The position numbers and the translations under genes were made by a program. DNA of 45,563 nt, taken from IMG/VR virus record IMGVR_UViG_3300037042_004781, positions 1 to 45,563 of that record; one strand, 5' to 3'. Numbering within the stretch: position 1 is the stretch's first letter; each line of letters begins with the position of its first letter. Below the pieces are notes generated by a model, which made no database searches, was not told where the DNA came from, and saw only the letters and a program-made list of their open reading frames with translations. This document shows positions 1 to 45,563 of the stretch, piece by piece. This DNA is from a virus.

Positions 1-127
1 AACCGCCGCGAAGCATGTTCACGCGCACGCCATCCGGGGACGGATTGAAGCCGGTTGCGTCTATTTCCCCGATACCGAGTTTGTGCGAACGGTGCTCGTC
101 CCCCAACTCTTGCAGTTTATGCCCGAG
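1..127. repeat. Left copy of the 127-bp end overlap
   Basis: It is identical, base for base, to 45437-45563. Both copies lie inside terL and preserve its frame, so this is one genomic locus sampled twice at the ends of a circular assembly. The length matches a common largest assembly k-mer (127), which argues for an assembly overlap and not a packaged direct terminal repeat. Confidence 0.95.
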
Positions 128-394
128 GCCGACGGAACCGACGATGCAGTGGATATGCTCGCCAACGGGGGGCTCGCCCTCGAATCCGATGTGGTGAAGC
201 CGTCCCCGCCCCTCCCCCCGGCTCCCCCGGATGCCATCTACGACGAGAATGGCCGGCTGGCGTGGACCTGGGAGCGCCTAGAGCGCGAGGCGAAAAACTT
301 CAACCTCGTGACGAACGAATGCCGGGTCACGAGGCTCAACGGTTCTCCCTTGGAGAAGCGGACGAAGAAGACCAGGCTTCCGGGGCTGCGATGA
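2..394 (+). CDS. terL: Terminase large subunit, C-terminal part (continues from the right end)
   Basis: This is the 3' end of the packaging terminase. Bases 1-127 duplicate 45437-45563, and the reading frame joins without a break. It carries the conserved C-terminal nuclease acidic motif GTDDAVDML (DDAVD codons at 140-154), typical of terminases whose RNase H-fold nuclease ends in D-D-x-V-D. The tail after it is proline-rich and then basic, ending RTKKTRLPGLR. The TGA stop (392-394) overlaps the ATG of the next gene as ATGA, so translation is probably coupled. It is partial only because the circle was opened here. Confidence 0.95.
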   Translation, partial: TAAKHVHAHAIRGRIEAGCVYFPDTEFVRTVLVPQLLQFMPEADGTDDAVDMLANGGLALESDVVKPSPPLPPAPPDAIYDENGRLAWTWERLEREAKNFNLVTNECRVTRLNGSPLEKRTKKTRLPGLR

Positions 395-705
395 AGGCCG
401 TTTACCTTCCGGCCAACTCGAAGCCCGTCCGCAACCGGCCGAGCCATTGGATCCAATTCTCCGAGCGAGATTACGCAAAACTCAAGTATTGGACCATCTA
501 CCAGACGCGGATGGGAAAGTACGTCGCGCAATTCTCGCATGACATCCGCCGCGACCTGGCCAGCATGGCGGAGGACCCCGTCAACCCCTATAGGCTCACC
601 GTCGAGGTGGGACACGGAGCAGCAGATGAGCACCTACCAACGGGGCATAAATCGCCTGTACCGCCGCTGGTTGCGCGACGAGATCCGCAACGGGCCGCAC
701 AGTGA
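391..705 (+). CDS. Hypothetical protein, 104 aa, coupled to terL
   Basis: Begins at an ATG overlapping the terL stop (ATGA), so it is probably translated by re-initiation. The first 70 residues look like real coding sequence, basic and aromatic with motifs such as SHWIQFSERDYAKLKYW. The last 30 or so residues overlap the next gene in another frame and are less convincing. No domain was recognised. Its place directly after terminase, before the head genes, suggests a small virion or packaging-related protein, but that is inference from order only. Confidence 0.6.
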   Translation: MKAVYLPANSKPVRNRPSHWIQFSERDYAKLKYWTIYQTRMGKYVAQFSHDIRRDLASMAEDPVNPYRLTVEVGHGAADEHLPTGHKSPVPPLVARRDPQRAAQ

Positions 706-796
706 CTACCTCAATCCCGGGTACCGGCCTCGGGGCCGGATTCGCTCGCCGGCGCGGCTCCGTAAATATTCCTTGCATCGCAGCAAAGGGGGCTAA
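626..796 (+). CDS. Small basic protein, 56 aa
   Basis: ATG at 626 with a GGAG-type ribosome site about 10 bases upstream, inside the end of the previous gene (80-bp overlap). The product is very basic (RLYRRWLRDEIR and RGRIRSPARLRKYSLHR), which suggests nucleic-acid contact. A longer reading from 539 is possible, but its extra residues look like out-of-frame translation of the upstream gene. No family recognised. Confidence 0.45.
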   Translation: MSTYQRGINRLYRRWLRDEIRNGPHSDYLNPGYRPRGRIRSPARLRKYSLHRSKGG

Positions 797-868
797 CGTA
801 CCGACGGGGAGCGCCCTAGCCGGGGATGCCCCTGTACCCATTCGCGGCACAGCCGCAAGGAGTCTCCC

Positions 869-1507
869 ATGACCGCCGGCGCTCTCGACTTCAATCTCGG
901 CCTCCCCAAGCTGGTGGCCATCCTCCCCGCCTCCGGTGCGACCCGCGTTTTCGGCGGCAAGCGCATCCGGTCGTTCGCGTCGGATGACCGCGTCCACGCC
1001 CGCAGCGTGGCCGGCGGCGCCCTCTACGGCGTCAACCACCCCGGCGTGCTCGCGGCCACCCAGGTCGTGCGCTTCATCGCCGACGGCGTCAAGACCAACT
1101 GGGTCATTGGCACCGATCTGCCCAGCATCATCACCGCCACCCAGTACCACGGCACCGGTGCGCTCACCCAGGCGAACGTGCTCGACGCCATCGTCTGCAT
1201 GTACCCGGATCGTCTGGACAGCGAGAACCAGCTGGTGTTGGAGCGCGTGGCGGGCGACGTGAGCCCGAGCACCTTCACCGCCGAGGACACCTCCACGCAG
1301 CCGCAGTGGCGCGTGCTGTCCGCGACCGGCCCGGTGTACTCCATCGACTTCGGCGCGGCCCCGGCCGCCGGCCGGATGCTGGAACTCATCGTTCCGACCA
1401 CCATCACCACGATCACCACCCTGTCGGCGGATGTCACCGCCGCGATCAAGGTGAAGGACTTCATGGCGGCTGCGGCGGCCACGGAACTGATGCCGGTCAA
1501 CCGGTAA
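869..1507 (+). CDS. Hypothetical late protein, 212 aa (probable structural protein)
   Basis: Good AAGGAG ribosome site 8 bases before the ATG. The composition is low in charge and rich in Ala, Thr, Val and Gly, typical of beta-rich virion proteins. It includes a Thr/Ile run near the C-terminus (PTTITTITTLSADVT). It has no signal peptide or membrane segment. It lies between terminase and portal, where many phages carry no gene, so it may be a decoration or host-attachment protein. The function is not recognisable from sequence. Confidence 0.75.
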   Translation: MTAGALDFNLGLPKLVAILPASGATRVFGGKRIRSFASDDRVHARSVAGGALYGVNHPGVLAATQVVRFIADGVKTNWVIGTDLPSIITATQYHGTGALTQANVLDAIVCMYPDRLDSENQLVLERVAGDVSPSTFTAEDTSTQPQWRVLSATGPVYSIDFGAAPAAGRMLELIVPTTITTITTLSADVTAAIKVKDFMAAAAATELMPVNR

Positions 1508-1518
1508 GCGGTCACGGG

Positions 1519-1546
1519 TTGAATGGGAACCCGCCGGTGATAGACT
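1519..1546 (+). promoter_or_regulatory. Weak candidate promoter TTGAAT-N16-TAGACT
   Basis: A -35-like TTGAAT (1519-1524) lies 16 bases before a -10-like TAGACT (1541-1546), in the short gap after the 212-aa gene. A similar TTGAAT-N16-TACCAT is found in the gap at 17069-17096. Both are only partial sigma70 matches, and the -10 overlaps the hairpin listed next. Confidence 0.2.
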
Positions 1547-1556
1547 CGCCGGCGGG
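1530..1556 (+). terminator. Hairpin before the 131-aa gene
   Basis: CCCGCCGG (1530-1537) pairs perfectly with CCGGCGGG (1549-1556) around an 11-base loop. It lies between the stop at 1507 and the ATG at 1562 and is followed by GAAACC, not a T run. It could be a weak terminator, an RNA-processing site, or a structure covering the start region of the next gene. Confidence 0.45.
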
Positions 1557-1561
1557 AAACC

Positions 1562-1957
1562 ATGCGGGACATTATTGCCAAGAAACACGGGCTCACCCCG
1601 TACCAGTTCATCCGTCGAACAGCGACGGCATGGGTGGTGTGCGCGTCGGGCGACACACCTGACGGAATTGTCGCGGGCGTCTCCGGTCCCGACCGGTTCA
1701 CTTTTGCTGCGGTGGGCGAAGAAGCCTCGGTGCCGTTCCTCGATGTGGTCATGGGGACGAGCTACGCGATCGGGGCGAACGGAAAACCAGTGGCAACGGC
1801 GGATCCCACCCAGGCGGTGGCCAAGGCATTGGCGGCCCATCGTCTGCTCCTGCTGTCGGCGGCGACCGCGACGGCTCAACCGATCAACATAGCCGCGATG
1901 CAAGCGTCCTTGACTGCGGCCCTCGCTGCCCTCGCCAACAAACTCGACGCGGAGTAA
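1562..1957 (+). CDS. Hypothetical protein, 131 aa
   Basis: Starts just after a stable hairpin, with only a weak GCGGGAA sequence as ribosome site. The N-terminal half looks like a small beta-barrel (AGVSGPDRFTFAAVGEEAS). The C-terminal third is an Ala-rich helix ending LAALANKLDAE. The beta-barrel plus helix look is compatible with a small head decoration or tail attachment protein, but no family was recognised. The next gene starts four bases after its stop, so the two are probably co-translated. Confidence 0.65.
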   Translation: MRDIIAKKHGLTPYQFIRRTATAWVVCASGDTPDGIVAGVSGPDRFTFAAVGEEASVPFLDVVMGTSYAIGANGKPVATADPTQAVAKALAAHRLLLLSAATATAQPINIAAMQASLTAALAALANKLDAE

Positions 1958-1960
1958 CCA

Positions 1961-2257
1961 ATGACCGGCATCACAGTCGACATCGCGCTCGTCACTCCGG
2001 TGGTGCTGGGATTGGCCGCCGCCATTGCATTTCTCACCCGTGCGATAATGAAGGGGTACGTGGACGCCATCCAGCGCATCCGCGCTCTCGAAGACGCCCG
2101 GACCAAAGACCTCAAGGAACTGGTCCGCATTCAATCAGAGGTGGTGGTGAAGAACACGGAGACGTTCCGCGAAGTCGGCACCTGCATCGGTACCCTCACC
2201 AGGGAGATCGTGGATTTGCGACAGCAATGCAAGTACACGATTCGGGCTTCGGCATGA
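1961..2257 (+). CDS. Single-pass membrane protein with coiled coil, 98 aa (lysis candidate)
   Basis: The N-terminus is one hydrophobic segment (about residues 8-28, containing VVLGLAAAIAFL). A charged, heptad-like helix follows (about 35-90) with one or two late cysteines. An N-terminal anchor plus periplasmic or cytoplasmic coil is the shape of inner-membrane spanins and some holins. With the two following genes it forms the only membrane-protein cluster in the genome, so a lysis role is reasonable but not shown. Confidence 0.65.
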   Translation: MTGITVDIALVTPVVLGLAAAIAFLTRAIMKGYVDAIQRIRALEDARTKDLKELVRIQSEVVVKNTETFREVGTCIGTLTREIVDLRQQCKYTIRASA

Positions 2258-2457
2258 GGATCGACCCCATGAATCACGAGAAGTTCTTGCGGGAGATGGA
2301 AGACGACAGCATCCATTGTCTCGACGAATGCCGGATCAAGGGGGCCTTCAAGTGCGAGACATTTTTCCGTAAGTACCTCGGGGAACTCAAACATATCATC
2401 ATTCGCCAGGAAAGGATCATCAATGAAATGCACGACCGACTCCAAGCACCTCGATAG
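2254..2457 (+). CDS. Small helical protein, 67 aa
   Basis: ATG at 2254 overlaps the previous stop (ATGA at 2254-2257). An ATG at 2227 in the same frame would give 76 aa but lacks this coupling signal. The product is charged and helical with three cysteines (IHCLDEC, FKCETFF) and no membrane segment. It overlaps the next gene by 35 bp. Function unknown; it sits within the membrane-protein cluster. Confidence 0.6.
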   Translation: MRIDPMNHEKFLREMEDDSIHCLDECRIKGAFKCETFFRKYLGELKHIIIRQERIINEMHDRLQAPR

Positions 2458-2953
2458 GGTCGCACTTGCGGTGACGGCGGTGTGGGTCGCCATCGCGGCG
2501 TTCGCCACCATCGTGGCGCTCACGGGTTGCGGGGAGGCCCGCCCTCTCGACCTCCCAGGCCCTGGACCCGAGCCGGCCAGCCTGGGAGACGTATACGAAT
2601 CGCTCGGGATCAAGTTCGTCGTCGGCGGCGGTATTGCCTTCGGTGTGGGCTTGGCGGCTCGAATCGCCATCGGCATGTGCGCCGGAGTCATTGCGGATTT
2701 CCTCGGCTTCGGCAACATCTGGAAACTCGCACTCAGCCTCGGCGCCGGGTTCTTCGCCACCGGGTCAGCCCTCTACTGGTGCAGTCAACACATGTGGGTG
2801 GTGTACGTGGCGGGTATCGCTTCCGTGCTGGCAATTGGTGTCGCTCACCGTAACGACGTGCGCGACTGGTTTATGGGTGGGAAGTCGGCGGGCCCGGATG
2901 CGGTAGACACTGCGAATACCCCGACGGATGTTATCCCGAAACCGAAGGCATGA
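2423..2953 (+). CDS. Multi-pass membrane protein with lipobox-like ALTGC, 176 aa
   Basis: Four hydrophobic stretches are visible: about residues 13-34, 62-93, 100-120 and 124-142. The first ends in ALTGC, which resembles a lipoprotein signal-peptidase II site. It is followed by a Pro-rich linker (PLDLPGPGPEP), so the protein could be a lipoprotein or simply polytopic. It lies right before the portal gene. Candidate holin or other inner-membrane lysis or superinfection protein; the sequence does not settle which. Confidence 0.65.
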   Translation: MKCTTDSKHLDRVALAVTAVWVAIAAFATIVALTGCGEARPLDLPGPGPEPASLGDVYESLGIKFVVGGGIAFGVGLAARIAIGMCAGVIADFLGFGNIWKLALSLGAGFFATGSALYWCSQHMWVVYVAGIASVLAIGVAHRNDVRDWFMGGKSAGPDAVDTANTPTDVIPKPKA

Positions 2954-2954
2954 C

Positions 2955-5168
2955 ATGATCCCCTCAACGCAGAATGTCACCGGGTTCGACGGCGGCCCCA
3001 CGGCGCCCACGGACGATGTCCGCGCCCTGACCACTGCGGAGTGGGGGAAGGACTCGCAGAACACCCGCGAGGACGGGGTCGTCCACCCGCTCGCGGACGC
3101 CGAGGCGGCGCTGGTTGCCAAATTCATGTCGTGGGTGCAGGCGCCGCAATTCCTCATCCACCTGTACCGGGAAATGGAATCCGACCGCAAGTACGTGTCG
3201 GAAGACTGCATGCTCCTGGAAACCCAGGACACCGTGGCGGTCAACCACGTTCTCCGGCTCCAGTACACCGCGATGGCGCACGCCGGGCTCACCGACATCG
3301 CCCCGGCGATCCAGCCGGCCCGCAAGGCCGGCGGATTCGTCGACCCGCAGGACGCGGCCTTCGCTGAGACGGCCGAGATCGTCTTGGATTTCTGGCTCAA
3401 GCAGATGAAGATCAGCGAGCAGTTCGAGGGGGCGATGCAAGACGCCTCCACGAACCCGTGGGCGATCCTCAAGGTGACGCTCTACGAAGATTTCTACAAG
3501 GACCCCATCGGCAAGCCCCGGTTCAAGGATCTGACCGACAAGGTGGCCCGCTGGGAGCAGTTCAAACGCGACTATGCCATGGGCCGGTTCTCCGACGGCG
3601 AGCCGATGTACCAGGAGATGCGCGACCTGGAAAAGACGGTGCGCACGTTCATCGCTGGCCAGATTGCGGAGCAGGTGGCCGCCGCGCAGGTGGAATTGGT
3701 GCCGGTAACGGACCCGATGACGGGGGCAGTGGTATTGGTGCCCAACCCGATGGACCCCCGTGAGCAGAAGCGTGTGGCGATCATCCAGGGGCAGGAGCCC
3801 GTGGAACTGCGCGGGCTCCCCGAACTCCCGCATTACCGGGGGTTCGAGATCACGCAGATTCTGCCCGAAGACTTCCGCTGGTCGTGGACCGACATCACCC
3901 GCCCCGAGGACATGCCGGCGTCGGCCTGGCTGGCGCACCGGGTCTACATGAGCCCGGACGAGGTGGCGGCGGAGTTCGGCATCCCGAAGAAGGACATCAA
4001 CGGTGCCCGGTTGCTCGACGAGCGCGGGCTTTACACCCAGCGCAACTACCTCGACGAGGAGCCCGGCCGGCGCAACCCCGACATCGAAAGCTCGCAGCGC
4101 AACGAGCGCGTGGCCGTGTGGGAAATGTGGGATCGACGCAGCGGACGGCGCTACGGCTTCGTCCACGGCATGCGCCGCTTCGTGTACAACGACGTGCCGC
4201 AGGCGGTCGGCAAGCGGTGGCATCCGTTCTTCCTGCTCTACTACAACCGGGTGACGGGACAGGTGCTGCCGCTCTCGGACGTGAAGCTCCTCCGCTCGCT
4301 GCAAGATGAGGTGAACACGATCCGCACGCACGACCGCGAAGCGCGGCGGGCCGCGTACCCGACGCTGTTCGTCGGCAAGAACGTGCTCACCGACCAGGAG
4401 AAGGACAACTACCGCAACCGCCGACCGTTCGAGGTGATCGAAGTCGAGCGGGCGGATGAGTTGGCCAAGTACCTCAAGGAAACCACGCCGGTTCCCTACA
4501 ACCCCTCGTTGTTCAATACCAACCTGGCGGTGTTCGACATGCAGCTGATGGCCGGGATCCCGATGGCGGCCTCGGGCGGAACCGGCTCGGGGGTGACGGC
4601 GACCCAGGACGCTATCGCGCAAAAGGGCTTCGAGGCCGGCACCAACCGTCGCCGAACCATCGCCGTCCGCGTGATCGAAGACATCATGTGGTACATGCTC
4701 GAGATCGGCCTCAAGGTGTTTCCCGAATCCTACATCAAGCAGGTTGCCGGGCCGATGGCGGTGTGGCCGAGCGTCACCACCGAGGAACTCTACACCCGGC
4801 TGCGCGTCGAGATCAAGGGCGGCATGAACGGGAAGCCCGACCGCGACAAGCTCATGCAAACGTGGACCAGCTTCGCCGGCATCGCGCAGTCCTTGGGGCT
4901 GCCGGTCAATGGGCCGGCTGTGCTGCGCGAACTGCTCGACGCCATGGATGTCCGCAAGGACTTCCGCGAGTTCATCGGCTTCATGCCCCCGCCGATGGGC
5001 GGCACCCCGATGGGCGGCCCGCCCCCGGCGAAGCCCGGCGAAGGTGCCGGCCCGGACGGCGGTGCGCCCCCCATGATGGATCGCGGCGGCCCCGGCGGCC
5101 CCAGCCTCGGCAACATCCCCAACTCCCCCTACAACCAGATGGGGCCAGCCCCCGGCACTCCAGCCTAA
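2955..5168 (+). CDS. Portal protein, 737 aa (P22-like size)
   Basis: Forms the dodecameric vertex through which DNA enters and leaves the capsid and to which terminase and tail bind. The start at 2955 is two bases after the previous stop; an in-frame ATG at 2928 lies inside the upstream gene and was not used. The length is close to the P22 portal. Family-like features are the long helical N-terminal region, the segment around LRSLQDEVNTIRTHDREARR, and a flexible Pro/Gly/Met-rich C-terminal tail (about residues 685-737). Its position between terminase and scaffold or capsid genes supports the call. Confidence 0.88.
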   Translation: MIPSTQNVTGFDGGPTAPTDDVRALTTAEWGKDSQNTREDGVVHPLADAEAALVAKFMSWVQAPQFLIHLYREMESDRKYVSEDCMLLETQDTVAVNHVLRLQYTAMAHAGLTDIAPAIQPARKAGGFVDPQDAAFAETAEIVLDFWLKQMKISEQFEGAMQDASTNPWAILKVTLYEDFYKDPIGKPRFKDLTDKVARWEQFKRDYAMGRFSDGEPMYQEMRDLEKTVRTFIAGQIAEQVAAAQVELVPVTDPMTGAVVLVPNPMDPREQKRVAIIQGQEPVELRGLPELPHYRGFEITQILPEDFRWSWTDITRPEDMPASAWLAHRVYMSPDEVAAEFGIPKKDINGARLLDERGLYTQRNYLDEEPGRRNPDIESSQRNERVAVWEMWDRRSGRRYGFVHGMRRFVYNDVPQAVGKRWHPFFLLYYNRVTGQVLPLSDVKLLRSLQDEVNTIRTHDREARRAAYPTLFVGKNVLTDQEKDNYRNRRPFEVIEVERADELAKYLKETTPVPYNPSLFNTNLAVFDMQLMAGIPMAASGGTGSGVTATQDAIAQKGFEAGTNRRRTIAVRVIEDIMWYMLEIGLKVFPESYIKQVAGPMAVWPSVTTEELYTRLRVEIKGGMNGKPDRDKLMQTWTSFAGIAQSLGLPVNGPAVLRELLDAMDVRKDFREFIGFMPPPMGGTPMGGPPPAKPGEGAGPDGGAPPMMDRGGPGGPSLGNIPNSPYNQMGPAPGTPA

Positions 5169-5210
5169 GTTAGCGAACAACCACTTGCGTTCACAGGAGG
5201 ACGCAGTACC

Positions 5211-6290
5211 ATGACCACCGACGACCCTAAGATTCCCGTACCCGAAACACCTTCAACTCCTCAGGGCGCGATAGATCCGGCCCCGCCCGCCGAGCAAGAG
5301 AAGCCGAAGGATGACTCGTACAAGGAAGCCATCGTCCGGGAGATGCTGACGGGGGAACCCGCCGCTGAACCTCCCGCCCCCGAGCCCGCCAAGCCGCCCC
5401 CGCCGGAGCAGCCCAAGGCCGAGGACAAGCCAACCGAACCGCCCCCGGCAGAACCCGCGAAAGCGGAACCTGTCGCCGCCACGGACGAGGACGCCGAACC
5501 GGAGTTGCCGGACGACGCGGACGACCGGGCCAAGCACGCCTTCGTCTCCCTCCGAGGGAAGTACAAGAAAGCGAAAGAGGACGCGAACTTCGGTCGACTG
5601 GTGACAAAAATGGGCGTCGACGCCGGCATCCAGCCGGAGCAGATGGCAACCTGGGTGGGCCTGGCCGCGAGACTCAATCGTGGCGACATGACGGCGGCGC
5701 AAGAACTCGACGGGCTCCTTCAGCGGTTCCGGCCGCCCGCGCCCCCTGCTCCTGCCCCTGTCGCGCCCCCGGCCCCTGTGATCGCTCCCGAGGAAAAGCT
5801 GTACACCGAGCGGTTCAAGCCCTTGGTCGACAGCCTGGACATCACCGAGGTCGCCGCCCGCAAGCTCGCCAAAGACCTCGCCGCGCAGATGGCGCCCCCG
5901 GCCCCCGCTCCTTCCCAACCCCATATCGCCACCCATCAAGTCCCCCAGCCGCAGCAGCAGTTGTTCGCGGACCCGGTTGCCGTCGAAGCCTACAAGGAAG
6001 TCGCCGCGCTCGAACAGCAGTACAAGGCGAAGGTCCCAAACTGGAAGGACATCGAACCGGCCATCCTCGCGGAGATCCGCGACCGGTACGCGAACATCCC
6101 GCCGATCCGCTGGCTGTCCACCTACGAGGAGATCGTCCGCAAGCACCAAGCCAGTCGGGCGGCTCCTCCAGCGAAGGCCCCGGTATCCACTGGTCCCTCG
6201 CTCAAGCCTTCGGCCGGAAGCACCACCTCGACGACCAACACCGACTATAAGTCGGACATCGTCCGGGACCTGATGAGCGGCAAACTCTAA
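5211..6290 (+). CDS. Scaffolding protein, 359 aa
   Basis: Strong AGGAGG ribosome site. The protein is very rich in Pro, Ala, Glu and Lys in its first 100 residues and again around 165-190 and 220-250, with helical charged parts between, as in capsid scaffolds. It lies between portal and major capsid genes, the usual place. A curious detail: the N-terminal YKEAIVREMLTGE and the C-terminal YKSDIVRDLMSGKL are near-copies of one short helix, so the capsid-binding helix may be present at both ends. Confidence 0.8.
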   Translation: MTTDDPKIPVPETPSTPQGAIDPAPPAEQEKPKDDSYKEAIVREMLTGEPAAEPPAPEPAKPPPPEQPKAEDKPTEPPPAEPAKAEPVAATDEDAEPELPDDADDRAKHAFVSLRGKYKKAKEDANFGRLVTKMGVDAGIQPEQMATWVGLAARLNRGDMTAAQELDGLLQRFRPPAPPAPAPVAPPAPVIAPEEKLYTERFKPLVDSLDITEVAARKLAKDLAAQMAPPAPAPSQPHIATHQVPQPQQQLFADPVAVEAYKEVAALEQQYKAKVPNWKDIEPAILAEIRDRYANIPPIRWLSTYEEIVRKHQASRAAPPAKAPVSTGPSLKPSAGSTTSTTNTDYKSDIVRDLMSGKL

Positions 6291-6314
6291 CCTGCTCCGG
6301 GTACTCGTCATGGA

Positions 6315-6332
6315 CCTTGGGGCTCACCAAGG
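6315..6332 (+). promoter_or_regulatory. Hairpin that includes the capsid gene's ribosome site
   Basis: CCTTGG (6315-6320) can pair with CCAAGG (6327-6332) around a 6-base loop. The 3' arm contains most of the AAGGAG Shine-Dalgarno of the major capsid gene (ATG 6342). This could tune capsid translation against the scaffold. Confidence 0.35.
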
Positions 6333-6341
6333 AGAACCACC

Positions 6342-7460
6342 ATGACCACGGCCTTCACTCCCGAGGCGCTCCAGAAGATCGCCTATTCCGTCTACAGCGG
6401 CGTCTACAACCGCCGGCAACCCTACGTCGTCGACCGCAAGGCGATGCCGTGGTGGTCGTTCCTGATGCGGAACGAGGACACCGCCCCCTTGGCAGGCGCC
6501 GATGGCGTCGTGGTCAAGTACAAGACCGACTGCGGTCTGACCCTCCAGGGCTGGGAACGCAAGGACATCCTCGCGTTCGGTGAGTCGAACATCGAACTGG
6601 ACCTCAAGTTCCCCTGGGCCAACGTGCACCAGGGCAACCAACTCGTCCACGACGACATCGAAGCCATGGGCTACGTGGTTCTCCCGAACCAGCCCCGGGG
6701 CAAGAACTTCGCCAAGCCCGACAGCGAGTCCGAGGCGTACCGTCTCGTGAACTACGTCGAGGAAACCATCGAAGCGATGATGGACAAGTTCGACGTGGAA
6801 TCGGACAAGCTGCTCCTGCGCGACAACTCCACCGACCCCAAGCTGCCCCAGGGCCTGGACGGCTATCTCCCGAACGGCGCCGCCACCGGCTACGTCTCGG
6901 CCGGTTCCATCGGCGGTCGTGCGCGTCTCAGCTTCCCCGAGCAGTTGCAGCACTACTGCTTCGTCGGCGCGACCTACGCGACGACCGGCACCCTGCGGCA
7001 GGCGCTCATCACCGCTCGCCGTGAGGCCAACCTGCGTGCTCGCGGGCGCGTCGGTGGCGGAGTCGACTACATCATGGCTGGCGCGGGCGCCATCGACCGC
7101 TACGTCCAGTTCGCGCAGAACAACAACATCCAGTTCTGGACCCAGCTTTCGGACGGCAAGCGCCAGGTCGACATCGGCATCCCCGACACCGGCCTGCACT
7201 TCGAGGGAATCCCCATCGTGCACAACCCCACGTTCGAGATCCTCGACGCGGCGGATGCGCCCAGCCTGCCCTGGACCCGGCGCATGTACCTGATGAACGC
7301 CAAGTCCTGGAAGATGGCCTACGCGCCGAACAAGAAGAAGTTCTTCTCGGCCCCGCCGGACGAGGGCGACCTGCGCGTCACCCGCCTGTCCCTGGACAGC
7401 AAGATGAACTTGCTGCCCCTGATCGTGAACGCCAACGCGATCGTGAACATCGCATCCTAA
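6342..7460 (+). CDS. Major capsid protein, 372 aa
   Basis: Builds the icosahedral shell, most likely with the HK97 fold used by tailed phages. Directly follows the scaffold gene, has a strong ribosome site, and ends at a terminator-like double hairpin, as expected for the most highly expressed late gene. Visible features: a long acidic/helical segment (about 100-150, EEAYRLVNYVEETIEAMMDKF-like), a beta-rich P-domain-like centre, and a hydrophobic C-terminus (LPLIVNANAIVNI). The size is right for a coat protein; the exact subfamily is not clear from reading. Confidence 0.87.
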   Translation: MTTAFTPEALQKIAYSVYSGVYNRRQPYVVDRKAMPWWSFLMRNEDTAPLAGADGVVVKYKTDCGLTLQGWERKDILAFGESNIELDLKFPWANVHQGNQLVHDDIEAMGYVVLPNQPRGKNFAKPDSESEAYRLVNYVEETIEAMMDKFDVESDKLLLRDNSTDPKLPQGLDGYLPNGAATGYVSAGSIGGRARLSFPEQLQHYCFVGATYATTGTLRQALITARREANLRARGRVGGGVDYIMAGAGAIDRYVQFAQNNNIQFWTQLSDGKRQVDIGIPDTGLHFEGIPIVHNPTFEILDAADAPSLPWTRRMYLMNAKSWKMAYAPNKKKFFSAPPDEGDLRVTRLSLDSKMNLLPLIVNANAIVNIAS

Positions 7461-7488
7461 AAACGCCGTCTTCCTGTACCGGCGTTTT
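7460..7488 (+). terminator. Rho-independent-type terminator after the capsid gene
   Basis: AAAACGCCG (7460-7468) pairs perfectly with CGGCGTTTT (7480-7488), with an 11-base loop and a U-rich 3' arm. It starts immediately at the stop codon of the capsid gene, so it probably ends part of the capsid transcript and protects its 3' end. Confidence 0.75.
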
Positions 7489-7492
7489 CCGA

Positions 7493-7518
7493 CCCGCTCC
7501 GGGCTTGCCCGGAGCGGG
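7493..7518 (+). terminator. Second, very stable hairpin
   Basis: CCCGCTCCGGGC (7493-7504) and GCCCGGAGCGGG (7507-7518) form a perfect 12-bp stem with a TT loop, five bases after the first terminator. It lacks a T run. It may act with the first hairpin as a tandem terminator or as an RNase-processing block. Confidence 0.65.
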
Positions 7519-7552
7519 GAGGTTTGTAGAGTAAGGGTACAGGAGACTCCAC

Positions 7553-8146
7553 ATGCTCATCCCCAACTCAGAAATCGTCATCAGCGCGGCGAATAACGCC
7601 GGTTCGGTGAAAATCCAGCCCGAATACTACGGGCCTCTCTACTCGCTTGTCTGGTCGTCTCGCCTGGCCAATGGCGAGGGGGTCAAGGTGACGCCGCTGT
7701 CCGCCGACGCGCACCCTTCGGCACGCTACCATGAAATCGAATCCGTCGACGCCGAATACAACCTGCTCTGCGCCTTGTTCAAGCAGCCCGTCGTCAACCA
7801 GATTTACCCGACCAAGGACTCCCTGCGAGCGGCCATCAAGGTCGCCATCGAAAAGGACCTCGACCGGGTCCGCGAGATCAAGGAGCGTCCGGCCCCCGTG
7901 GCGGACCAGTCGTTCCTCGACGCCGGGGTGGATGCCGACACCGCCATCCGCCTCCAGGAGTACGGCATCAACCACATGGCCAAGCTCGCCCAGCTGGATG
8001 TCGTGGACCTGATGGCAGTGCGCGGCATGGAGCCGCTCGCCGCCAACAGCCTCATCGACAAGGCCAAGACATTCGTCACCTCCTCCGCACCAAAGGCGAA
8101 GACCCATGTCTCTGCCGCTGCAACCGACACTCGTCGATCTGCGTAA
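7553..8146 (+). CDS. Head protein of unknown role, 197 aa, with helix-hairpin-helix-like C-terminus
   Basis: First gene after the capsid terminator, with an AGGAG ribosome site. Residues about 130-170 (YGINHMAKLAQLDVVDL followed by MRGMEPLAANSLIDKAK-like sequence) resemble paired helix-hairpin-helix units, which bind DNA or proteins. The last 14 codons overlap the next gene. A head completion or DNA-stabilising role fits its place between capsid and adaptor, but no family was recognised. Confidence 0.7.
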   Translation: MLIPNSEIVISAANNAGSVKIQPEYYGPLYSLVWSSRLANGEGVKVTPLSADAHPSARYHEIESVDAEYNLLCALFKQPVVNQIYPTKDSLRAAIKVAIEKDLDRVREIKERPAPVADQSFLDAGVDADTAIRLQEYGINHMAKLAQLDVVDLMAVRGMEPLAANSLIDKAKTFVTSSAPKAKTHVSAAATDTRRSA

Positions 8147-8816
8147 CACGGTCATCATCCGCTCGGGCGCCGGGTCGACCGGCGCTCTTGCGGGCACGAT
8201 GGCTCCGCTCATCGACGAGTTGCTGCGCCAGTCGCAGCGCGAGTTGTACTACGAAACGGAATGGGTGCGCCTGCGAGTGAGGCGCACCTATGCGTTGATC
8301 GCCAATCAGACCGACTACGACATCCCGGACGACATGGACATCGCCGGTCTGTGTGTGCTGACGCTGATTGACAACAAAGGCAAATACCATCAGCCGACGT
8401 ACGACGACATGGTGGATTACCGCAACACCTATCAGACCCCGAACCGCCCTCGGTTCTGGTGGATCATGGACAGCAACATCAAGTTCCTGCCGGCGCCGGA
8501 TTCGACGTGGGTGTCGATGATTCTCGACTACACGATGTCGCCGAACAGCCTGATTTCCGAGACAGACCGCTGCGCGGTGGACGGGGAATGTCTGATCCAA
8601 CGGGCGGCCATCAAGCTCCGTGAGCAGATGGGCATCGGCGGGGATTCCAATCTGGCCCGCATGGACCACGAGCGGTACTTGCAGCGGATGCGCGTCAATC
8701 AAGGCCCCTCGCAGAAGTTCCCCATCGCCTCGCGCACGCTCGCCGGCCCGGCGTACTGGACCCATCCCCGCGCTTCACCCTACACGCCCGAGTGGAATCC
8801 ACCCGGCACTTGGTAA
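8106..8816 (+). CDS. Head-tail adaptor, 236 aa
   Basis: Likely the ring that closes the portal and joins it to the tail nozzle. It begins TLVDLRNTVIIRSGA and continues with a helix rich in Gln and Glu (LIDELLRQSQRELYYETEW), then a beta-rich middle (TDYDIPDDMDIAGL) and a helical segment (ECLIQRAAIKLREQMG). This order resembles the gp4/gp11-type adaptors of podoviruses. It starts within the previous gene (41-bp overlap). The call rests on this resemblance, size and position. Confidence 0.7.
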   Translation: MSLPLQPTLVDLRNTVIIRSGAGSTGALAGTMAPLIDELLRQSQRELYYETEWVRLRVRRTYALIANQTDYDIPDDMDIAGLCVLTLIDNKGKYHQPTYDDMVDYRNTYQTPNRPRFWWIMDSNIKFLPAPDSTWVSMILDYTMSPNSLISETDRCAVDGECLIQRAAIKLREQMGIGGDSNLARMDHERYLQRMRVNQGPSQKFPIASRTLAGPAYWTHPRASPYTPEWNPPGTW

Positions 8817-8825
8817 GGAAACCCC

Positions 8826-9191
8826 ATGGCTATGCAGAAATACAAGGCCCTCATGGCGCAGCAGGTCGGCAACACGCCGATGCGCCGGGCCATCACCATC
8901 CCGGACAACACCGGCCTTGGCAGCACCTTCCGGGCGCTGTTCATCGCGGCGGGCCTGACGCAGGACCAGACCGACGCCATCATCGGGTTCAAGATCCCGC
9001 CTCGGCTGCTCGGATTCGTGGTGGCCAACCCTATGCCGGGCGTGGCGATCCAAGCGTCCGATTACACGACGCACGGGCAGGCTGTTGCGGACATCGACCT
9101 CTACTACGAGCCGGCCGACCTCGACCTGGATTCCTACGTTCGTTCCGCTTCGGGCTCGGCCGTGACCGCCCTCGCCGTCATCTACTGGTGA
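8826..9191 (+). CDS. Hypothetical structural protein, 121 aa
   Basis: Placed ten bases after the adaptor gene. Small, with no membrane segment, and alternating beta-type sequence in the C-terminal half (QAVADIDLYYEPADLDLDSY). Probably a minor head or tail protein, judged only by the late-operon context. Confidence 0.6.
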   Translation: MAMQKYKALMAQQVGNTPMRRAITIPDNTGLGSTFRALFIAAGLTQDQTDAIIGFKIPPRLLGFVVANPMPGVAIQASDYTTHGQAVADIDLYYEPADLDLDSYVRSASGSAVTALAVIYW

Positions 9192-9194
9192 GCC

Positions 9195-9344
9195 ATGTTT
9201 CGCCTTCTCATCGAAGTGTTCGGGTTGGTGCAGACGCCAGGAGTCTCTGGTGGAGGACCGATCCCGCCGGTGGTTCTGGACTTACTCGATGAGTCCGGTC
9301 TTGCACTCTTTGATGAATCCCTCGTTGTTCTCCAGCAGGAGTAA
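9195..9344 (+). CDS. Small protein, 49 aa, upstream of the long fibre
   Basis: ATG at 9195, three bases after the previous stop; TAA at 9342-9344, two bases before the fibre's ATG. The product begins MFRLLIEVFGLV, has a Gly/Pro turn, and ends with an internal near-repeat, LLDESG and LFDES. Its stop region carries the fibre gene's CAGGAG ribosome site, so its translation is probably coupled to the fibre. No family recognised. Confidence 0.6.
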   Translation: MFRLLIEVFGLVQTPGVSGGGPIPPVVLDLLDESGLALFDESLVVLQQE

Positions 9345-9346
9345 TC

Positions 9347-12300
9347 ATGTCTAAGCTCTCATCCTACCCGGCCGCAACGGTTTCCACCGGGGGTAAGGTC
9401 CCTGTCCTGCAAGGGAGCGGGCCGTATACGAACAAGAACCTGACGATGACGCCGGCCGGCGCGATCCTCGCGGAGGCGGCGAACGCTGCCGCGCAACTCG
9501 CCGCGCTCGGCACGGCCGCGACTCCGACCGGCTCCGGTCTGCCCCATGTGGTCAGCGGCGTACAGGCAGCTGCGGCATCGCTCATCGTGAATGCCGACGT
9601 GCTGACGGGCGCAGACATCGCCTGGGATAAAATCAACAAGTCAGGCGCCACGGCGGCGGATGTCGGCGCTGTGGATACGGTACTCCTCGGTGTGGCTTCC
9701 GGCGTGGCGACTCTGAACAGCGGAGCGACCGTCGTTCAGAACCCGGCCAACGCCCTCACTACTCCCACAGCGTCGAGCATCCCGCTCACCACGTCCGGCG
9801 CAGTGACCATTGATGATGGGTGGATCAGCACGAATATTCCGCGTCAACCCACCGGCACTGGCATCCCTCATGTGGTCAGTGGCGTGCAGGATGCAGCGGC
9901 ATCCCTGATCGTCGACGCCGACGTGGCGAGTGGCGCGAACATCCTGTGGACGAAGATCAGCAAAACCGGGTCATCGGCCCTCGATGTGGGAGCGATCCCG
10001 ACGGCTTGGCTCGGCGTGACGTGCGGCGTGGCTACGCTCGACAACCTGGGCAACGTCAACCAGAACCCCGCTATCGCTACAGTGACGCCGGCGGTGTCGT
10101 CCATCCCCATGACCACCTCGGGGTCGACCACTCTCGATACCGGGTGGATGTCCACGATGATCGGCTCCGGCCCCACCCATGCAACCGGTCTTGTGCCGGA
10201 TCCGGGCGCGACTTCGGGGAACACGAAGTTCCTTCGCGAAGATGGGACGTGGATCGTGCCCCCAACTGCCTCGGGCACGGTAGCCGGTGGTGGTACGAGC
10301 GGATTCCATGTGATTTTCGATGCGGCGACCACCATCGGCAACAGCGCCTATGTCAGCGAAAACAGTGGCGGCACCATCGTCAATCTGAACGCGACGGCGG
10401 CGACGGCGACTCCGACCAACGGCATCCATCTTGTTGGCGAAGATGGCGCGGCAGTGGCGCAGGTAATCGACGCCTACGCCGGCATGCCCTCCTTTGTTGG
10501 TCGGCGGGCGGCCGGAACACAGGCAACCCCTTCAGCCGTACTGTCGGGCAACACACTCGTCAACCTCGTTGGTCGCGGTTACAATGGATCAGGATTCACG
10601 ACCTCGCGGGTAGCCATCCAGGGACTGGCCAGCAACGACTGGACCGCAGCGGACAACGCCACGGAGCAATGGTTTTACATCACCAAACGCGGAACGGCAA
10701 CCTCGGTTCCTCGTATGGCCGTCCACGATGATGGTAGCGTGTCGGTGGGGTCCAATCTCGTCGTTGGCGGCACGGCCGGAGACGGAGTCTTCGTTGCCGA
10801 GAACGCGGTGCTCGCGCAGAAGTCGTCTGGTGCGGACTCGATCCAGCTTGTCGGATTGTCCGGCGGAACGACCAGCAACATCCTGTCGCTGACGCCAGAG
10901 ACTCTCAGCGGCAGTTTCACGGCGACCTTCCCGAACCGCGACATCACGGTCAACGATTGGTCCAGCCTGGCCAACGTGCCGTCAGGAGTCGCCTCTGGAT
11001 TTGCCACGCTGAACAGCGGCGCCACCGTGGTGCAGAATCCGGCGAGCGCGACCACCACCCCGGCGGTGTCGTCGATCCCTCTCACCACGAGCGGGGCAAG
11101 CACCATTGATGACGGCTGGATCAGCGCCAACTTTGCCCGACAGGCGACCGGCACCGGACTCCCGCATGTCATCAGTGGAGTCCAGGAGGCGGCGGCAACG
11201 CTCATTGTCAACGCTGACATCATCACCGGCGCCGACATCGACTGGGCGAAGATCAATAAATCCGGCGCGACCGCTGCCGACGTGGGCGCCATCGACACGG
11301 CGCTCGAAGGCGTTGCGTCCGGCGTGGCGACCCTCAATAGCGGTACCACGGTGGTGCAGAACCCCGCATCCGCCACAGCAACGCCGACAGCGAGCAGCAT
11401 ACCGCTGACCGCCAGCGGCGCCGTCACTCTCGACGATGGCTGGATCAGCGCCAACTTCGCCCGGCAACCGTCAGGAACGGGTATTCCGCATGTCATCAGC
11501 GGCGTGCAGGAGGCGGCATCCTCGCTCATCGTGGATGCGGATGTGCTCACGGGAGCGGACATCGCGTGGGCGAAGATCAGCAAATCAGGAGCAACAGCCG
11601 CCGATGTGGGGGCGATTGATACCGCGCTGGAAGGCGTGGCGTCTGGTGTCGCTACGTTGAATAGCGGTGTCACCGTGGTGCAGAACCCCGCATCTGCGAC
11701 CGCGACCCCCACGGCATCGTCAATCCCACTGACCGCTTCTGGTAGCACGACCATCGACAGCGGATGGATCGGAACCGACATTTCCCGGGTGGCAACAGGG
11801 ACAGGCATTCCGCACATCGTCTCCGGCGCGCAGGATGCCGCCGCTTCGCTGATCGTGAATGTTGATGTCCATTCTGGCGCCAACATCGACTGGACCAAGA
11901 TCAACAAGACGGGCGCGGTTCCGGGTGATGTGGGCGCTCTTGCCTCGGCGGCGGCAACCACCACCCCGACAGCCAGTAGTGTCCCCTTGACGACCAGCGG
12001 CGCGACGACCATTGATGACGGCTGGATCAGCACCAATTTCCCGCGCCAGGCTACCGGCACCGGCATTCCGCATACGGTCAGCGGCGTCCAGAATGCGGCG
12101 GCGTCCCTGATCGTCGACGCGGACGTGCTCACGGGGGCAGACATCGCTTGGGCCAAGATCAGCAAATCGGGCGCAACCGCCGCCGATGTGGGGGCCGTTC
12201 CGACCAGCGGGGTTGTCGGTGTCGCCGGCCAGGTGGGCGTGTTCAGCGCGAGTGGGGTAATCGGCAGTTCCGCAGGGCTTGCCGTCTCAAGCGGAATGGT

Positions 12301-13606
12301 ACTGATTGACCTCGGATCGGGGGCGATGCCCGCGTCCTCCAGCAAGGGCAATCTCCTGCAAATCATCGGGGCCGACAGCGGTCAAGTGAAGATCGGGAGC
12401 GCGGCGTTCGGGAACACCACCGCATTTCTCCTGCAAACAGTGGCCGCCGGTGGAACCCGGGCGACCCCGGCCGCGACGGCGGCGTCTACCTCGTTTTTCG
12501 AGGCGGCATTCTACGGGCACGACGGGAACGCCATTACCGGGGCTAGAGGCTACTATAACATCTATAACGCCAACACATGGAGCGGAACCAATAACGACCT
12601 CTACCATGTGTGGGCGGGCACTCCCGATGGCAGCGTCACCCCAGCAAATTGGATGACGCTACGAAACGGGAACCTGCTGGTTGGCACTAGCACTGTCAGT
12701 GGCTACACGACGGCGGGAAATATCGACGGTATCGGCATCGTCCAATCCAAGGGGGACAGCACTGCCGGCATCGCGCTCGACAATAACGCGGCCACCGGAA
12801 ACTTCACCCTGGCGCTGTCTCCGGCCCCGGTCATCAGCGCCGCTCGTCGGTGGTCATTCGCCGACCTCAACACCTTCGCCCGTCGGTCTGATGCGGGTAC
12901 TTGGACGGATTACAAGCACTGCCCGGAACGGTGGGAGGACTACACGGGCGGATTCAATTCCTCGGGAAGTAATTGCGGCACAAGCGCCAGCGGCGCGAAC
13001 GCATCGGTGCGGTGCATCTTCGACAACGTCCGCCCCGCGACGTGGTACATCGGCGGTGCCGAGCTGAACATGGGCACCGCGACGACCGGAAGGGCGGCGT
13101 CGGGGTTCTTCACAGATACCACCAATGGCCCGTCGAATATGTACTTTGGGTACGGGGCCTACGAATACCGCGTTCTGACGCATATCTACGCGCTCCCCGA
13201 CGCAGTCGACACCTTCATTGTGCGCTGGGGTCCGATGGCCAGCGTGTCGGGTGTCCCGACCGATGGTGTCTACTTCCGCCTCGATTACACGGAGAACTCC
13301 GGGCACTTCACCTGCGTGTGCCGGAACAATGGCACCGAGACGACAGCCGACTCCGGGGTGGCGGTGGCAGCGCAGACCGATTACGCGCTCACCATCAAGG
13401 TGCTCGCGGATCGGTCGCATGCCTACTTCTACGTCAATGGAAATCAGGTTGCCGACATCACGACGAATATCACGGCGGCGAACCGGCTTGTGACTGCTGG
13501 CCACGCCATGGCGATCAAATCGGCTGGGACGAACTACCGGAACGTCTACCTGCGCTACCAAGGCTACAAGTACGAACTCACCACCGCCCTCGTGCATGGG
13601 CCGTAG
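9347..13606 (+). CDS. Long tail fibre with six internal repeats, 1419 aa
   Basis: Probable receptor-binding fibre. The low-charge, Ala/Ser/Thr/Gly-rich sequence is dominated by a 108-residue repeat, each unit starting GTGIPHVVSGVQ-like. Copies begin at codons 9530, 9854, 11150, 11474, 11798 and 12056; the fifth is shortened to 86 residues. Residues about 265-600 interrupt the repeats. After the last copy comes a beta-rich stretch, then a distinct C-terminal domain (about 1180-1419) with cysteines and alternating strands, likely the tip. The beginning, MSKLSSYPAATVSTGGKVPV, resembles the virion-attachment ends of other phage fibres. Strong ribosome site. Confidence 0.85.
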   Translation: MSKLSSYPAATVSTGGKVPVLQGSGPYTNKNLTMTPAGAILAEAANAAAQLAALGTAATPTGSGLPHVVSGVQAAAASLIVNADVLTGADIAWDKINKSGATAADVGAVDTVLLGVASGVATLNSGATVVQNPANALTTPTASSIPLTTSGAVTIDDGWISTNIPRQPTGTGIPHVVSGVQDAAASLIVDADVASGANILWTKISKTGSSALDVGAIPTAWLGVTCGVATLDNLGNVNQNPAIATVTPAVSSIPMTTSGSTTLDTGWMSTMIGSGPTHATGLVPDPGATSGNTKFLREDGTWIVPPTASGTVAGGGTSGFHVIFDAATTIGNSAYVSENSGGTIVNLNATAATATPTNGIHLVGEDGAAVAQVIDAYAGMPSFVGRRAAGTQATPSAVLSGNTLVNLVGRGYNGSGFTTSRVAIQGLASNDWTAADNATEQWFYITKRGTATSVPRMAVHDDGSVSVGSNLVVGGTAGDGVFVAENAVLAQKSSGADSIQLVGLSGGTTSNILSLTPETLSGSFTATFPNRDITVNDWSSLANVPSGVASGFATLNSGATVVQNPASATTTPAVSSIPLTTSGASTIDDGWISANFARQATGTGLPHVISGVQEAAATLIVNADIITGADIDWAKINKSGATAADVGAIDTALEGVASGVATLNSGTTVVQNPASATATPTASSIPLTASGAVTLDDGWISANFARQPSGTGIPHVISGVQEAASSLIVDADVLTGADIAWAKISKSGATAADVGAIDTALEGVASGVATLNSGVTVVQNPASATATPTASSIPLTASGSTTIDSGWIGTDISRVATGTGIPHIVSGAQDAAASLIVNVDVHSGANIDWTKINKTGAVPGDVGALASAAATTTPTASSVPLTTSGATTIDDGWISTNFPRQATGTGIPHTVSGVQNAAASLIVDADVLTGADIAWAKISKSGATAADVGAVPTSGVVGVAGQVGVFSASGVIGSSAGLAVSSGMVLIDLGSGAMPASSSKGNLLQIIGADSGQVKIGSAAFGNTTAFLLQTVAAGGTRATPAATAASTSFFEAAFYGHDGNAITGARGYYNIYNANTWSGTNNDLYHVWAGTPDGSVTPANWMTLRNGNLLVGTSTVSGYTTAGNIDGIGIVQSKGDSTAGIALDNNAATGNFTLALSPAPVISAARRWSFADLNTFARRSDAGTWTDYKHCPERWEDYTGGFNSSGSNCGTSASGANASVRCIFDNVRPATWYIGGAELNMGTATTGRAASGFFTDTTNGPSNMYFGYGAYEYRVLTHIYALPDAVDTFIVRWGPMASVSGVPTDGVYFRLDYTENSGHFTCVCRNNGTETTADSGVAVAAQTDYALTIKVLADRSHAYFYVNGNQVADITTNITAANRLVTAGHAMAIKSAGTNYRNVYLRYQGYKYELTTALVHGP
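9530..12210 (+). repeat. Six in-frame copies of a 324-bp fibre repeat
   Basis: Unit starts lie at 9530, 9854, 11150, 11474, 11798 and 12056. Spacing is exactly 324 bp except for the 1296-bp insertion between copies 2 and 3 (four unit lengths) and the 258-bp fifth copy. Units share VVSGVQ, AASLIV.ADV, GADIAWAKI and SGATAADVGA-type blocks. They diverge enough at DNA level that simple recombination has been quiet for some time. Confidence 0.9.
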
Positions 13607-13617
13607 GAGACACCACC

Positions 13618-13908
13618 ATGAAACTCAACGTTCTTCTCTACAAAGACGCGGCGAACCCGGAGGGATATGATGGCGCCTGGCCGGCGAAGGTTCGGGAAGT
13701 CGAGGATGACGCGCATGCTCCTACCGCTCCATGGGTGGAAATGTCGGTAGAGCAGTTCGAGGCCGTGATCGCCACGGGCAAGACCGCCGCCACGATCGTC
13801 AGCGATCAGGTCAATGCTGCCCAGCTTGCGGCGGTGGCTGCGGTCGTGCAGGACCAGAAGATCACCGATTTCAAGGCGTTGCAGGCTGCCGCGACAGCGA
13901 AACCCTGA
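13618..13908 (+). CDS. Small protein after the fibre, 96 aa (possible fibre chaperone)
   Basis: Real start ATG at 13618, with a TAGGAGAC ribosome site over the fibre's stop. It begins with a beta strand (MKLNVLLYKDA) and ends in a helical region (AAQLAAVAAVVQDQ). Many phages place a small assembly chaperone right after the fibre, which fits, but no family was recognised. The stop overlaps the next ATG (TGATG). Confidence 0.65.
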   Translation: MKLNVLLYKDAANPEGYDGAWPAKVREVEDDAHAPTAPWVEMSVEQFEAVIATGKTAATIVSDQVNAAQLAAVAAVVQDQKITDFKALQAAATAKP

Positions 13909-15560
13909 TGGCTCGACGGCGACAAGCCAACAAGACGCTGGTCGGGTTCACCGGACTCGATCTTCGGCGCACGCCCGAAGCCGTGGATCCGATTGCCTTC
14001 CGTGTCGCCAACAACATTGACTTGACGACCGGCGGTGGGTTCAAGGCCCGCGACCAGTTGCGGCTCTACGTCACCGTCGACTCGGCGTCTGTGGGCCTCT
14101 ACGTCATTGGGAACGATCTGCATGTGGCGCTTCCGTATCGGACGGCAACCGCGATTCCGCGCCCTCTCCTGCCCGACCTCGTCTACGATCTCATCGGCGA
14201 TTCCGCCACCGCCGCGTACTCGGGAACCGGGGCGCGGGTAGCCGCAGCAGCGTCGTGGCATGGCCAGCCGTACCTATGCATCGAAAAGAACGCCCCCGGA
14301 AGCACGACGGGCGCCAAGGCGTACGAGCACCATTTCATCCCGCTTCAGCCGGCCACCCTGTTTTTCTCCGCGACGGCGAATGGCACTACCACGCTCGCCA
14401 GTGTGACCCCCGACCCTTCGACTCTCGGCATCATCGCCGGGGCGACGGTGTGGGTCTACGGCAATACCACCGCGTACCGGGTGGTATCGGTCGGCGCGGG
14501 GTCGATGGTGCTGACGGCGACGGTGCCGACGGGGGCGGTGAACGGGGCGGTGATGTCCCCGAAAGACACGCGGGTTGGGCTACCCTTCACGCCTGGCGCG
14601 GCGCTGTTCCTCGCGGCCGAGAAGGTATGGGCCAACGAGCAGTTCACCGGCGATACGTGGTTTTGCTCGTCGGTGAACGGCCCGAGCGATTGGGCCGCAG
14701 AGGCCGATGCCGGGTTCTTGCCTACGTCGGTCCATTCGGGCGGCGACCAGAAACTGCACGGCTACGGACTGTTCAACGGCAAGCTGGCGATCTTCTACGA
14801 GACGACGGTGCAGCAGTGGACCATCGACCCGGATCCGGCCAACCATGAATTGTATGGGGTGACGGGCGGCGCGGGAACCCAGCAACCGGGATCCATCGCC
14901 AACGTCATGGGCGACCTCGTCTACTTCGCACAGGGCGGGTTCCGTTCGCTCAAGGCCGTGGTCACGACCGGACAGATCCACGACGGAGACGTGGGCGCCC
15001 GCATCCAGCCCGAGACGCGGCTACTCGACTTCGCGCAGCTTCCTCGGCCGTTGAGCCTGTGGTCGCCCTCGCGGGCGCAGTACCTGTGCGCCCTCGGCAC
15101 GACCGTCTATGTGTTTACCGCCTCGCCCACCTCCGGCGTGGTCGGGTGGACCAAGTACACGCTGCCGTGGGCGCTCGACGCCATGGTGGAGCTTGAGGGC
15201 AAGGTCTATGTCCGGCCGACCGGGGTGGCTGAAATCCATGTGTTCGATCCGGCGGCAACGACGGAGTCGGGCTTCTCGTGGACGGCCCAATTCGCGTATT
15301 ACGACGGCGAAGATCACACCATCCCGAAGTTCTGGCGGGTGTTCGACTACGCTGCCGACGGTGCCGCCGCCTTGTCGTACCTCATCGACCCAGCGGCCCC
15401 GGCGCAGGTGGTCAACGGCCCGGCGATCAACACCACCCTGTTCGGCCGCGCTCGTACCTTCCCGATGGTCATTTCCAACCATGTGGCCACGGTGTTCTCT
15501 GGCACACAGCCCTTTTCGTGCGACCGGTTCACCTATTGGTTCGACCTGGGCAACCTATGA
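13908..15560 (+). CDS. Tail nozzle-like protein, 550 aa
   Basis: Start ATG at 13908, overlapping the previous stop. It opens MARRRQANKTLVGFTGLDLR, then a long beta-rich body without membrane segments. This looks like the propeller-type nozzle or tail-hub proteins that form the short stubby tail of podoviruses (P22 gp10 or T7 gp12 type). Repeated strand-turn patterns (GNDLHVALPY, VYGNTTAYRVVSVG, KVYVRPTGVAEIHVF) support a propeller. Family assignment is by shape, length and place, not by a diagnostic motif. Confidence 0.65.
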   Translation: MARRRQANKTLVGFTGLDLRRTPEAVDPIAFRVANNIDLTTGGGFKARDQLRLYVTVDSASVGLYVIGNDLHVALPYRTATAIPRPLLPDLVYDLIGDSATAAYSGTGARVAAAASWHGQPYLCIEKNAPGSTTGAKAYEHHFIPLQPATLFFSATANGTTTLASVTPDPSTLGIIAGATVWVYGNTTAYRVVSVGAGSMVLTATVPTGAVNGAVMSPKDTRVGLPFTPGAALFLAAEKVWANEQFTGDTWFCSSVNGPSDWAAEADAGFLPTSVHSGGDQKLHGYGLFNGKLAIFYETTVQQWTIDPDPANHELYGVTGGAGTQQPGSIANVMGDLVYFAQGGFRSLKAVVTTGQIHDGDVGARIQPETRLLDFAQLPRPLSLWSPSRAQYLCALGTTVYVFTASPTSGVVGWTKYTLPWALDAMVELEGKVYVRPTGVAEIHVFDPAATTESGFSWTAQFAYYDGEDHTIPKFWRVFDYAADGAAALSYLIDPAAPAQVVNGPAINTTLFGRARTFPMVISNHVATVFSGTQPFSCDRFTYWFDLGNL

Positions 15561-17065
15561 CCGTCGACGTGCTTCAGCGGCAGGCAACACTGGAAGGGGC
15601 TACCGACCTCGCGGTGGACACGGACAACGCCATCATCTGGACCGTGTCCCCGCAGACCGGGTACTTGGAGCAATACGCAATCAATGGTGCCCTCCATTTG
15701 GCATCGGTCTACCTCGGGTCCCCCGAAACTCTGCTGTTCGGGGACATGGGCGCCGGCAACCGGATGTTGGTGGCGAGCCGCGACGGCACGGTCAAGCGGT
15801 ACACGCTGGCCTCGCCGCCAGTGTTGGAGGCCACCGTCATTACCGGGTGCGCGGAATCGAAGTGGCTCGCCTACGGTGGCACCACGTATCGCAGCATTGG
15901 CCAGCAGGCGCTCGGGCAGCTGACCTGGGCAACGGGAACGCTCTGGACGGGGCTTCCGCGCATCGCCAACGCGGCAGTCGTCGTTATCAGCGCGAAGACC
16001 TACGTATTCTGCTTTGACGGCGAGGGCGGATACGCATTGGTGACGGACGCGGATTCGGCGGGGGTTCTACGCCGAGTAGCGGGCGGGCTGATGTTGGATG
16101 CGAGCGGGATCCGCGATGTGGCGGTTACGGGCACGACGATCTACGTGGCCACCGAAAACGACCGGCTACTCACAATCAACGCAGCAAACCCGTACGCGCC
16201 GGCCATCACGGTGAGCGCGGCGTACGAGGGTAAGGGCCTCCGATCGGTCACACCCGATGGAGTGGTCGGCACTATCGCCGATATGGGACTGTTCCATTTT
16301 CCCGGCTGGTACCCCGTCCTCCGGCATCGGGTCGCCAACGCTTATTATGCGCTGCTGACGGCCGGGGGGCTATGGTTCACCGCTACGGTTACTCCACCCC
16401 CGGGACCCGCAGATGTGGGTTGGTGGAAACTCAACGAGACATCTGGAGTTGTCGCGGCGGATAGTTCGGGCGGAGGGCACCCAGCCGCTGTGACTGCTCC
16501 TACCTGGAATAGTGGTCTTGTGGCAGACGGTACTGGGAACGGACTAGCGGCGGTCACACTCCCAATCAGCCTACGTACTCCACCTAATTCGTTTTCGTGC
16601 TGGTTCACCCCAGCCACGAGAACCGACGCCGGAGTGAGCGGGGGACCGTATAGCCCATGGCCCCCGAATGTCATCTCAAATGACGTGTTCGGGCTTGGTG
16701 GAGTGGGGATCGGGGCGAACGTATGGTCGAACGCCGGAGGCGGCGGAACGGTCGTTGTCGGGAGCGTGGCCAACCCGGTGCCGGGACTGCTGCTTGTCGC
16801 TGGGCACCAGTACCATCTCGCGGTAACATACGGTCTTGCCAGCACCAACGTTTACGTCGATAGCGTGATGGTGGCGACCGCTGGCCCGATTGGGTATTAC
16901 TCGGGCGGCCCAACCTCATTGTTTCGGATGAACTACCATAACGAGGACCCGGCATACAGCACGGCGCGGTTCGCCAAGGGCACGCTCCGCGACGTGCGGG
17001 TGTATTCATCGGAGTTGACGGCGGCGCAGGTGGCCGCGCTGTTCGCTGTTGGACCCGCCCCCTAG
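15557..17065 (+). CDS. Tail protein: beta-propeller plus LamG/concanavalin-like domain, 502 aa
   Basis: ATG overlaps the previous stop (ATGA at 15557). Residues about 10-260 are a run of blades (DLAVDTDNAIIWTV, DGTVKRYTL, IYVATENDRLLTI), typical of a WD/NHL-like propeller. Residues about 280-500 look like a carbohydrate-binding jelly roll of the LamG type, starting GWWKLNETSGVVAADSSGGG and ending RDVRVYSSELTAAQVAAL, a common phage LamG ending. Likely a tail appendage that touches host glycans. Confidence 0.7.
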   Translation: MTVDVLQRQATLEGATDLAVDTDNAIIWTVSPQTGYLEQYAINGALHLASVYLGSPETLLFGDMGAGNRMLVASRDGTVKRYTLASPPVLEATVITGCAESKWLAYGGTTYRSIGQQALGQLTWATGTLWTGLPRIANAAVVVISAKTYVFCFDGEGGYALVTDADSAGVLRRVAGGLMLDASGIRDVAVTGTTIYVATENDRLLTINAANPYAPAITVSAAYEGKGLRSVTPDGVVGTIADMGLFHFPGWYPVLRHRVANAYYALLTAGGLWFTATVTPPPGPADVGWWKLNETSGVVAADSSGGGHPAAVTAPTWNSGLVADGTGNGLAAVTLPISLRTPPNSFSCWFTPATRTDAGVSGGPYSPWPPNVISNDVFGLGGVGIGANVWSNAGGGGTVVVGSVANPVPGLLLVAGHQYHLAVTYGLASTNVYVDSVMVATAGPIGYYSGGPTSLFRMNYHNEDPAYSTARFAKGTLRDVRVYSSELTAAQVAALFAVGPAP

Positions 17066-17068
17066 CGG

Positions 17069-17096
17069 TTGAATCTCGGCCATCTTCCTGTACCAT
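17069..17096 (+). promoter_or_regulatory. Weak candidate promoter TTGAAT-N16-TACCAT
   Basis: In the 46-bp gap before the collar-fibre gene. TTGAAT (17069-17074) and TACCAT (17091-17096) are spaced 16 bases apart. The 12-mer TCTTCCTGTACC here (17083-17094) also occurs in the capsid terminator loop (7469-7480). Only partial sigma70 agreement. Confidence 0.2.
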
Positions 17097-17111
17097 CTAC
17101 CTGGACCCGCC

Positions 17112-18494
17112 ATGACCTACCCCGCACGATTCTCCCGCCGAACCAGCTACAAGCAGGCCGAGAATGCGGGGTCTACGACGCCGAGCACAGCCAGCCTGGA
17201 CGCCGAGTTCAACGACCTCGTTTCATCGACCGACCAACTCAACACTTTCGTGCGCGGCATCACCACCGCCACCGGTCAGTTGACCAGCCTGGCGTCGGCC
17301 ACCGCGCAGGCGCTGGTGGCCTCGCAGCGGTTTGTGGCCACTGCATCACAAACCGTGTTCCTCACCACCATCCCCTGGCAGGTGACGTTCACCTCCTACA
17401 ACGTGCTCGTGTACGCGAACGGGGCGCTCATCGACCCGGCGACCGTCACCGTCGCCAGCGGTACCGGGGCCATGCTGCAAGTCACCCTCGGAACCGGGCT
17501 GTCGGTCGGCACGGTGGTGCTCATCGCCGCGTTCGAGGCCGGGGCCGGCATTCTCACCACCCTGACCTCGACGGCCGGGGCCGGGCTCATCGGCATTCTC
17601 GACACCGGGGGCCTGTTCTCGGGGGCGACGGTCGAGGCGGCGCTGGCCGAGGCGATGACGGCGGTCAATCTCATCATCACCAACATCGGATCGTACGCGA
17701 CCATCCTCCGTAGCACCGGCGCGGTGCCCATGGCGGCGAACTTCCCGATGGGCAGCAACCGCATCACCGGCTTGGCTGACGGAGTAGCCGCACAGGATGC
17801 TGCGACGGTGAACCAACTCGCCGCCTTCACGTCGGTTCTCGCGGACATCCAGACCAATTTCATCCGCAAGGATGGGACGGTGGCGTTCACCGCCGCGCAG
17901 TCGATGGGGACGCACAAGATCACCGATCTGTCCCCGGGAACCCTGGGGACGGATGCGGTCAATCTCACCCAACTGCAAAACGCCATCATCCTTCCGCCGG
18001 GCATGGTGGTCCCGTTCGCGGGCGCTACGCCCCCGGCCGGTTGGCTGTTGTGCGACGGATCTGCGGTCAGCCGCACCACGTACGCGACCCTGTTCGCCGC
18101 CATCGGCGCGGCGTATGGCCCCGGCGACAGCGTCAACACCTTCAACGTGCCCGCCATGGGCGGCCGGGTTCCCGTCGGAGCGGGCACCTCGGCGGGCGAC
18201 AGCGTGGACGGCTCCGTGTTCGGTGCGCCGGGAACCACCCCGGCCGCCGGGCTTCCGACGACCAACCGAGGCGCAGGTGCGTGGGGTGGCGGCGAGAAGC
18301 ACAAGCTCATCGAGGCGGAACTGGCCGCGCATATCCATGCTGGCGGAGTAGCCCTTATCACTGGCGGCGTGACGGGCGCCATCGTCGGCCCGACCACCGG
18401 ATCGGGCGGCACCTACGTCAATTCCGCCGGAAGCGACACGGCACACAACAACCTGCCGCCGTTCGTCGTGTTCAATTACATCATCAAGACCTGA
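17112..18494 (+). CDS. Tail fibre with C-terminal tail-collar domain, 460 aa
   Basis: The N-terminal part (about 1-170) resembles short-tailed phage fibre anchors, with SRRTSYKQAENAG and a strand VLVYANGALIDPATVTV. The middle is helical. Residues about 300-460 form a phage tail-collar domain: GMVVPFAGATPPAGWLLCDG, TFNVPAMGGRVPVGAG, an H-I-H in AAHIHAGG, and the ending LPPFVVFNYIIKT. The collar domain caps trimeric fibres and often carries the receptor contact. This is one of the firmer assignments among the tail genes. Confidence 0.87.
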   Translation: MTYPARFSRRTSYKQAENAGSTTPSTASLDAEFNDLVSSTDQLNTFVRGITTATGQLTSLASATAQALVASQRFVATASQTVFLTTIPWQVTFTSYNVLVYANGALIDPATVTVASGTGAMLQVTLGTGLSVGTVVLIAAFEAGAGILTTLTSTAGAGLIGILDTGGLFSGATVEAALAEAMTAVNLIITNIGSYATILRSTGAVPMAANFPMGSNRITGLADGVAAQDAATVNQLAAFTSVLADIQTNFIRKDGTVAFTAAQSMGTHKITDLSPGTLGTDAVNLTQLQNAIILPPGMVVPFAGATPPAGWLLCDGSAVSRTTYATLFAAIGAAYGPGDSVNTFNVPAMGGRVPVGAGTSAGDSVDGSVFGAPGTTPAAGLPTTNRGAGAWGGGEKHKLIEAELAAHIHAGGVALITGGVTGAIVGPTTGSGGTYVNSAGSDTAHNNLPPFVVFNYIIKT

Positions 18495-18503
18495 GAGGGA
18501 GCC

Positions 18504-19127
18504 ATGCCGCAAGATTTCAACCAATGGCTCACCCAGCAACAGTCCGCGTTCGGGCCGAACTACCAGTTCACCGGCACGCAGCTGGGGCAAGCGCAGGAGA
18601 ACTACCAACAGCAGCAGTACCAGGATCAGGGGAACCAGGCCATTGCCAGCTGGCTCGCGCAGCGGCAGCCGCAGTACGGGCTGGCCGCGCAGCAGCAGTA
18701 CCAGACCTATCTCCCCAGCATCCAAGATCAGTACCAGCAGAACCTGCGGCAAAATGCGCTGTCGCAGATCCAGCGCGGCACTCGCGGCGGTTCGCAGGAC
18801 TACCGGCAGCAGGGGCTGATCGGCGCGGGAGCGCAGTCGCAAGCCGGGCAAGCCTTCCTCGGTGCTCAACAGCAGTCCCAGCAACAGCAGCAAGCGGACC
18901 TCAACACCGCCTTGCAGCAGCGGCTCGGGCTCATCCAGGGTCAGTCGCCGGGGGCGGCGTTCACTCAGCAATCGCGCACCGGTGGCGTGGGCGACCAGAC
19001 GCAGGCGCAGCTTGGGCTACTCAATACGATGTTGCAGGCGAACCAGAACCAGCAGGGCACCGATCGGTTGTGGTCGCAGCAGTACGGCAACATGCTCGGA
19101 TCCCTCTCGTCCCTGTTCGGAGGATGA
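18504..19127 (+). CDS. Gln-rich internal virion protein, 207 aa
   Basis: About a quarter of the residues are glutamine, in runs such as QQQQYQDQ and QQSQQQQQ, and many lie in predicted helices. It is the first of four consecutive genes leading to the giant ejection protein. This is the place of the gp7/gp16/gp20 or gp14-16 ejection proteins in other podoviruses. The 'RGTRGGSQDYRQQGLIGAG' segment is typical of small virion proteins of this class. The role is inferred from context and composition. Confidence 0.65.
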   Translation: MPQDFNQWLTQQQSAFGPNYQFTGTQLGQAQENYQQQQYQDQGNQAIASWLAQRQPQYGLAAQQQYQTYLPSIQDQYQQNLRQNALSQIQRGTRGGSQDYRQQGLIGAGAQSQAGQAFLGAQQQSQQQQQADLNTALQQRLGLIQGQSPGAAFTQQSRTGGVGDQTQAQLGLLNTMLQANQNQQGTDRLWSQQYGNMLGSLSSLFGG

Positions 19128-19128
19128 T

Positions 19129-19887
19129 ATGCCATACGATTACAGCGGACTGATCAGCATGGAGGGGCTCGCGCAGTCCCCCGAACGGTTCTGGAACTCG
19201 ACGCAGAACTTCTTTGGCGGCGGTGGGAACGACGAACGCGACCAGGCGCAGAAGTTTGCCTTGGCGCAGTACGCCCAGGCGATGCATCAGCGGGATACTC
19301 AGCTGGCCCAACAGCGGGCGGCCGAGTTGGCCTATGGCCAGAACCTCACCAATCAGTACCAGCAGTCCACGCTCGGGTACCTGCAAGGGCAGCGCCCCGG
19401 CTACGCCACGGACACCGCGAACCTGATGCCCTCCGTGCAGGGGGCCTACCAGCAGGGGGCACAGGGCGTCCCCACGCAGCAAGTCGCGGCGACGGGGGCG
19501 CAGGGAGCCCTCGCGCAACAGCTGGCCGCGAACGCGCAGAAGCGGGCGACGAACGCGATGCAGCCGACCATGTACCAGCAGGCCGGGCAGCAGGCCAGCC
19601 GCCTCAACCGCCCCCTTGCCGACACCTACGCCCTCCAGCAGGCGCAGATCGGGCAGCAGGCGCAGCAAGGCTCGCTCATGGATCAGCTGCGGATGCTCGA
19701 CATCCAGAACCAGTTCCAGCGGCAGGCAGGCGTGTACGGGGCGTTGCAGCAGTCGGCGCAGACCGCCGGTAGCCCGCGCATCCTGACGGGTAATCTTATG
19801 GGCAGTCTGCTGCCCGGCATCCCTAATGTTCTTGGCGCCATCGGCAACATGCCGGGGGTTGGCGGATCTGCCCATACCCCCGCGTAG
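19129..19887 (+). CDS. Gln/Ala-rich internal virion protein, 252 aa
   Basis: Start chosen at ATG 19129, with GGAGG just upstream and the previous stop two bases away; the same frame is open much further upstream but without a start signal. Composition matches the preceding protein (QQAGQQASRLNRPLADTYAL, QAQIGQQAQQG). The C-terminus is a hydrophobic, Gly-rich stretch (LMGSLLPGIPNVLGAIG) that could insert into a membrane. Probably ejected with the genome. Confidence 0.65.
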   Translation: MPYDYSGLISMEGLAQSPERFWNSTQNFFGGGGNDERDQAQKFALAQYAQAMHQRDTQLAQQRAAELAYGQNLTNQYQQSTLGYLQGQRPGYATDTANLMPSVQGAYQQGAQGVPTQQVAATGAQGALAQQLAANAQKRATNAMQPTMYQQAGQQASRLNRPLADTYALQQAQIGQQAQQGSLMDQLRMLDIQNQFQRQAGVYGALQQSAQTAGSPRILTGNLMGSLLPGIPNVLGAIGNMPGVGGSAHTPA

Positions 19888-19896
19888 GAGACGACA

Positions 19897-20949
19897 ATGA
19901 CCCCCGAAGCCGCAGTCACCCCCGGTGGCGTTCTCCAAGCCCTCGGCCCCGCGATGGCCGCTCTGGCCGCTCGTCAAGGTGGTGGAGGCGGGCTTGAATC
20001 GTTGTCGAAGTACATGCCCTCCGGCGGCTCGACGCTCGCTGCGCTGCAAGGCGCCGAGATAGCACGGGGTCGCCTCACCTTGGAACAGGATGTCGCCCGC
20101 AAGAACGCGTTGGCGGCGGGCATGGTCGCCCCACGGGATGCAACCGAGGAAGACTACGTCGCTCAAGCGAAACTCGAAGCGCACCGGAAAACGTACCTCC
20201 CGCAAATCTATCAGGTCCACGGCTCGGAAGCTGCGCGGGCAAAAGAACGTGAAGCAGGTCTGCGACAGGAATACGCGATGAAGCGGGCAGCCATCGAGAA
20301 GGAACTGGCGCCGCAAGCGGCCAAGAACGCGAAGCTCGCCGACCTGGACGAGCAGTACCGCAAACCCGCGTTCGATGCGAGGCAGCGAACCCTTGCCGCC
20401 GAGAAATCGTTCAACGACAACTTGGCCCGCGTGAATGCGGGGTTGGCGCCGGAGAACACCGCGTATGAGCCCGGCTCGGAAATCGACGACCTCATCAAGA
20501 GCGGCATGGGCGGAGCGGCGAAGGGCACGCCAGCGGCTGCCCCCGGAGCGGCTCCGACGGCCGAGACAGCCGGTGGCCCCTCCAATGTCCTTGGGGCACT
20601 AGCTCTAGCGAACCCGATAACGCTCCCGATAGCCTCCTCCCTGTATGGTATCCGGGCAGCACAAAATCTCCCGGAAGGAACCGTGCCGTCCGCGCTGGAC
20701 GCGATGCTTGCTGCCTCTATGGGCGGAGTGTCTAGTGGTTGGGGGAACAGCCCCTCCTTTCGTCCCTCTGATTGGGTCAATCGCCAGACCAGTCTCGCAC
20801 CGCGCTCCCCGGCAGCCAACGCGTTTTCGCCGGCGGCCCAACAGGCGGCCCTTGACGCGAGGCTCCAGCAGAGGTACGCGCCTCAGAGCGCGACAGCGGC
20901 CGACGCTTTCGTGGGTGGTCCCCTTCAGCCGCCCTACCCTCTCCAATAA
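19897..20949 (+). CDS. Internal virion protein, 350 aa
   Basis: A Gly-rich N-terminus is followed by a long charged coiled-coil-like helix (about residues 60-175, EAHRKTYLPQIYQ and LRQEYAMKRAAIEKELA). A low-complexity Ala/Gly/Pro region and a hydrophobic segment (ALANPITLPIASSLYGI, about 235) come next. The last base of its TAA stop is the first base of the giant gene's ATG. Context makes it a third ejection protein; no catalytic motif seen. Confidence 0.65.
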   Translation: MTPEAAVTPGGVLQALGPAMAALAARQGGGGGLESLSKYMPSGGSTLAALQGAEIARGRLTLEQDVARKNALAAGMVAPRDATEEDYVAQAKLEAHRKTYLPQIYQVHGSEAARAKEREAGLRQEYAMKRAAIEKELAPQAAKNAKLADLDEQYRKPAFDARQRTLAAEKSFNDNLARVNAGLAPENTAYEPGSEIDDLIKSGMGGAAKGTPAAAPGAAPTAETAGGPSNVLGALALANPITLPIASSLYGIRAAQNLPEGTVPSALDAMLAASMGGVSSGWGNSPSFRPSDWVNRQTSLAPRSPAANAFSPAAQQAALDARLQQRYAPQSATAADAFVGGPLQPPYPLQ

Positions 20950-23900
20950 TGCCTCCCCCCGAGACAACTGACCAAGTAGACCCGAACGCCGACTTTTACA
21001 CGGCGGCGATCCGGGCACTTCGGGCTGACGCAGCCGCGAAAGGGGAGAACCCGAACAAGCTGACCTCTGTCGAGCTGATGAAGCGGTTCGGCCAGGCGAT
21101 GGAGCGAAACGGGTTCGGTGGGGCGACCCAGCAGGCGCACTCGCTCGCCTTCCAGCAGCACGCACAGCGGGCGTTGGGCGAACCGGTGTTCAACCCCTTG
21201 GGGTCGGCGTCCGAGCGCAACTACGCAGCGGACCTGTGGCGGGCGGGCGGCGTCGGCCTGGGCGAGGTGGGCGCGGGTCTGACCGGCGATGCGACCATGC
21301 ACCAGGAACTGCGGCAGGGCGCGGAACTGCTCGCGGAAGGGCGGGGCGCCAAGGCACGGTTCGGGCTCGGCGCGGCCGAGCTTGGTGGCGGGCTACTGCC
21401 GGCGGTGGCCGCCGGCGTGCTCACCGGCGGTGCGGCAGCGGGGGTCGGGGCAGCCCCGGCGGCGTCCGCGTTCGCTGGCCTCCTTGGTTCCTCCCTCCCG
21501 ATGAACTACGCGCAGGCGCAGAACAAGTACGCGGACCTGCTTGCGGAGGGCTACTCGCAGAACCAGGCGCAGAACGTCGCCGCCGCAGAGATGGGCGCGA
21601 ATACCCTGCTCGACGTGGCCCTGCCCGGCGCCGGCCGCGTGATGCGTGGCGGACTCGGGAAGTTGCCCGGGCTCGGGGGAGTGCTGTCGACCAACATTGC
21701 CGAGGGGATCACCAAGCACCCCGGGCTGGCGACCATCGGTGAAAACGCGCTCAACGCCATGGGCCGTGTGGGGGCCGAGGGCGCCATCGAGGCCGGTGTG
21801 CTGGGCACCCCCATGCCCGGATTCGGCCAGTACATGGAAGCCGGCGGCATGGGCGCCCTCGGCGGCGGGCTGGCCCTCGCGGGCCATGGGATGGCTCGCG
21901 GGCTCGCCGGCCAGATTGAGGGGTGGCTGAAGACCCGTACGCCCACGGGGGACGTGGTGGCGATGGAGCCCCGCGCACAGCCGCCTATCCAGCCCCCGCC
22001 CGTCCAACCCTTTATTCCCCCGGAGGTGCCCCGTGCCGAAGCTCTACGAAGCGATCCGCGACTCGTACCTGGCGAAGGGCAAGCCGCCCAAGCAGGCCAA
22101 GAAGCTGGCCGCTATGACGTACAACGCCCGCCGGAAGCCCGGCCAGAAGCCAGTCACAGGCAAATCGGAGAAGTAGCCGCCCCGCGCCAGCTTGCGCCCG
22201 ACGCGCAGGCAGAAATCGCCAAGCTGCCGCCCGAGGTGCAGGCGGCCCTGCAACCGGCCATCGCGGAACGCCTCACCATGGCGAGGGCAGATCCAGCGGG
22301 CGACCTCGGCAACGTGATGATGCTGCTGGAATCCAAGGCGGTACGGAAGGCGATTGCGGAGAGTCGGGCGGCGACGAAGCCGGCCGAGCCCGCGCAGTCC
22401 CCGGTCCCCGCCTCTGAGGCGCCGCCTCTGGCCGGCAAGATGGAAGCGCAGGGGGCCAAGCAGGCAGCGGGTTCGGCAGTGACGGAGCCGGCAGCGAAGA
22501 CAGCCCCCGAGGTGGTCAAGACGGAGGTGCCGAAGGCCGAGCCCACCAAACCCGTGGAGCCCCCGACGCCGGTCGAGCGGCGGATGCTTGAAGCTCCTGC
22601 GGCAGCGGAAGTCGCGGCCGAGCCCCCCGCCCTCATCGCCAAGCGCCGGCTCATCGAGCAGGTGGCCGCCGCACGCGGGCAGCCGCTGGCCCTGGCGACC
22701 AAGACGGTCGAGGCCGCCAATGAGCGGGGCATGTTCTCGCCGACGGTCGTCGAGATCGGTGGCAAGAGCGAGCCGGCCGTCATGGCCGCCAAGCCCTTCC
22801 GGGGCGCCGAGACGAGGTACGTCGTCCACGGCGCTGCGGGGGAGACGTTCGCGGTGGTGAAGGACTCCGCCGGCAAGTGGCGCTACCTCGACGGCGAGGG
22901 GCACACGGTCGCCAAGCGCGAGCAGGCGCAGCCCTACCATGACGTGCTCACCACGCAGACCAAGCTGGCCGAACTGGAAGGTCGCGGCGAGCGGCCAGCG
23001 GTCGTCGGCAAGGCGGGCGAAGCCGTAGCCGAAGGACTGCGGACCAAGGAGCGGACGACCGAACTGACGCCCGAGGGCAAGGTGCGCTCGGCCGCGCAAG
23101 TGCGAGCCGAGGAGGCGCAGCGGGCACGCGAGGCCGAGGCGAAGTTGAAGGCGGAGGCGGAGAGCGAACCGCCCCCGGAGCCCGAGGCGAAGGCCCGCAT
23201 TGCTGAGCCGACCCCCACGCCGACCGAACTGCCACTGGACGAATTGAAGGCCCGCGTCCCCGGCGGCTCCGTCACCCGCAACCCCGATGGCTCAATCACG
23301 CTGGTTGGCAAACGCGGTGCCGAGGTGCGGCTGTCGACCCGCGAAGGGCTCAGCGTCGACGCGGCCTCGGCGGTTGCGGAAGTCCGTACCAAGGACGGCA
23401 AGCTCGTCGGCGAGATCGGCTTCAAGGACGGCGAGGCCACGCTGTTGAACACGGACCACGAGATGGTCCACACCATGCGCGACTTGGGCTTGCTCAAGCC
23501 GGGCGAATGGGCGGCGCTCAAGAACGCGCTGGTTACGGACGCCGATGTTGTCCGTACCAAGGCGCTGTACGAGAAGGAAGGGGTGAAACTCACCACCGAG
23601 CAGGCGGCCGAGGAAGTCATCGCGGAGAAGATCGCGCAGCAGCACGCGGTGCTGGTCGCCCACCCATTGTGGCAGAAGATCAAGGACTTTGTCCACGACT
23701 TGGCCGTTGCGCTCGGACTGCGCGAGCCCGCGACTGGCGAGCGGGTGGCCCGCCAGATTGCTCGGGGCGAAGTGTTCGCCCGCGAGCCCCGGCCGGTGCG
23801 CGACTTCGCCGAGCGGTTCGCGATCCGTGAGGTGGCCGACACGCCGGAGACGCTGGTGCGAGTCGCCGAGGACGCCGATACGCCGACCAAGGGCGTGCTC

Positions 23901-26663
23901 AGTAATTTCTCGTCGGCTTCGCGCACGAAGGCGGGGGAGGTCCTGTCATCCGTGCGGACCAAGATGACCCCGCGTGGTTGGGCGGCGGCCACGGGCGACC
24001 GCAACGCGATGAAGGCGGTCGACATTGGTCAAGCCACGAACGACCTGTCCCGCGAGGCGCAGGTGAAGGCCGCGCCCGCTCTCAAGGCCCTGGACCAACT
24101 CAAGAACTTCGACAAGGTCATGGAGTGGCAGATCCAGGCCACGCTGGAAGCCCGCAGCCGGGTGCTCGACAAGGATACCCGGCCGATCACGTTGGACACA
24201 GTCTTCACCGCCGCCGACGGCAAGACCAAGATCAAGCTGGACCCGACTGAGCAGAAGGCGGTGGACGGTTGGCGCGAGGCCAGCAAGCAGCTTGCCCGCT
24301 CGACAGCCGACGCCATCGACGCTCTGCCACCCGAGCATCGCACGCCGGAAATGTCGGAGATCAGCAAGATGATCCGCGAGGACTTGCTGAAGGAGCAAAC
24401 CCCGTACATGCCCATGAGCCGGCAGGGCGGGCACCGGGTTGTGCTCACCTCCGAGGTGGCTCCGAAGGACATGGCTGCGTGGGTTGAGCATCGGCGAAAC
24501 CTAAAGGACCTCACCCCCGCGCAGAAATCGCTGGTCGATCACCTGCTGGTGTCGCTCCGGTCGCAAGCCGCCTCCGACGCCACCACGTCGACCCTGTACC
24601 TCGGGGACGCCGGGGCCTTCGAGAAGTCGAAGCGCGGTGCGCTGGTTCACGACGAGCAAGTGGGCGAAGCGAAGTGGCTCGCGGACTTCACCGAGACGCC
24701 CTTCAACCGGATCCAGCAGCTGGCGCCGGACGCGAAGTTCGACGCCCGGTACGAGGCCATACCCGGAGTGCATACCCTGCTGAAGATCTTCAGCAAGGCA
24801 GGCATCACCGGCCCGGCGGCCGAGGGCATGCTGGACGCCATCATGTTCAGTGGCCGGCGAGTGGCCTACAACGCGCAGTTGCTGGTGCCCGGATTCCGGG
24901 TGGCCGAGGCCAAGCGGGCGATTGCTGGTTATGTCCAGTCGTCGACCACCTACGCCGCGCACCTCCAGCAGATGCCGAAGCTGAACGCGGCCATTGCGGA
25001 AGTCAGCAGCCCAGCATACCGCAAGTACCTGTCCGAGTGGCAGCAGGCGATGTTGGCCCCGTCGCCCGTCGGAGCGCGAGCCCGTACCTGGATCGCCTTG
25101 GCGGCCATGTCGGCGAACCCATCAGGGTACCTCGTGCAGGCCATGCAGACGCAGGTGCAGGGTCCGGCGTTCCTCGCTGCCAACGGAGTCCCCGGAGCCG
25201 CGAAGCTGTTCGCGGAGGGATTCAAGGCCCATGCCGGGGCCTTGTGGTCGATGGTCACGCTCAAGCGCGGCGCGGACTACCTCGGCTCGGCCGTCGACTC
25301 GTACAAGACCAGCGACCCCGCCTTGCACGCCTACCTCGCCGAGCAGGCGGCCACCGGCCGGTACGGCACCGACCTGTCGCGGGACCTGCAATTCAGTTCC
25401 TCCAAGCTGGAACGTGTACTGTCGAACAGCATGGTCTTCACCAGCCGGGCGGAGATTGCCTCCCGTTTGGCAACCGACGTGGCCATGTGGAAGGTGGCGA
25501 AGAACCTGCCGGGGGAGAAGCTGGCCGAGTTGACGACGGTGCTGGAGAAGCACGGGTACGCGACCGATGGCAGCCGGGCCGGGTTCGTCAAGGCGGTCGG
25601 CGAGATGGTGAACCCTCGCGTCGACAAGGGCAACACCCCCTTGTTCGCCTTGCAGAGCGGCACCGGCGCAGCGGCCACCTCGCTGTTCTCGTGGACGCAG
25701 CGGTCGGTCGAGGCGACCATCAACACCATGCGGGTTGCCGGGCTGGACCGCAAGCACGCCTTCCAGGCGTCGGCCGTCGGCCTGGCGCTGGTGGGCATGC
25801 TGGGGCCGCAGGCTATCCCCCTGCTCGGCACCCTCGGCGGTTCGGCGTTCATCAACATGGTGAAGAACTGGGTCACGGACGACCCGGACCCCCGCGACGT
25901 GGCCACCCGCGCCGGCGACCCGGACGAGTGGTTTGCCCGCTGGCTCTCGGCCGGCTCACTAGGGCTGGGGATCGAACAGGCGACCGGCGACACCACCTTG
26001 TCGCGCACCGTCGACTCGTTCATCGAACGGGTGGGCTACACCGCCCTGTTCAAGAACGGCGCGAACCCGTCCGACTGGATGCCGCTCTTGAGCGTCCCCA
26101 TGCAGATGGGTAGCCATGCGGGCCAGGCATGGGCTGATGTGCGGATGGGCGAGTATGGGCAAGCCGGGCTCGACGCCCTCAAAGTGTTCGGCCCCGGTGT
26201 CCGCAACCTCGTCACCGGCGGGCAGATGCTGGCCTCCGGGCAGGGGACGACCGCCGGCGGGGAACCACTCACCGAAGTGAGCGCCCCCGAGGCGGTCGGC
26301 AAGATCGCGGGCTTCCAGCCGGGCAGCATGATCGAAGCCCGCTCGCAACGCGGGTCCATGATCGAGATTCAGCAGGATCGCACGCAGCGCCTGGGCCGGT
26401 ACGCCGAGGCCGCTGCCCGAGCGATCTTGCGCGAGGATGACGACGGATTCGCCACCATCATGGCCCGCCTGGAACGAGACAACGAGCGGTGGTACGCGGT
26501 GGGCGGGGCAAAGATGGGCGCTGGTGTCATCGACAGCACCAACCTCCGGGATGCCATCGAACGCCGCATCCTCAATCGCCTGTACGGCAAAGCGTCATGG
26601 CAAGGGCTCAAGGGGGTGCCGACGCAACTGCGCCCACTATTTATGGAGTACCTTACGGATTGA
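20949..26663 (+). CDS. Giant polyvalent ejection protein with zincin motif, 1904 aa
   Basis: Largest gene and last of the late operon. Residues about 95-330 are Gly/Ala-rich and hydrophobic, suited to membrane passage. About 330-830 is Pro/Glu/Ala-rich linker with helices. At 837-841 is HEMVH (HExxH), followed by TMRDLGLLKPGEW and later an acidic EEVIAEK, the layout of zinc metallopeptidase domains in phage polyvalent proteins. The C-terminal third has NPSGYLVQAMQTQVQGPAF and NTPLFALQSGTGAAATSLFSW, resembling LPD38/PLxRFG-type regions. Likely injected with DNA, processing host or virion proteins. No lytic transglycosylase motif was found. The domain names are by eye. Confidence 0.75.
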   Translation: MPPPETTDQVDPNADFYTAAIRALRADAAAKGENPNKLTSVELMKRFGQAMERNGFGGATQQAHSLAFQQHAQRALGEPVFNPLGSASERNYAADLWRAGGVGLGEVGAGLTGDATMHQELRQGAELLAEGRGAKARFGLGAAELGGGLLPAVAAGVLTGGAAAGVGAAPAASAFAGLLGSSLPMNYAQAQNKYADLLAEGYSQNQAQNVAAAEMGANTLLDVALPGAGRVMRGGLGKLPGLGGVLSTNIAEGITKHPGLATIGENALNAMGRVGAEGAIEAGVLGTPMPGFGQYMEAGGMGALGGGLALAGHGMARGLAGQIEGWLKTRTPTGDVVAMEPRAQPPIQPPPVQPFIPPEVPRAEALRSDPRLVPGEGQAAQAGQEAGRYDVQRPPEARPEASHRQIGEVAAPRQLAPDAQAEIAKLPPEVQAALQPAIAERLTMARADPAGDLGNVMMLLESKAVRKAIAESRAATKPAEPAQSPVPASEAPPLAGKMEAQGAKQAAGSAVTEPAAKTAPEVVKTEVPKAEPTKPVEPPTPVERRMLEAPAAAEVAAEPPALIAKRRLIEQVAAARGQPLALATKTVEAANERGMFSPTVVEIGGKSEPAVMAAKPFRGAETRYVVHGAAGETFAVVKDSAGKWRYLDGEGHTVAKREQAQPYHDVLTTQTKLAELEGRGERPAVVGKAGEAVAEGLRTKERTTELTPEGKVRSAAQVRAEEAQRAREAEAKLKAEAESEPPPEPEAKARIAEPTPTPTELPLDELKARVPGGSVTRNPDGSITLVGKRGAEVRLSTREGLSVDAASAVAEVRTKDGKLVGEIGFKDGEATLLNTDHEMVHTMRDLGLLKPGEWAALKNALVTDADVVRTKALYEKEGVKLTTEQAAEEVIAEKIAQQHAVLVAHPLWQKIKDFVHDLAVALGLREPATGERVARQIARGEVFAREPRPVRDFAERFAIREVADTPETLVRVAEDADTPTKGVLSNFSSASRTKAGEVLSSVRTKMTPRGWAAATGDRNAMKAVDIGQATNDLSREAQVKAAPALKALDQLKNFDKVMEWQIQATLEARSRVLDKDTRPITLDTVFTAADGKTKIKLDPTEQKAVDGWREASKQLARSTADAIDALPPEHRTPEMSEISKMIREDLLKEQTPYMPMSRQGGHRVVLTSEVAPKDMAAWVEHRRNLKDLTPAQKSLVDHLLVSLRSQAASDATTSTLYLGDAGAFEKSKRGALVHDEQVGEAKWLADFTETPFNRIQQLAPDAKFDARYEAIPGVHTLLKIFSKAGITGPAAEGMLDAIMFSGRRVAYNAQLLVPGFRVAEAKRAIAGYVQSSTTYAAHLQQMPKLNAAIAEVSSPAYRKYLSEWQQAMLAPSPVGARARTWIALAAMSANPSGYLVQAMQTQVQGPAFLAANGVPGAAKLFAEGFKAHAGALWSMVTLKRGADYLGSAVDSYKTSDPALHAYLAEQAATGRYGTDLSRDLQFSSSKLERVLSNSMVFTSRAEIASRLATDVAMWKVAKNLPGEKLAELTTVLEKHGYATDGSRAGFVKAVGEMVNPRVDKGNTPLFALQSGTGAAATSLFSWTQRSVEATINTMRVAGLDRKHAFQASAVGLALVGMLGPQAIPLLGTLGGSAFINMVKNWVTDDPDPRDVATRAGDPDEWFARWLSAGSLGLGIEQATGDTTLSRTVDSFIERVGYTALFKNGANPSDWMPLLSVPMQMGSHAGQAWADVRMGEYGQAGLDALKVFGPGVRNLVTGGQMLASGQGTTAGGEPLTEVSAPEAVGKIAGFQPGSMIEARSQRGSMIEIQQDRTQRLGRYAEAAARAILREDDDGFATIMARLERDNERWYAVGGAKMGAGVIDSTNLRDAIERRILNRLYGKASWQGLKGVPTQLRPLFMEYLTD

Positions 26664-26840
26664 ACGGGCTTCGAGCAGCAGGAGCCGAACGTCGTGCATG
26701 GTCTGCTCGGCCCGTATCGCTTCCAGCTGCGTGCGAAGGGCAAGGCACGACGGGCACGGAGCATGGTCCACCGGGAGTTGAGCGGACACGGGCCAGCCGA
26801 CGGTGTTCCCGAGATTCCAGAACGGCCACTTATATTTCAC
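26637..26840 (-). CDS. Small protein with CPSC pair, 67 aa
   Basis: GTG start overlapping the stop of the resolvase gene (GTGA), so probably coupled. A mid-protein CPSC, then a helical end (LRTQLEAIRAEQ, RLLLLEARSIRK), suggest half a zinc knuckle plus a helix. Its last 27 bp run into the 3' end of the convergent giant ejection gene. No separate terminator is seen between the two convergent operons. Confidence 0.45.
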   Translation of the reverse strand: MKYKWPFWNLGNTVGWPVSAQLPVDHAPCPSCLALRTQLEAIRAEQTMHDVRLLLLEARSIRKVLHK

Positions 26841-27286
26841 AGCGAGGCAATGAATAGGTCGAGCGGAACCCAATCGGTCGGCATGCGGTCATAGAACCAG
26901 AGCATGGCCTCGCACTCGCGCAGGTCTTTCTGCTTCTGCTTGCAGCCGGCCAGCATGTGCCGCGTGGTCAGGGAATGCCCGTGCGTCCACTTGGAGGAGG
27001 GGGCGACCAACAGTTGAGTGACCGAGTTGTGCGCGTGGAAGTAGGCGGCCAACCGGGTAGCCTGGTAGACATTGAAGATCGTCCACCGTCGTTTGTTGTG
27101 CGCTGCCCCCGGGTTATCGGTGTAGTCCGCTGCGGAGGCTATCTCGAACAGCACCGTGCCGTATTCCACCCGGAGAGTATCCAGGAAATTGTCGGTGAGT
27201 TCCGGCGCGGCTTTGAGCAAAACACGGTCCGTGTCGTCCACCGCGTACATTTTTCTCAGATCGCAGTCGATGGCTACGGTGCTCAT
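26837..27286 (-). CDS. RuvC-like Holliday junction resolvase (RNase H fold), 149 aa
   Basis: Likely resolves branched replication or recombination intermediates before packaging. The start is a first strand with acidic residues, MSTVAIDCDL (Asp7, Asp9). An acidic strand follows (GTVLFEIASAADY), a conserved-type central region (TTRHMLAGCKQKQKD), and a late acidic helix (RECEAMLWFYDRM). This is the usual spread of RuvC/RNase H-type carboxylates. The size fits. A GAAAG ribosome site precedes the ATG. I call it from fold signature, not from a strict motif. Confidence 0.6.
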   Translation of the reverse strand: MSTVAIDCDLRKMYAVDDTDRVLLKAAPELTDNFLDTLRVEYGTVLFEIASAADYTDNPGAAHNKRRWTIFNVYQATRLAAYFHAHNSVTQLLVAPSSKWTHGHSLTTRHMLAGCKQKQKDLRECEAMLWFYDRMPTDWVPLDLFIASL

Positions 27287-27650
27287 GGGCTTTTCTTTCT
27301 TTTATGCGTTGGAATCGAAGATCGCGGGCAACCCGAGCCTCGCCGGGCGTGCGGTCCAGCCAGAGATCACAGCACACTTTCGTGCGCTCGGATCGGAGCG
27401 GCGGCAGTTCTCGCGGTATGACGATGCGGTGGGCTACGCGCACCCTTCGCGTCACTTGGGAGCGGAGCAGCACGTGGGCGACGTAGTACCCTCCCCACTT
27501 GTCCGGCATAACGTCGGAGTCGGTGCCTGGGTACAGCCGATCCCGGCGCCGCTGCCAGGCAAACCACTTGTCCCACCGATGCATGTCGCGGTCATCCGTG
27601 GTGTCGGGCTTTGGCCCCGCAAGCGTGAGGTAGTCGAGCGAGCGGTTCAC
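27114..27650 (-). CDS. Hypothetical protein, up to 178 aa; unusual 173-bp overlap with the resolvase gene
   Basis: ATG overlaps the stop of the ribbon-helix-helix gene (ATGA at 27650-27647). Residues 1-95 are basic and aromatic (MHRWDKWFAWQRRRDRLYPG, WGGYYVAHVLLRSQ). As read, it then runs 173 bp into the resolvase gene in another frame. A TAA in the +1 frame (27304-27302), 15 bases before the resolvase ATG, would be a natural end. The distance from this ATG to that stop is 116 codons plus one base, so a single extra base could explain the overlap. Function unknown. Confidence 0.5.
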   Translation of the reverse strand: MNRSLDYLTLAGPKPDTTDDRDMHRWDKWFAWQRRRDRLYPGTDSDVMPDKWGGYYVAHVLLRSQVTRRVRVAHRIVIPRELPPLRSERTKVCCDLWLDRTPGEARVARDLRFQRIKERKAHEHRSHRLRSEKNVRGGRHGPCFAQSRAGTHRQFPGYSPGGIRHGAVRDSLRSGLHR

Positions 27651-27880
27651 GGCTTGATCGTCTCGTCGTCAGGGGTCGCGGCCGGGGGCGGGGTGGCCAC
27701 GAGCACAGTACCCGCGAACGTGCCGATGACCGGCGCGAGGCCCGGCACTACCAACCCGTTCGCGTACGCCCGCACCAGCCTTCGCAGCAGTTCACTGCGC
27801 TTGACGCCGGTGTCGTGCTCCATCTGACGGATCACGCGGAGGGTTTCGTCATCGAACCAGACGGAAGTGGCGCGGCTCAT
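27647..27880 (-). CDS. Ribbon-helix-helix (Arc/CopG-like) protein, 77 aa
   Basis: Start at ATG 27880 with a perfect AAGGAG; further upstream in-frame ATG was not used. The first 40 residues have the RHH order: a short strand (TSVWFDDETLRVI), a helix (RQMEHDTGV), and a second helix starting KRSELLRRLVRAY. RHH proteins bind DNA as dimers through the strand. The C-terminal half is hydrophobic and Pro/Thr-rich (GLAPVIGTFAGTVLVATP), unusual for a plain repressor and possibly a membrane or partner-binding tail. Possible regulator of the middle genes or a host-directed protein. Confidence 0.7.
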   Translation of the reverse strand: MSRATSVWFDDETLRVIRQMEHDTGVKRSELLRRLVRAYANGLVVPGLAPVIGTFAGTVLVATPPPAATPDDETIKP

Positions 27881-27905
27881 GGCTTCTCCTTTTTGTTGTG
27901 TGATC

Positions 27906-28304
27906 TCAGACCTGCGTCGTTCCCTCGACGCCGCGCCGCATACGGGCAAGAGTCCGCTGTTGCAGCCAGTGCAGGGCTTCTTCGACCTTGGTGAGCGCGA
28001 TGGTGTTCTCCCGGCATGCGTAGGGGCCAGCCTGGAACGACCGAAGGCGGTCCGCGACGATGGCCAACAGCACTTCCTGCGTGATGCCGTTGACGCCCTT
28101 CTCGTTGATCGGGCCGTTCTGGAACAGTATGGTCGAGCCTATGATCGCGTGCTGCCCGGCGTGGGGATCGCTTGCGTTGGTAGTGGAATCGAACCCGTCG
28201 ACGATATAGCGGTGATTAGCCCCGCCTGCGCCGGGTTCATCGGCGGTCCAGACACGGAGAGAGTCGTTGCAGTGGTCGATGATGTGGTCGGTGACGTAGC
28301 GCAT
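27906..28304 (-). CDS. Acb2/Tad1-type hairpin protein, 132 aa (anti-CBASS or anti-Thoeris sponge)
   Basis: Residues 61-132 have the hallmark series of the Acb2/Tad1 hairpin family: FQNGPINEKGVNG, then ITQEVLLAIVADRLRSFQ, CREN, ALTKVEEALHWLQQRT and the ending RGVEGT. Family members form small oligomers that trap immune signalling nucleotides (cyclic di- and trinucleotides, or gcADPR), silencing CBASS or Thoeris defence. The first 60 residues (NHRYIVDGF and a Gly/Ala-rich loop) precede the hairpin, as in many homologues. ATG 28304 has AAGGGA upstream; an ATG at 28325 would add 7 residues. Which ligand it binds cannot be read from sequence. Confidence 0.85.
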   Translation of the reverse strand: MRYVTDHIIDHCNDSLRVWTADEPGAGGANHRYIVDGFDSTTNASDPHAGQHAIIGSTILFQNGPINEKGVNGITQEVLLAIVADRLRSFQAGPYACRENTIALTKVEEALHWLQQRTLARMRRGVEGTTQV

Positions 28305-28327
28305 GGTGTCCCTTTCGTAGAACACGG

Positions 28328-29134
28328 CTAGAACTTGGTGATCGCAGGCATTTTGACAGCGGTGCGGCGCTCATCCTTGAGCATGAGCCCCGGCGCCGGC
28401 AGGAACACGTCCTTGCACCGGGCGCGGTGCGGGCAGAACTCGGACGAGCAGTGAGCGCCGATGACGGGATGCGCCGCCTTCAACTTGGCCGGGTCGTTGA
28501 CGGCGGCGATCACGCCCTTGACATGGCCGAGCAATTCGCGCACGCCGGGGCTGGTGAAGTCGAACGGGCAGAGCAGCGCCCACTTGGCCGCCAGCGAGTC
28601 GACGTAGAGCACGTAGCCTTTGGTGGCCCTCTCGCCCGACAGGATGTAGTACGCCAGCAACTGGATCAGGTGGCCGGGCTTGATGCGGTTGTGGTCGGGC
28701 ACCCGCTGCGTGGTCTTGAGGTCAATGATCCGGTCATAGTCGGGGGTGATGAAGTCGATGTGGCCGGTGAGTTGGCCGGTGGACCATTTGGTTTCCGCCT
28801 GCCACTTGAGCAGGGGGTCAATCTCGCGGATCGACTTGGCGGCGAGGTCGGCAACGGCGTCGGCGATGGCCATCTGGATGTTGCGCTCACCCCCGAACAT
28901 CGCGGCGGCGGTCGTGTACTCCTCGTCTGTCGGGGGCTCTGCGCCGGCAGGAAACGCGCATTCCAGTGACTGCTGCGTCAACCAATGGCACACGGTCCCA
29001 TGCTCCATGTAGCCCTTGGATTCCTCGGGTTCTGGCTTGTCGAGAGCGCCGACGGCAATGAGCCGATCCAGCGCCGCCCGGTACAGGCAGAGGTAGTAGG
29101 CCCCGAGCGAGGATGAGCGGGGGACCCAGGTCAC
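28328..29134 (-). CDS. Cas4/RecB-like PD-(D/E)XK nuclease with Fe-S cysteines, 268 aa
   Basis: Nuclease core: a His/Glu-containing helix (KGYMEHGTVCHWL), then GHIDFITPDYDRIIDLKTT, which gives D...DLK (PD-D/EXK), and the Q-motif helix IQLLAYYILSG. Four cysteines are placed as in Cas4/AddB Fe-S nucleases: Cys16 (YYLCLYRAA) and the C-terminal set Cys229, Cys234 and Cys240 (HCSSEFCPHRARC). Such phage enzymes act as DNA exonucleases in recombination, replication or host DNA breakdown. Starts with ATGA coupling to the upstream HTH gene. The 24-bp gap to the anti-defence gene puts both on one transcript. Confidence 0.85.
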   Translation of the reverse strand: MTWVPRSSSLGAYYLCLYRAALDRLIAVGALDKPEPEESKGYMEHGTVCHWLTQQSLECAFPAGAEPPTDEEYTTAAAMFGGERNIQMAIADAVADLAAKSIREIDPLLKWQAETKWSTGQLTGHIDFITPDYDRIIDLKTTQRVPDHNRIKPGHLIQLLAYYILSGERATKGYVLYVDSLAAKWALLCPFDFTSPGVRELLGHVKGVIAAVNDPAKLKAAHPVIGAHCSSEFCPHRARCKDVFLPAPGLMLKDERRTAVKMPAITKF

Positions 29135-29361
29135 GACACCCTCGCAGTGAGCGCTGCAAGGGCTTCACGGGCCTTGCGACCGGCGGGTTTGCCCGTGGAC
29201 GACAACACGCAGACGGTGCGCGTGGCGAGGCCCATCAGCTTGGCGATTCGGTGGAGCGGCAGTCCAGTGGCCGCGAATAGCGCACGGACCTTGTTGGGGC
29301 GTCCGCGCCGGCGCTTGTAGGTGCCAACGGGACGGCCGACGCGGGAGGTTTTGATCTTCAT
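29131..29361 (-). CDS. Small basic HTH / AT-hook-like DNA-binding protein, 76 aa
   Basis: The N-terminus is very basic with two GRP-type AT-hook-like elements (VGRPVGTYK, RRGRPNKVR), followed by a helix-turn-helix-like stretch (GLPLHRIAKLMGLATRTV). An AGGAAC ribosome site precedes the ATG. Two direct repeats in the gap upstream (29389-29420) could be its own operator. Probable regulator or nucleoid-type protein. Confidence 0.65.
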   Translation of the reverse strand: MKIKTSRVGRPVGTYKRRRGRPNKVRALFAATGLPLHRIAKLMGLATRTVCVLSSTGKPAGRKAREALAALTARVS

Positions 29362-29388
29362 GGTGTGTTCCTGTAGAGAGGTGGGTGC

Positions 29389-29420
29389 CGGTCTTTCCCG
29401 GCTGTCAGCGGTCTTTCCCG
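29389..29420. repeat. Two direct copies of CGGTCTTTCCCG
   Basis: CGGTCTTTCCCG at 29389-29400 and 29409-29420, 20 bp apart (two helical turns), in the 69-bp gap between the 296-aa gene and the HTH gene. This spacing is typical of tandem operator sites bound on one DNA face. Confidence 0.55.
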
Positions 29421-29430
29421 CCGTCCCCGA

Positions 29431-30321
29431 CTACTGCCGGCGGAACGCCTTGGCCTTGACGAGCGAGGCGCGGATGGCATCGGTCATCGGGCGGTCGTCG
29501 CCCGCGATCCAGTCGGCCACCTGCTCGGCCTTCTCAGCGGCCACGTCCTGGCGCCAGAGGTCATACGTTTTCAGCATGACCCCGCCCGCCTCGTTGAGTT
29601 GGGGGTCGAAGGCGAAGGAGTGGACGTACCACGTATTGTCCTTCGTCTTATTCGTGCGGCTCGCGGTGTTGCAGCGGATCACGACGGGAATCTGGCCAAC
29701 GGTCCCGGTCTTAGGGTTGGCCAAGCGGGAAATAGCGCGGATGGATTCAATCCAGCCTTCGTACCCGGCCGGGGTGCGGACGACGATCAGGTCCTTGGTG
29801 GTGGGGCACCACACGAGCAGTTCGAGCGTCGGCTTGAGGTGCCCGATCTGCGAGGTGGCGTAGTCGAACTTGGCCTTGTCGGCGCCGGGGGTGAATTGGT
29901 ATGCGTGGCTGGCAGCGTCGACAAGGACGCCGTCATCCACGGCAGTCGCGCCGAGGGCGAATGCCCACGAAGGTTTCGGCTTTTCGGTCGCCCGCTCGTC
30001 GTATCCCGTGGGCCACGCGGTCACGTCGGTGCGGTAGGCGACGAGGATGCCGTCGACCTTCCGGCCGGCAGGCAGCAGGTCGGCAATCTCGGCGGGGGTG
30101 GACTTGATGGGGGCGAACATGCCGCCCTGGGCGCCGCCGGTGATGGCGACGATGGGGAAGGCCGGGGCCTGGCCGCTGTCGGCATGGGCGAGGATCGCCG
30201 AGAGGGCGGTCGTGGTCGCGCCGGGGATCGTCAGGGCCGACGAGACGGTTTCGGTGGTGACCGAGACAGCCTCGACGGGCTTGGTGGTGGGCTTGGAAGC
30301 CTTGAGGTCGGAGAGAGCCAT
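29431..30321 (-). CDS. Hypothetical replication-module protein, 296 aa
   Basis: Start ATG 30321, just downstream of a promoter; the frame is open further upstream through the promoter but without a start signal. Middle of the protein is beta-rich (ELLVWCPTTKDLIVVRTPAG). The C-terminal third is charged and helical (QDVAAEKAEQVADWIAGDD). It carries no nuclease or ATPase motif. It has its own promoter and lies between DNA polymerase/helicase and recombination nuclease genes, where other phages encode a single-stranded DNA-binding protein. That is a candidate role only; no OB-fold signature is certain. Confidence 0.65.
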   Translation of the reverse strand: MALSDLKASKPTTKPVEAVSVTTETVSSALTIPGATTTALSAILAHADSGQAPAFPIVAITGGAQGGMFAPIKSTPAEIADLLPAGRKVDGILVAYRTDVTAWPTGYDERATEKPKPSWAFALGATAVDDGVLVDAASHAYQFTPGADKAKFDYATSQIGHLKPTLELLVWCPTTKDLIVVRTPAGYEGWIESIRAISRLANPKTGTVGQIPVVIRCNTASRTNKTKDNTWYVHSFAFDPQLNEAGGVMLKTYDLWRQDVAAEKAEQVADWIAGDDRPMTDAIRASLVKAKAFRRQ

Positions 30322-30358
30322 GGGATTGTCGCTTTCTTGGTGCGTTGGTACGCGGTGT

Positions 30359-30378
30359 TGTGCGCGGTAGTGCGCACA
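30359..30378. promoter_or_regulatory. Inverted repeat TGTGCGC-N6-GCGCACA at a promoter
   Basis: Perfect 7-bp arms (30359-30365 and 30372-30378) lie just downstream of the -10 of the leftward promoter at 30383-30410, over the likely transcription start. The position suits a repressor operator. Confidence 0.5.
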
Positions 30379-30382
30379 GGGG

Positions 30383-30410
30383 AGGATAGATAGGGTAGGG
30401 ACTACGTCAA
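30383..30410 (-). promoter_or_regulatory. Sigma70-type promoter for the 296-aa gene and downstream
   Basis: Reading the minus strand: TTGACG (30410-30405), 16 bases, TATCCT (30388-30383). The -35 matches five of six consensus bases, the -10 four of six. It lies in the 85-bp gap before the ATG at 30321 and is the first gap of any size after the polymerase block, so it probably starts the recombination and anti-defence transcript. Confidence 0.5.
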
Positions 30411-30784
30411 GTGGTAGGTTTGGTGAGGAGTAACTGGAGGCGAGCAAGGGCGTTCCAGGCCACTTGCGCGGCATGGCGGAGGTCGGATTCCTCGTCCCGC
30501 TCGCCGACCTGTTCCGCGAGGAGGTGGCGGAGCATGGCGGCGGTGTACCGGTCGACGCCGTCCGGTACGGTCTTCCACCCGCCCCGCGAGTACTTCTTCG
30601 CGCCGTAGGTGCCGACGGCCGCGACTTCGAGGAGCGCGAGGTGGAAGTCGAGGAGCAACGAGGTGTCGGGCTTGCCCGCGTCGAGCTTCGCGCCTGGCGC
30701 GTGGGGGTCGATTTCCATGTGGGCGGATAGCGGCCCGAGGGACCATTGCCGGTACTGTTCCCTTTCCTTGTCGCGATCACACAT
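30407..30784 (-). CDS. dATP/dGTP diphosphohydrolase-like (MazG-fold) protein, 125 aa
   Basis: Matches the look of the DUF5664 dATP/dGTP diphosphohydrolase domain: GAKLDAGKPDTSLLL, then LLEVAAVGTYGAKKYSRGGW, DRYTAAMLRHLL, and the acidic GERDEESDLRHAAQVAWNAL. The Glu/Asp residues of these helices bind metal in MazG-type enzymes, which remove pyrophosphate from dNTPs. It probably adjusts the dNTP pool. Relatives include MazZ of 2-aminoadenine phages, but no PurZ is seen here. It overlaps the helicase gene by 8 bp. Confidence 0.75.
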   Translation of the reverse strand: MCDRDKEREQYRQWSLGPLSAHMEIDPHAPGAKLDAGKPDTSLLLDFHLALLEVAAVGTYGAKKYSRGGWKTVPDGVDRYTAAMLRHLLAEQVGERDEESDLRHAAQVAWNALARLQLLLTKPTT

Positions 30785-32312
30785 GACTCACCCCCACCAC
30801 CCGACGCAGTTCCTGCCATTCGTGGCAGGCGGCGTCGAACTCAGTGCCGGCCCGCAGGCGGTCGACCACGGTCTGTTGCAGCGAGTTGGCGATCAGGTCG
30901 ACGTGGTGGCATTCGTGGTCTTGCCCTCGTCGACATACGCGGGCCAGGGCCTGCGCGTAGGCGTCCGGTCGCCATGGGTGATCGATCATCACGGAGAACC
31001 GGGTGCGCTCCTGCAAGCCGTCCATCCCGATGCCAGCAGCGATGACCTGCCCGAGCAGCACACGGTACTTGCCGGCGATGAACTCATTGCGGATCATCAC
31101 GCGGTCGCTTGCGGAGGTGGCGCCGTCGACGGTCATATAGGTGACGCCCTCGTCGAGGAAGCGGTCGCGGATCGCTTCGATGGAGTCGGTGTAGTGCGCG
31201 AACACGACCACCGGCTCGTCGTCCCCGGCCAGTTGTTCCATCAACCAGTCGACCTTGTCGTCGACCCCCTGCCGGCACAGGTAGTGCGCGACTTCGGAGG
31301 CATGCGGGATGGGTTGCCCGTCGGCCATCTGCGTCTTGATGTAGTCGACGGCTTCCTCCTCCATCGGCCGCCACGGCTTGCCGAGGAGTTGGGTGTGGAT
31401 GTACTGCTCGGGGATGGACACATCGCGGCTCACGCTCTCGGAGCGCGACGTCAGGTGGATGACGTACCGCGAGAGGTACGCGAAGAACGCGGTTTTTGCC
31501 GAGCCCGACGGCTTTTCTATCGCCGTGACGACCCGCTGCCCGAGTTTTTTGCGGACGAGGCACTTGAAGTACTCGCCGCACGACCACCGGTTCGCGAACC
31601 CCGCCGCGCCGGGGATGGCGAGGTCCAACATGGAAAGAGTTTTTTCGACACCTCCGTGAAGGAACGTCCCTGTGAGGCACAGACCGACATCAAAAAGAGG
31701 TCGGAGATCGTGCGCGGCCTTCGTGCGGCGCGCCGTGCTATGGCCTTGGAGGTGGACTTCGTCATAGATGATGACTCCGCCCCGGTTGGGGAGTTTGAGT
31801 TTGTGGGCTGAATCCATGGAGGAGATGAGCACCTCCCAGCCGAGGGCTTCGAGGTGGTCCTTATACCGCTTCCAGGACGAGAGGGCGTTGAGCGGGGCGA
31901 GGATGAGGATGCGCGGGGTGAGGCACCACTTGTGAGCGGCGATGGCGGCGGCGATGGCGGTCAACGTCTTGCCGAGCCCGCAGCCGAGGGCGAGCACGCC
32001 GCCGCCGATGCGAAGGCGGGCGATGGCCTCCCGCTGGTACTCGTCGAGCGTCAGGCCCGCGACCGTCACCGGCACGTCGTCTATGCCGAGCGGGAGGTCA
32101 GCCGTCCACAGCTTCACACGAGAGGGGGGTACTTCCAGGGTATTCAACTCATCCCGGATCGCCTTGTGCACGTCGCCCGGCGGGAGCATGCCGCCGATCT
32201 TGTGCGACCGGAGGGCGGCGACGTAGGCGCACAGGCGGCGGTCGGCGTTGTGGACGGCCTGCGGGCGCGAGTTTGGCAGGTCGAGGAGGGAGTAGGTGAT
32301 GTGGAGGGTCAT
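30777..32312 (-). CDS. SNF2-like superfamily 2 DNA helicase, 511 aa
   Basis: ATG at 32312 overlaps the polymerase stop (ATGA). Motif I is GVLALGCGLGKTLTA (Lys115), with a preceding Q-region LDEYQREAIARL. Motif Ia is ILILAPLNAL, motif II IIYDEVHLQG (DEVH at 184-187), motif III LCLTGTF, motif V-like LLGQVIAAGIGMDGL, and motif VI QALARVCRRGQ. These are the SF2 motifs of SNF2-type enzymes common in phage replication modules. It likely remodels DNA or forks with the polymerase. No nuclease domain is fused. Confidence 0.9.
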   Translation of the reverse strand: MTLHITYSLLDLPNSRPQAVHNADRRLCAYVAALRSHKIGGMLPPGDVHKAIRDELNTLEVPPSRVKLWTADLPLGIDDVPVTVAGLTLDEYQREAIARLRIGGGVLALGCGLGKTLTAIAAAIAAHKWCLTPRILILAPLNALSSWKRYKDHLEALGWEVLISSMDSAHKLKLPNRGGVIIYDEVHLQGHSTARRTKAAHDLRPLFDVGLCLTGTFLHGGVEKTLSMLDLAIPGAAGFANRWSCGEYFKCLVRKKLGQRVVTAIEKPSGSAKTAFFAYLSRYVIHLTSRSESVSRDVSIPEQYIHTQLLGKPWRPMEEEAVDYIKTQMADGQPIPHASEVAHYLCRQGVDDKVDWLMEQLAGDDEPVVVFAHYTDSIEAIRDRFLDEGVTYMTVDGATSASDRVMIRNEFIAGKYRVLLGQVIAAGIGMDGLQERTRFSVMIDHPWRPDAYAQALARVCRRGQDHECHHVDLIANSLQQTVVDRLRAGTEFDAACHEWQELRRVVGVSHV

Positions 32313-34393
32313 GCGATTTCCTGGAGTTGGTGGGTGTCGTGCTGGTTGGTGCTGAGTTGAGCCCACCATTCCGGTGAGCAGTCGGTTTCGTAGAGGGAAT
32401 GCGAGACGTTGATTTCTGAGGGGTCGATGAGGGTGTGCCACGAGCCGGCGCCGGGGCCGAGGGTGGCGAGCAGGTCGTCCCGCGCCTTGAGCACGGCGGC
32501 CGGGGTGCGGTCGACGATCAGCATGAGTTCGTCATGCACCGTGAGCTGCATGGGGTATTCTGCGAGCAACTTGAGCTGCGCTTTGCACATCGCGTTGCGG
32601 GCGGACGACTGCGTAATATTTTCGATGAATATATTTTTACTCAGGGCGCGGTAGCCCTTGGTGGCGTGCATGCCGTGCAGCGCCCACCCGCCGAAGGTCG
32701 ACTCGCGCATGCACAGGTCGCGCCAGGTCACGGTGGGTGCCGGCCAGTCGCCGCAGACCACGCGCACCGACTGCGTGCCCGGCCCGTAGTCGTCGCCCGC
32801 CCACACCAGACCGATGCGGTTGCGGTCGGGCGCGGTCGGCAGTTGGTAGCACTCGTCGAGGATGCGGGCGGGGTCGGCAGCGCGGATGAGCATGCCGATG
32901 GCGGTGTCGATCCAGCGGGCGGTGCGGCCGAACTCGGGATGGACGGCATGGAACCGCTTGTGGGTTTGCTCGGCGACGGCAGCCACCTGCCACGGGGCGC
33001 GGGTCTTGGTCTGCGCCGCCTTCACCCAGCGATCCACGGGTTGGTGCCAATCGTTCGCACGGCACACCGCCTCCAAGTCCGCGAGCGTCACCTTGAACGA
33101 GGGGTCCGACAGTCCCTGCAACAGCACTTCCATCCAGCGGGTGATGCCCATGAGGAACCCAAGGCCGAGCACGGCGGCCTTGGCCAGTTGCCGGGCCGGT
33201 ACGTTCACCTTCTTGCTGCACACCTGCCCGGTGGCTCGCTGCCAGAAGGCGGCGTAGGGGTCGGTCAGGGGATCGGCGGTGAACATCTCGCCCGCCTCGG
33301 CGTTGGTGAGCCAGCACTCGTGCCGGTACTCGACGTTGGCGAGGTCGGCGCGGACAAAACATTTGTCGCCGGGGAGCATGAAGACGGAGCGGATGGCTTG
33401 CGACAGGTTCTTGTCCCGCTTCGGCAGGTTGTGCAGGTTCAACCCCTTGGATCCAACCCCCGGAGAACTGAACCGGCCGGTGTGGGCGCGGTAGTACCCG
33501 AGTTCTGCGTCGATCTCACACGCGGTAGCGAACACCGCCATGCGCCGCTTGTGGCTCAACGCCTTGTTGGTGCGCTCAACGGCCTTGAGGGCGATCCCCG
33601 CTTGTTCGTGGCTGCGGAGCTTCTCGGGGTTGATCTTCTTGAAGCTGATGCTCTGTGTCTCGAACCCGAGGTGGTCGAGCAGCGCGGCCTTGATCTTCGC
33701 CGGCTTCACGCTGCGGACGGTGCCGTCGTCGTCGCGCCCGAAGCCGTCGTCCGAGCCCATTGCGTCGATGGCGGACTGCGCGTGCATGGCGGCGGTCGTG
33801 GACAGGGAGGCGATACTGGCCCGCACGTCGCCGCTGTTGACGGTGAACCGCAGGCTGCGCAGTTGGTTGCACATCTCGGCGATCTTCAACTCGTCCTCGT
33901 GGAGGCGAGGGATGCACTTGTAGTACAAAGCGCGACACAACTCGACGTCGCGGATGCAGTACCGCGCCAGTTCGTCTTCGTGCGCCTTTTGCAGATTGAT
34001 GGCGAGCTTATCCGCGCCGAGGTTGAGGGTCTTGGCCAGGCTGCCGAGCTTGTAGCCGCCGGGCTGGTTGGGGTAGGCGGCGCAGCAGAGTTCGAGGGAG
34101 CACCGTATACGCTGCGGGTATGGCAGGGCGATCCAGTGGACGAGGGCGCGGATGTCGAAGGCGGCATTGTGGGCGACGAAGATCGCGCCTTCGCGGGACG
34201 CCTGGCGGAGGTATTCGCACGCCGCATCCCACTCGGGCATGGACGGTGAGAACCACTGCGGGGCCTCGTCGCCCTCGGCCGCCGCGAACCCGAGGATGTG
34301 ACTGGCCGCCAGGTACTGCCGCAGCGTCATGCCCTTGAGGGTGATAGTGGGCGAATAGAAGGACTCGACGTCGACGAAGATGGTGCGGGTCAT
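32309..34393 (-). CDS. Family A DNA polymerase with 3'-5' exonuclease, 694 aa
   Basis: Replicates the phage genome. Exonuclease: IFVDVES (Asp8, Glu10), VAHNAAFDIRAL, and YCIRDVEL. Polymerase: motif A FVRADLANVEYR (Asp350), motif B RQLAKAAVLGLGFLMG, and motif C LTVHDELML (His620-Asp621-Glu622). No 5'-3' exonuclease domain, as in T7-type polymerases. Start ATG 34393 overlaps the stop of a tiny upstream frame (ATGA). The frame is open for 53 further codons upstream, but that part is the out-of-frame reading of the 38-aa gene. All catalytic residues are present. Confidence 0.95.
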   Translation of the reverse strand: MTRTIFVDVESFYSPTITLKGMTLRQYLAASHILGFAAAEGDEAPQWFSPSMPEWDAACEYLRQASREGAIFVAHNAAFDIRALVHWIALPYPQRIRCSLELCCAAYPNQPGGYKLGSLAKTLNLGADKLAINLQKAHEDELARYCIRDVELCRALYYKCIPRLHEDELKIAEMCNQLRSLRFTVNSGDVRASIASLSTTAAMHAQSAIDAMGSDDGFGRDDDGTVRSVKPAKIKAALLDHLGFETQSISFKKINPEKLRSHEQAGIALKAVERTNKALSHKRRMAVFATACEIDAELGYYRAHTGRFSSPGVGSKGLNLHNLPKRDKNLSQAIRSVFMLPGDKCFVRADLANVEYRHECWLTNAEAGEMFTADPLTDPYAAFWQRATGQVCSKKVNVPARQLAKAAVLGLGFLMGITRWMEVLLQGLSDPSFKVTLADLEAVCRANDWHQPVDRWVKAAQTKTRAPWQVAAVAEQTHKRFHAVHPEFGRTARWIDTAIGMLIRAADPARILDECYQLPTAPDRNRIGLVWAGDDYGPGTQSVRVVCGDWPAPTVTWRDLCMRESTFGGWALHGMHATKGYRALSKNIFIENITQSSARNAMCKAQLKLLAEYPMQLTVHDELMLIVDRTPAAVLKARDDLLATLGPGAGSWHTLIDPSEINVSHSLYETDCSPEWWAQLSTNQHDTHQLQEIA

Positions 34394-34443
34394 TCCGTCA
34401 TATCCCCCACAACGAGGGCGAGGATGAAGGCGAGCCACCTCAT
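34390..34443 (-). CDS. Possible 17-residue hydrophobic peptide upstream of the polymerase
   Basis: ATG overlaps the stop of the 38-aa gene and its own stop overlaps the polymerase ATG, both as ATGA. The peptide (MRWLAFILALVVGDMTE) is a short hydrophobic helix. It may exist mainly to carry ribosomes onto the polymerase start, or be a mini membrane peptide. Coupling at both ends is the only support. Confidence 0.3.
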   Translation of the reverse strand: MRWLAFILALVVGDMTE

Positions 34444-34556
34444 GTCCGCCTCGATTCCCAGCAGGGCATCCACATGGGATCTTCGGGGTGGAATGTCGGC
34501 CGCCCGTAGGCGCTGAACTTCGGGCATCCGTTTCCTTTCTCGTCGGTACCATTCAT
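34440..34556 (-). CDS. 38-aa zinc-knuckle-like protein, duplicate of the tail of the 144-aa protein
   Basis: ATG 34556 overlaps the XRE gene's stop (ATGA). The product matches the C-terminal part of the protein at 34948-35382 almost residue for residue: GCPKFSAYGRPTFHPEDP here, ACPKFATYGRPSFHPEDP there, then MWMPCWESRR in both. Two of the four cysteines of the larger protein remain. The DNA copies (34447-34526 and 35006-35085) agree at about 70 of 80 bases by eye. The homology fixes the frame: the other frames open here (45 aa from 34527; upstream extension of the polymerase) are not supported. Confidence 0.65.
   Translation of the reverse strand: MNGTDEKGNGCPKFSAYGRPTFHPEDPMWMPCWESRRT
34447..34526 (-). 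repeat. Copy 1 of an 80-bp imperfect direct repeat
   Basis: Pairs with 35006-35085; about 70 of 80 positions agree by eye and there is no gap. Contains most of the 38-aa gene. Differences are mainly at third codon positions or conservative, so both copies appear to be under protein-level selection. Confidence 0.8.
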
Positions 34557-34939
34557 GTGGACACGCTCGGATTCAGCGGAGCAGCTTCGCCGCCCGGTGA
34601 TGGTTGGGCGTTGGATGCCTCGCGCTCTGTGCGGGCACGATACTGCACCAACTCAAACATGGCGTTCCGGTTACGGATGGCCACCGTTTCGGGTATAACG
34701 CCTTTACCCGAGCAATTCGGACAAACGACCATCGGGGGCTCTTGAAACTCATCGAATAGATCGCCAACCTTGCAGCGCAGCGCCATCGCAAGGCGCAGTA
34801 GAACTTCGACGCTCGGACTACGCTTGCCGGACTCATAATGGGAGATTGATCCCGGTGACACAAGAACGGCAGTCGCCAGGTCGCTCTGGCTCATTTCCAG
34901 ATGCTTTCTTCTGTCTTTGATTCGTTTTGGTAGTGGCAT
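34553..34939 (-). CDS. XRE-family HTH regulator with CPNC knuckle, 128 aa
   Basis: Residues about 5-65 are a Cro/CI-type helix-turn-helix: IKDRRKHLEMSQSDLATAV, VSPGSISHYESGKRSP, and LLRLAMALRCKVGDLF. It is followed by CPNCSGKGV, half a zinc knuckle, and a polar tail. Start ATG 34939 with AGGTG upstream. It sits inside the replication operon in the same direction, not divergent, so it looks like a timing regulator (early to middle) and not a lysogeny repressor. Its operators may be among the repeats in the control region; that is inference. Confidence 0.8.
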   Translation of the reverse strand: MPLPKRIKDRRKHLEMSQSDLATAVLVSPGSISHYESGKRSPSVEVLLRLAMALRCKVGDLFDEFQEPPMVVCPNCSGKGVIPETVAIRNRNAMFELVQYRARTEREASNAQPSPGGEAAPLNPSVST

Positions 34940-34947
34940 GGTGGCAC

Positions 34948-35382
34948 CTAACAAGTGGATGCGCCGGAGCCTTCGGCCCGCTGATCCTGGGCGTTGGGCG
35001 CCGACCGCCTCGATTCCCAGCACGGCATCCACATAGGATCTTCGGGGTGGAACGAGGGCCGGCCGTAGGTGGCGAACTTTGGGCAGGCATTCCCCTTGTC
35101 GTCGCGCTTCCCGTTCTGCCACCCGTAGGGTACCAAGTGTACTCGCTGAAGGTGCTTGCAGGTGTTACAGTTCGCCTCGGCCTCTTCGTAGGCCACGACG
35201 CCCTCCATGTAGGTGGCCTTGTCGCGGCACCGCCAGAGGAATCCGCGCACGGTGGGGAGCGACGGGGCGCCGTAATAGCTCCCGTCGTCCTCCTTCTTAT
35301 CCGCCGGGATCCACTCCCTCCCGTCTCGCAACGCCCGCTCGCGGGCCTCGGGCGTCGTGCAATGCTTCGGCTCCCAGGTCAC
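34948..35382 (-). CDS. Cysteine-containing hypothetical protein, 144 aa
   Basis: ATG overlaps the upstream stop (ATGA at 35382-35379). After a charged N-terminal half comes a probable zinc site: ANCNTCKHLQRV, then ACPKFATYGRP, then MPCWESR (C-x2-C...C...C). The 3' part is duplicated as the separate 38-aa gene downstream of the XRE gene. The last 15 residues after CWESR (polar, Gln/Gly-rich) are not in the duplicate. Function unknown; a small zinc-binding host-interaction protein is plausible. Confidence 0.65.
   Translation of the reverse strand: MTWEPKHCTTPEARERALRDGREWIPADKKEDDGSYYGAPSLPTVRGFLWRCRDKATYMEGVVAYEEAEANCNTCKHLQRVHLVPYGWQNGKRDDKGNACPKFATYGRPSFHPEDPMWMPCWESRRSAPNAQDQRAEGSGASTC
35006..35085 (-). 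repeat. Copy 2 of an 80-bp imperfect direct repeat
   Basis: Encodes the end of the 144-aa protein's cysteine domain; the other copy is 34447-34526, 559 bp away, with the XRE gene between them. Confidence 0.8.
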
Positions 35383-35573
35383 GCCTCGCCCTTCTCGTCC
35401 GGCAAACAGGCGCGTGCGTCACTAATTGCGTAAATAAATGCCCCACGAATAACGCCCGCGATGACGGGATGCGCGCCGGCTGGCGTCTCCTGCATCAGGA
35501 TGTCATAGGACTCCACCATTCCACGCAGCGCGGAGAGCATGCGCTTGTTTTCCTCGGCTTCGAGCGGGGTCAT
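35379..35573 (-). CDS. Small helical protein, 64 aa
   Basis: Start ATG 35573 overlaps the upstream stop (ATGA); a longer frame upstream is out-of-frame reading of the neighbour. Helical and acidic at the start (MTPLEAEENKRMLSALRGM), with a hydrophobic middle (VIAGVIRGAFIYAISDA). No family recognised. Coupled at both ends by ATGA. Confidence 0.6.
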   Translation of the reverse strand: MTPLEAEENKRMLSALRGMVESYDILMQETPAGAHPVIAGVIRGAFIYAISDARACLPDEKGEA

Positions 35574-35860
35574 ACCGTCTCTACCTTCAGTATGGCGATC
35601 TGTTTCCCGTGGTGAAAAGTGAGTCCGTCGCGTTCCCACTCCTCGGCGGAGTCCTTGAGCGCCATGCGGGCGCATCCTTCGGTAGCGAACGAGGTCGCGC
35701 GGTGTCCGCGCCGCAGGAGCGTGTCCGGTGCCGGCTGACCGGGGAGCCCGTACGACAGGGCCTCGAACGCCGGGCCGCCTTGCTTCGTCATCATGCCCAC
35801 TTGCAGCAGCACAACGAATCGGTCGGTTGGCTCGCAGTATTCCAGTGGATGCTGTCTCAT
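35570..35860 (-). CDS. Hypothetical early protein, 96 aa
   Basis: ATG overlaps the upstream stop (ATGA at 35860-35857). Mixed strands and helices (RFVVLLQVGMMTKQGG, KQIAILKVETV at the ends) suggest a compact globular fold. No domain recognised. Confidence 0.65.
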   Translation of the reverse strand: MRQHPLEYCEPTDRFVVLLQVGMMTKQGGPAFEALSYGLPGQPAPDTLLRRGHRATSFATEGCARMALKDSAEEWERDGLTFHHGKQIAILKVETV

Positions 35861-36108
35861 GGTTTGGTCCTGGCTAATGGGTGTTCAGCACGGTACTTCT
35901 CGATCTCGGCCTCTCGCTTCCGCTTGTTCCGCGCCCGGCGATCACGAGTCCGCTGATGCCACAGTATTCCGGCGAGTAGTACCGTGGCCACGTCACGGGC
36001 ATCTTGGTAGGTGAGTTCTAGTGTAGCGGAGTTGCCTGGAGGGCAGTCGCGCAAGAATCTGCGTGCCCACATTCCACAGGCATGGGCACGTTTGCAGAGC
36101 AGTCTCAT
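35857..36108 (-). CDS. Small basic protein, 83 aa
   Basis: ATG 36108 overlaps the upstream stop (ATGA). Strongly basic at both ends (MRLLCKRAHACGMWARRFLR and RTRDRRARNKRKREAEIEK), with a hydrophobic central stretch (VATVLLAGILWHQ). Possible nucleic-acid or membrane-associated protein; no family recognised. Confidence 0.6.
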   Translation of the reverse strand: MRLLCKRAHACGMWARRFLRDCPPGNSATLELTYQDARDVATVLLAGILWHQRTRDRRARNKRKREAEIEKYRAEHPLARTKP

Positions 36109-36278
36109 ACCGTCACCTCGAACCGCCGCCCGCTCGGCAGCACCACGTCGATGCGGTCGCCCTCGTCGGCCGCGCACTCGTTGAGGGCGAAGTCGCGGGC
36201 CAAGTCGGCGAGATCCTTGTCGGATAGCAGGGCCTCGGCGGGGGTCGGGTAGAACACATTAGCCACGGGCCACCTCAT
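36105..36278 (-). CDS. Small acidic protein, about 57 aa
   Basis: Acidic helix-strand sequence (LSDKDLADLARDFALNECA, DRIDVVLPSGRRFEVTV). The start is uncertain: ATG 36278 lies 20 bp inside the upstream gene, while an in-frame GTG (36266) sits close to the upstream stop. The stop overlaps the next ATG (ATGA). Confidence 0.55.
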   Translation of the reverse strand: MRWPVANVFYPTPAEALLSDKDLADLARDFALNECAADEGDRIDVVLPSGRRFEVTV

Positions 36279-36519
36279 GCGGTGCGATGATGGTGAAGTA
36301 TTGCTCGGCCCGCGATTCGCACAGAGAGACGGCCTCGGTGAGGGAGTCGGCAGTGGTGGAGGCGACAATTTCCTTCCGCCATTCGGCGATGGCCTGCCAC
36401 TGCTTGGCCTTCGGCCCGTAGCACTTGGTCACGCGGAAGCCGACGGTGGCGAGTTGGTCGTCGATCCACTGGTTGAGGCTGGCGGAGTCGATGTCGATGG
36501 GTTCGAGGGGGGTGTGCAT
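36259..36519 (-). CDS. Hypothetical protein, 86 aa
   Basis: ATG with GAGGAA ribosome site, first gene after a 15-bp gap. Contains IDSASLNQWIDDQLATVGF and a Trp/Lys-rich centre (AKQWQAIAEWRKEI). Globular, unknown family. Confidence 0.65.
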   Translation of the reverse strand: MHTPLEPIDIDSASLNQWIDDQLATVGFRVTKCYGPKAKQWQAIAEWRKEIVASTTADSLTEAVSLCESRAEQYFTIIAPHEVARG

Positions 36520-36534
36520 GGTTCCTCGTTGTGG

Positions 36535-36696
36535 CTAGTTGGTGCTGGGTTCGGCAGTAGTGTTTTGGTTGGTGATGACGGTGTGTTGAACCGCCATGTG
36601 GGCGAGCGGGTACAGGATCATGCGGAGCCTGGCGCGCAGTTGCTGTTCGTCGTGGCGGATGGCGACGAGGTTGTCGACCACTTCGTCGAGGGTCAC
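36535..36696 (-). CDS. Small helical protein, 53 aa
   Basis: GTG start overlapping the upstream stop (GTGA at 36696-36693). Almost entirely one long helix (TLDEVVDNLVAIRHDEQQLR, ARLRMILYPLAHMAV) with a polar Asn/Thr tail. The frame continues upstream, but the GTGA coupling marks the start. Possible partner of the following 63-aa-type helical proteins. Confidence 0.5.
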   Translation of the reverse strand: MTLDEVVDNLVAIRHDEQQLRARLRMILYPLAHMAVQHTVITNQNTTAEPSTN

Positions 36697-36884
36697 GGCA
36701 TGATCTCCGGCGTCGGCGAGCGCGGCAGGCCGAGGTTGATGCGCACTTCGTTCAACGCGTCGGCCAGTTCTTCCTCCACGTCGTCGGTGCGGAGCGTTTC
36801 GTCGAGCACGGTGCGCCACCGCTCGAGGAGGTCGCAGATGGGTTGCAGCTGGGCGAGGGTCTTGTACTCGCGTGGGGTAGTCAT
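36693..36884 (-). CDS. Small helical protein, 63 aa
   Basis: ATG 36884 overlaps the end of the ATPase gene (ATGA) and has AAGGAGAG upstream. Helical, with alternating acidic and hydrophobic residues (LLERWRTVLDETLRTDDVEE). Unknown function; it may form a complex with the replication ATPase with which it is coupled. Confidence 0.6.
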   Translation of the reverse strand: MTTPREYKTLAQLQPICDLLERWRTVLDETLRTDDVEEELADALNEVRINLGLPRSPTPEIMP

Positions 36885-39136
36885 GATTTCTCTCCTTCCC
36901 GCACGAGGCGGAACACGGTGGATTTGTAGGTTTCTTCGAGGGCGAGGTCGGCACGGACGAGGGACCACTGGCCGCCGGGAATGGGGTAGGTCGCGCCCGG
37001 GGGCATGAGGCGGCGCAGTTCACTGAGGAAGGCGCGGGAGATGGTGCGGTCGGCGCACCGCACATGCGAGCCGGAGATGGTGGTGGCGAGCTTGGCGATG
37101 GATCCGCCACCTCCGAGGCGCATGGCCCTGGCTTGCAGGATGTGCGTGGCCGTGACCCACACGACTCCCTCGGACTTCCGCCCATTCGATTCGGCGTCAT
37201 TCCTCAGTGCCTGCATCTCGGGATCACTCAAGTCGAAGAACACGCCGGTGACGGGGACGGATACCGATACGCCTTCCCTCAACTGCGCGAGGGTTCCCGA
37301 ATCCTCGGCCTCCTGCTTGTGTGCCACGAGGCGTTGATCGCACCACGCGAGCACGGTCACCAGCGTTTCGTTGTCGATCTCGCGGCCGGTGCGGAGAGCG
37401 TAGATGCGCTTCGCCAGTTCGAGGTGCAGCCGATAGCGCCAGGTTTCCGAGCCCCCATCCTTCGCCCACGGACCCAGCCGGCGAGCGAGGTCAATGGCGG
37501 TGAGACGGATGCTGATGGCGGCCTTGCCAGATTCGAGGGCAAGGGCTACGTCGCCGCGTGCCCGTTGCTCGGGGGTGAGGGCGTCGAGCCAGAGAGGTAC
37601 GGTGCGGTTGAGCATGTCCGGCGGGAAGTCGACGGCCTTGCTGCTGGCGACGATGGAGTGGCGAAGGCGCACGCCGGTGGCGTTGTTGTCGAGCACCTTA
37701 CCGAAGGATGCGGTGCCGCCGGTTTCCAGTGATTGCATATTACGGTGCGACAGGAGGTTGTTGTCGTACCGGCTGGGGAACCACTCATCCAACACCAGGC
37801 TGCCGTACAATTCAATGACGCGGGCGAGGACACGGGTGTCGGGTGCGGACGAGGAGTTGACGGCTTGGGTGAGGGGGATGGACGGGCACATGGCCCGTCC
37901 GAGGGTGTGGGCCAGCAGGGTCTTGCCCTGGTTGGTCGAGCCGTCGAGGGTGGCTTCGGCGGGCAGGCAGAGGATCAGGGGAAACTCGCGGCGCAACTCG
38001 GGATGCTCCGGCCGCAGCACGGCAGCGACGAGGATCGCGTCGACGAAGGAGAGATAGGCATCCACGTCGGGGATGGTGAGCACGAGGTTGGGGAATAGCT
38101 CGCGCACCACATCCATGGGGTATGCGCCTACCGCATAGGTGGTCGGGAGGGTGACGTTGAACTCCTGTTCACGCTCGGGTTCGATCTGCCATTGCCCGAG
38201 GTTCCAGTCGTAGGCGAGCACGTCGCTGTCGTCGCCTTCCTCGGGCGAGACGCGACCATTGCGGGCGACATGCACGCCGAGCAGCTTGCGTCCGGTCCAG
38301 GTGAAGCCGGGGAGCGCAGGGCTGGCAGTGGTCGTGGCCCAGGGGCCGGTGAGCACGTCGCCGGGGAGCGAGGACAGGGGCTTGATGGCGATAAGATCGG
38401 GGAAGGACAGTTTGGCGATGATGTCGTGGAGGGCGAAGAATAGTGGTCGGGCTTCGCGCTGGTTGTTGCGGCCACCAGCCCCGAGAAGCCCTGCGACTTC
38501 GGTGGCGACATCGACCAGTCGAGAGGAGTTGCCGGGGTGGGTGATGTAGTTCGATGCTCCGTTGTAGTGGACGATCACGCGACGGTCGACCGCCGAGTAT
38601 CGCACATGCTTGAGGACGTGGAGGAGAGCGGTGAGGCGATACCACGTCGCGCCGTCGTAGCCATCGCGGTCGATCTTCGGTTGCGAGTAGTAGAGGTCAC
38701 GCCAGGGGAGGTGAATGAAGGTGATGGGCCAGCCGCAGGTGGTGTGTGCGCGATGTAGGTGCGCCCCCCATTCTTGTTCGGACTCATCCCCGACGAGCGG
38801 ACACATGGGGTACAGGCGGGCGAGGATGGTGGCGAGGGCCGCGTGGTGCGGGTGGCCAGCGCCTGCGAGCACACAGCGGATGGCCGACCAGTGGTATTCC
38901 GCCGTATCGGGTTCGTGTTGCAGGGGGAGTCCGGCGAAGCGGGGCAGCAGTTCGCAGAACCGAACGAGCACGTCGAGGATCGGGGTGTGCTGCGTGGTGC
39001 GAGCCACGATGTTCGCCACCTCGTCGCCGGCATCCGGCCACCACCGTTCGTCGTACACGACGGCGAACAGGTTGGTGCGGGCATCGGCGATTGCCCGCTG
39101 GGCTGTAACGTGTTCTTCGGTTTCAGCAGTCGGCAT
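36881..39136 (-). CDS. AAA+/SF3-like replication ATPase, 751 aa
   Basis: Central P-loop ATPase: ATLDGSTNQGKTLLAHTLG (Lys405) and Walker B ELYGSLVLDEW (Asp450, Glu451). A downstream polar/Arg region follows (VRLRHSIVASSKAVDFP, MLNRTVPLWLDAL), as in viral SF3 and D5-type helicases with an arginine finger. The first 330 residues and the last 200 match nothing I recognise, and no primase DxD or zinc motif is obvious in the N-terminal part. As the only hexameric-type helicase candidate in the genome it is probably the replicative helicase, perhaps with an unrecognised primase domain. Confidence 0.7.
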   Translation of the reverse strand: MPTAETEEHVTAQRAIADARTNLFAVVYDERWWPDAGDEVANIVARTTQHTPILDVLVRFCELLPRFAGLPLQHEPDTAEYHWSAIRCVLAGAGHPHHAALATILARLYPMCPLVGDESEQEWGAHLHRAHTTCGWPITFIHLPWRDLYYSQPKIDRDGYDGATWYRLTALLHVLKHVRYSAVDRRVIVHYNGASNYITHPGNSSRLVDVATEVAGLLGAGGRNNQREARPLFFALHDIIAKLSFPDLIAIKPLSSLPGDVLTGPWATTTASPALPGFTWTGRKLLGVHVARNGRVSPEEGDDSDVLAYDWNLGQWQIEPEREQEFNVTLPTTYAVGAYPMDVVRELFPNLVLTIPDVDAYLSFVDAILVAAVLRPEHPELRREFPLILCLPAEATLDGSTNQGKTLLAHTLGRAMCPSIPLTQAVNSSSAPDTRVLARVIELYGSLVLDEWFPSRYDNNLLSHRNMQSLETGGTASFGKVLDNNATGVRLRHSIVASSKAVDFPPDMLNRTVPLWLDALTPEQRARGDVALALESGKAAISIRLTAIDLARRLGPWAKDGGSETWRYRLHLELAKRIYALRTGREIDNETLVTVLAWCDQRLVAHKQEAEDSGTLAQLREGVSVSVPVTGVFFDLSDPEMQALRNDAESNGRKSEGVVWVTATHILQARAMRLGGGGSIAKLATTISGSHVRCADRTISRAFLSELRRLMPPGATYPIPGGQWSLVRADLALEETYKSTVFRLVREGEKS

Positions 39137-39341
39137 GGTTCATCCGTTGTTCGTAGGTTGCGTTATCCCAGGCTTCTATTTCCGCCGATTCTTCCTCGGT
39201 AGCACGGCCCAGCGCATGGTGCTTCTCCATCAACCACGCCACGTCTTCCGGCGGATACTTCCATTGCAGGTTGCCGTGATCCCGTCCGGCGATGAACCCC
39301 GCCCGCCATATCGCTTCGTACGTCGCCGTGTAGTTGCTCAT
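39123..39341 (-). CDS. Hypothetical protein, 72 aa
   Basis: ATG 39341 overlaps a TGA (ATGA) that ends the disrupted zinc-knuckle frame. Contains EAIWRAGFIAGRDHG and PPEDVAWLMEKHH. It overlaps the ATPase gene by 14 bp. Its shape, a short globular helical protein, is common among early phage genes; no function known. Confidence 0.65.
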   Translation of the reverse strand: MSNYTATYEAIWRAGFIAGRDHGNLQWKYPPEDVAWLMEKHHALGRATEEESAEIEAWDNATYEQRMNHADC

Positions 39342-39434
39342 GGTTTCGTCCAGTTCACACAACCAAGTTCAGGCAGCGGTGCCACGCCGCAGGTGTGCAG
39401 GTGGCGACAGGCACGGCACGGTCGGTGTCTTCAT
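39338..39434 (-). pseudogene. Tiny zinc-knuckle gene apparently broken by one extra base
   Basis: An ATG at 39434 overlaps the upstream stop (ATGA), and a TGA at 39340-39338 overlaps the next ATG, so both ends show the coupling used throughout this operon. The total is 97 bp, 32 codons plus one base. Read from the start, the frame gives a nondescript 20-aa peptide. Read from the end, it gives a clean knuckle, CRACRHLHTCGVAPLPELGC. Removing one base in the ACCG run near 39424 gives one 31-aa protein starting MKTRPCRACRHLH. It may be a real inactivation, a sequencing error, or a programmed +1 shift. Confidence 0.5.
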
Positions 39435-39997
39435 GGCTGTTTCTCCACCTCGGCGAGCCAGCTAAGGGCGCGTTCCCTCAATTCCTCCCGCACCTCGTCC
39501 GAGCCCGTGCGCGATTCTTCCATGAGGAGGCGCGCGCGCTCGACCATGCGCCGAGCCTCCGGGGTGTCGGGTATTTCGATCTGCCCTGGACAGGCGCAGG
39601 TTGCGCTCGTGCCGGCCACTGCTGCACGACGCAGGCACCCGCGACAGTCGGCAACGGGAGAGACGCGGACGGTCGGTATGATGGGCCGCACGGTTGCGAC
39701 AGCGAGAGGATCGTATTGCGCTCTCAAAGTCTCTTGTACTCTGTTGGCCAGTTGCGCGGTGTTCCGTTCCCGCGTCACCCGCTTCGCGGCCTCCAGGGTT
39801 TCCTCATCCTGTCTCGCCCCCAACGCTTCGCGGATTTGCGAGGCGTACGCCGCGTTTATCTTCTCCTGTTGCCGCATCTCATCCACGCGGCGGTCCAGGT
39901 GCTCTATCCGGTCGAGAGCGATAGTGAGGTAGTTCTCCCCGGGTCGCGCCCACTCCTTGCCTTCGTACCTGCGTTGTGCGCGGTCGTATGGGATCAT
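39431..39997 (-). CDS. Coiled-coil protein with zinc-ribbon-like insert, 188 aa
   Basis: First gene behind a good promoter, start ATG 39997 with ACAGGAG; upstream in-frame sequence lies in the promoter. A helical coiled-coil half (ALDRIEHLDRRVDEMRQQEK) is followed by a cysteine set (ADCRGCLRRAA and TCACPGQIEI) and another long helix (RARLLMEESRTGSDEVREEL). Zinc-ribbon plus coil suggests a nucleic-acid or protein adaptor. No family recognised. Confidence 0.65.
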   Translation of the reverse strand: MIPYDRAQRRYEGKEWARPGENYLTIALDRIEHLDRRVDEMRQQEKINAAYASQIREALGARQDEETLEAAKRVTRERNTAQLANRVQETLRAQYDPLAVATVRPIIPTVRVSPVADCRGCLRRAAVAGTSATCACPGQIEIPDTPEARRMVERARLLMEESRTGSDEVREELRERALSWLAEVEKQP

Positions 39998-40022
39998 GGC
40001 GTCTCCTGTAACGCGGGCAGGT

Positions 40023-40051
40023 ATTGTACCGGCCTGGGGTTGTGGTTGCAA
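40023..40051 (-). promoter_or_regulatory. Strong sigma70-type promoter
   Basis: Minus strand: TTGCAA (40051-40046), exactly 17 bases, TACAAT (40028-40023). The -35 matches four of six consensus bases and the -10 five of six, with optimal spacing. The predicted start is about 20 bases before the ATG at 39997. It falls in one of the few gaps in the leftward operon and probably drives the replication genes by host RNA polymerase. Confidence 0.65.
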
Positions 40052-40052
40052 G

Positions 40053-40673
40053 TCAGTGGAATGCATGGCTGGACGGGGGCGGCTCGTCGGACTTTGTGTT
40101 GGGTCCTTGTGGACCCACCACGGCCTGCTGCGCTGCGGCGAGAGCGCGTCGGTGGATACGCAGATCGTGGCAGAGACAGCGCACATGGGAATCGAGGCGG
40201 CTGGGTTCCGCCCCCGAAGGTGGTGGCGTTCGCAGAATCCCGAGGGAAACCGCATAGGCAGGCCATCCGAATACTGGTTCTACCCCCTTTTCGCGCAGTG
40301 TCGTGAGTATCTGCTTGCGGTGCGCGTCGATAGCCCCGTTGAGGTACCCGATGTATCGCAGCAGCACGGCGGATTCGGGCACCCCGGCGGCCGTGTCATC
40401 CGCGTATCCCTCGGCCTCTGCGACATTGCACCCGAGGCAACACCCGTTCCCGCCGTACTCCGACTGCGTGAGGGGTTCTCCACATTCCTTGCAGTCGGGG
40501 AGTGACCCATCTTGCAGGTATTCGTCGCACTCCGGGCAGAATGCGGCCAGGTCACGGTGCCGTCCTCGGCATCCCCAGTATTCGTACTCACCTATCCCCT
40601 CATCGCGCCAGCGCACATCGTCGCGGTCGTACTCTCGCCAGCAGGTGGGGCAGTGGTAGGTGTAGGTCAGCAT
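40053..40673 (-). CDS. Zinc-ribbon-rich protein, 206 aa
   Basis: GAGGAGC ribosome site. The first 85 residues hold four CxxC-type pairs: YHCPTCWREY, FCPECDEYL, DCKECGEPL, and CCLGCNVAE. These would form two zinc ribbons. The rest is helical (LLRYIGYLNGAIDAHRKQIL), with another CLCHDLRIHRRALAAAQQ segment and a polar tail. Likely binds nucleic acid or host protein. The stop is at 40053, just upstream of the promoter at 40023-40051. Confidence 0.65.
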   Translation of the reverse strand: MLTYTYHCPTCWREYDRDDVRWRDEGIGEYEYWGCRGRHRDLAAFCPECDEYLQDGSLPDCKECGEPLTQSEYGGNGCCLGCNVAEAEGYADDTAAGVPESAVLLRYIGYLNGAIDAHRKQILTTLREKGVEPVFGWPAYAVSLGILRTPPPSGAEPSRLDSHVRCLCHDLRIHRRALAAAQQAVVGPQGPNTKSDEPPPSSHAFH

Positions 40674-40894
40674 GGGGTGCTCCTCACGCGGCGGTGGACG
40701 GTGGGTGGGCGCATCAGAATATGCGGGTAGATGGCTGCTGCGACTGGTCGCATGTGGCGGGCCGCATGCGGTACTCCCTGGGCCTGGCGATTACATAGTA
40801 TTGCGAAAAAGATAGCCCGTGCTCGGGCCATTTCCGCGTCCGTGATTCCCGGATACAGGAGTTCGAGGTAGGGCCGGGCAGGGCGGGTCAACAT
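40667..40894 (-). CDS. Hypothetical protein, 75 aa
   Basis: Overlaps both neighbours by 7 bp. Begins MLTRPARPYLELLYPGITDA, then a hydrophobic helix (ARAIFFAILCNRQ), and a basic tail. No family recognised. Confidence 0.5.
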   Translation of the reverse strand: MLTRPARPYLELLYPGITDAEMARARAIFFAILCNRQAQGVPHAARHMRPVAAAIYPHILMRPPTVHRRVRSTPC

Positions 40895-41412
40895 GGCATC
40901 ACGCGGTTCAGGTGCATGCCATGGTGGATGGCGTAGTCGCGGACGGCGGATTGCTCGTCACGCCAGCGCACGGGCGTCCGGGTGCGGGCTTCTTCGAGGC
41001 CGGTGCAATCCACTGTCCCCTCCCAATCGACGCCGTAGAGGTCGACGAAGTCGCAGCCCAGGCTACGGGCGTGCGCGAGGGCAGCGAGGATGGACCAGTA
41101 GAAGCCGCCGATTGATCCGCCGTGCGCCCCGGGGAGGTCATCACTACAGACGTGCGCAGGTTCACCCGCCATACGCTTCCCCTGTCGGCACTCACTGCGG
41201 CAGAGCACAAAACCCTCGACGGGGTGCGCGTCCTTGAGCCAGAGGGTGAGGGCATGTTCGTCGATGGCGACCGCCCAATCGTACCTTTCGCCGAATTGAT
41301 TGAGGAGACTGATTGTTGTGTTGACCGCGATGGTGAGGTCATACCGCGTGTCAACGAGGGGACGCCAGGTGCGGCGGAGGCTCGGGCCGGCGGCGAGGAG
41401 GGCGGCGATCAT
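40888..41412 (-). CDS. DUF115/MptE-like Rossmann-type protein, 174 aa
   Basis: Start ATG 41412 (GAGGTATGAC just upstream); the longer open frame upstream is antisense to the pentapeptide gene. It opens with a glycine-rich loop, AALLAAGPSLRR, then DLTIAVNTTISLL, and later GGSIGGFYWSILAALAHARS and FVDLYGVDWEG. This GPSL...AVN...SG/SIGG...GVDW pattern is shared by MptE/DUF115-type and phage 'norphogenetic' proteins, some of which act on nucleotide-sugar or pterin substrates. Enzyme activity here is not established. It may modify host surface or metabolites early in infection. Confidence 0.55.
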   Translation of the reverse strand: MIAALLAAGPSLRRTWRPLVDTRYDLTIAVNTTISLLNQFGERYDWAVAIDEHALTLWLKDAHPVEGFVLCRSECRQGKRMAGEPAHVCSDDLPGAHGGSIGGFYWSILAALAHARSLGCDFVDLYGVDWEGTVDCTGLEEARTRTPVRWRDEQSAVRDYAIHHGMHLNRVMPC

Positions 41413-41413
41413 G

Positions 41414-42010
41414 TCATACCTCGTGTGCGACGGCTTCGTCGCGGGTGACGTAGAAGTGGATACCGGGGGCGCATTCTTTTGTCCAGTCGGGATCGAATCC
41501 GCTGGGGCGCACCGTTTTACCCGCCCGGTACGTGGTCTTCCCGTCGTGTGCGGAAGTGGCTTCCTTATAGGTCGTACTCCCGTCCAGGGAGGTGACGGAC
41601 ACCACCGTCGCGTATTCTGCGCGGCATTTGCGACCGAAGGCATGCGAGCGTTTCGCCTTCGCTGGTATTTGCATCTCCACGATGCGACCGGACAGGCACC
41701 GCTTGTAGCCGATGATTGCACCCTCAGGCAGGATCCGGGTGCGTGCAATGGCGAGTTCGGCACCTATCGCGCTCCTGAGGTCCGCGCCGCTGAGGTCCGC
41801 GCCGCGGAGGTTCGCGCCGCTGAGGTTCGCGCCGCTGAGGTCCGCGCCGCGGAGGTTCGCGCCGCTGAGGTTCGCGCTCCTGAGGTCCGCGCCGCTGAGG
41901 TTCGCGCCGCTGAGGTTCGCGCTCCTGAGGTTCGCACGTTTCCCCGCTGGGTCGTTCCGCCACCAGGCGGCATGCTTGGATAGGATGGTGGGTAGGTCAA
42001 TGGGGGTCAT
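41414..42010 (-). CDS. Pentapeptide-repeat protein with DUF5758-like C-terminus, 198 aa
   Basis: Start ATG 42010, overlapping the upstream stop (ATGA). Residues about 25-80 are eleven A(N/D)LxG/S pentapeptides ([15 protein letters not shown]), a right-handed quadrilateral helix. The C-terminal half ([45 protein letters not shown]) looks like the domain often joined to pentapeptides in phages. Longer relatives mimic DNA and block gyrase; eleven units is short for that. The repeats are also near-perfect at DNA level, so unit number may vary. Confidence 0.85.
41774..41938. repeat. Eleven tandem 15-bp units encoding the pentapeptides
   Basis: Consecutive units of the form CTGAGGTTCGCGCCG, differing mainly at two or three positions, in frame with the pentapeptide gene. 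High identity between units means slippage or recombination can add or remove pentapeptides. Confidence 0.85.
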
Positions 42011-42234
42011 ACTTCCTCCAGTATTTCGTTCAGGTAGTCTTGCGCCTCTGCCGCCAGGTGTCGCGCCGCGAGCGAATCCACTAGATCGCATTCGGCGATG
42101 ATGGATTCCAGGCGGGAAATCTTTTGCTCGCGGGGGCCATCCAGCGCATAATACGCACTTTCTGGCGTGAGGCCCTCGGGTAGGAGGCGGGGATCGTCGG
42201 GTCGGTGATGTGGCATGTAGTCGGCGATGGGCAT
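42007..42234 (-). CDS. Hypothetical early protein, 75 aa
   Basis: AAGGAA ribosome site; ATGA overlap with the next gene. Begins [15 protein letters not shown] and ends in a helix ([20 protein letters not shown]). No family recognised. Confidence 0.6.
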
Positions 42235-42253
42235 GGCGTTTCCTTGGTGTGGG

Positions 42254-42637
42254 TCAGAGTCCGAGGGAGGCGATGTGCGCCTCGACGGCGTCGTAGTCGG
42301 CTCCTAGTAACTGGTGCAGGTCCCGGCCTACCCGCCGGCACGTCGTCCAGATCTGGTGCGCCCGCCGGGAATCGGGGTTGTAGTCGAATTCGCGCGCGAA
42401 GTCGTCGAAGGCATACGCCCCTGCCTGGGCATCGCTGAAGAGACTGTGGAGCACCTCCAGGGCCTCTGGTGGGGCAGTGTGAGCCGGCCCCATGTGGTAG
42501 CCGGTCGCCATCTCCCGGCCAGCGTAGCAGAGGAGCAGACAGTAATGGGTGGAGCGCGGGGGCCAGCCCGCGACGGGGTTGGTATGCTGGCGGAGGATGG
42601 ATATGGAGGGGAGGGGTGGGGCGTCAGGGGTGCTCAT
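42254..42637 (-). CDS. Conserved phage-type early protein, 127 aa
   Basis: First firm gene leftward of the control region; start ATG 42637 with CGGAGC upstream. The C-terminal half (FDDFAREFDYNPDSRRAHQI, then a Cys-Arg helix, RRVGRDLHQLLG) is the pattern of a widespread phage protein in which an acidic F-x-D-F, a 'Y-x-D-S-R-x-A' turn and a helix with L-x-x-L-G follow each other. Function unknown in that group as far as I know. Early position suggests a host-takeover role. Confidence 0.65.
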   Translation of the reverse strand: MSTPDAPPLPSISILRQHTNPVAGWPPRSTHYCLLLCYAGREMATGYHMGPAHTAPPEALEVLHSLFSDAQAGAYAFDDFAREFDYNPDSRRAHQIWTTCRRVGRDLHQLLGADYDAVEAHIASLGL

Positions 42638-42690
42638 GCGGGCTCCGGGCGGGTATGCGGCGGATGAATACGGGGGTCGGAGAGAAAAAA

Positions 42691-42710
42691 GTTGGCTGTA
42701 GGTTGGCTGG
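42691..42710 (+). repeat. Two TTGGCTG motifs
   Basis: GTTGGCTG at 42691-42698 and GTTGGCTGG at 42702-42710, 11 bp apart (one helical turn), next to GGTACAATAAAG. The same motif recurs as both arms of the hairpin at 42892-42924. Four sites in one noncoding region suggest operators or iterons. Confidence 0.55.
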
Positions 42711-42727
42711 GGGGGGTACAATAAAGG

Positions 42728-42829
42728 GACTTTTAGTTTTCAGGCATAACAGTCGACTATTATCCCCTTATCGTACATAGGGTGTACTAGTATGTAGTAT
42801 ACCTGAACTTTTGGTTTCCTGCATAAGAG
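42728..42829. repeat. Imperfect 25-bp direct repeat pair
   Basis: 42728-42752 (GACTTTTAGTTTTCAGGCAT...) and 42805-42829 (GAACTTTTGGTTTCCTGCAT...) share ACTTTT, GTTT, C..GCATAA and AG at the same order. Between them lie GTACA-N5-TGTAC (42773-42787) and TACTAGTA. Duplicate promoter or binding elements are likely, used on the minus strand for the early genes. Confidence 0.45.
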
Positions 42830-42891
42830 GTTTTTGCGGGGGATCCCCTTAGTTGCTTGCAAGGTGCTGCGCGGCATGTCATTCTGCCAAA

Positions 42892-42924
42892 AGTTGGCTG
42901 GAAATCGAAAAAAGCCAGCCAACT
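42892..42924. promoter_or_regulatory. Hairpin AGTTGGCTGG / CCAGCCAACT
   Basis: Perfect 10-bp arms at 42892-42901 and 42915-42924 with a 13-base A-rich loop. The arms are the TTGGCTGG motif found twice about 200 bp to the left. Can be a two-fold operator for a dimeric regulator or an RNA hairpin. Confidence 0.6.
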
Positions 42925-43048
42925 CGGAAAACTTTACAACGTATACGCGGGGCGTATGGAGTGAGGGGTTTCATCAGGGAGTGTGTCACTCCGGTTTTTG
43001 GGGGTCGGTGGAGGCGCATAGTTGCTCCGGGGGTCGATTCTACCACGA

Positions 43049-43195
43049 TCAGATGATGCCGGCCCATTCGCGCATGTAGGTCAGTGAGGGGATCAGCCTG
43101 CGCCACCACGATTGACGAACGAGGCGTATCGTCACAGGCTCGTGAGGGAAGAGCCGATGGGAGAGGCGAAGGGCGCGGAGATGAGAGAGGGTCAC
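43049..43195 (-). CDS. Possible small early protein, 48 aa
   Basis: GTG at 43195 with an AGGA ribosome site; an ATG at 43243 would give 64 aa. G/C third positions agree with the phage's coding style, unlike the surrounding noncoding DNA. Basic, His/Arg/Trp-rich (TIRLVRQSWWRRLIPSL). No family recognised. It would be the first gene of the leftward operon. Confidence 0.35.
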   Translation of the reverse strand: MTLSHLRALRLSHRLFPHEPVTIRLVRQSWWRRLIPSLTYMREWAGII

Positions 43196-43287
43196 AGCGT
43201 GTCCTGTTAGGTGTACATATGTGGGAGATAGGCCATATAGCATGGGGTTGGTAGTAGATAGGGGGACGGTAGGGGGTTAGTCGGTTG

Positions 43288-43389
43288 TGGGGGTGGGTTA
43301 GATACAGGATCGGACCCCCCTCGGCCGGAGCAAAAACCGTAATACTACTATAGAGATAAGATATAGTAGTTTCACGCGGCCCACCCCCA
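43288..43389. promoter_or_regulatory. Outer inverted repeat TGGGGGTGGG / CCCACCCCCA
   Basis: Perfect 10-bp arms at 43288-43297 and 43380-43389, enclosing 82 bp that includes the inner inverted repeat (43344-43370). Immediately before the first rightward gene (ATG 43401). Confidence 0.5.
43344..43370. promoter_or_regulatory. Inner inverted repeat ACTACTATA / TATAGTAGT
   Basis: Perfect 9-bp arms at 43344-43352 and 43362-43370 with a 9-base loop, GAGATAAGA. It lies 31 bp before the rightward ATG. It overlaps TATAGT and TAAGAT, which could serve as a -10, so repressor binding here would control rightward transcription. Confidence 0.5.
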
Positions 43390-43400
43390 TACTACCACGC

Positions 43401-43862
43401 ATGGAGCGTACCGTTTCCTGCGTAAGTGAAGACGACCGGGCCGCCCTTTCGATTGAGCAGGCGTGCATGCGGGTGTGGAAGACACCGATCTTTCATTTGC
43501 CGCCGGATCAGCGCGCCACCCTTCCCCCGCACGCTGCAATCCTCGTCGAGTACGCGGACCTCTACCTGGAGATGCGCAAGGTTGCCCGCCAGGCCCCTGA
43601 TCCCATGGACCGGATGCGGGCGCTCACGTGCGCGACCGAGATCATCACCCGGATGCACCAGGCCATCACCCGGATGCACGACCAGTTGTTCGAAGCGAAG
43701 AGGTTGCGAATCGACACCCGAATTCGCAAACAAGCTCTCCGCCTCTCTTACGCAAACACCAAACCCAGCACTCCCCCCTCGAACACCATACCCATGCCAC
43801 CCGCAATTCGCCAGGCGTTCACCCTCCCAGTGGTTGAGGACAGACAGGAGAAGGCGCAGTGA
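43401..43862 (+). CDS. Helical protein, 153 aa, first gene of the rightward operon (possible small terminase)
   Basis: ATG 43401 follows a region with no Shine-Dalgarno (CCATACTACCACGC), so it may be leaderless or start later (ATG 43467). The middle is helical (ILVEYADLYLEMRKVARQ, RMRALTCATEIITRMHQAI, HDQLFEAKRLRIDTRIRK), with a polar Pro/Asn/Thr-rich tail. Lies two genes upstream of terL in the same direction, which makes it one of two candidates for the DNA-recognition subunit of terminase. No HTH is clear. Confidence 0.6.
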   Translation: MERTVSCVSEDDRAALSIEQACMRVWKTPIFHLPPDQRATLPPHAAILVEYADLYLEMRKVARQAPDPMDRMRALTCATEIITRMHQAITRMHDQLFEAKRLRIDTRIRKQALRLSYANTKPSTPPSNTIPMPPAIRQAFTLPVVEDRQEKAQ

Positions 43863-44203
43863 CCTCCGCCCTGTCCGCGAAACCCATCACCCTGCAAGCG
43901 GAAGAAATCCGCCGCAAACTCCCCGTGGAGGAGTATACCCGTCTGCTCCATGTCGCCTTGACGACCGGCTACATGCCCGTGTTCAACCTCGACGGATCTA
44001 TGACCGACCAATGCACGCCAATCGACTCGAAGACCCGCGTGGACCTGGCCAAGTACCTCACCGACAAGTGCATGCCCACCCCCAAGCCGGCGGCGGAACA
44101 GCCCGCCCTGCCCGCGCTCGACCTCATCGCCGAGCGGAGTACCATCCTCCGCTCGCTCACCATCGACCAGCTGCGGCAACTGCGAGACAAAGCGCGTGAG
44201 TGA
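43859..44203 (+). CDS. Candidate terminase small subunit, 114 aa
   Basis: GTG start overlaps the upstream stop (GTGA); its own end overlaps terL by 8 bp, so all three are coupled. Contains a helical N-terminus (LQAEEIRRKLPVEEYTRLLH), then IDSKTRVDLAKYLTDKCMP, similar to the dimer/oligomer helix of many small terminases, a Pro/Ala linker, and a C-terminal helix (LTIDQLRQLRDKARE) that could bind the large subunit. Small terminases bind the packaging site and load the motor. Assignment by position and shape. Confidence 0.5.
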   Translation: MTSALSAKPITLQAEEIRRKLPVEEYTRLLHVALTTGYMPVFNLDGSMTDQCTPIDSKTRVDLAKYLTDKCMPTPKPAAEQPALPALDLIAERSTILRSLTIDQLRQLRDKARE

Positions 44204-45563
44204 CGGCGAGCCAGTCGTGATCGAAGATGACGCAGACCTCGCGGACCGCATCGACGCGGAAATTGCCGCTCGCCTGCTCGCGCCCAAGTCCCTCCTCGAC
44301 TTCACCCTCCTGTTCAAGCGCGACTACCTGGCGGGGTGGGTGCATCGCAAACTCTGCGGGCTGCTCGATGACTTCGTCCTCGGGGTCGAACAGAAATTGT
44401 CCCCCCGCCTCATCATCACCTTTCCCCCTCGCCACGGAAAAAGCCTTCTTGTCTCCCGCATGTTGCCCGCCTACTTCCTCGGAAGGTACCCACGAAATGA
44501 GTTTATCTCCGTCAGCTACAATGACGACTTCGCTACCCGGTTTGGTCGTGAAGTGCGAGAACTCCTCAACGACCCCGTGTACCTCGACCTGTTCCCGGAC
44601 CTACGGCTCGACACCAAATCCAACGCCCTCGACCTCGTCCGAACCACCGTCGGCGGCTCGTACTCCACCACCAGCGTAGGCGGATCCCTCACCGGCCTCG
44701 GCGCGCACATCCTGTCGATCGACGACCCGGTGAAGGATCGGGCGGAGGCCGACTCCGCCTTGGAGCGGCGGAAGCTCAAGGACTGGTACACCTCGGTTGC
44801 CCGTACCCGCTTGCACCCGGGCGGGGGCATTCTCGTCACCGCGACCAGATGGCACGTCGAAGACCTCATCGGTCATCTGTTCAAGAACTCGAAGGACAAT
44901 CCCGATGCGGACCAGTGGACGGTGTACGAGTTCCCCGCCATCGCGGAACGCGAGGAACCCTTCCGCCACATCGGCGACCCGCTGCATCCCGAGCGGTACC
45001 CCCTCAAGGCCCTGCAATCGCTCAAAGCCGATATGCTCCCGAGGGATTGGTGCGCCCTCTACCAATGCCGTCCCTACGTCGAGCAAGGCAGTTTCTTTCA
45101 TAGCAAACACTTCAAGTTCTACACCGGCGCCCCACCGGAAGACCTCAACTGGCTTGTCGCCGCAGACTACGCTGTCTCGACTCAAACCTCTGCCGACAAT
45201 ACGTGTATTGGCGCCCTCGGCCTCCAACATACCGGGGACATCTATCTGCACCCCACGATTGAGTACGGGAAATACGACACCATCGACTCCGTGCGGAAGA
45301 CGATCGCGCTGATGAAGAAACTCGGGGCACGCACCCTCGCAACCGAAAAGGGAGTGATCCAGAATGCGCTTGAGCCCCTATTCAAGTCTGAGATGGAGAA
45401 ACAACACTACTACATCAGCATATCGCGCCACGCGAGAACCGCCGCGAAGCATGTTCACGCGCACGCCATCCGGGGACGGATTGAAGCCGGTTGCGTCTAT
45501 TTCCCCGATACCGAGTTTGTGCGAACGGTGCTCGTCCCCCAACTCTTGCAGTTTATGCCCGAG
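44196..45563 (+). CDS. terL: Terminase large subunit, N-terminal and central part (runs off the right end)
   Basis: The packaging motor ATPase and nuclease, which threads phage DNA through the portal and cuts the concatemer. The chosen start is GTG at 44196, overlapping the previous gene's stop by 8 bp. Walker A is TFPPRHGKS with Lys82, and Walker B is HILSIDDP with Asp176-Asp177. The first nuclease acidic residue is probably Asp324 in LVAADYAVS. The frame stays open to the last base and continues at base 2 of the window, because the two ends overlap by 127 bp. Joined, the protein is 544 aa, normal for the family. The motifs are seen directly; the packaging role is family knowledge. The missing stop is a linearisation effect, not a defect. 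Confidence 0.95.
   Translation, partial: MSDGEPVVIEDDADLADRIDAEIAARLLAPKSLLDFTLLFKRDYLAGWVHRKLCGLLDDFVLGVEQKLSPRLIITFPPRHGKSLLVSRMLPAYFLGRYPRNEFISVSYNDDFATRFGREVRELLNDPVYLDLFPDLRLDTKSNALDLVRTTVGGSYSTTSVGGSLTGLGAHILSIDDPVKDRAEADSALERRKLKDWYTSVARTRLHPGGGILVTATRWHVEDLIGHLFKNSKDNPDADQWTVYEFPAIAEREEPFRHIGDPLHPERYPLKALQSLKADMLPRDWCALYQCRPYVEQGSFFHSKHFKFYTGAPPEDLNWLVAADYAVSTQTSADNTCIGALGLQHTGDIYLHPTIEYGKYDTIDSVRKTIALMKKLGARTLATEKGVIQNALEPLFKSEMEKQHYYISISRHARTAAKHVHAHAIRGRIEAGCVYFPDTEFVRTVLVPQLLQFMPE
45437..45563. repeat. Right copy of the 127-bp end overlap
   Basis: Exact duplicate of bases 1-127. Removing one copy closes a 45,436-bp circle and restores an uninterrupted terminase gene. Confidence 0.95.

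Follow-up and report, generated by a model that had tools for sequence, protein, structure and literature searches.

A minus-strand open reading frame of a virus, encoded within a 45.6 kb stretch of DNA that makes up the entire virus record and was analysed as a whole (hereafter called the window), raises the question of what kind of sponge for immune signalling nucleotides it might specify. An initial annotation had assigned its product to the Acb2/Tad1 type, had singled out its N-terminal part as unusual, and had placed the gene in a putative anti-defence cluster. We asked which of the two families the protein belongs to, which signals it might bind, and whether its surroundings are those of a defence-related locus.

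The tad1 gene

We confirmed that the open reading frame, which we call tad1 (Table 1), is a genuine gene. An SD-like AAAGGG motif is found directly 5' of the ATG start codon, and the same Met-Arg start is shared by relatives up to 72% identical. In codon comparisons with six relatives, the differences are mostly at third codon positions (for instance 70 of 118 with the relative from locus L046 and 68 of 119 with that from L064), and we therefore consider tad1 to be protein-coding and under purifying selection. Its G+C content at third codon positions is 0.80, and those of its neighbours range from 0.80 to 0.88. The motifs on which the initial annotation was based, namely FQNGPI, GVNGITQEVLLAIVADRL, ALTKVEEALHWLQQRT and RGVEGT, are all present in the translation of the minus strand from 28304 to 27906.

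Table 1. Features of the tad1 region, with their positions in the window
Feature	Position	Strand	Remarks
Tad1 homologue (tad1)	27906..28304	-	132 aa; ATG at 28304, TGA at 27906
N-terminal beta domain, residues 1-61	28122..28304	-	matches the Tad1 N-terminal sheet
Helical hairpin, residues 76-123	27936..28079	-	carries F90, N100, R117 and R121
PD-(D/E)XK nuclease	28328..29134	-	immediately upstream of tad1, same direction; kept in one related phage without tad1
Small ribbon-helix-helix protein	27647..27880	-	immediately downstream of tad1; not recurrent beside other Tad1 genes
orfA	26837-27286	-	149 aa; 52% conserved in L074

Assignment to the Tad1 family

A phmmer search against all PDB chains, taken to E=10, matched seven distinct sequences, all of them Tad1. 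They include CmTad1 (8kbb, E=1e-20), CbTad1 (E=4e-19) in several constructs and gp184 of phage phiKZ. Most of these matches are aligned from residue 23 to residues 129-130, and since the alignments with CbTad1 and gp184 begin at residue 23, the N-terminal half of the protein is included in the homology. With a profile built from 34 homologues, CbTad1 was matched at an E value of 4e-32. No Acb2 chain was found among the PDB sequence matches up to E=10, either with phmmer or with the family profile.

The Pfam signature for the Acb2/Tad1 hairpin, PF24729, whose use had been proposed as a check of the assignment, is a 58-position model that covers the hairpin only. It did match the protein (E 6e-4), but with a score of 20.4 bits that falls under the curated cut-off of 27, so that on its own this check would have succeeded only in part. 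Among the close homologues, 24 of 34 are matched at E<=0.01. We attribute the sub-cut-off score to a model that detects this Tad1 branch poorly; membership of Tad1 is not defined by passing PF24729. As the curated cut-off misses this protein, a Pfam scan run at its own cut-off would undercount such sponges.

The AlphaFold2 model of the monomer (pLDDT 91) has four strands (residues 3-4, 17-20, 32-36 and 56-61) followed by two long helices (residues 76-92 and 98-123). The same architecture has been described for the Tad1 protomer, in which an N-terminal antiparallel sheet, beta1-beta4, precedes two long helices, whereas the Acb2 protomer has three helices, two of them long and one short (PMC12043709). 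The four-stranded N-terminal domain of the model thus departs from the minimal Acb2 protomer, which has no beta sheet. This domain harbours a conserved loop, DEPGAGGANHxY, and the C-terminal tail of the protein is RRGVEGT. A Foldseek search against the PDB returned 20 matches at E<=0.001, all CbTad1 or CmTad1 (TM 0.64-0.80, best E 1e-9), including CbTad1 with gcADPR and cA3 (8kbf) and CmTad1 with cAAA or cAAG (8kbc, 8kbd); the first match after these has E=0.5. The fold match to Tad1 spans the whole length of the protein.

Because the PDB sequence matches, the family profile and the predicted fold all point to Tad1, far more strongly than chance would allow, we conclude that the protein belongs to Tad1 (Thoeris anti-defence 1), of which it is a full-length homologue, and not to Acb2. 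The initial assignment to the Acb2/Tad1 type was therefore right, and it can be sharpened to Tad1. In contrast, the view of the N-terminal 60 residues as a departure from the minimal form did not hold, as sequence alignment, profile and fold identify them as Tad1's own beta domain. Since they form a regular Tad1 domain, their presence gives no grounds for expecting a new range of ligands. That the protein might instead be a minimal Acb2-type sponge to which an unrelated N-terminal part with a new function has been added, as had been suggested, is hardly credible: Acb2 has the hairpin family PF24729 in common with it, but Acb2 lacks the beta domain, with which the N-terminal half of the protein aligns and as which it folds, no Acb2 chain gave a significant sequence or fold match, and the PDB sequence search, the family profile and Foldseek contradict an Acb2 with a new N-terminal domain.

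Among the characterized homologues, CbTad1 from a Clostridium botulinum prophage (PDB 7uav, 7uaw, 8smd and 8kbe-8kbh) is of the same length class and has the same beta-domain-plus-hairpin fold, with TM values of 0.68-0.80 and 36-40% identity over the structural alignment. The two sequences are about 48% identical over 101 aligned residues; CbTad1 has SS before REN and a tail ending in NVLGT, whereas the protein described here has AC and GVEGT at these places. CmTad1 (PDB 8kbb, 8kbc and 8kbd), which was solved with cAAA and cAAG bound, is likewise 132 residues long with the same fold, and it is the best single sequence match, although this match covers only residues 59-132 and the beta domain is aligned by profile or structure only. 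The jumbo-phage protein gp184 (PDB 8y6v) is homologous across the Tad1 region, from residue 23 to residue 129, but it is 230 residues long and harbours an extra N-terminal part. Homologues approximately 50% identical over 99% of the protein are encoded by Agrobacterium phages OLIVR5 and OLIVR6 and Rhizobium phages IG49, IC12 and LG08, which are phages of about 150 kb; these homologues are annotated as hypothetical proteins or 'ABC transporter ATPase'.

Predicted ligand-binding residues and proposed mode of action

Residues D22, A29, H31, Y33, Q62, G64, G73, D85, R86, L87, F90, Q91, G93, N100, L104, R117, R121 and G125 are invariant in the 34 homologues. In CbTad1, the gcADPR pocket is presumably lined by F82 and N92, with R109 and R113 holding the cyclic trinucleotides. 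In the phmmer alignment, these four residues align exactly with F90, N100, R117 and R121. As the presumed site positions are all conserved, both binding modes are predicted to be kept. The pockets and ligands of Tad1 have been described (PMC12043709), and in that work Acb2, like Tad1, binds cyclic trinucleotides at the trimer interface.

Between its third and fourth predicted strands (about residues 37-56), the protein has a longer stretch than CbTad1 does, and no other part of the family is as variable. Together with the reported variation of Tad1 homologues in their range of cyclic dinucleotides (PMC12043709), this makes it conceivable, if doubtful, that the protein has a narrowed or shifted, host-specialised ligand range, for example restricted to cyclic trinucleotides or with a preferred gcADPR isomer. 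However, close relatives differ freely in how long this stretch is. The protein also retains all the presumed ligand-site residues, along with the loops that are invariant in the family. It is considerably less probable that the whole branch of Tad1 proteins of proteobacterial phages, with its longer and variable strand 3-4 stretch, has evolved a signal specificity unseen so far in the family.

On the basis of the gene and the purifying selection acting on it, its assignment to the family, the fold predicted for the protomer and the conserved ligand-site positions, and by analogy with the characterized proteins, we estimate at about 0.9 the probability that the protein is a Tad1-type sponge, encoded in a replication operon, that sequesters the signals of Thoeris and/or CBASS. 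As in CbTad1 and CmTad1, the 132-residue protomers would interlock into dimers and these would assemble into hexamers. Cyclic trinucleotides such as cA3 or cAAG would bind at two trimer interfaces through paired R117 and R121 residues, and gcADPR and cyclic dinucleotides would be bound as well. The sponge would be produced together with the early replication genes, and the Thoeris or CBASS signals would be sequestered rather than degraded, such that the effectors would stay off. A weak CD-NTase (SMODS) match was found in one of five genomes with related prophages, which is too small a sample to draw on.

Genomic context

The tad1 gene is part of a minus-strand run with genes for a DNA polymerase, a helicase, a dATP/dGTP diphosphohydrolase and a PD-(D/E)XK nuclease. 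On its upstream side, 23 bases separate it from the nuclease gene, and on its downstream side 25 bases from that of the ribbon-helix-helix protein. The nuclease has a weak Cas4-like match, ordinary for that fold, and a pattern search found no relatives of it.

The genes at 26.6-28.3 kb had been suggested to form an anti-defence cluster, and we compared the neighbourhoods of 72 Tad1-carrying loci. In tblastn searches, none of the neighbouring genes of the window was found beside Tad1 in these loci, some of which have short flanks so that a rare association could escape, except for a weak XRE match in L008 and L066, which look like the same phage. The flanks of the 72 loci revealed no widely recurrent ORF family: the two largest clusters, from 45 and 19 loci, seem to be artefacts, antisense ORFs that overlap tad1 itself, and the next ones extend to only 8 loci. 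A Pfam scan of 109 neighbouring ORFs showed no family in more than two of them, and none of the neighbours was named as a defence or anti-defence gene by PADLOC or NCBIfam. The proposed cluster is thus unsupported, because the neighbours do not recur beside Tad1; moreover, orfA accompanies replication genes in a relative devoid of tad1.

This relative, the one related phage found, is a 51.7 kb record (L074 and L075, on the same contig) with polymerase, helicase, orfC, nuclease and orfA genes, in which Tad1 was not found. Its nuclease-to-orfA slot (L074:2671-5850) contains other small genes, which by eye include those of an HNH nuclease and a metallophosphoesterase-like protein. Since the related phage keeps the flanking genes but lacks tad1, the latter apparently occupies a variable slot, which may be a hotspot for accessory genes. 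No phage match was found for the major capsid-like protein of the window.

The orfA product starts with AIDCD, has an acidic strand with LFEIAS and ends with KQKDLRECEAM, motifs that suggest an RNase H-like/RuvC-type resolvase; its fold model is poor (pLDDT 51). A small ORF that follows the ribbon-helix-helix gene (27114-27650, minus strand) shares about 170 bases with the beginning of orfA, so that its end may be misplaced or a sequencing frameshift may be present. Elsewhere in the window, a pentapeptide-repeat protein fused to DUF5758 is encoded on the minus strand at 41414-42091 (Pfam E 7e-28 and 8e-30). A 1904-residue protein without Pfam match is encoded on the plus strand at 20949-26663, and a comparable 1534-residue protein is found in the same neighbourhood of L074 (6435-11039). 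The 1904-residue protein is possibly an internal virion or ejection protein.

Distribution of the Tad1 branch

We found relatives of the protein, 42-73% identical to it, on 62 viral contigs and in ten bacterial assemblies, including those of Sphingomonas tagetis, Zavarzinia aquatilis, Noviherbaspirillum sp. and Piscinibacter defluvii, where the genes probably sit in prophages. Among phage records, 121 have a match. The best matches are from Rhizobium and Agrobacterium phages (~50%), followed by a Burkholderia phage, Bacillus phages and phiKZ-like Pseudomonas phages, and the top-scoring homologues among the matches listed are annotated as hypothetical or 'ABC transporter ATPase'. This analysis reveals a large branch of full-length Tad1 genes. 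The protein is one more well-supported Tad1, from a phage for which the searched collections contain hardly any relatives, and a clear addition to the known family; it does not appear to represent a new type of sponge.

The phiKZ Tad1 has been described as injected (PMC13282480), and a packaged sponge is therefore worth considering in loci where tad1 adjoins terminase or portal genes. For the protein described here, its homology to gp184 and the proximity of tad1 to such genes in several distant loci could point to a head-carried and injected sponge that acts before phage gene expression, but we regard this as very unlikely, as the gene sits in a minus-strand replication operon, away from the head genes, and its product has no counterpart to the N-terminal part of gp184, roughly 100 residues long. 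The distant phages in which tad1 is directly beside terminase or portal genes are represented by L020:437-6967, L022:1309-3948, L051:3440-5321, L052:2982-5303 and L036:3133-5238. In L020 and L022, tad1 is located less than 20 bases from the end of a portal-like gene.
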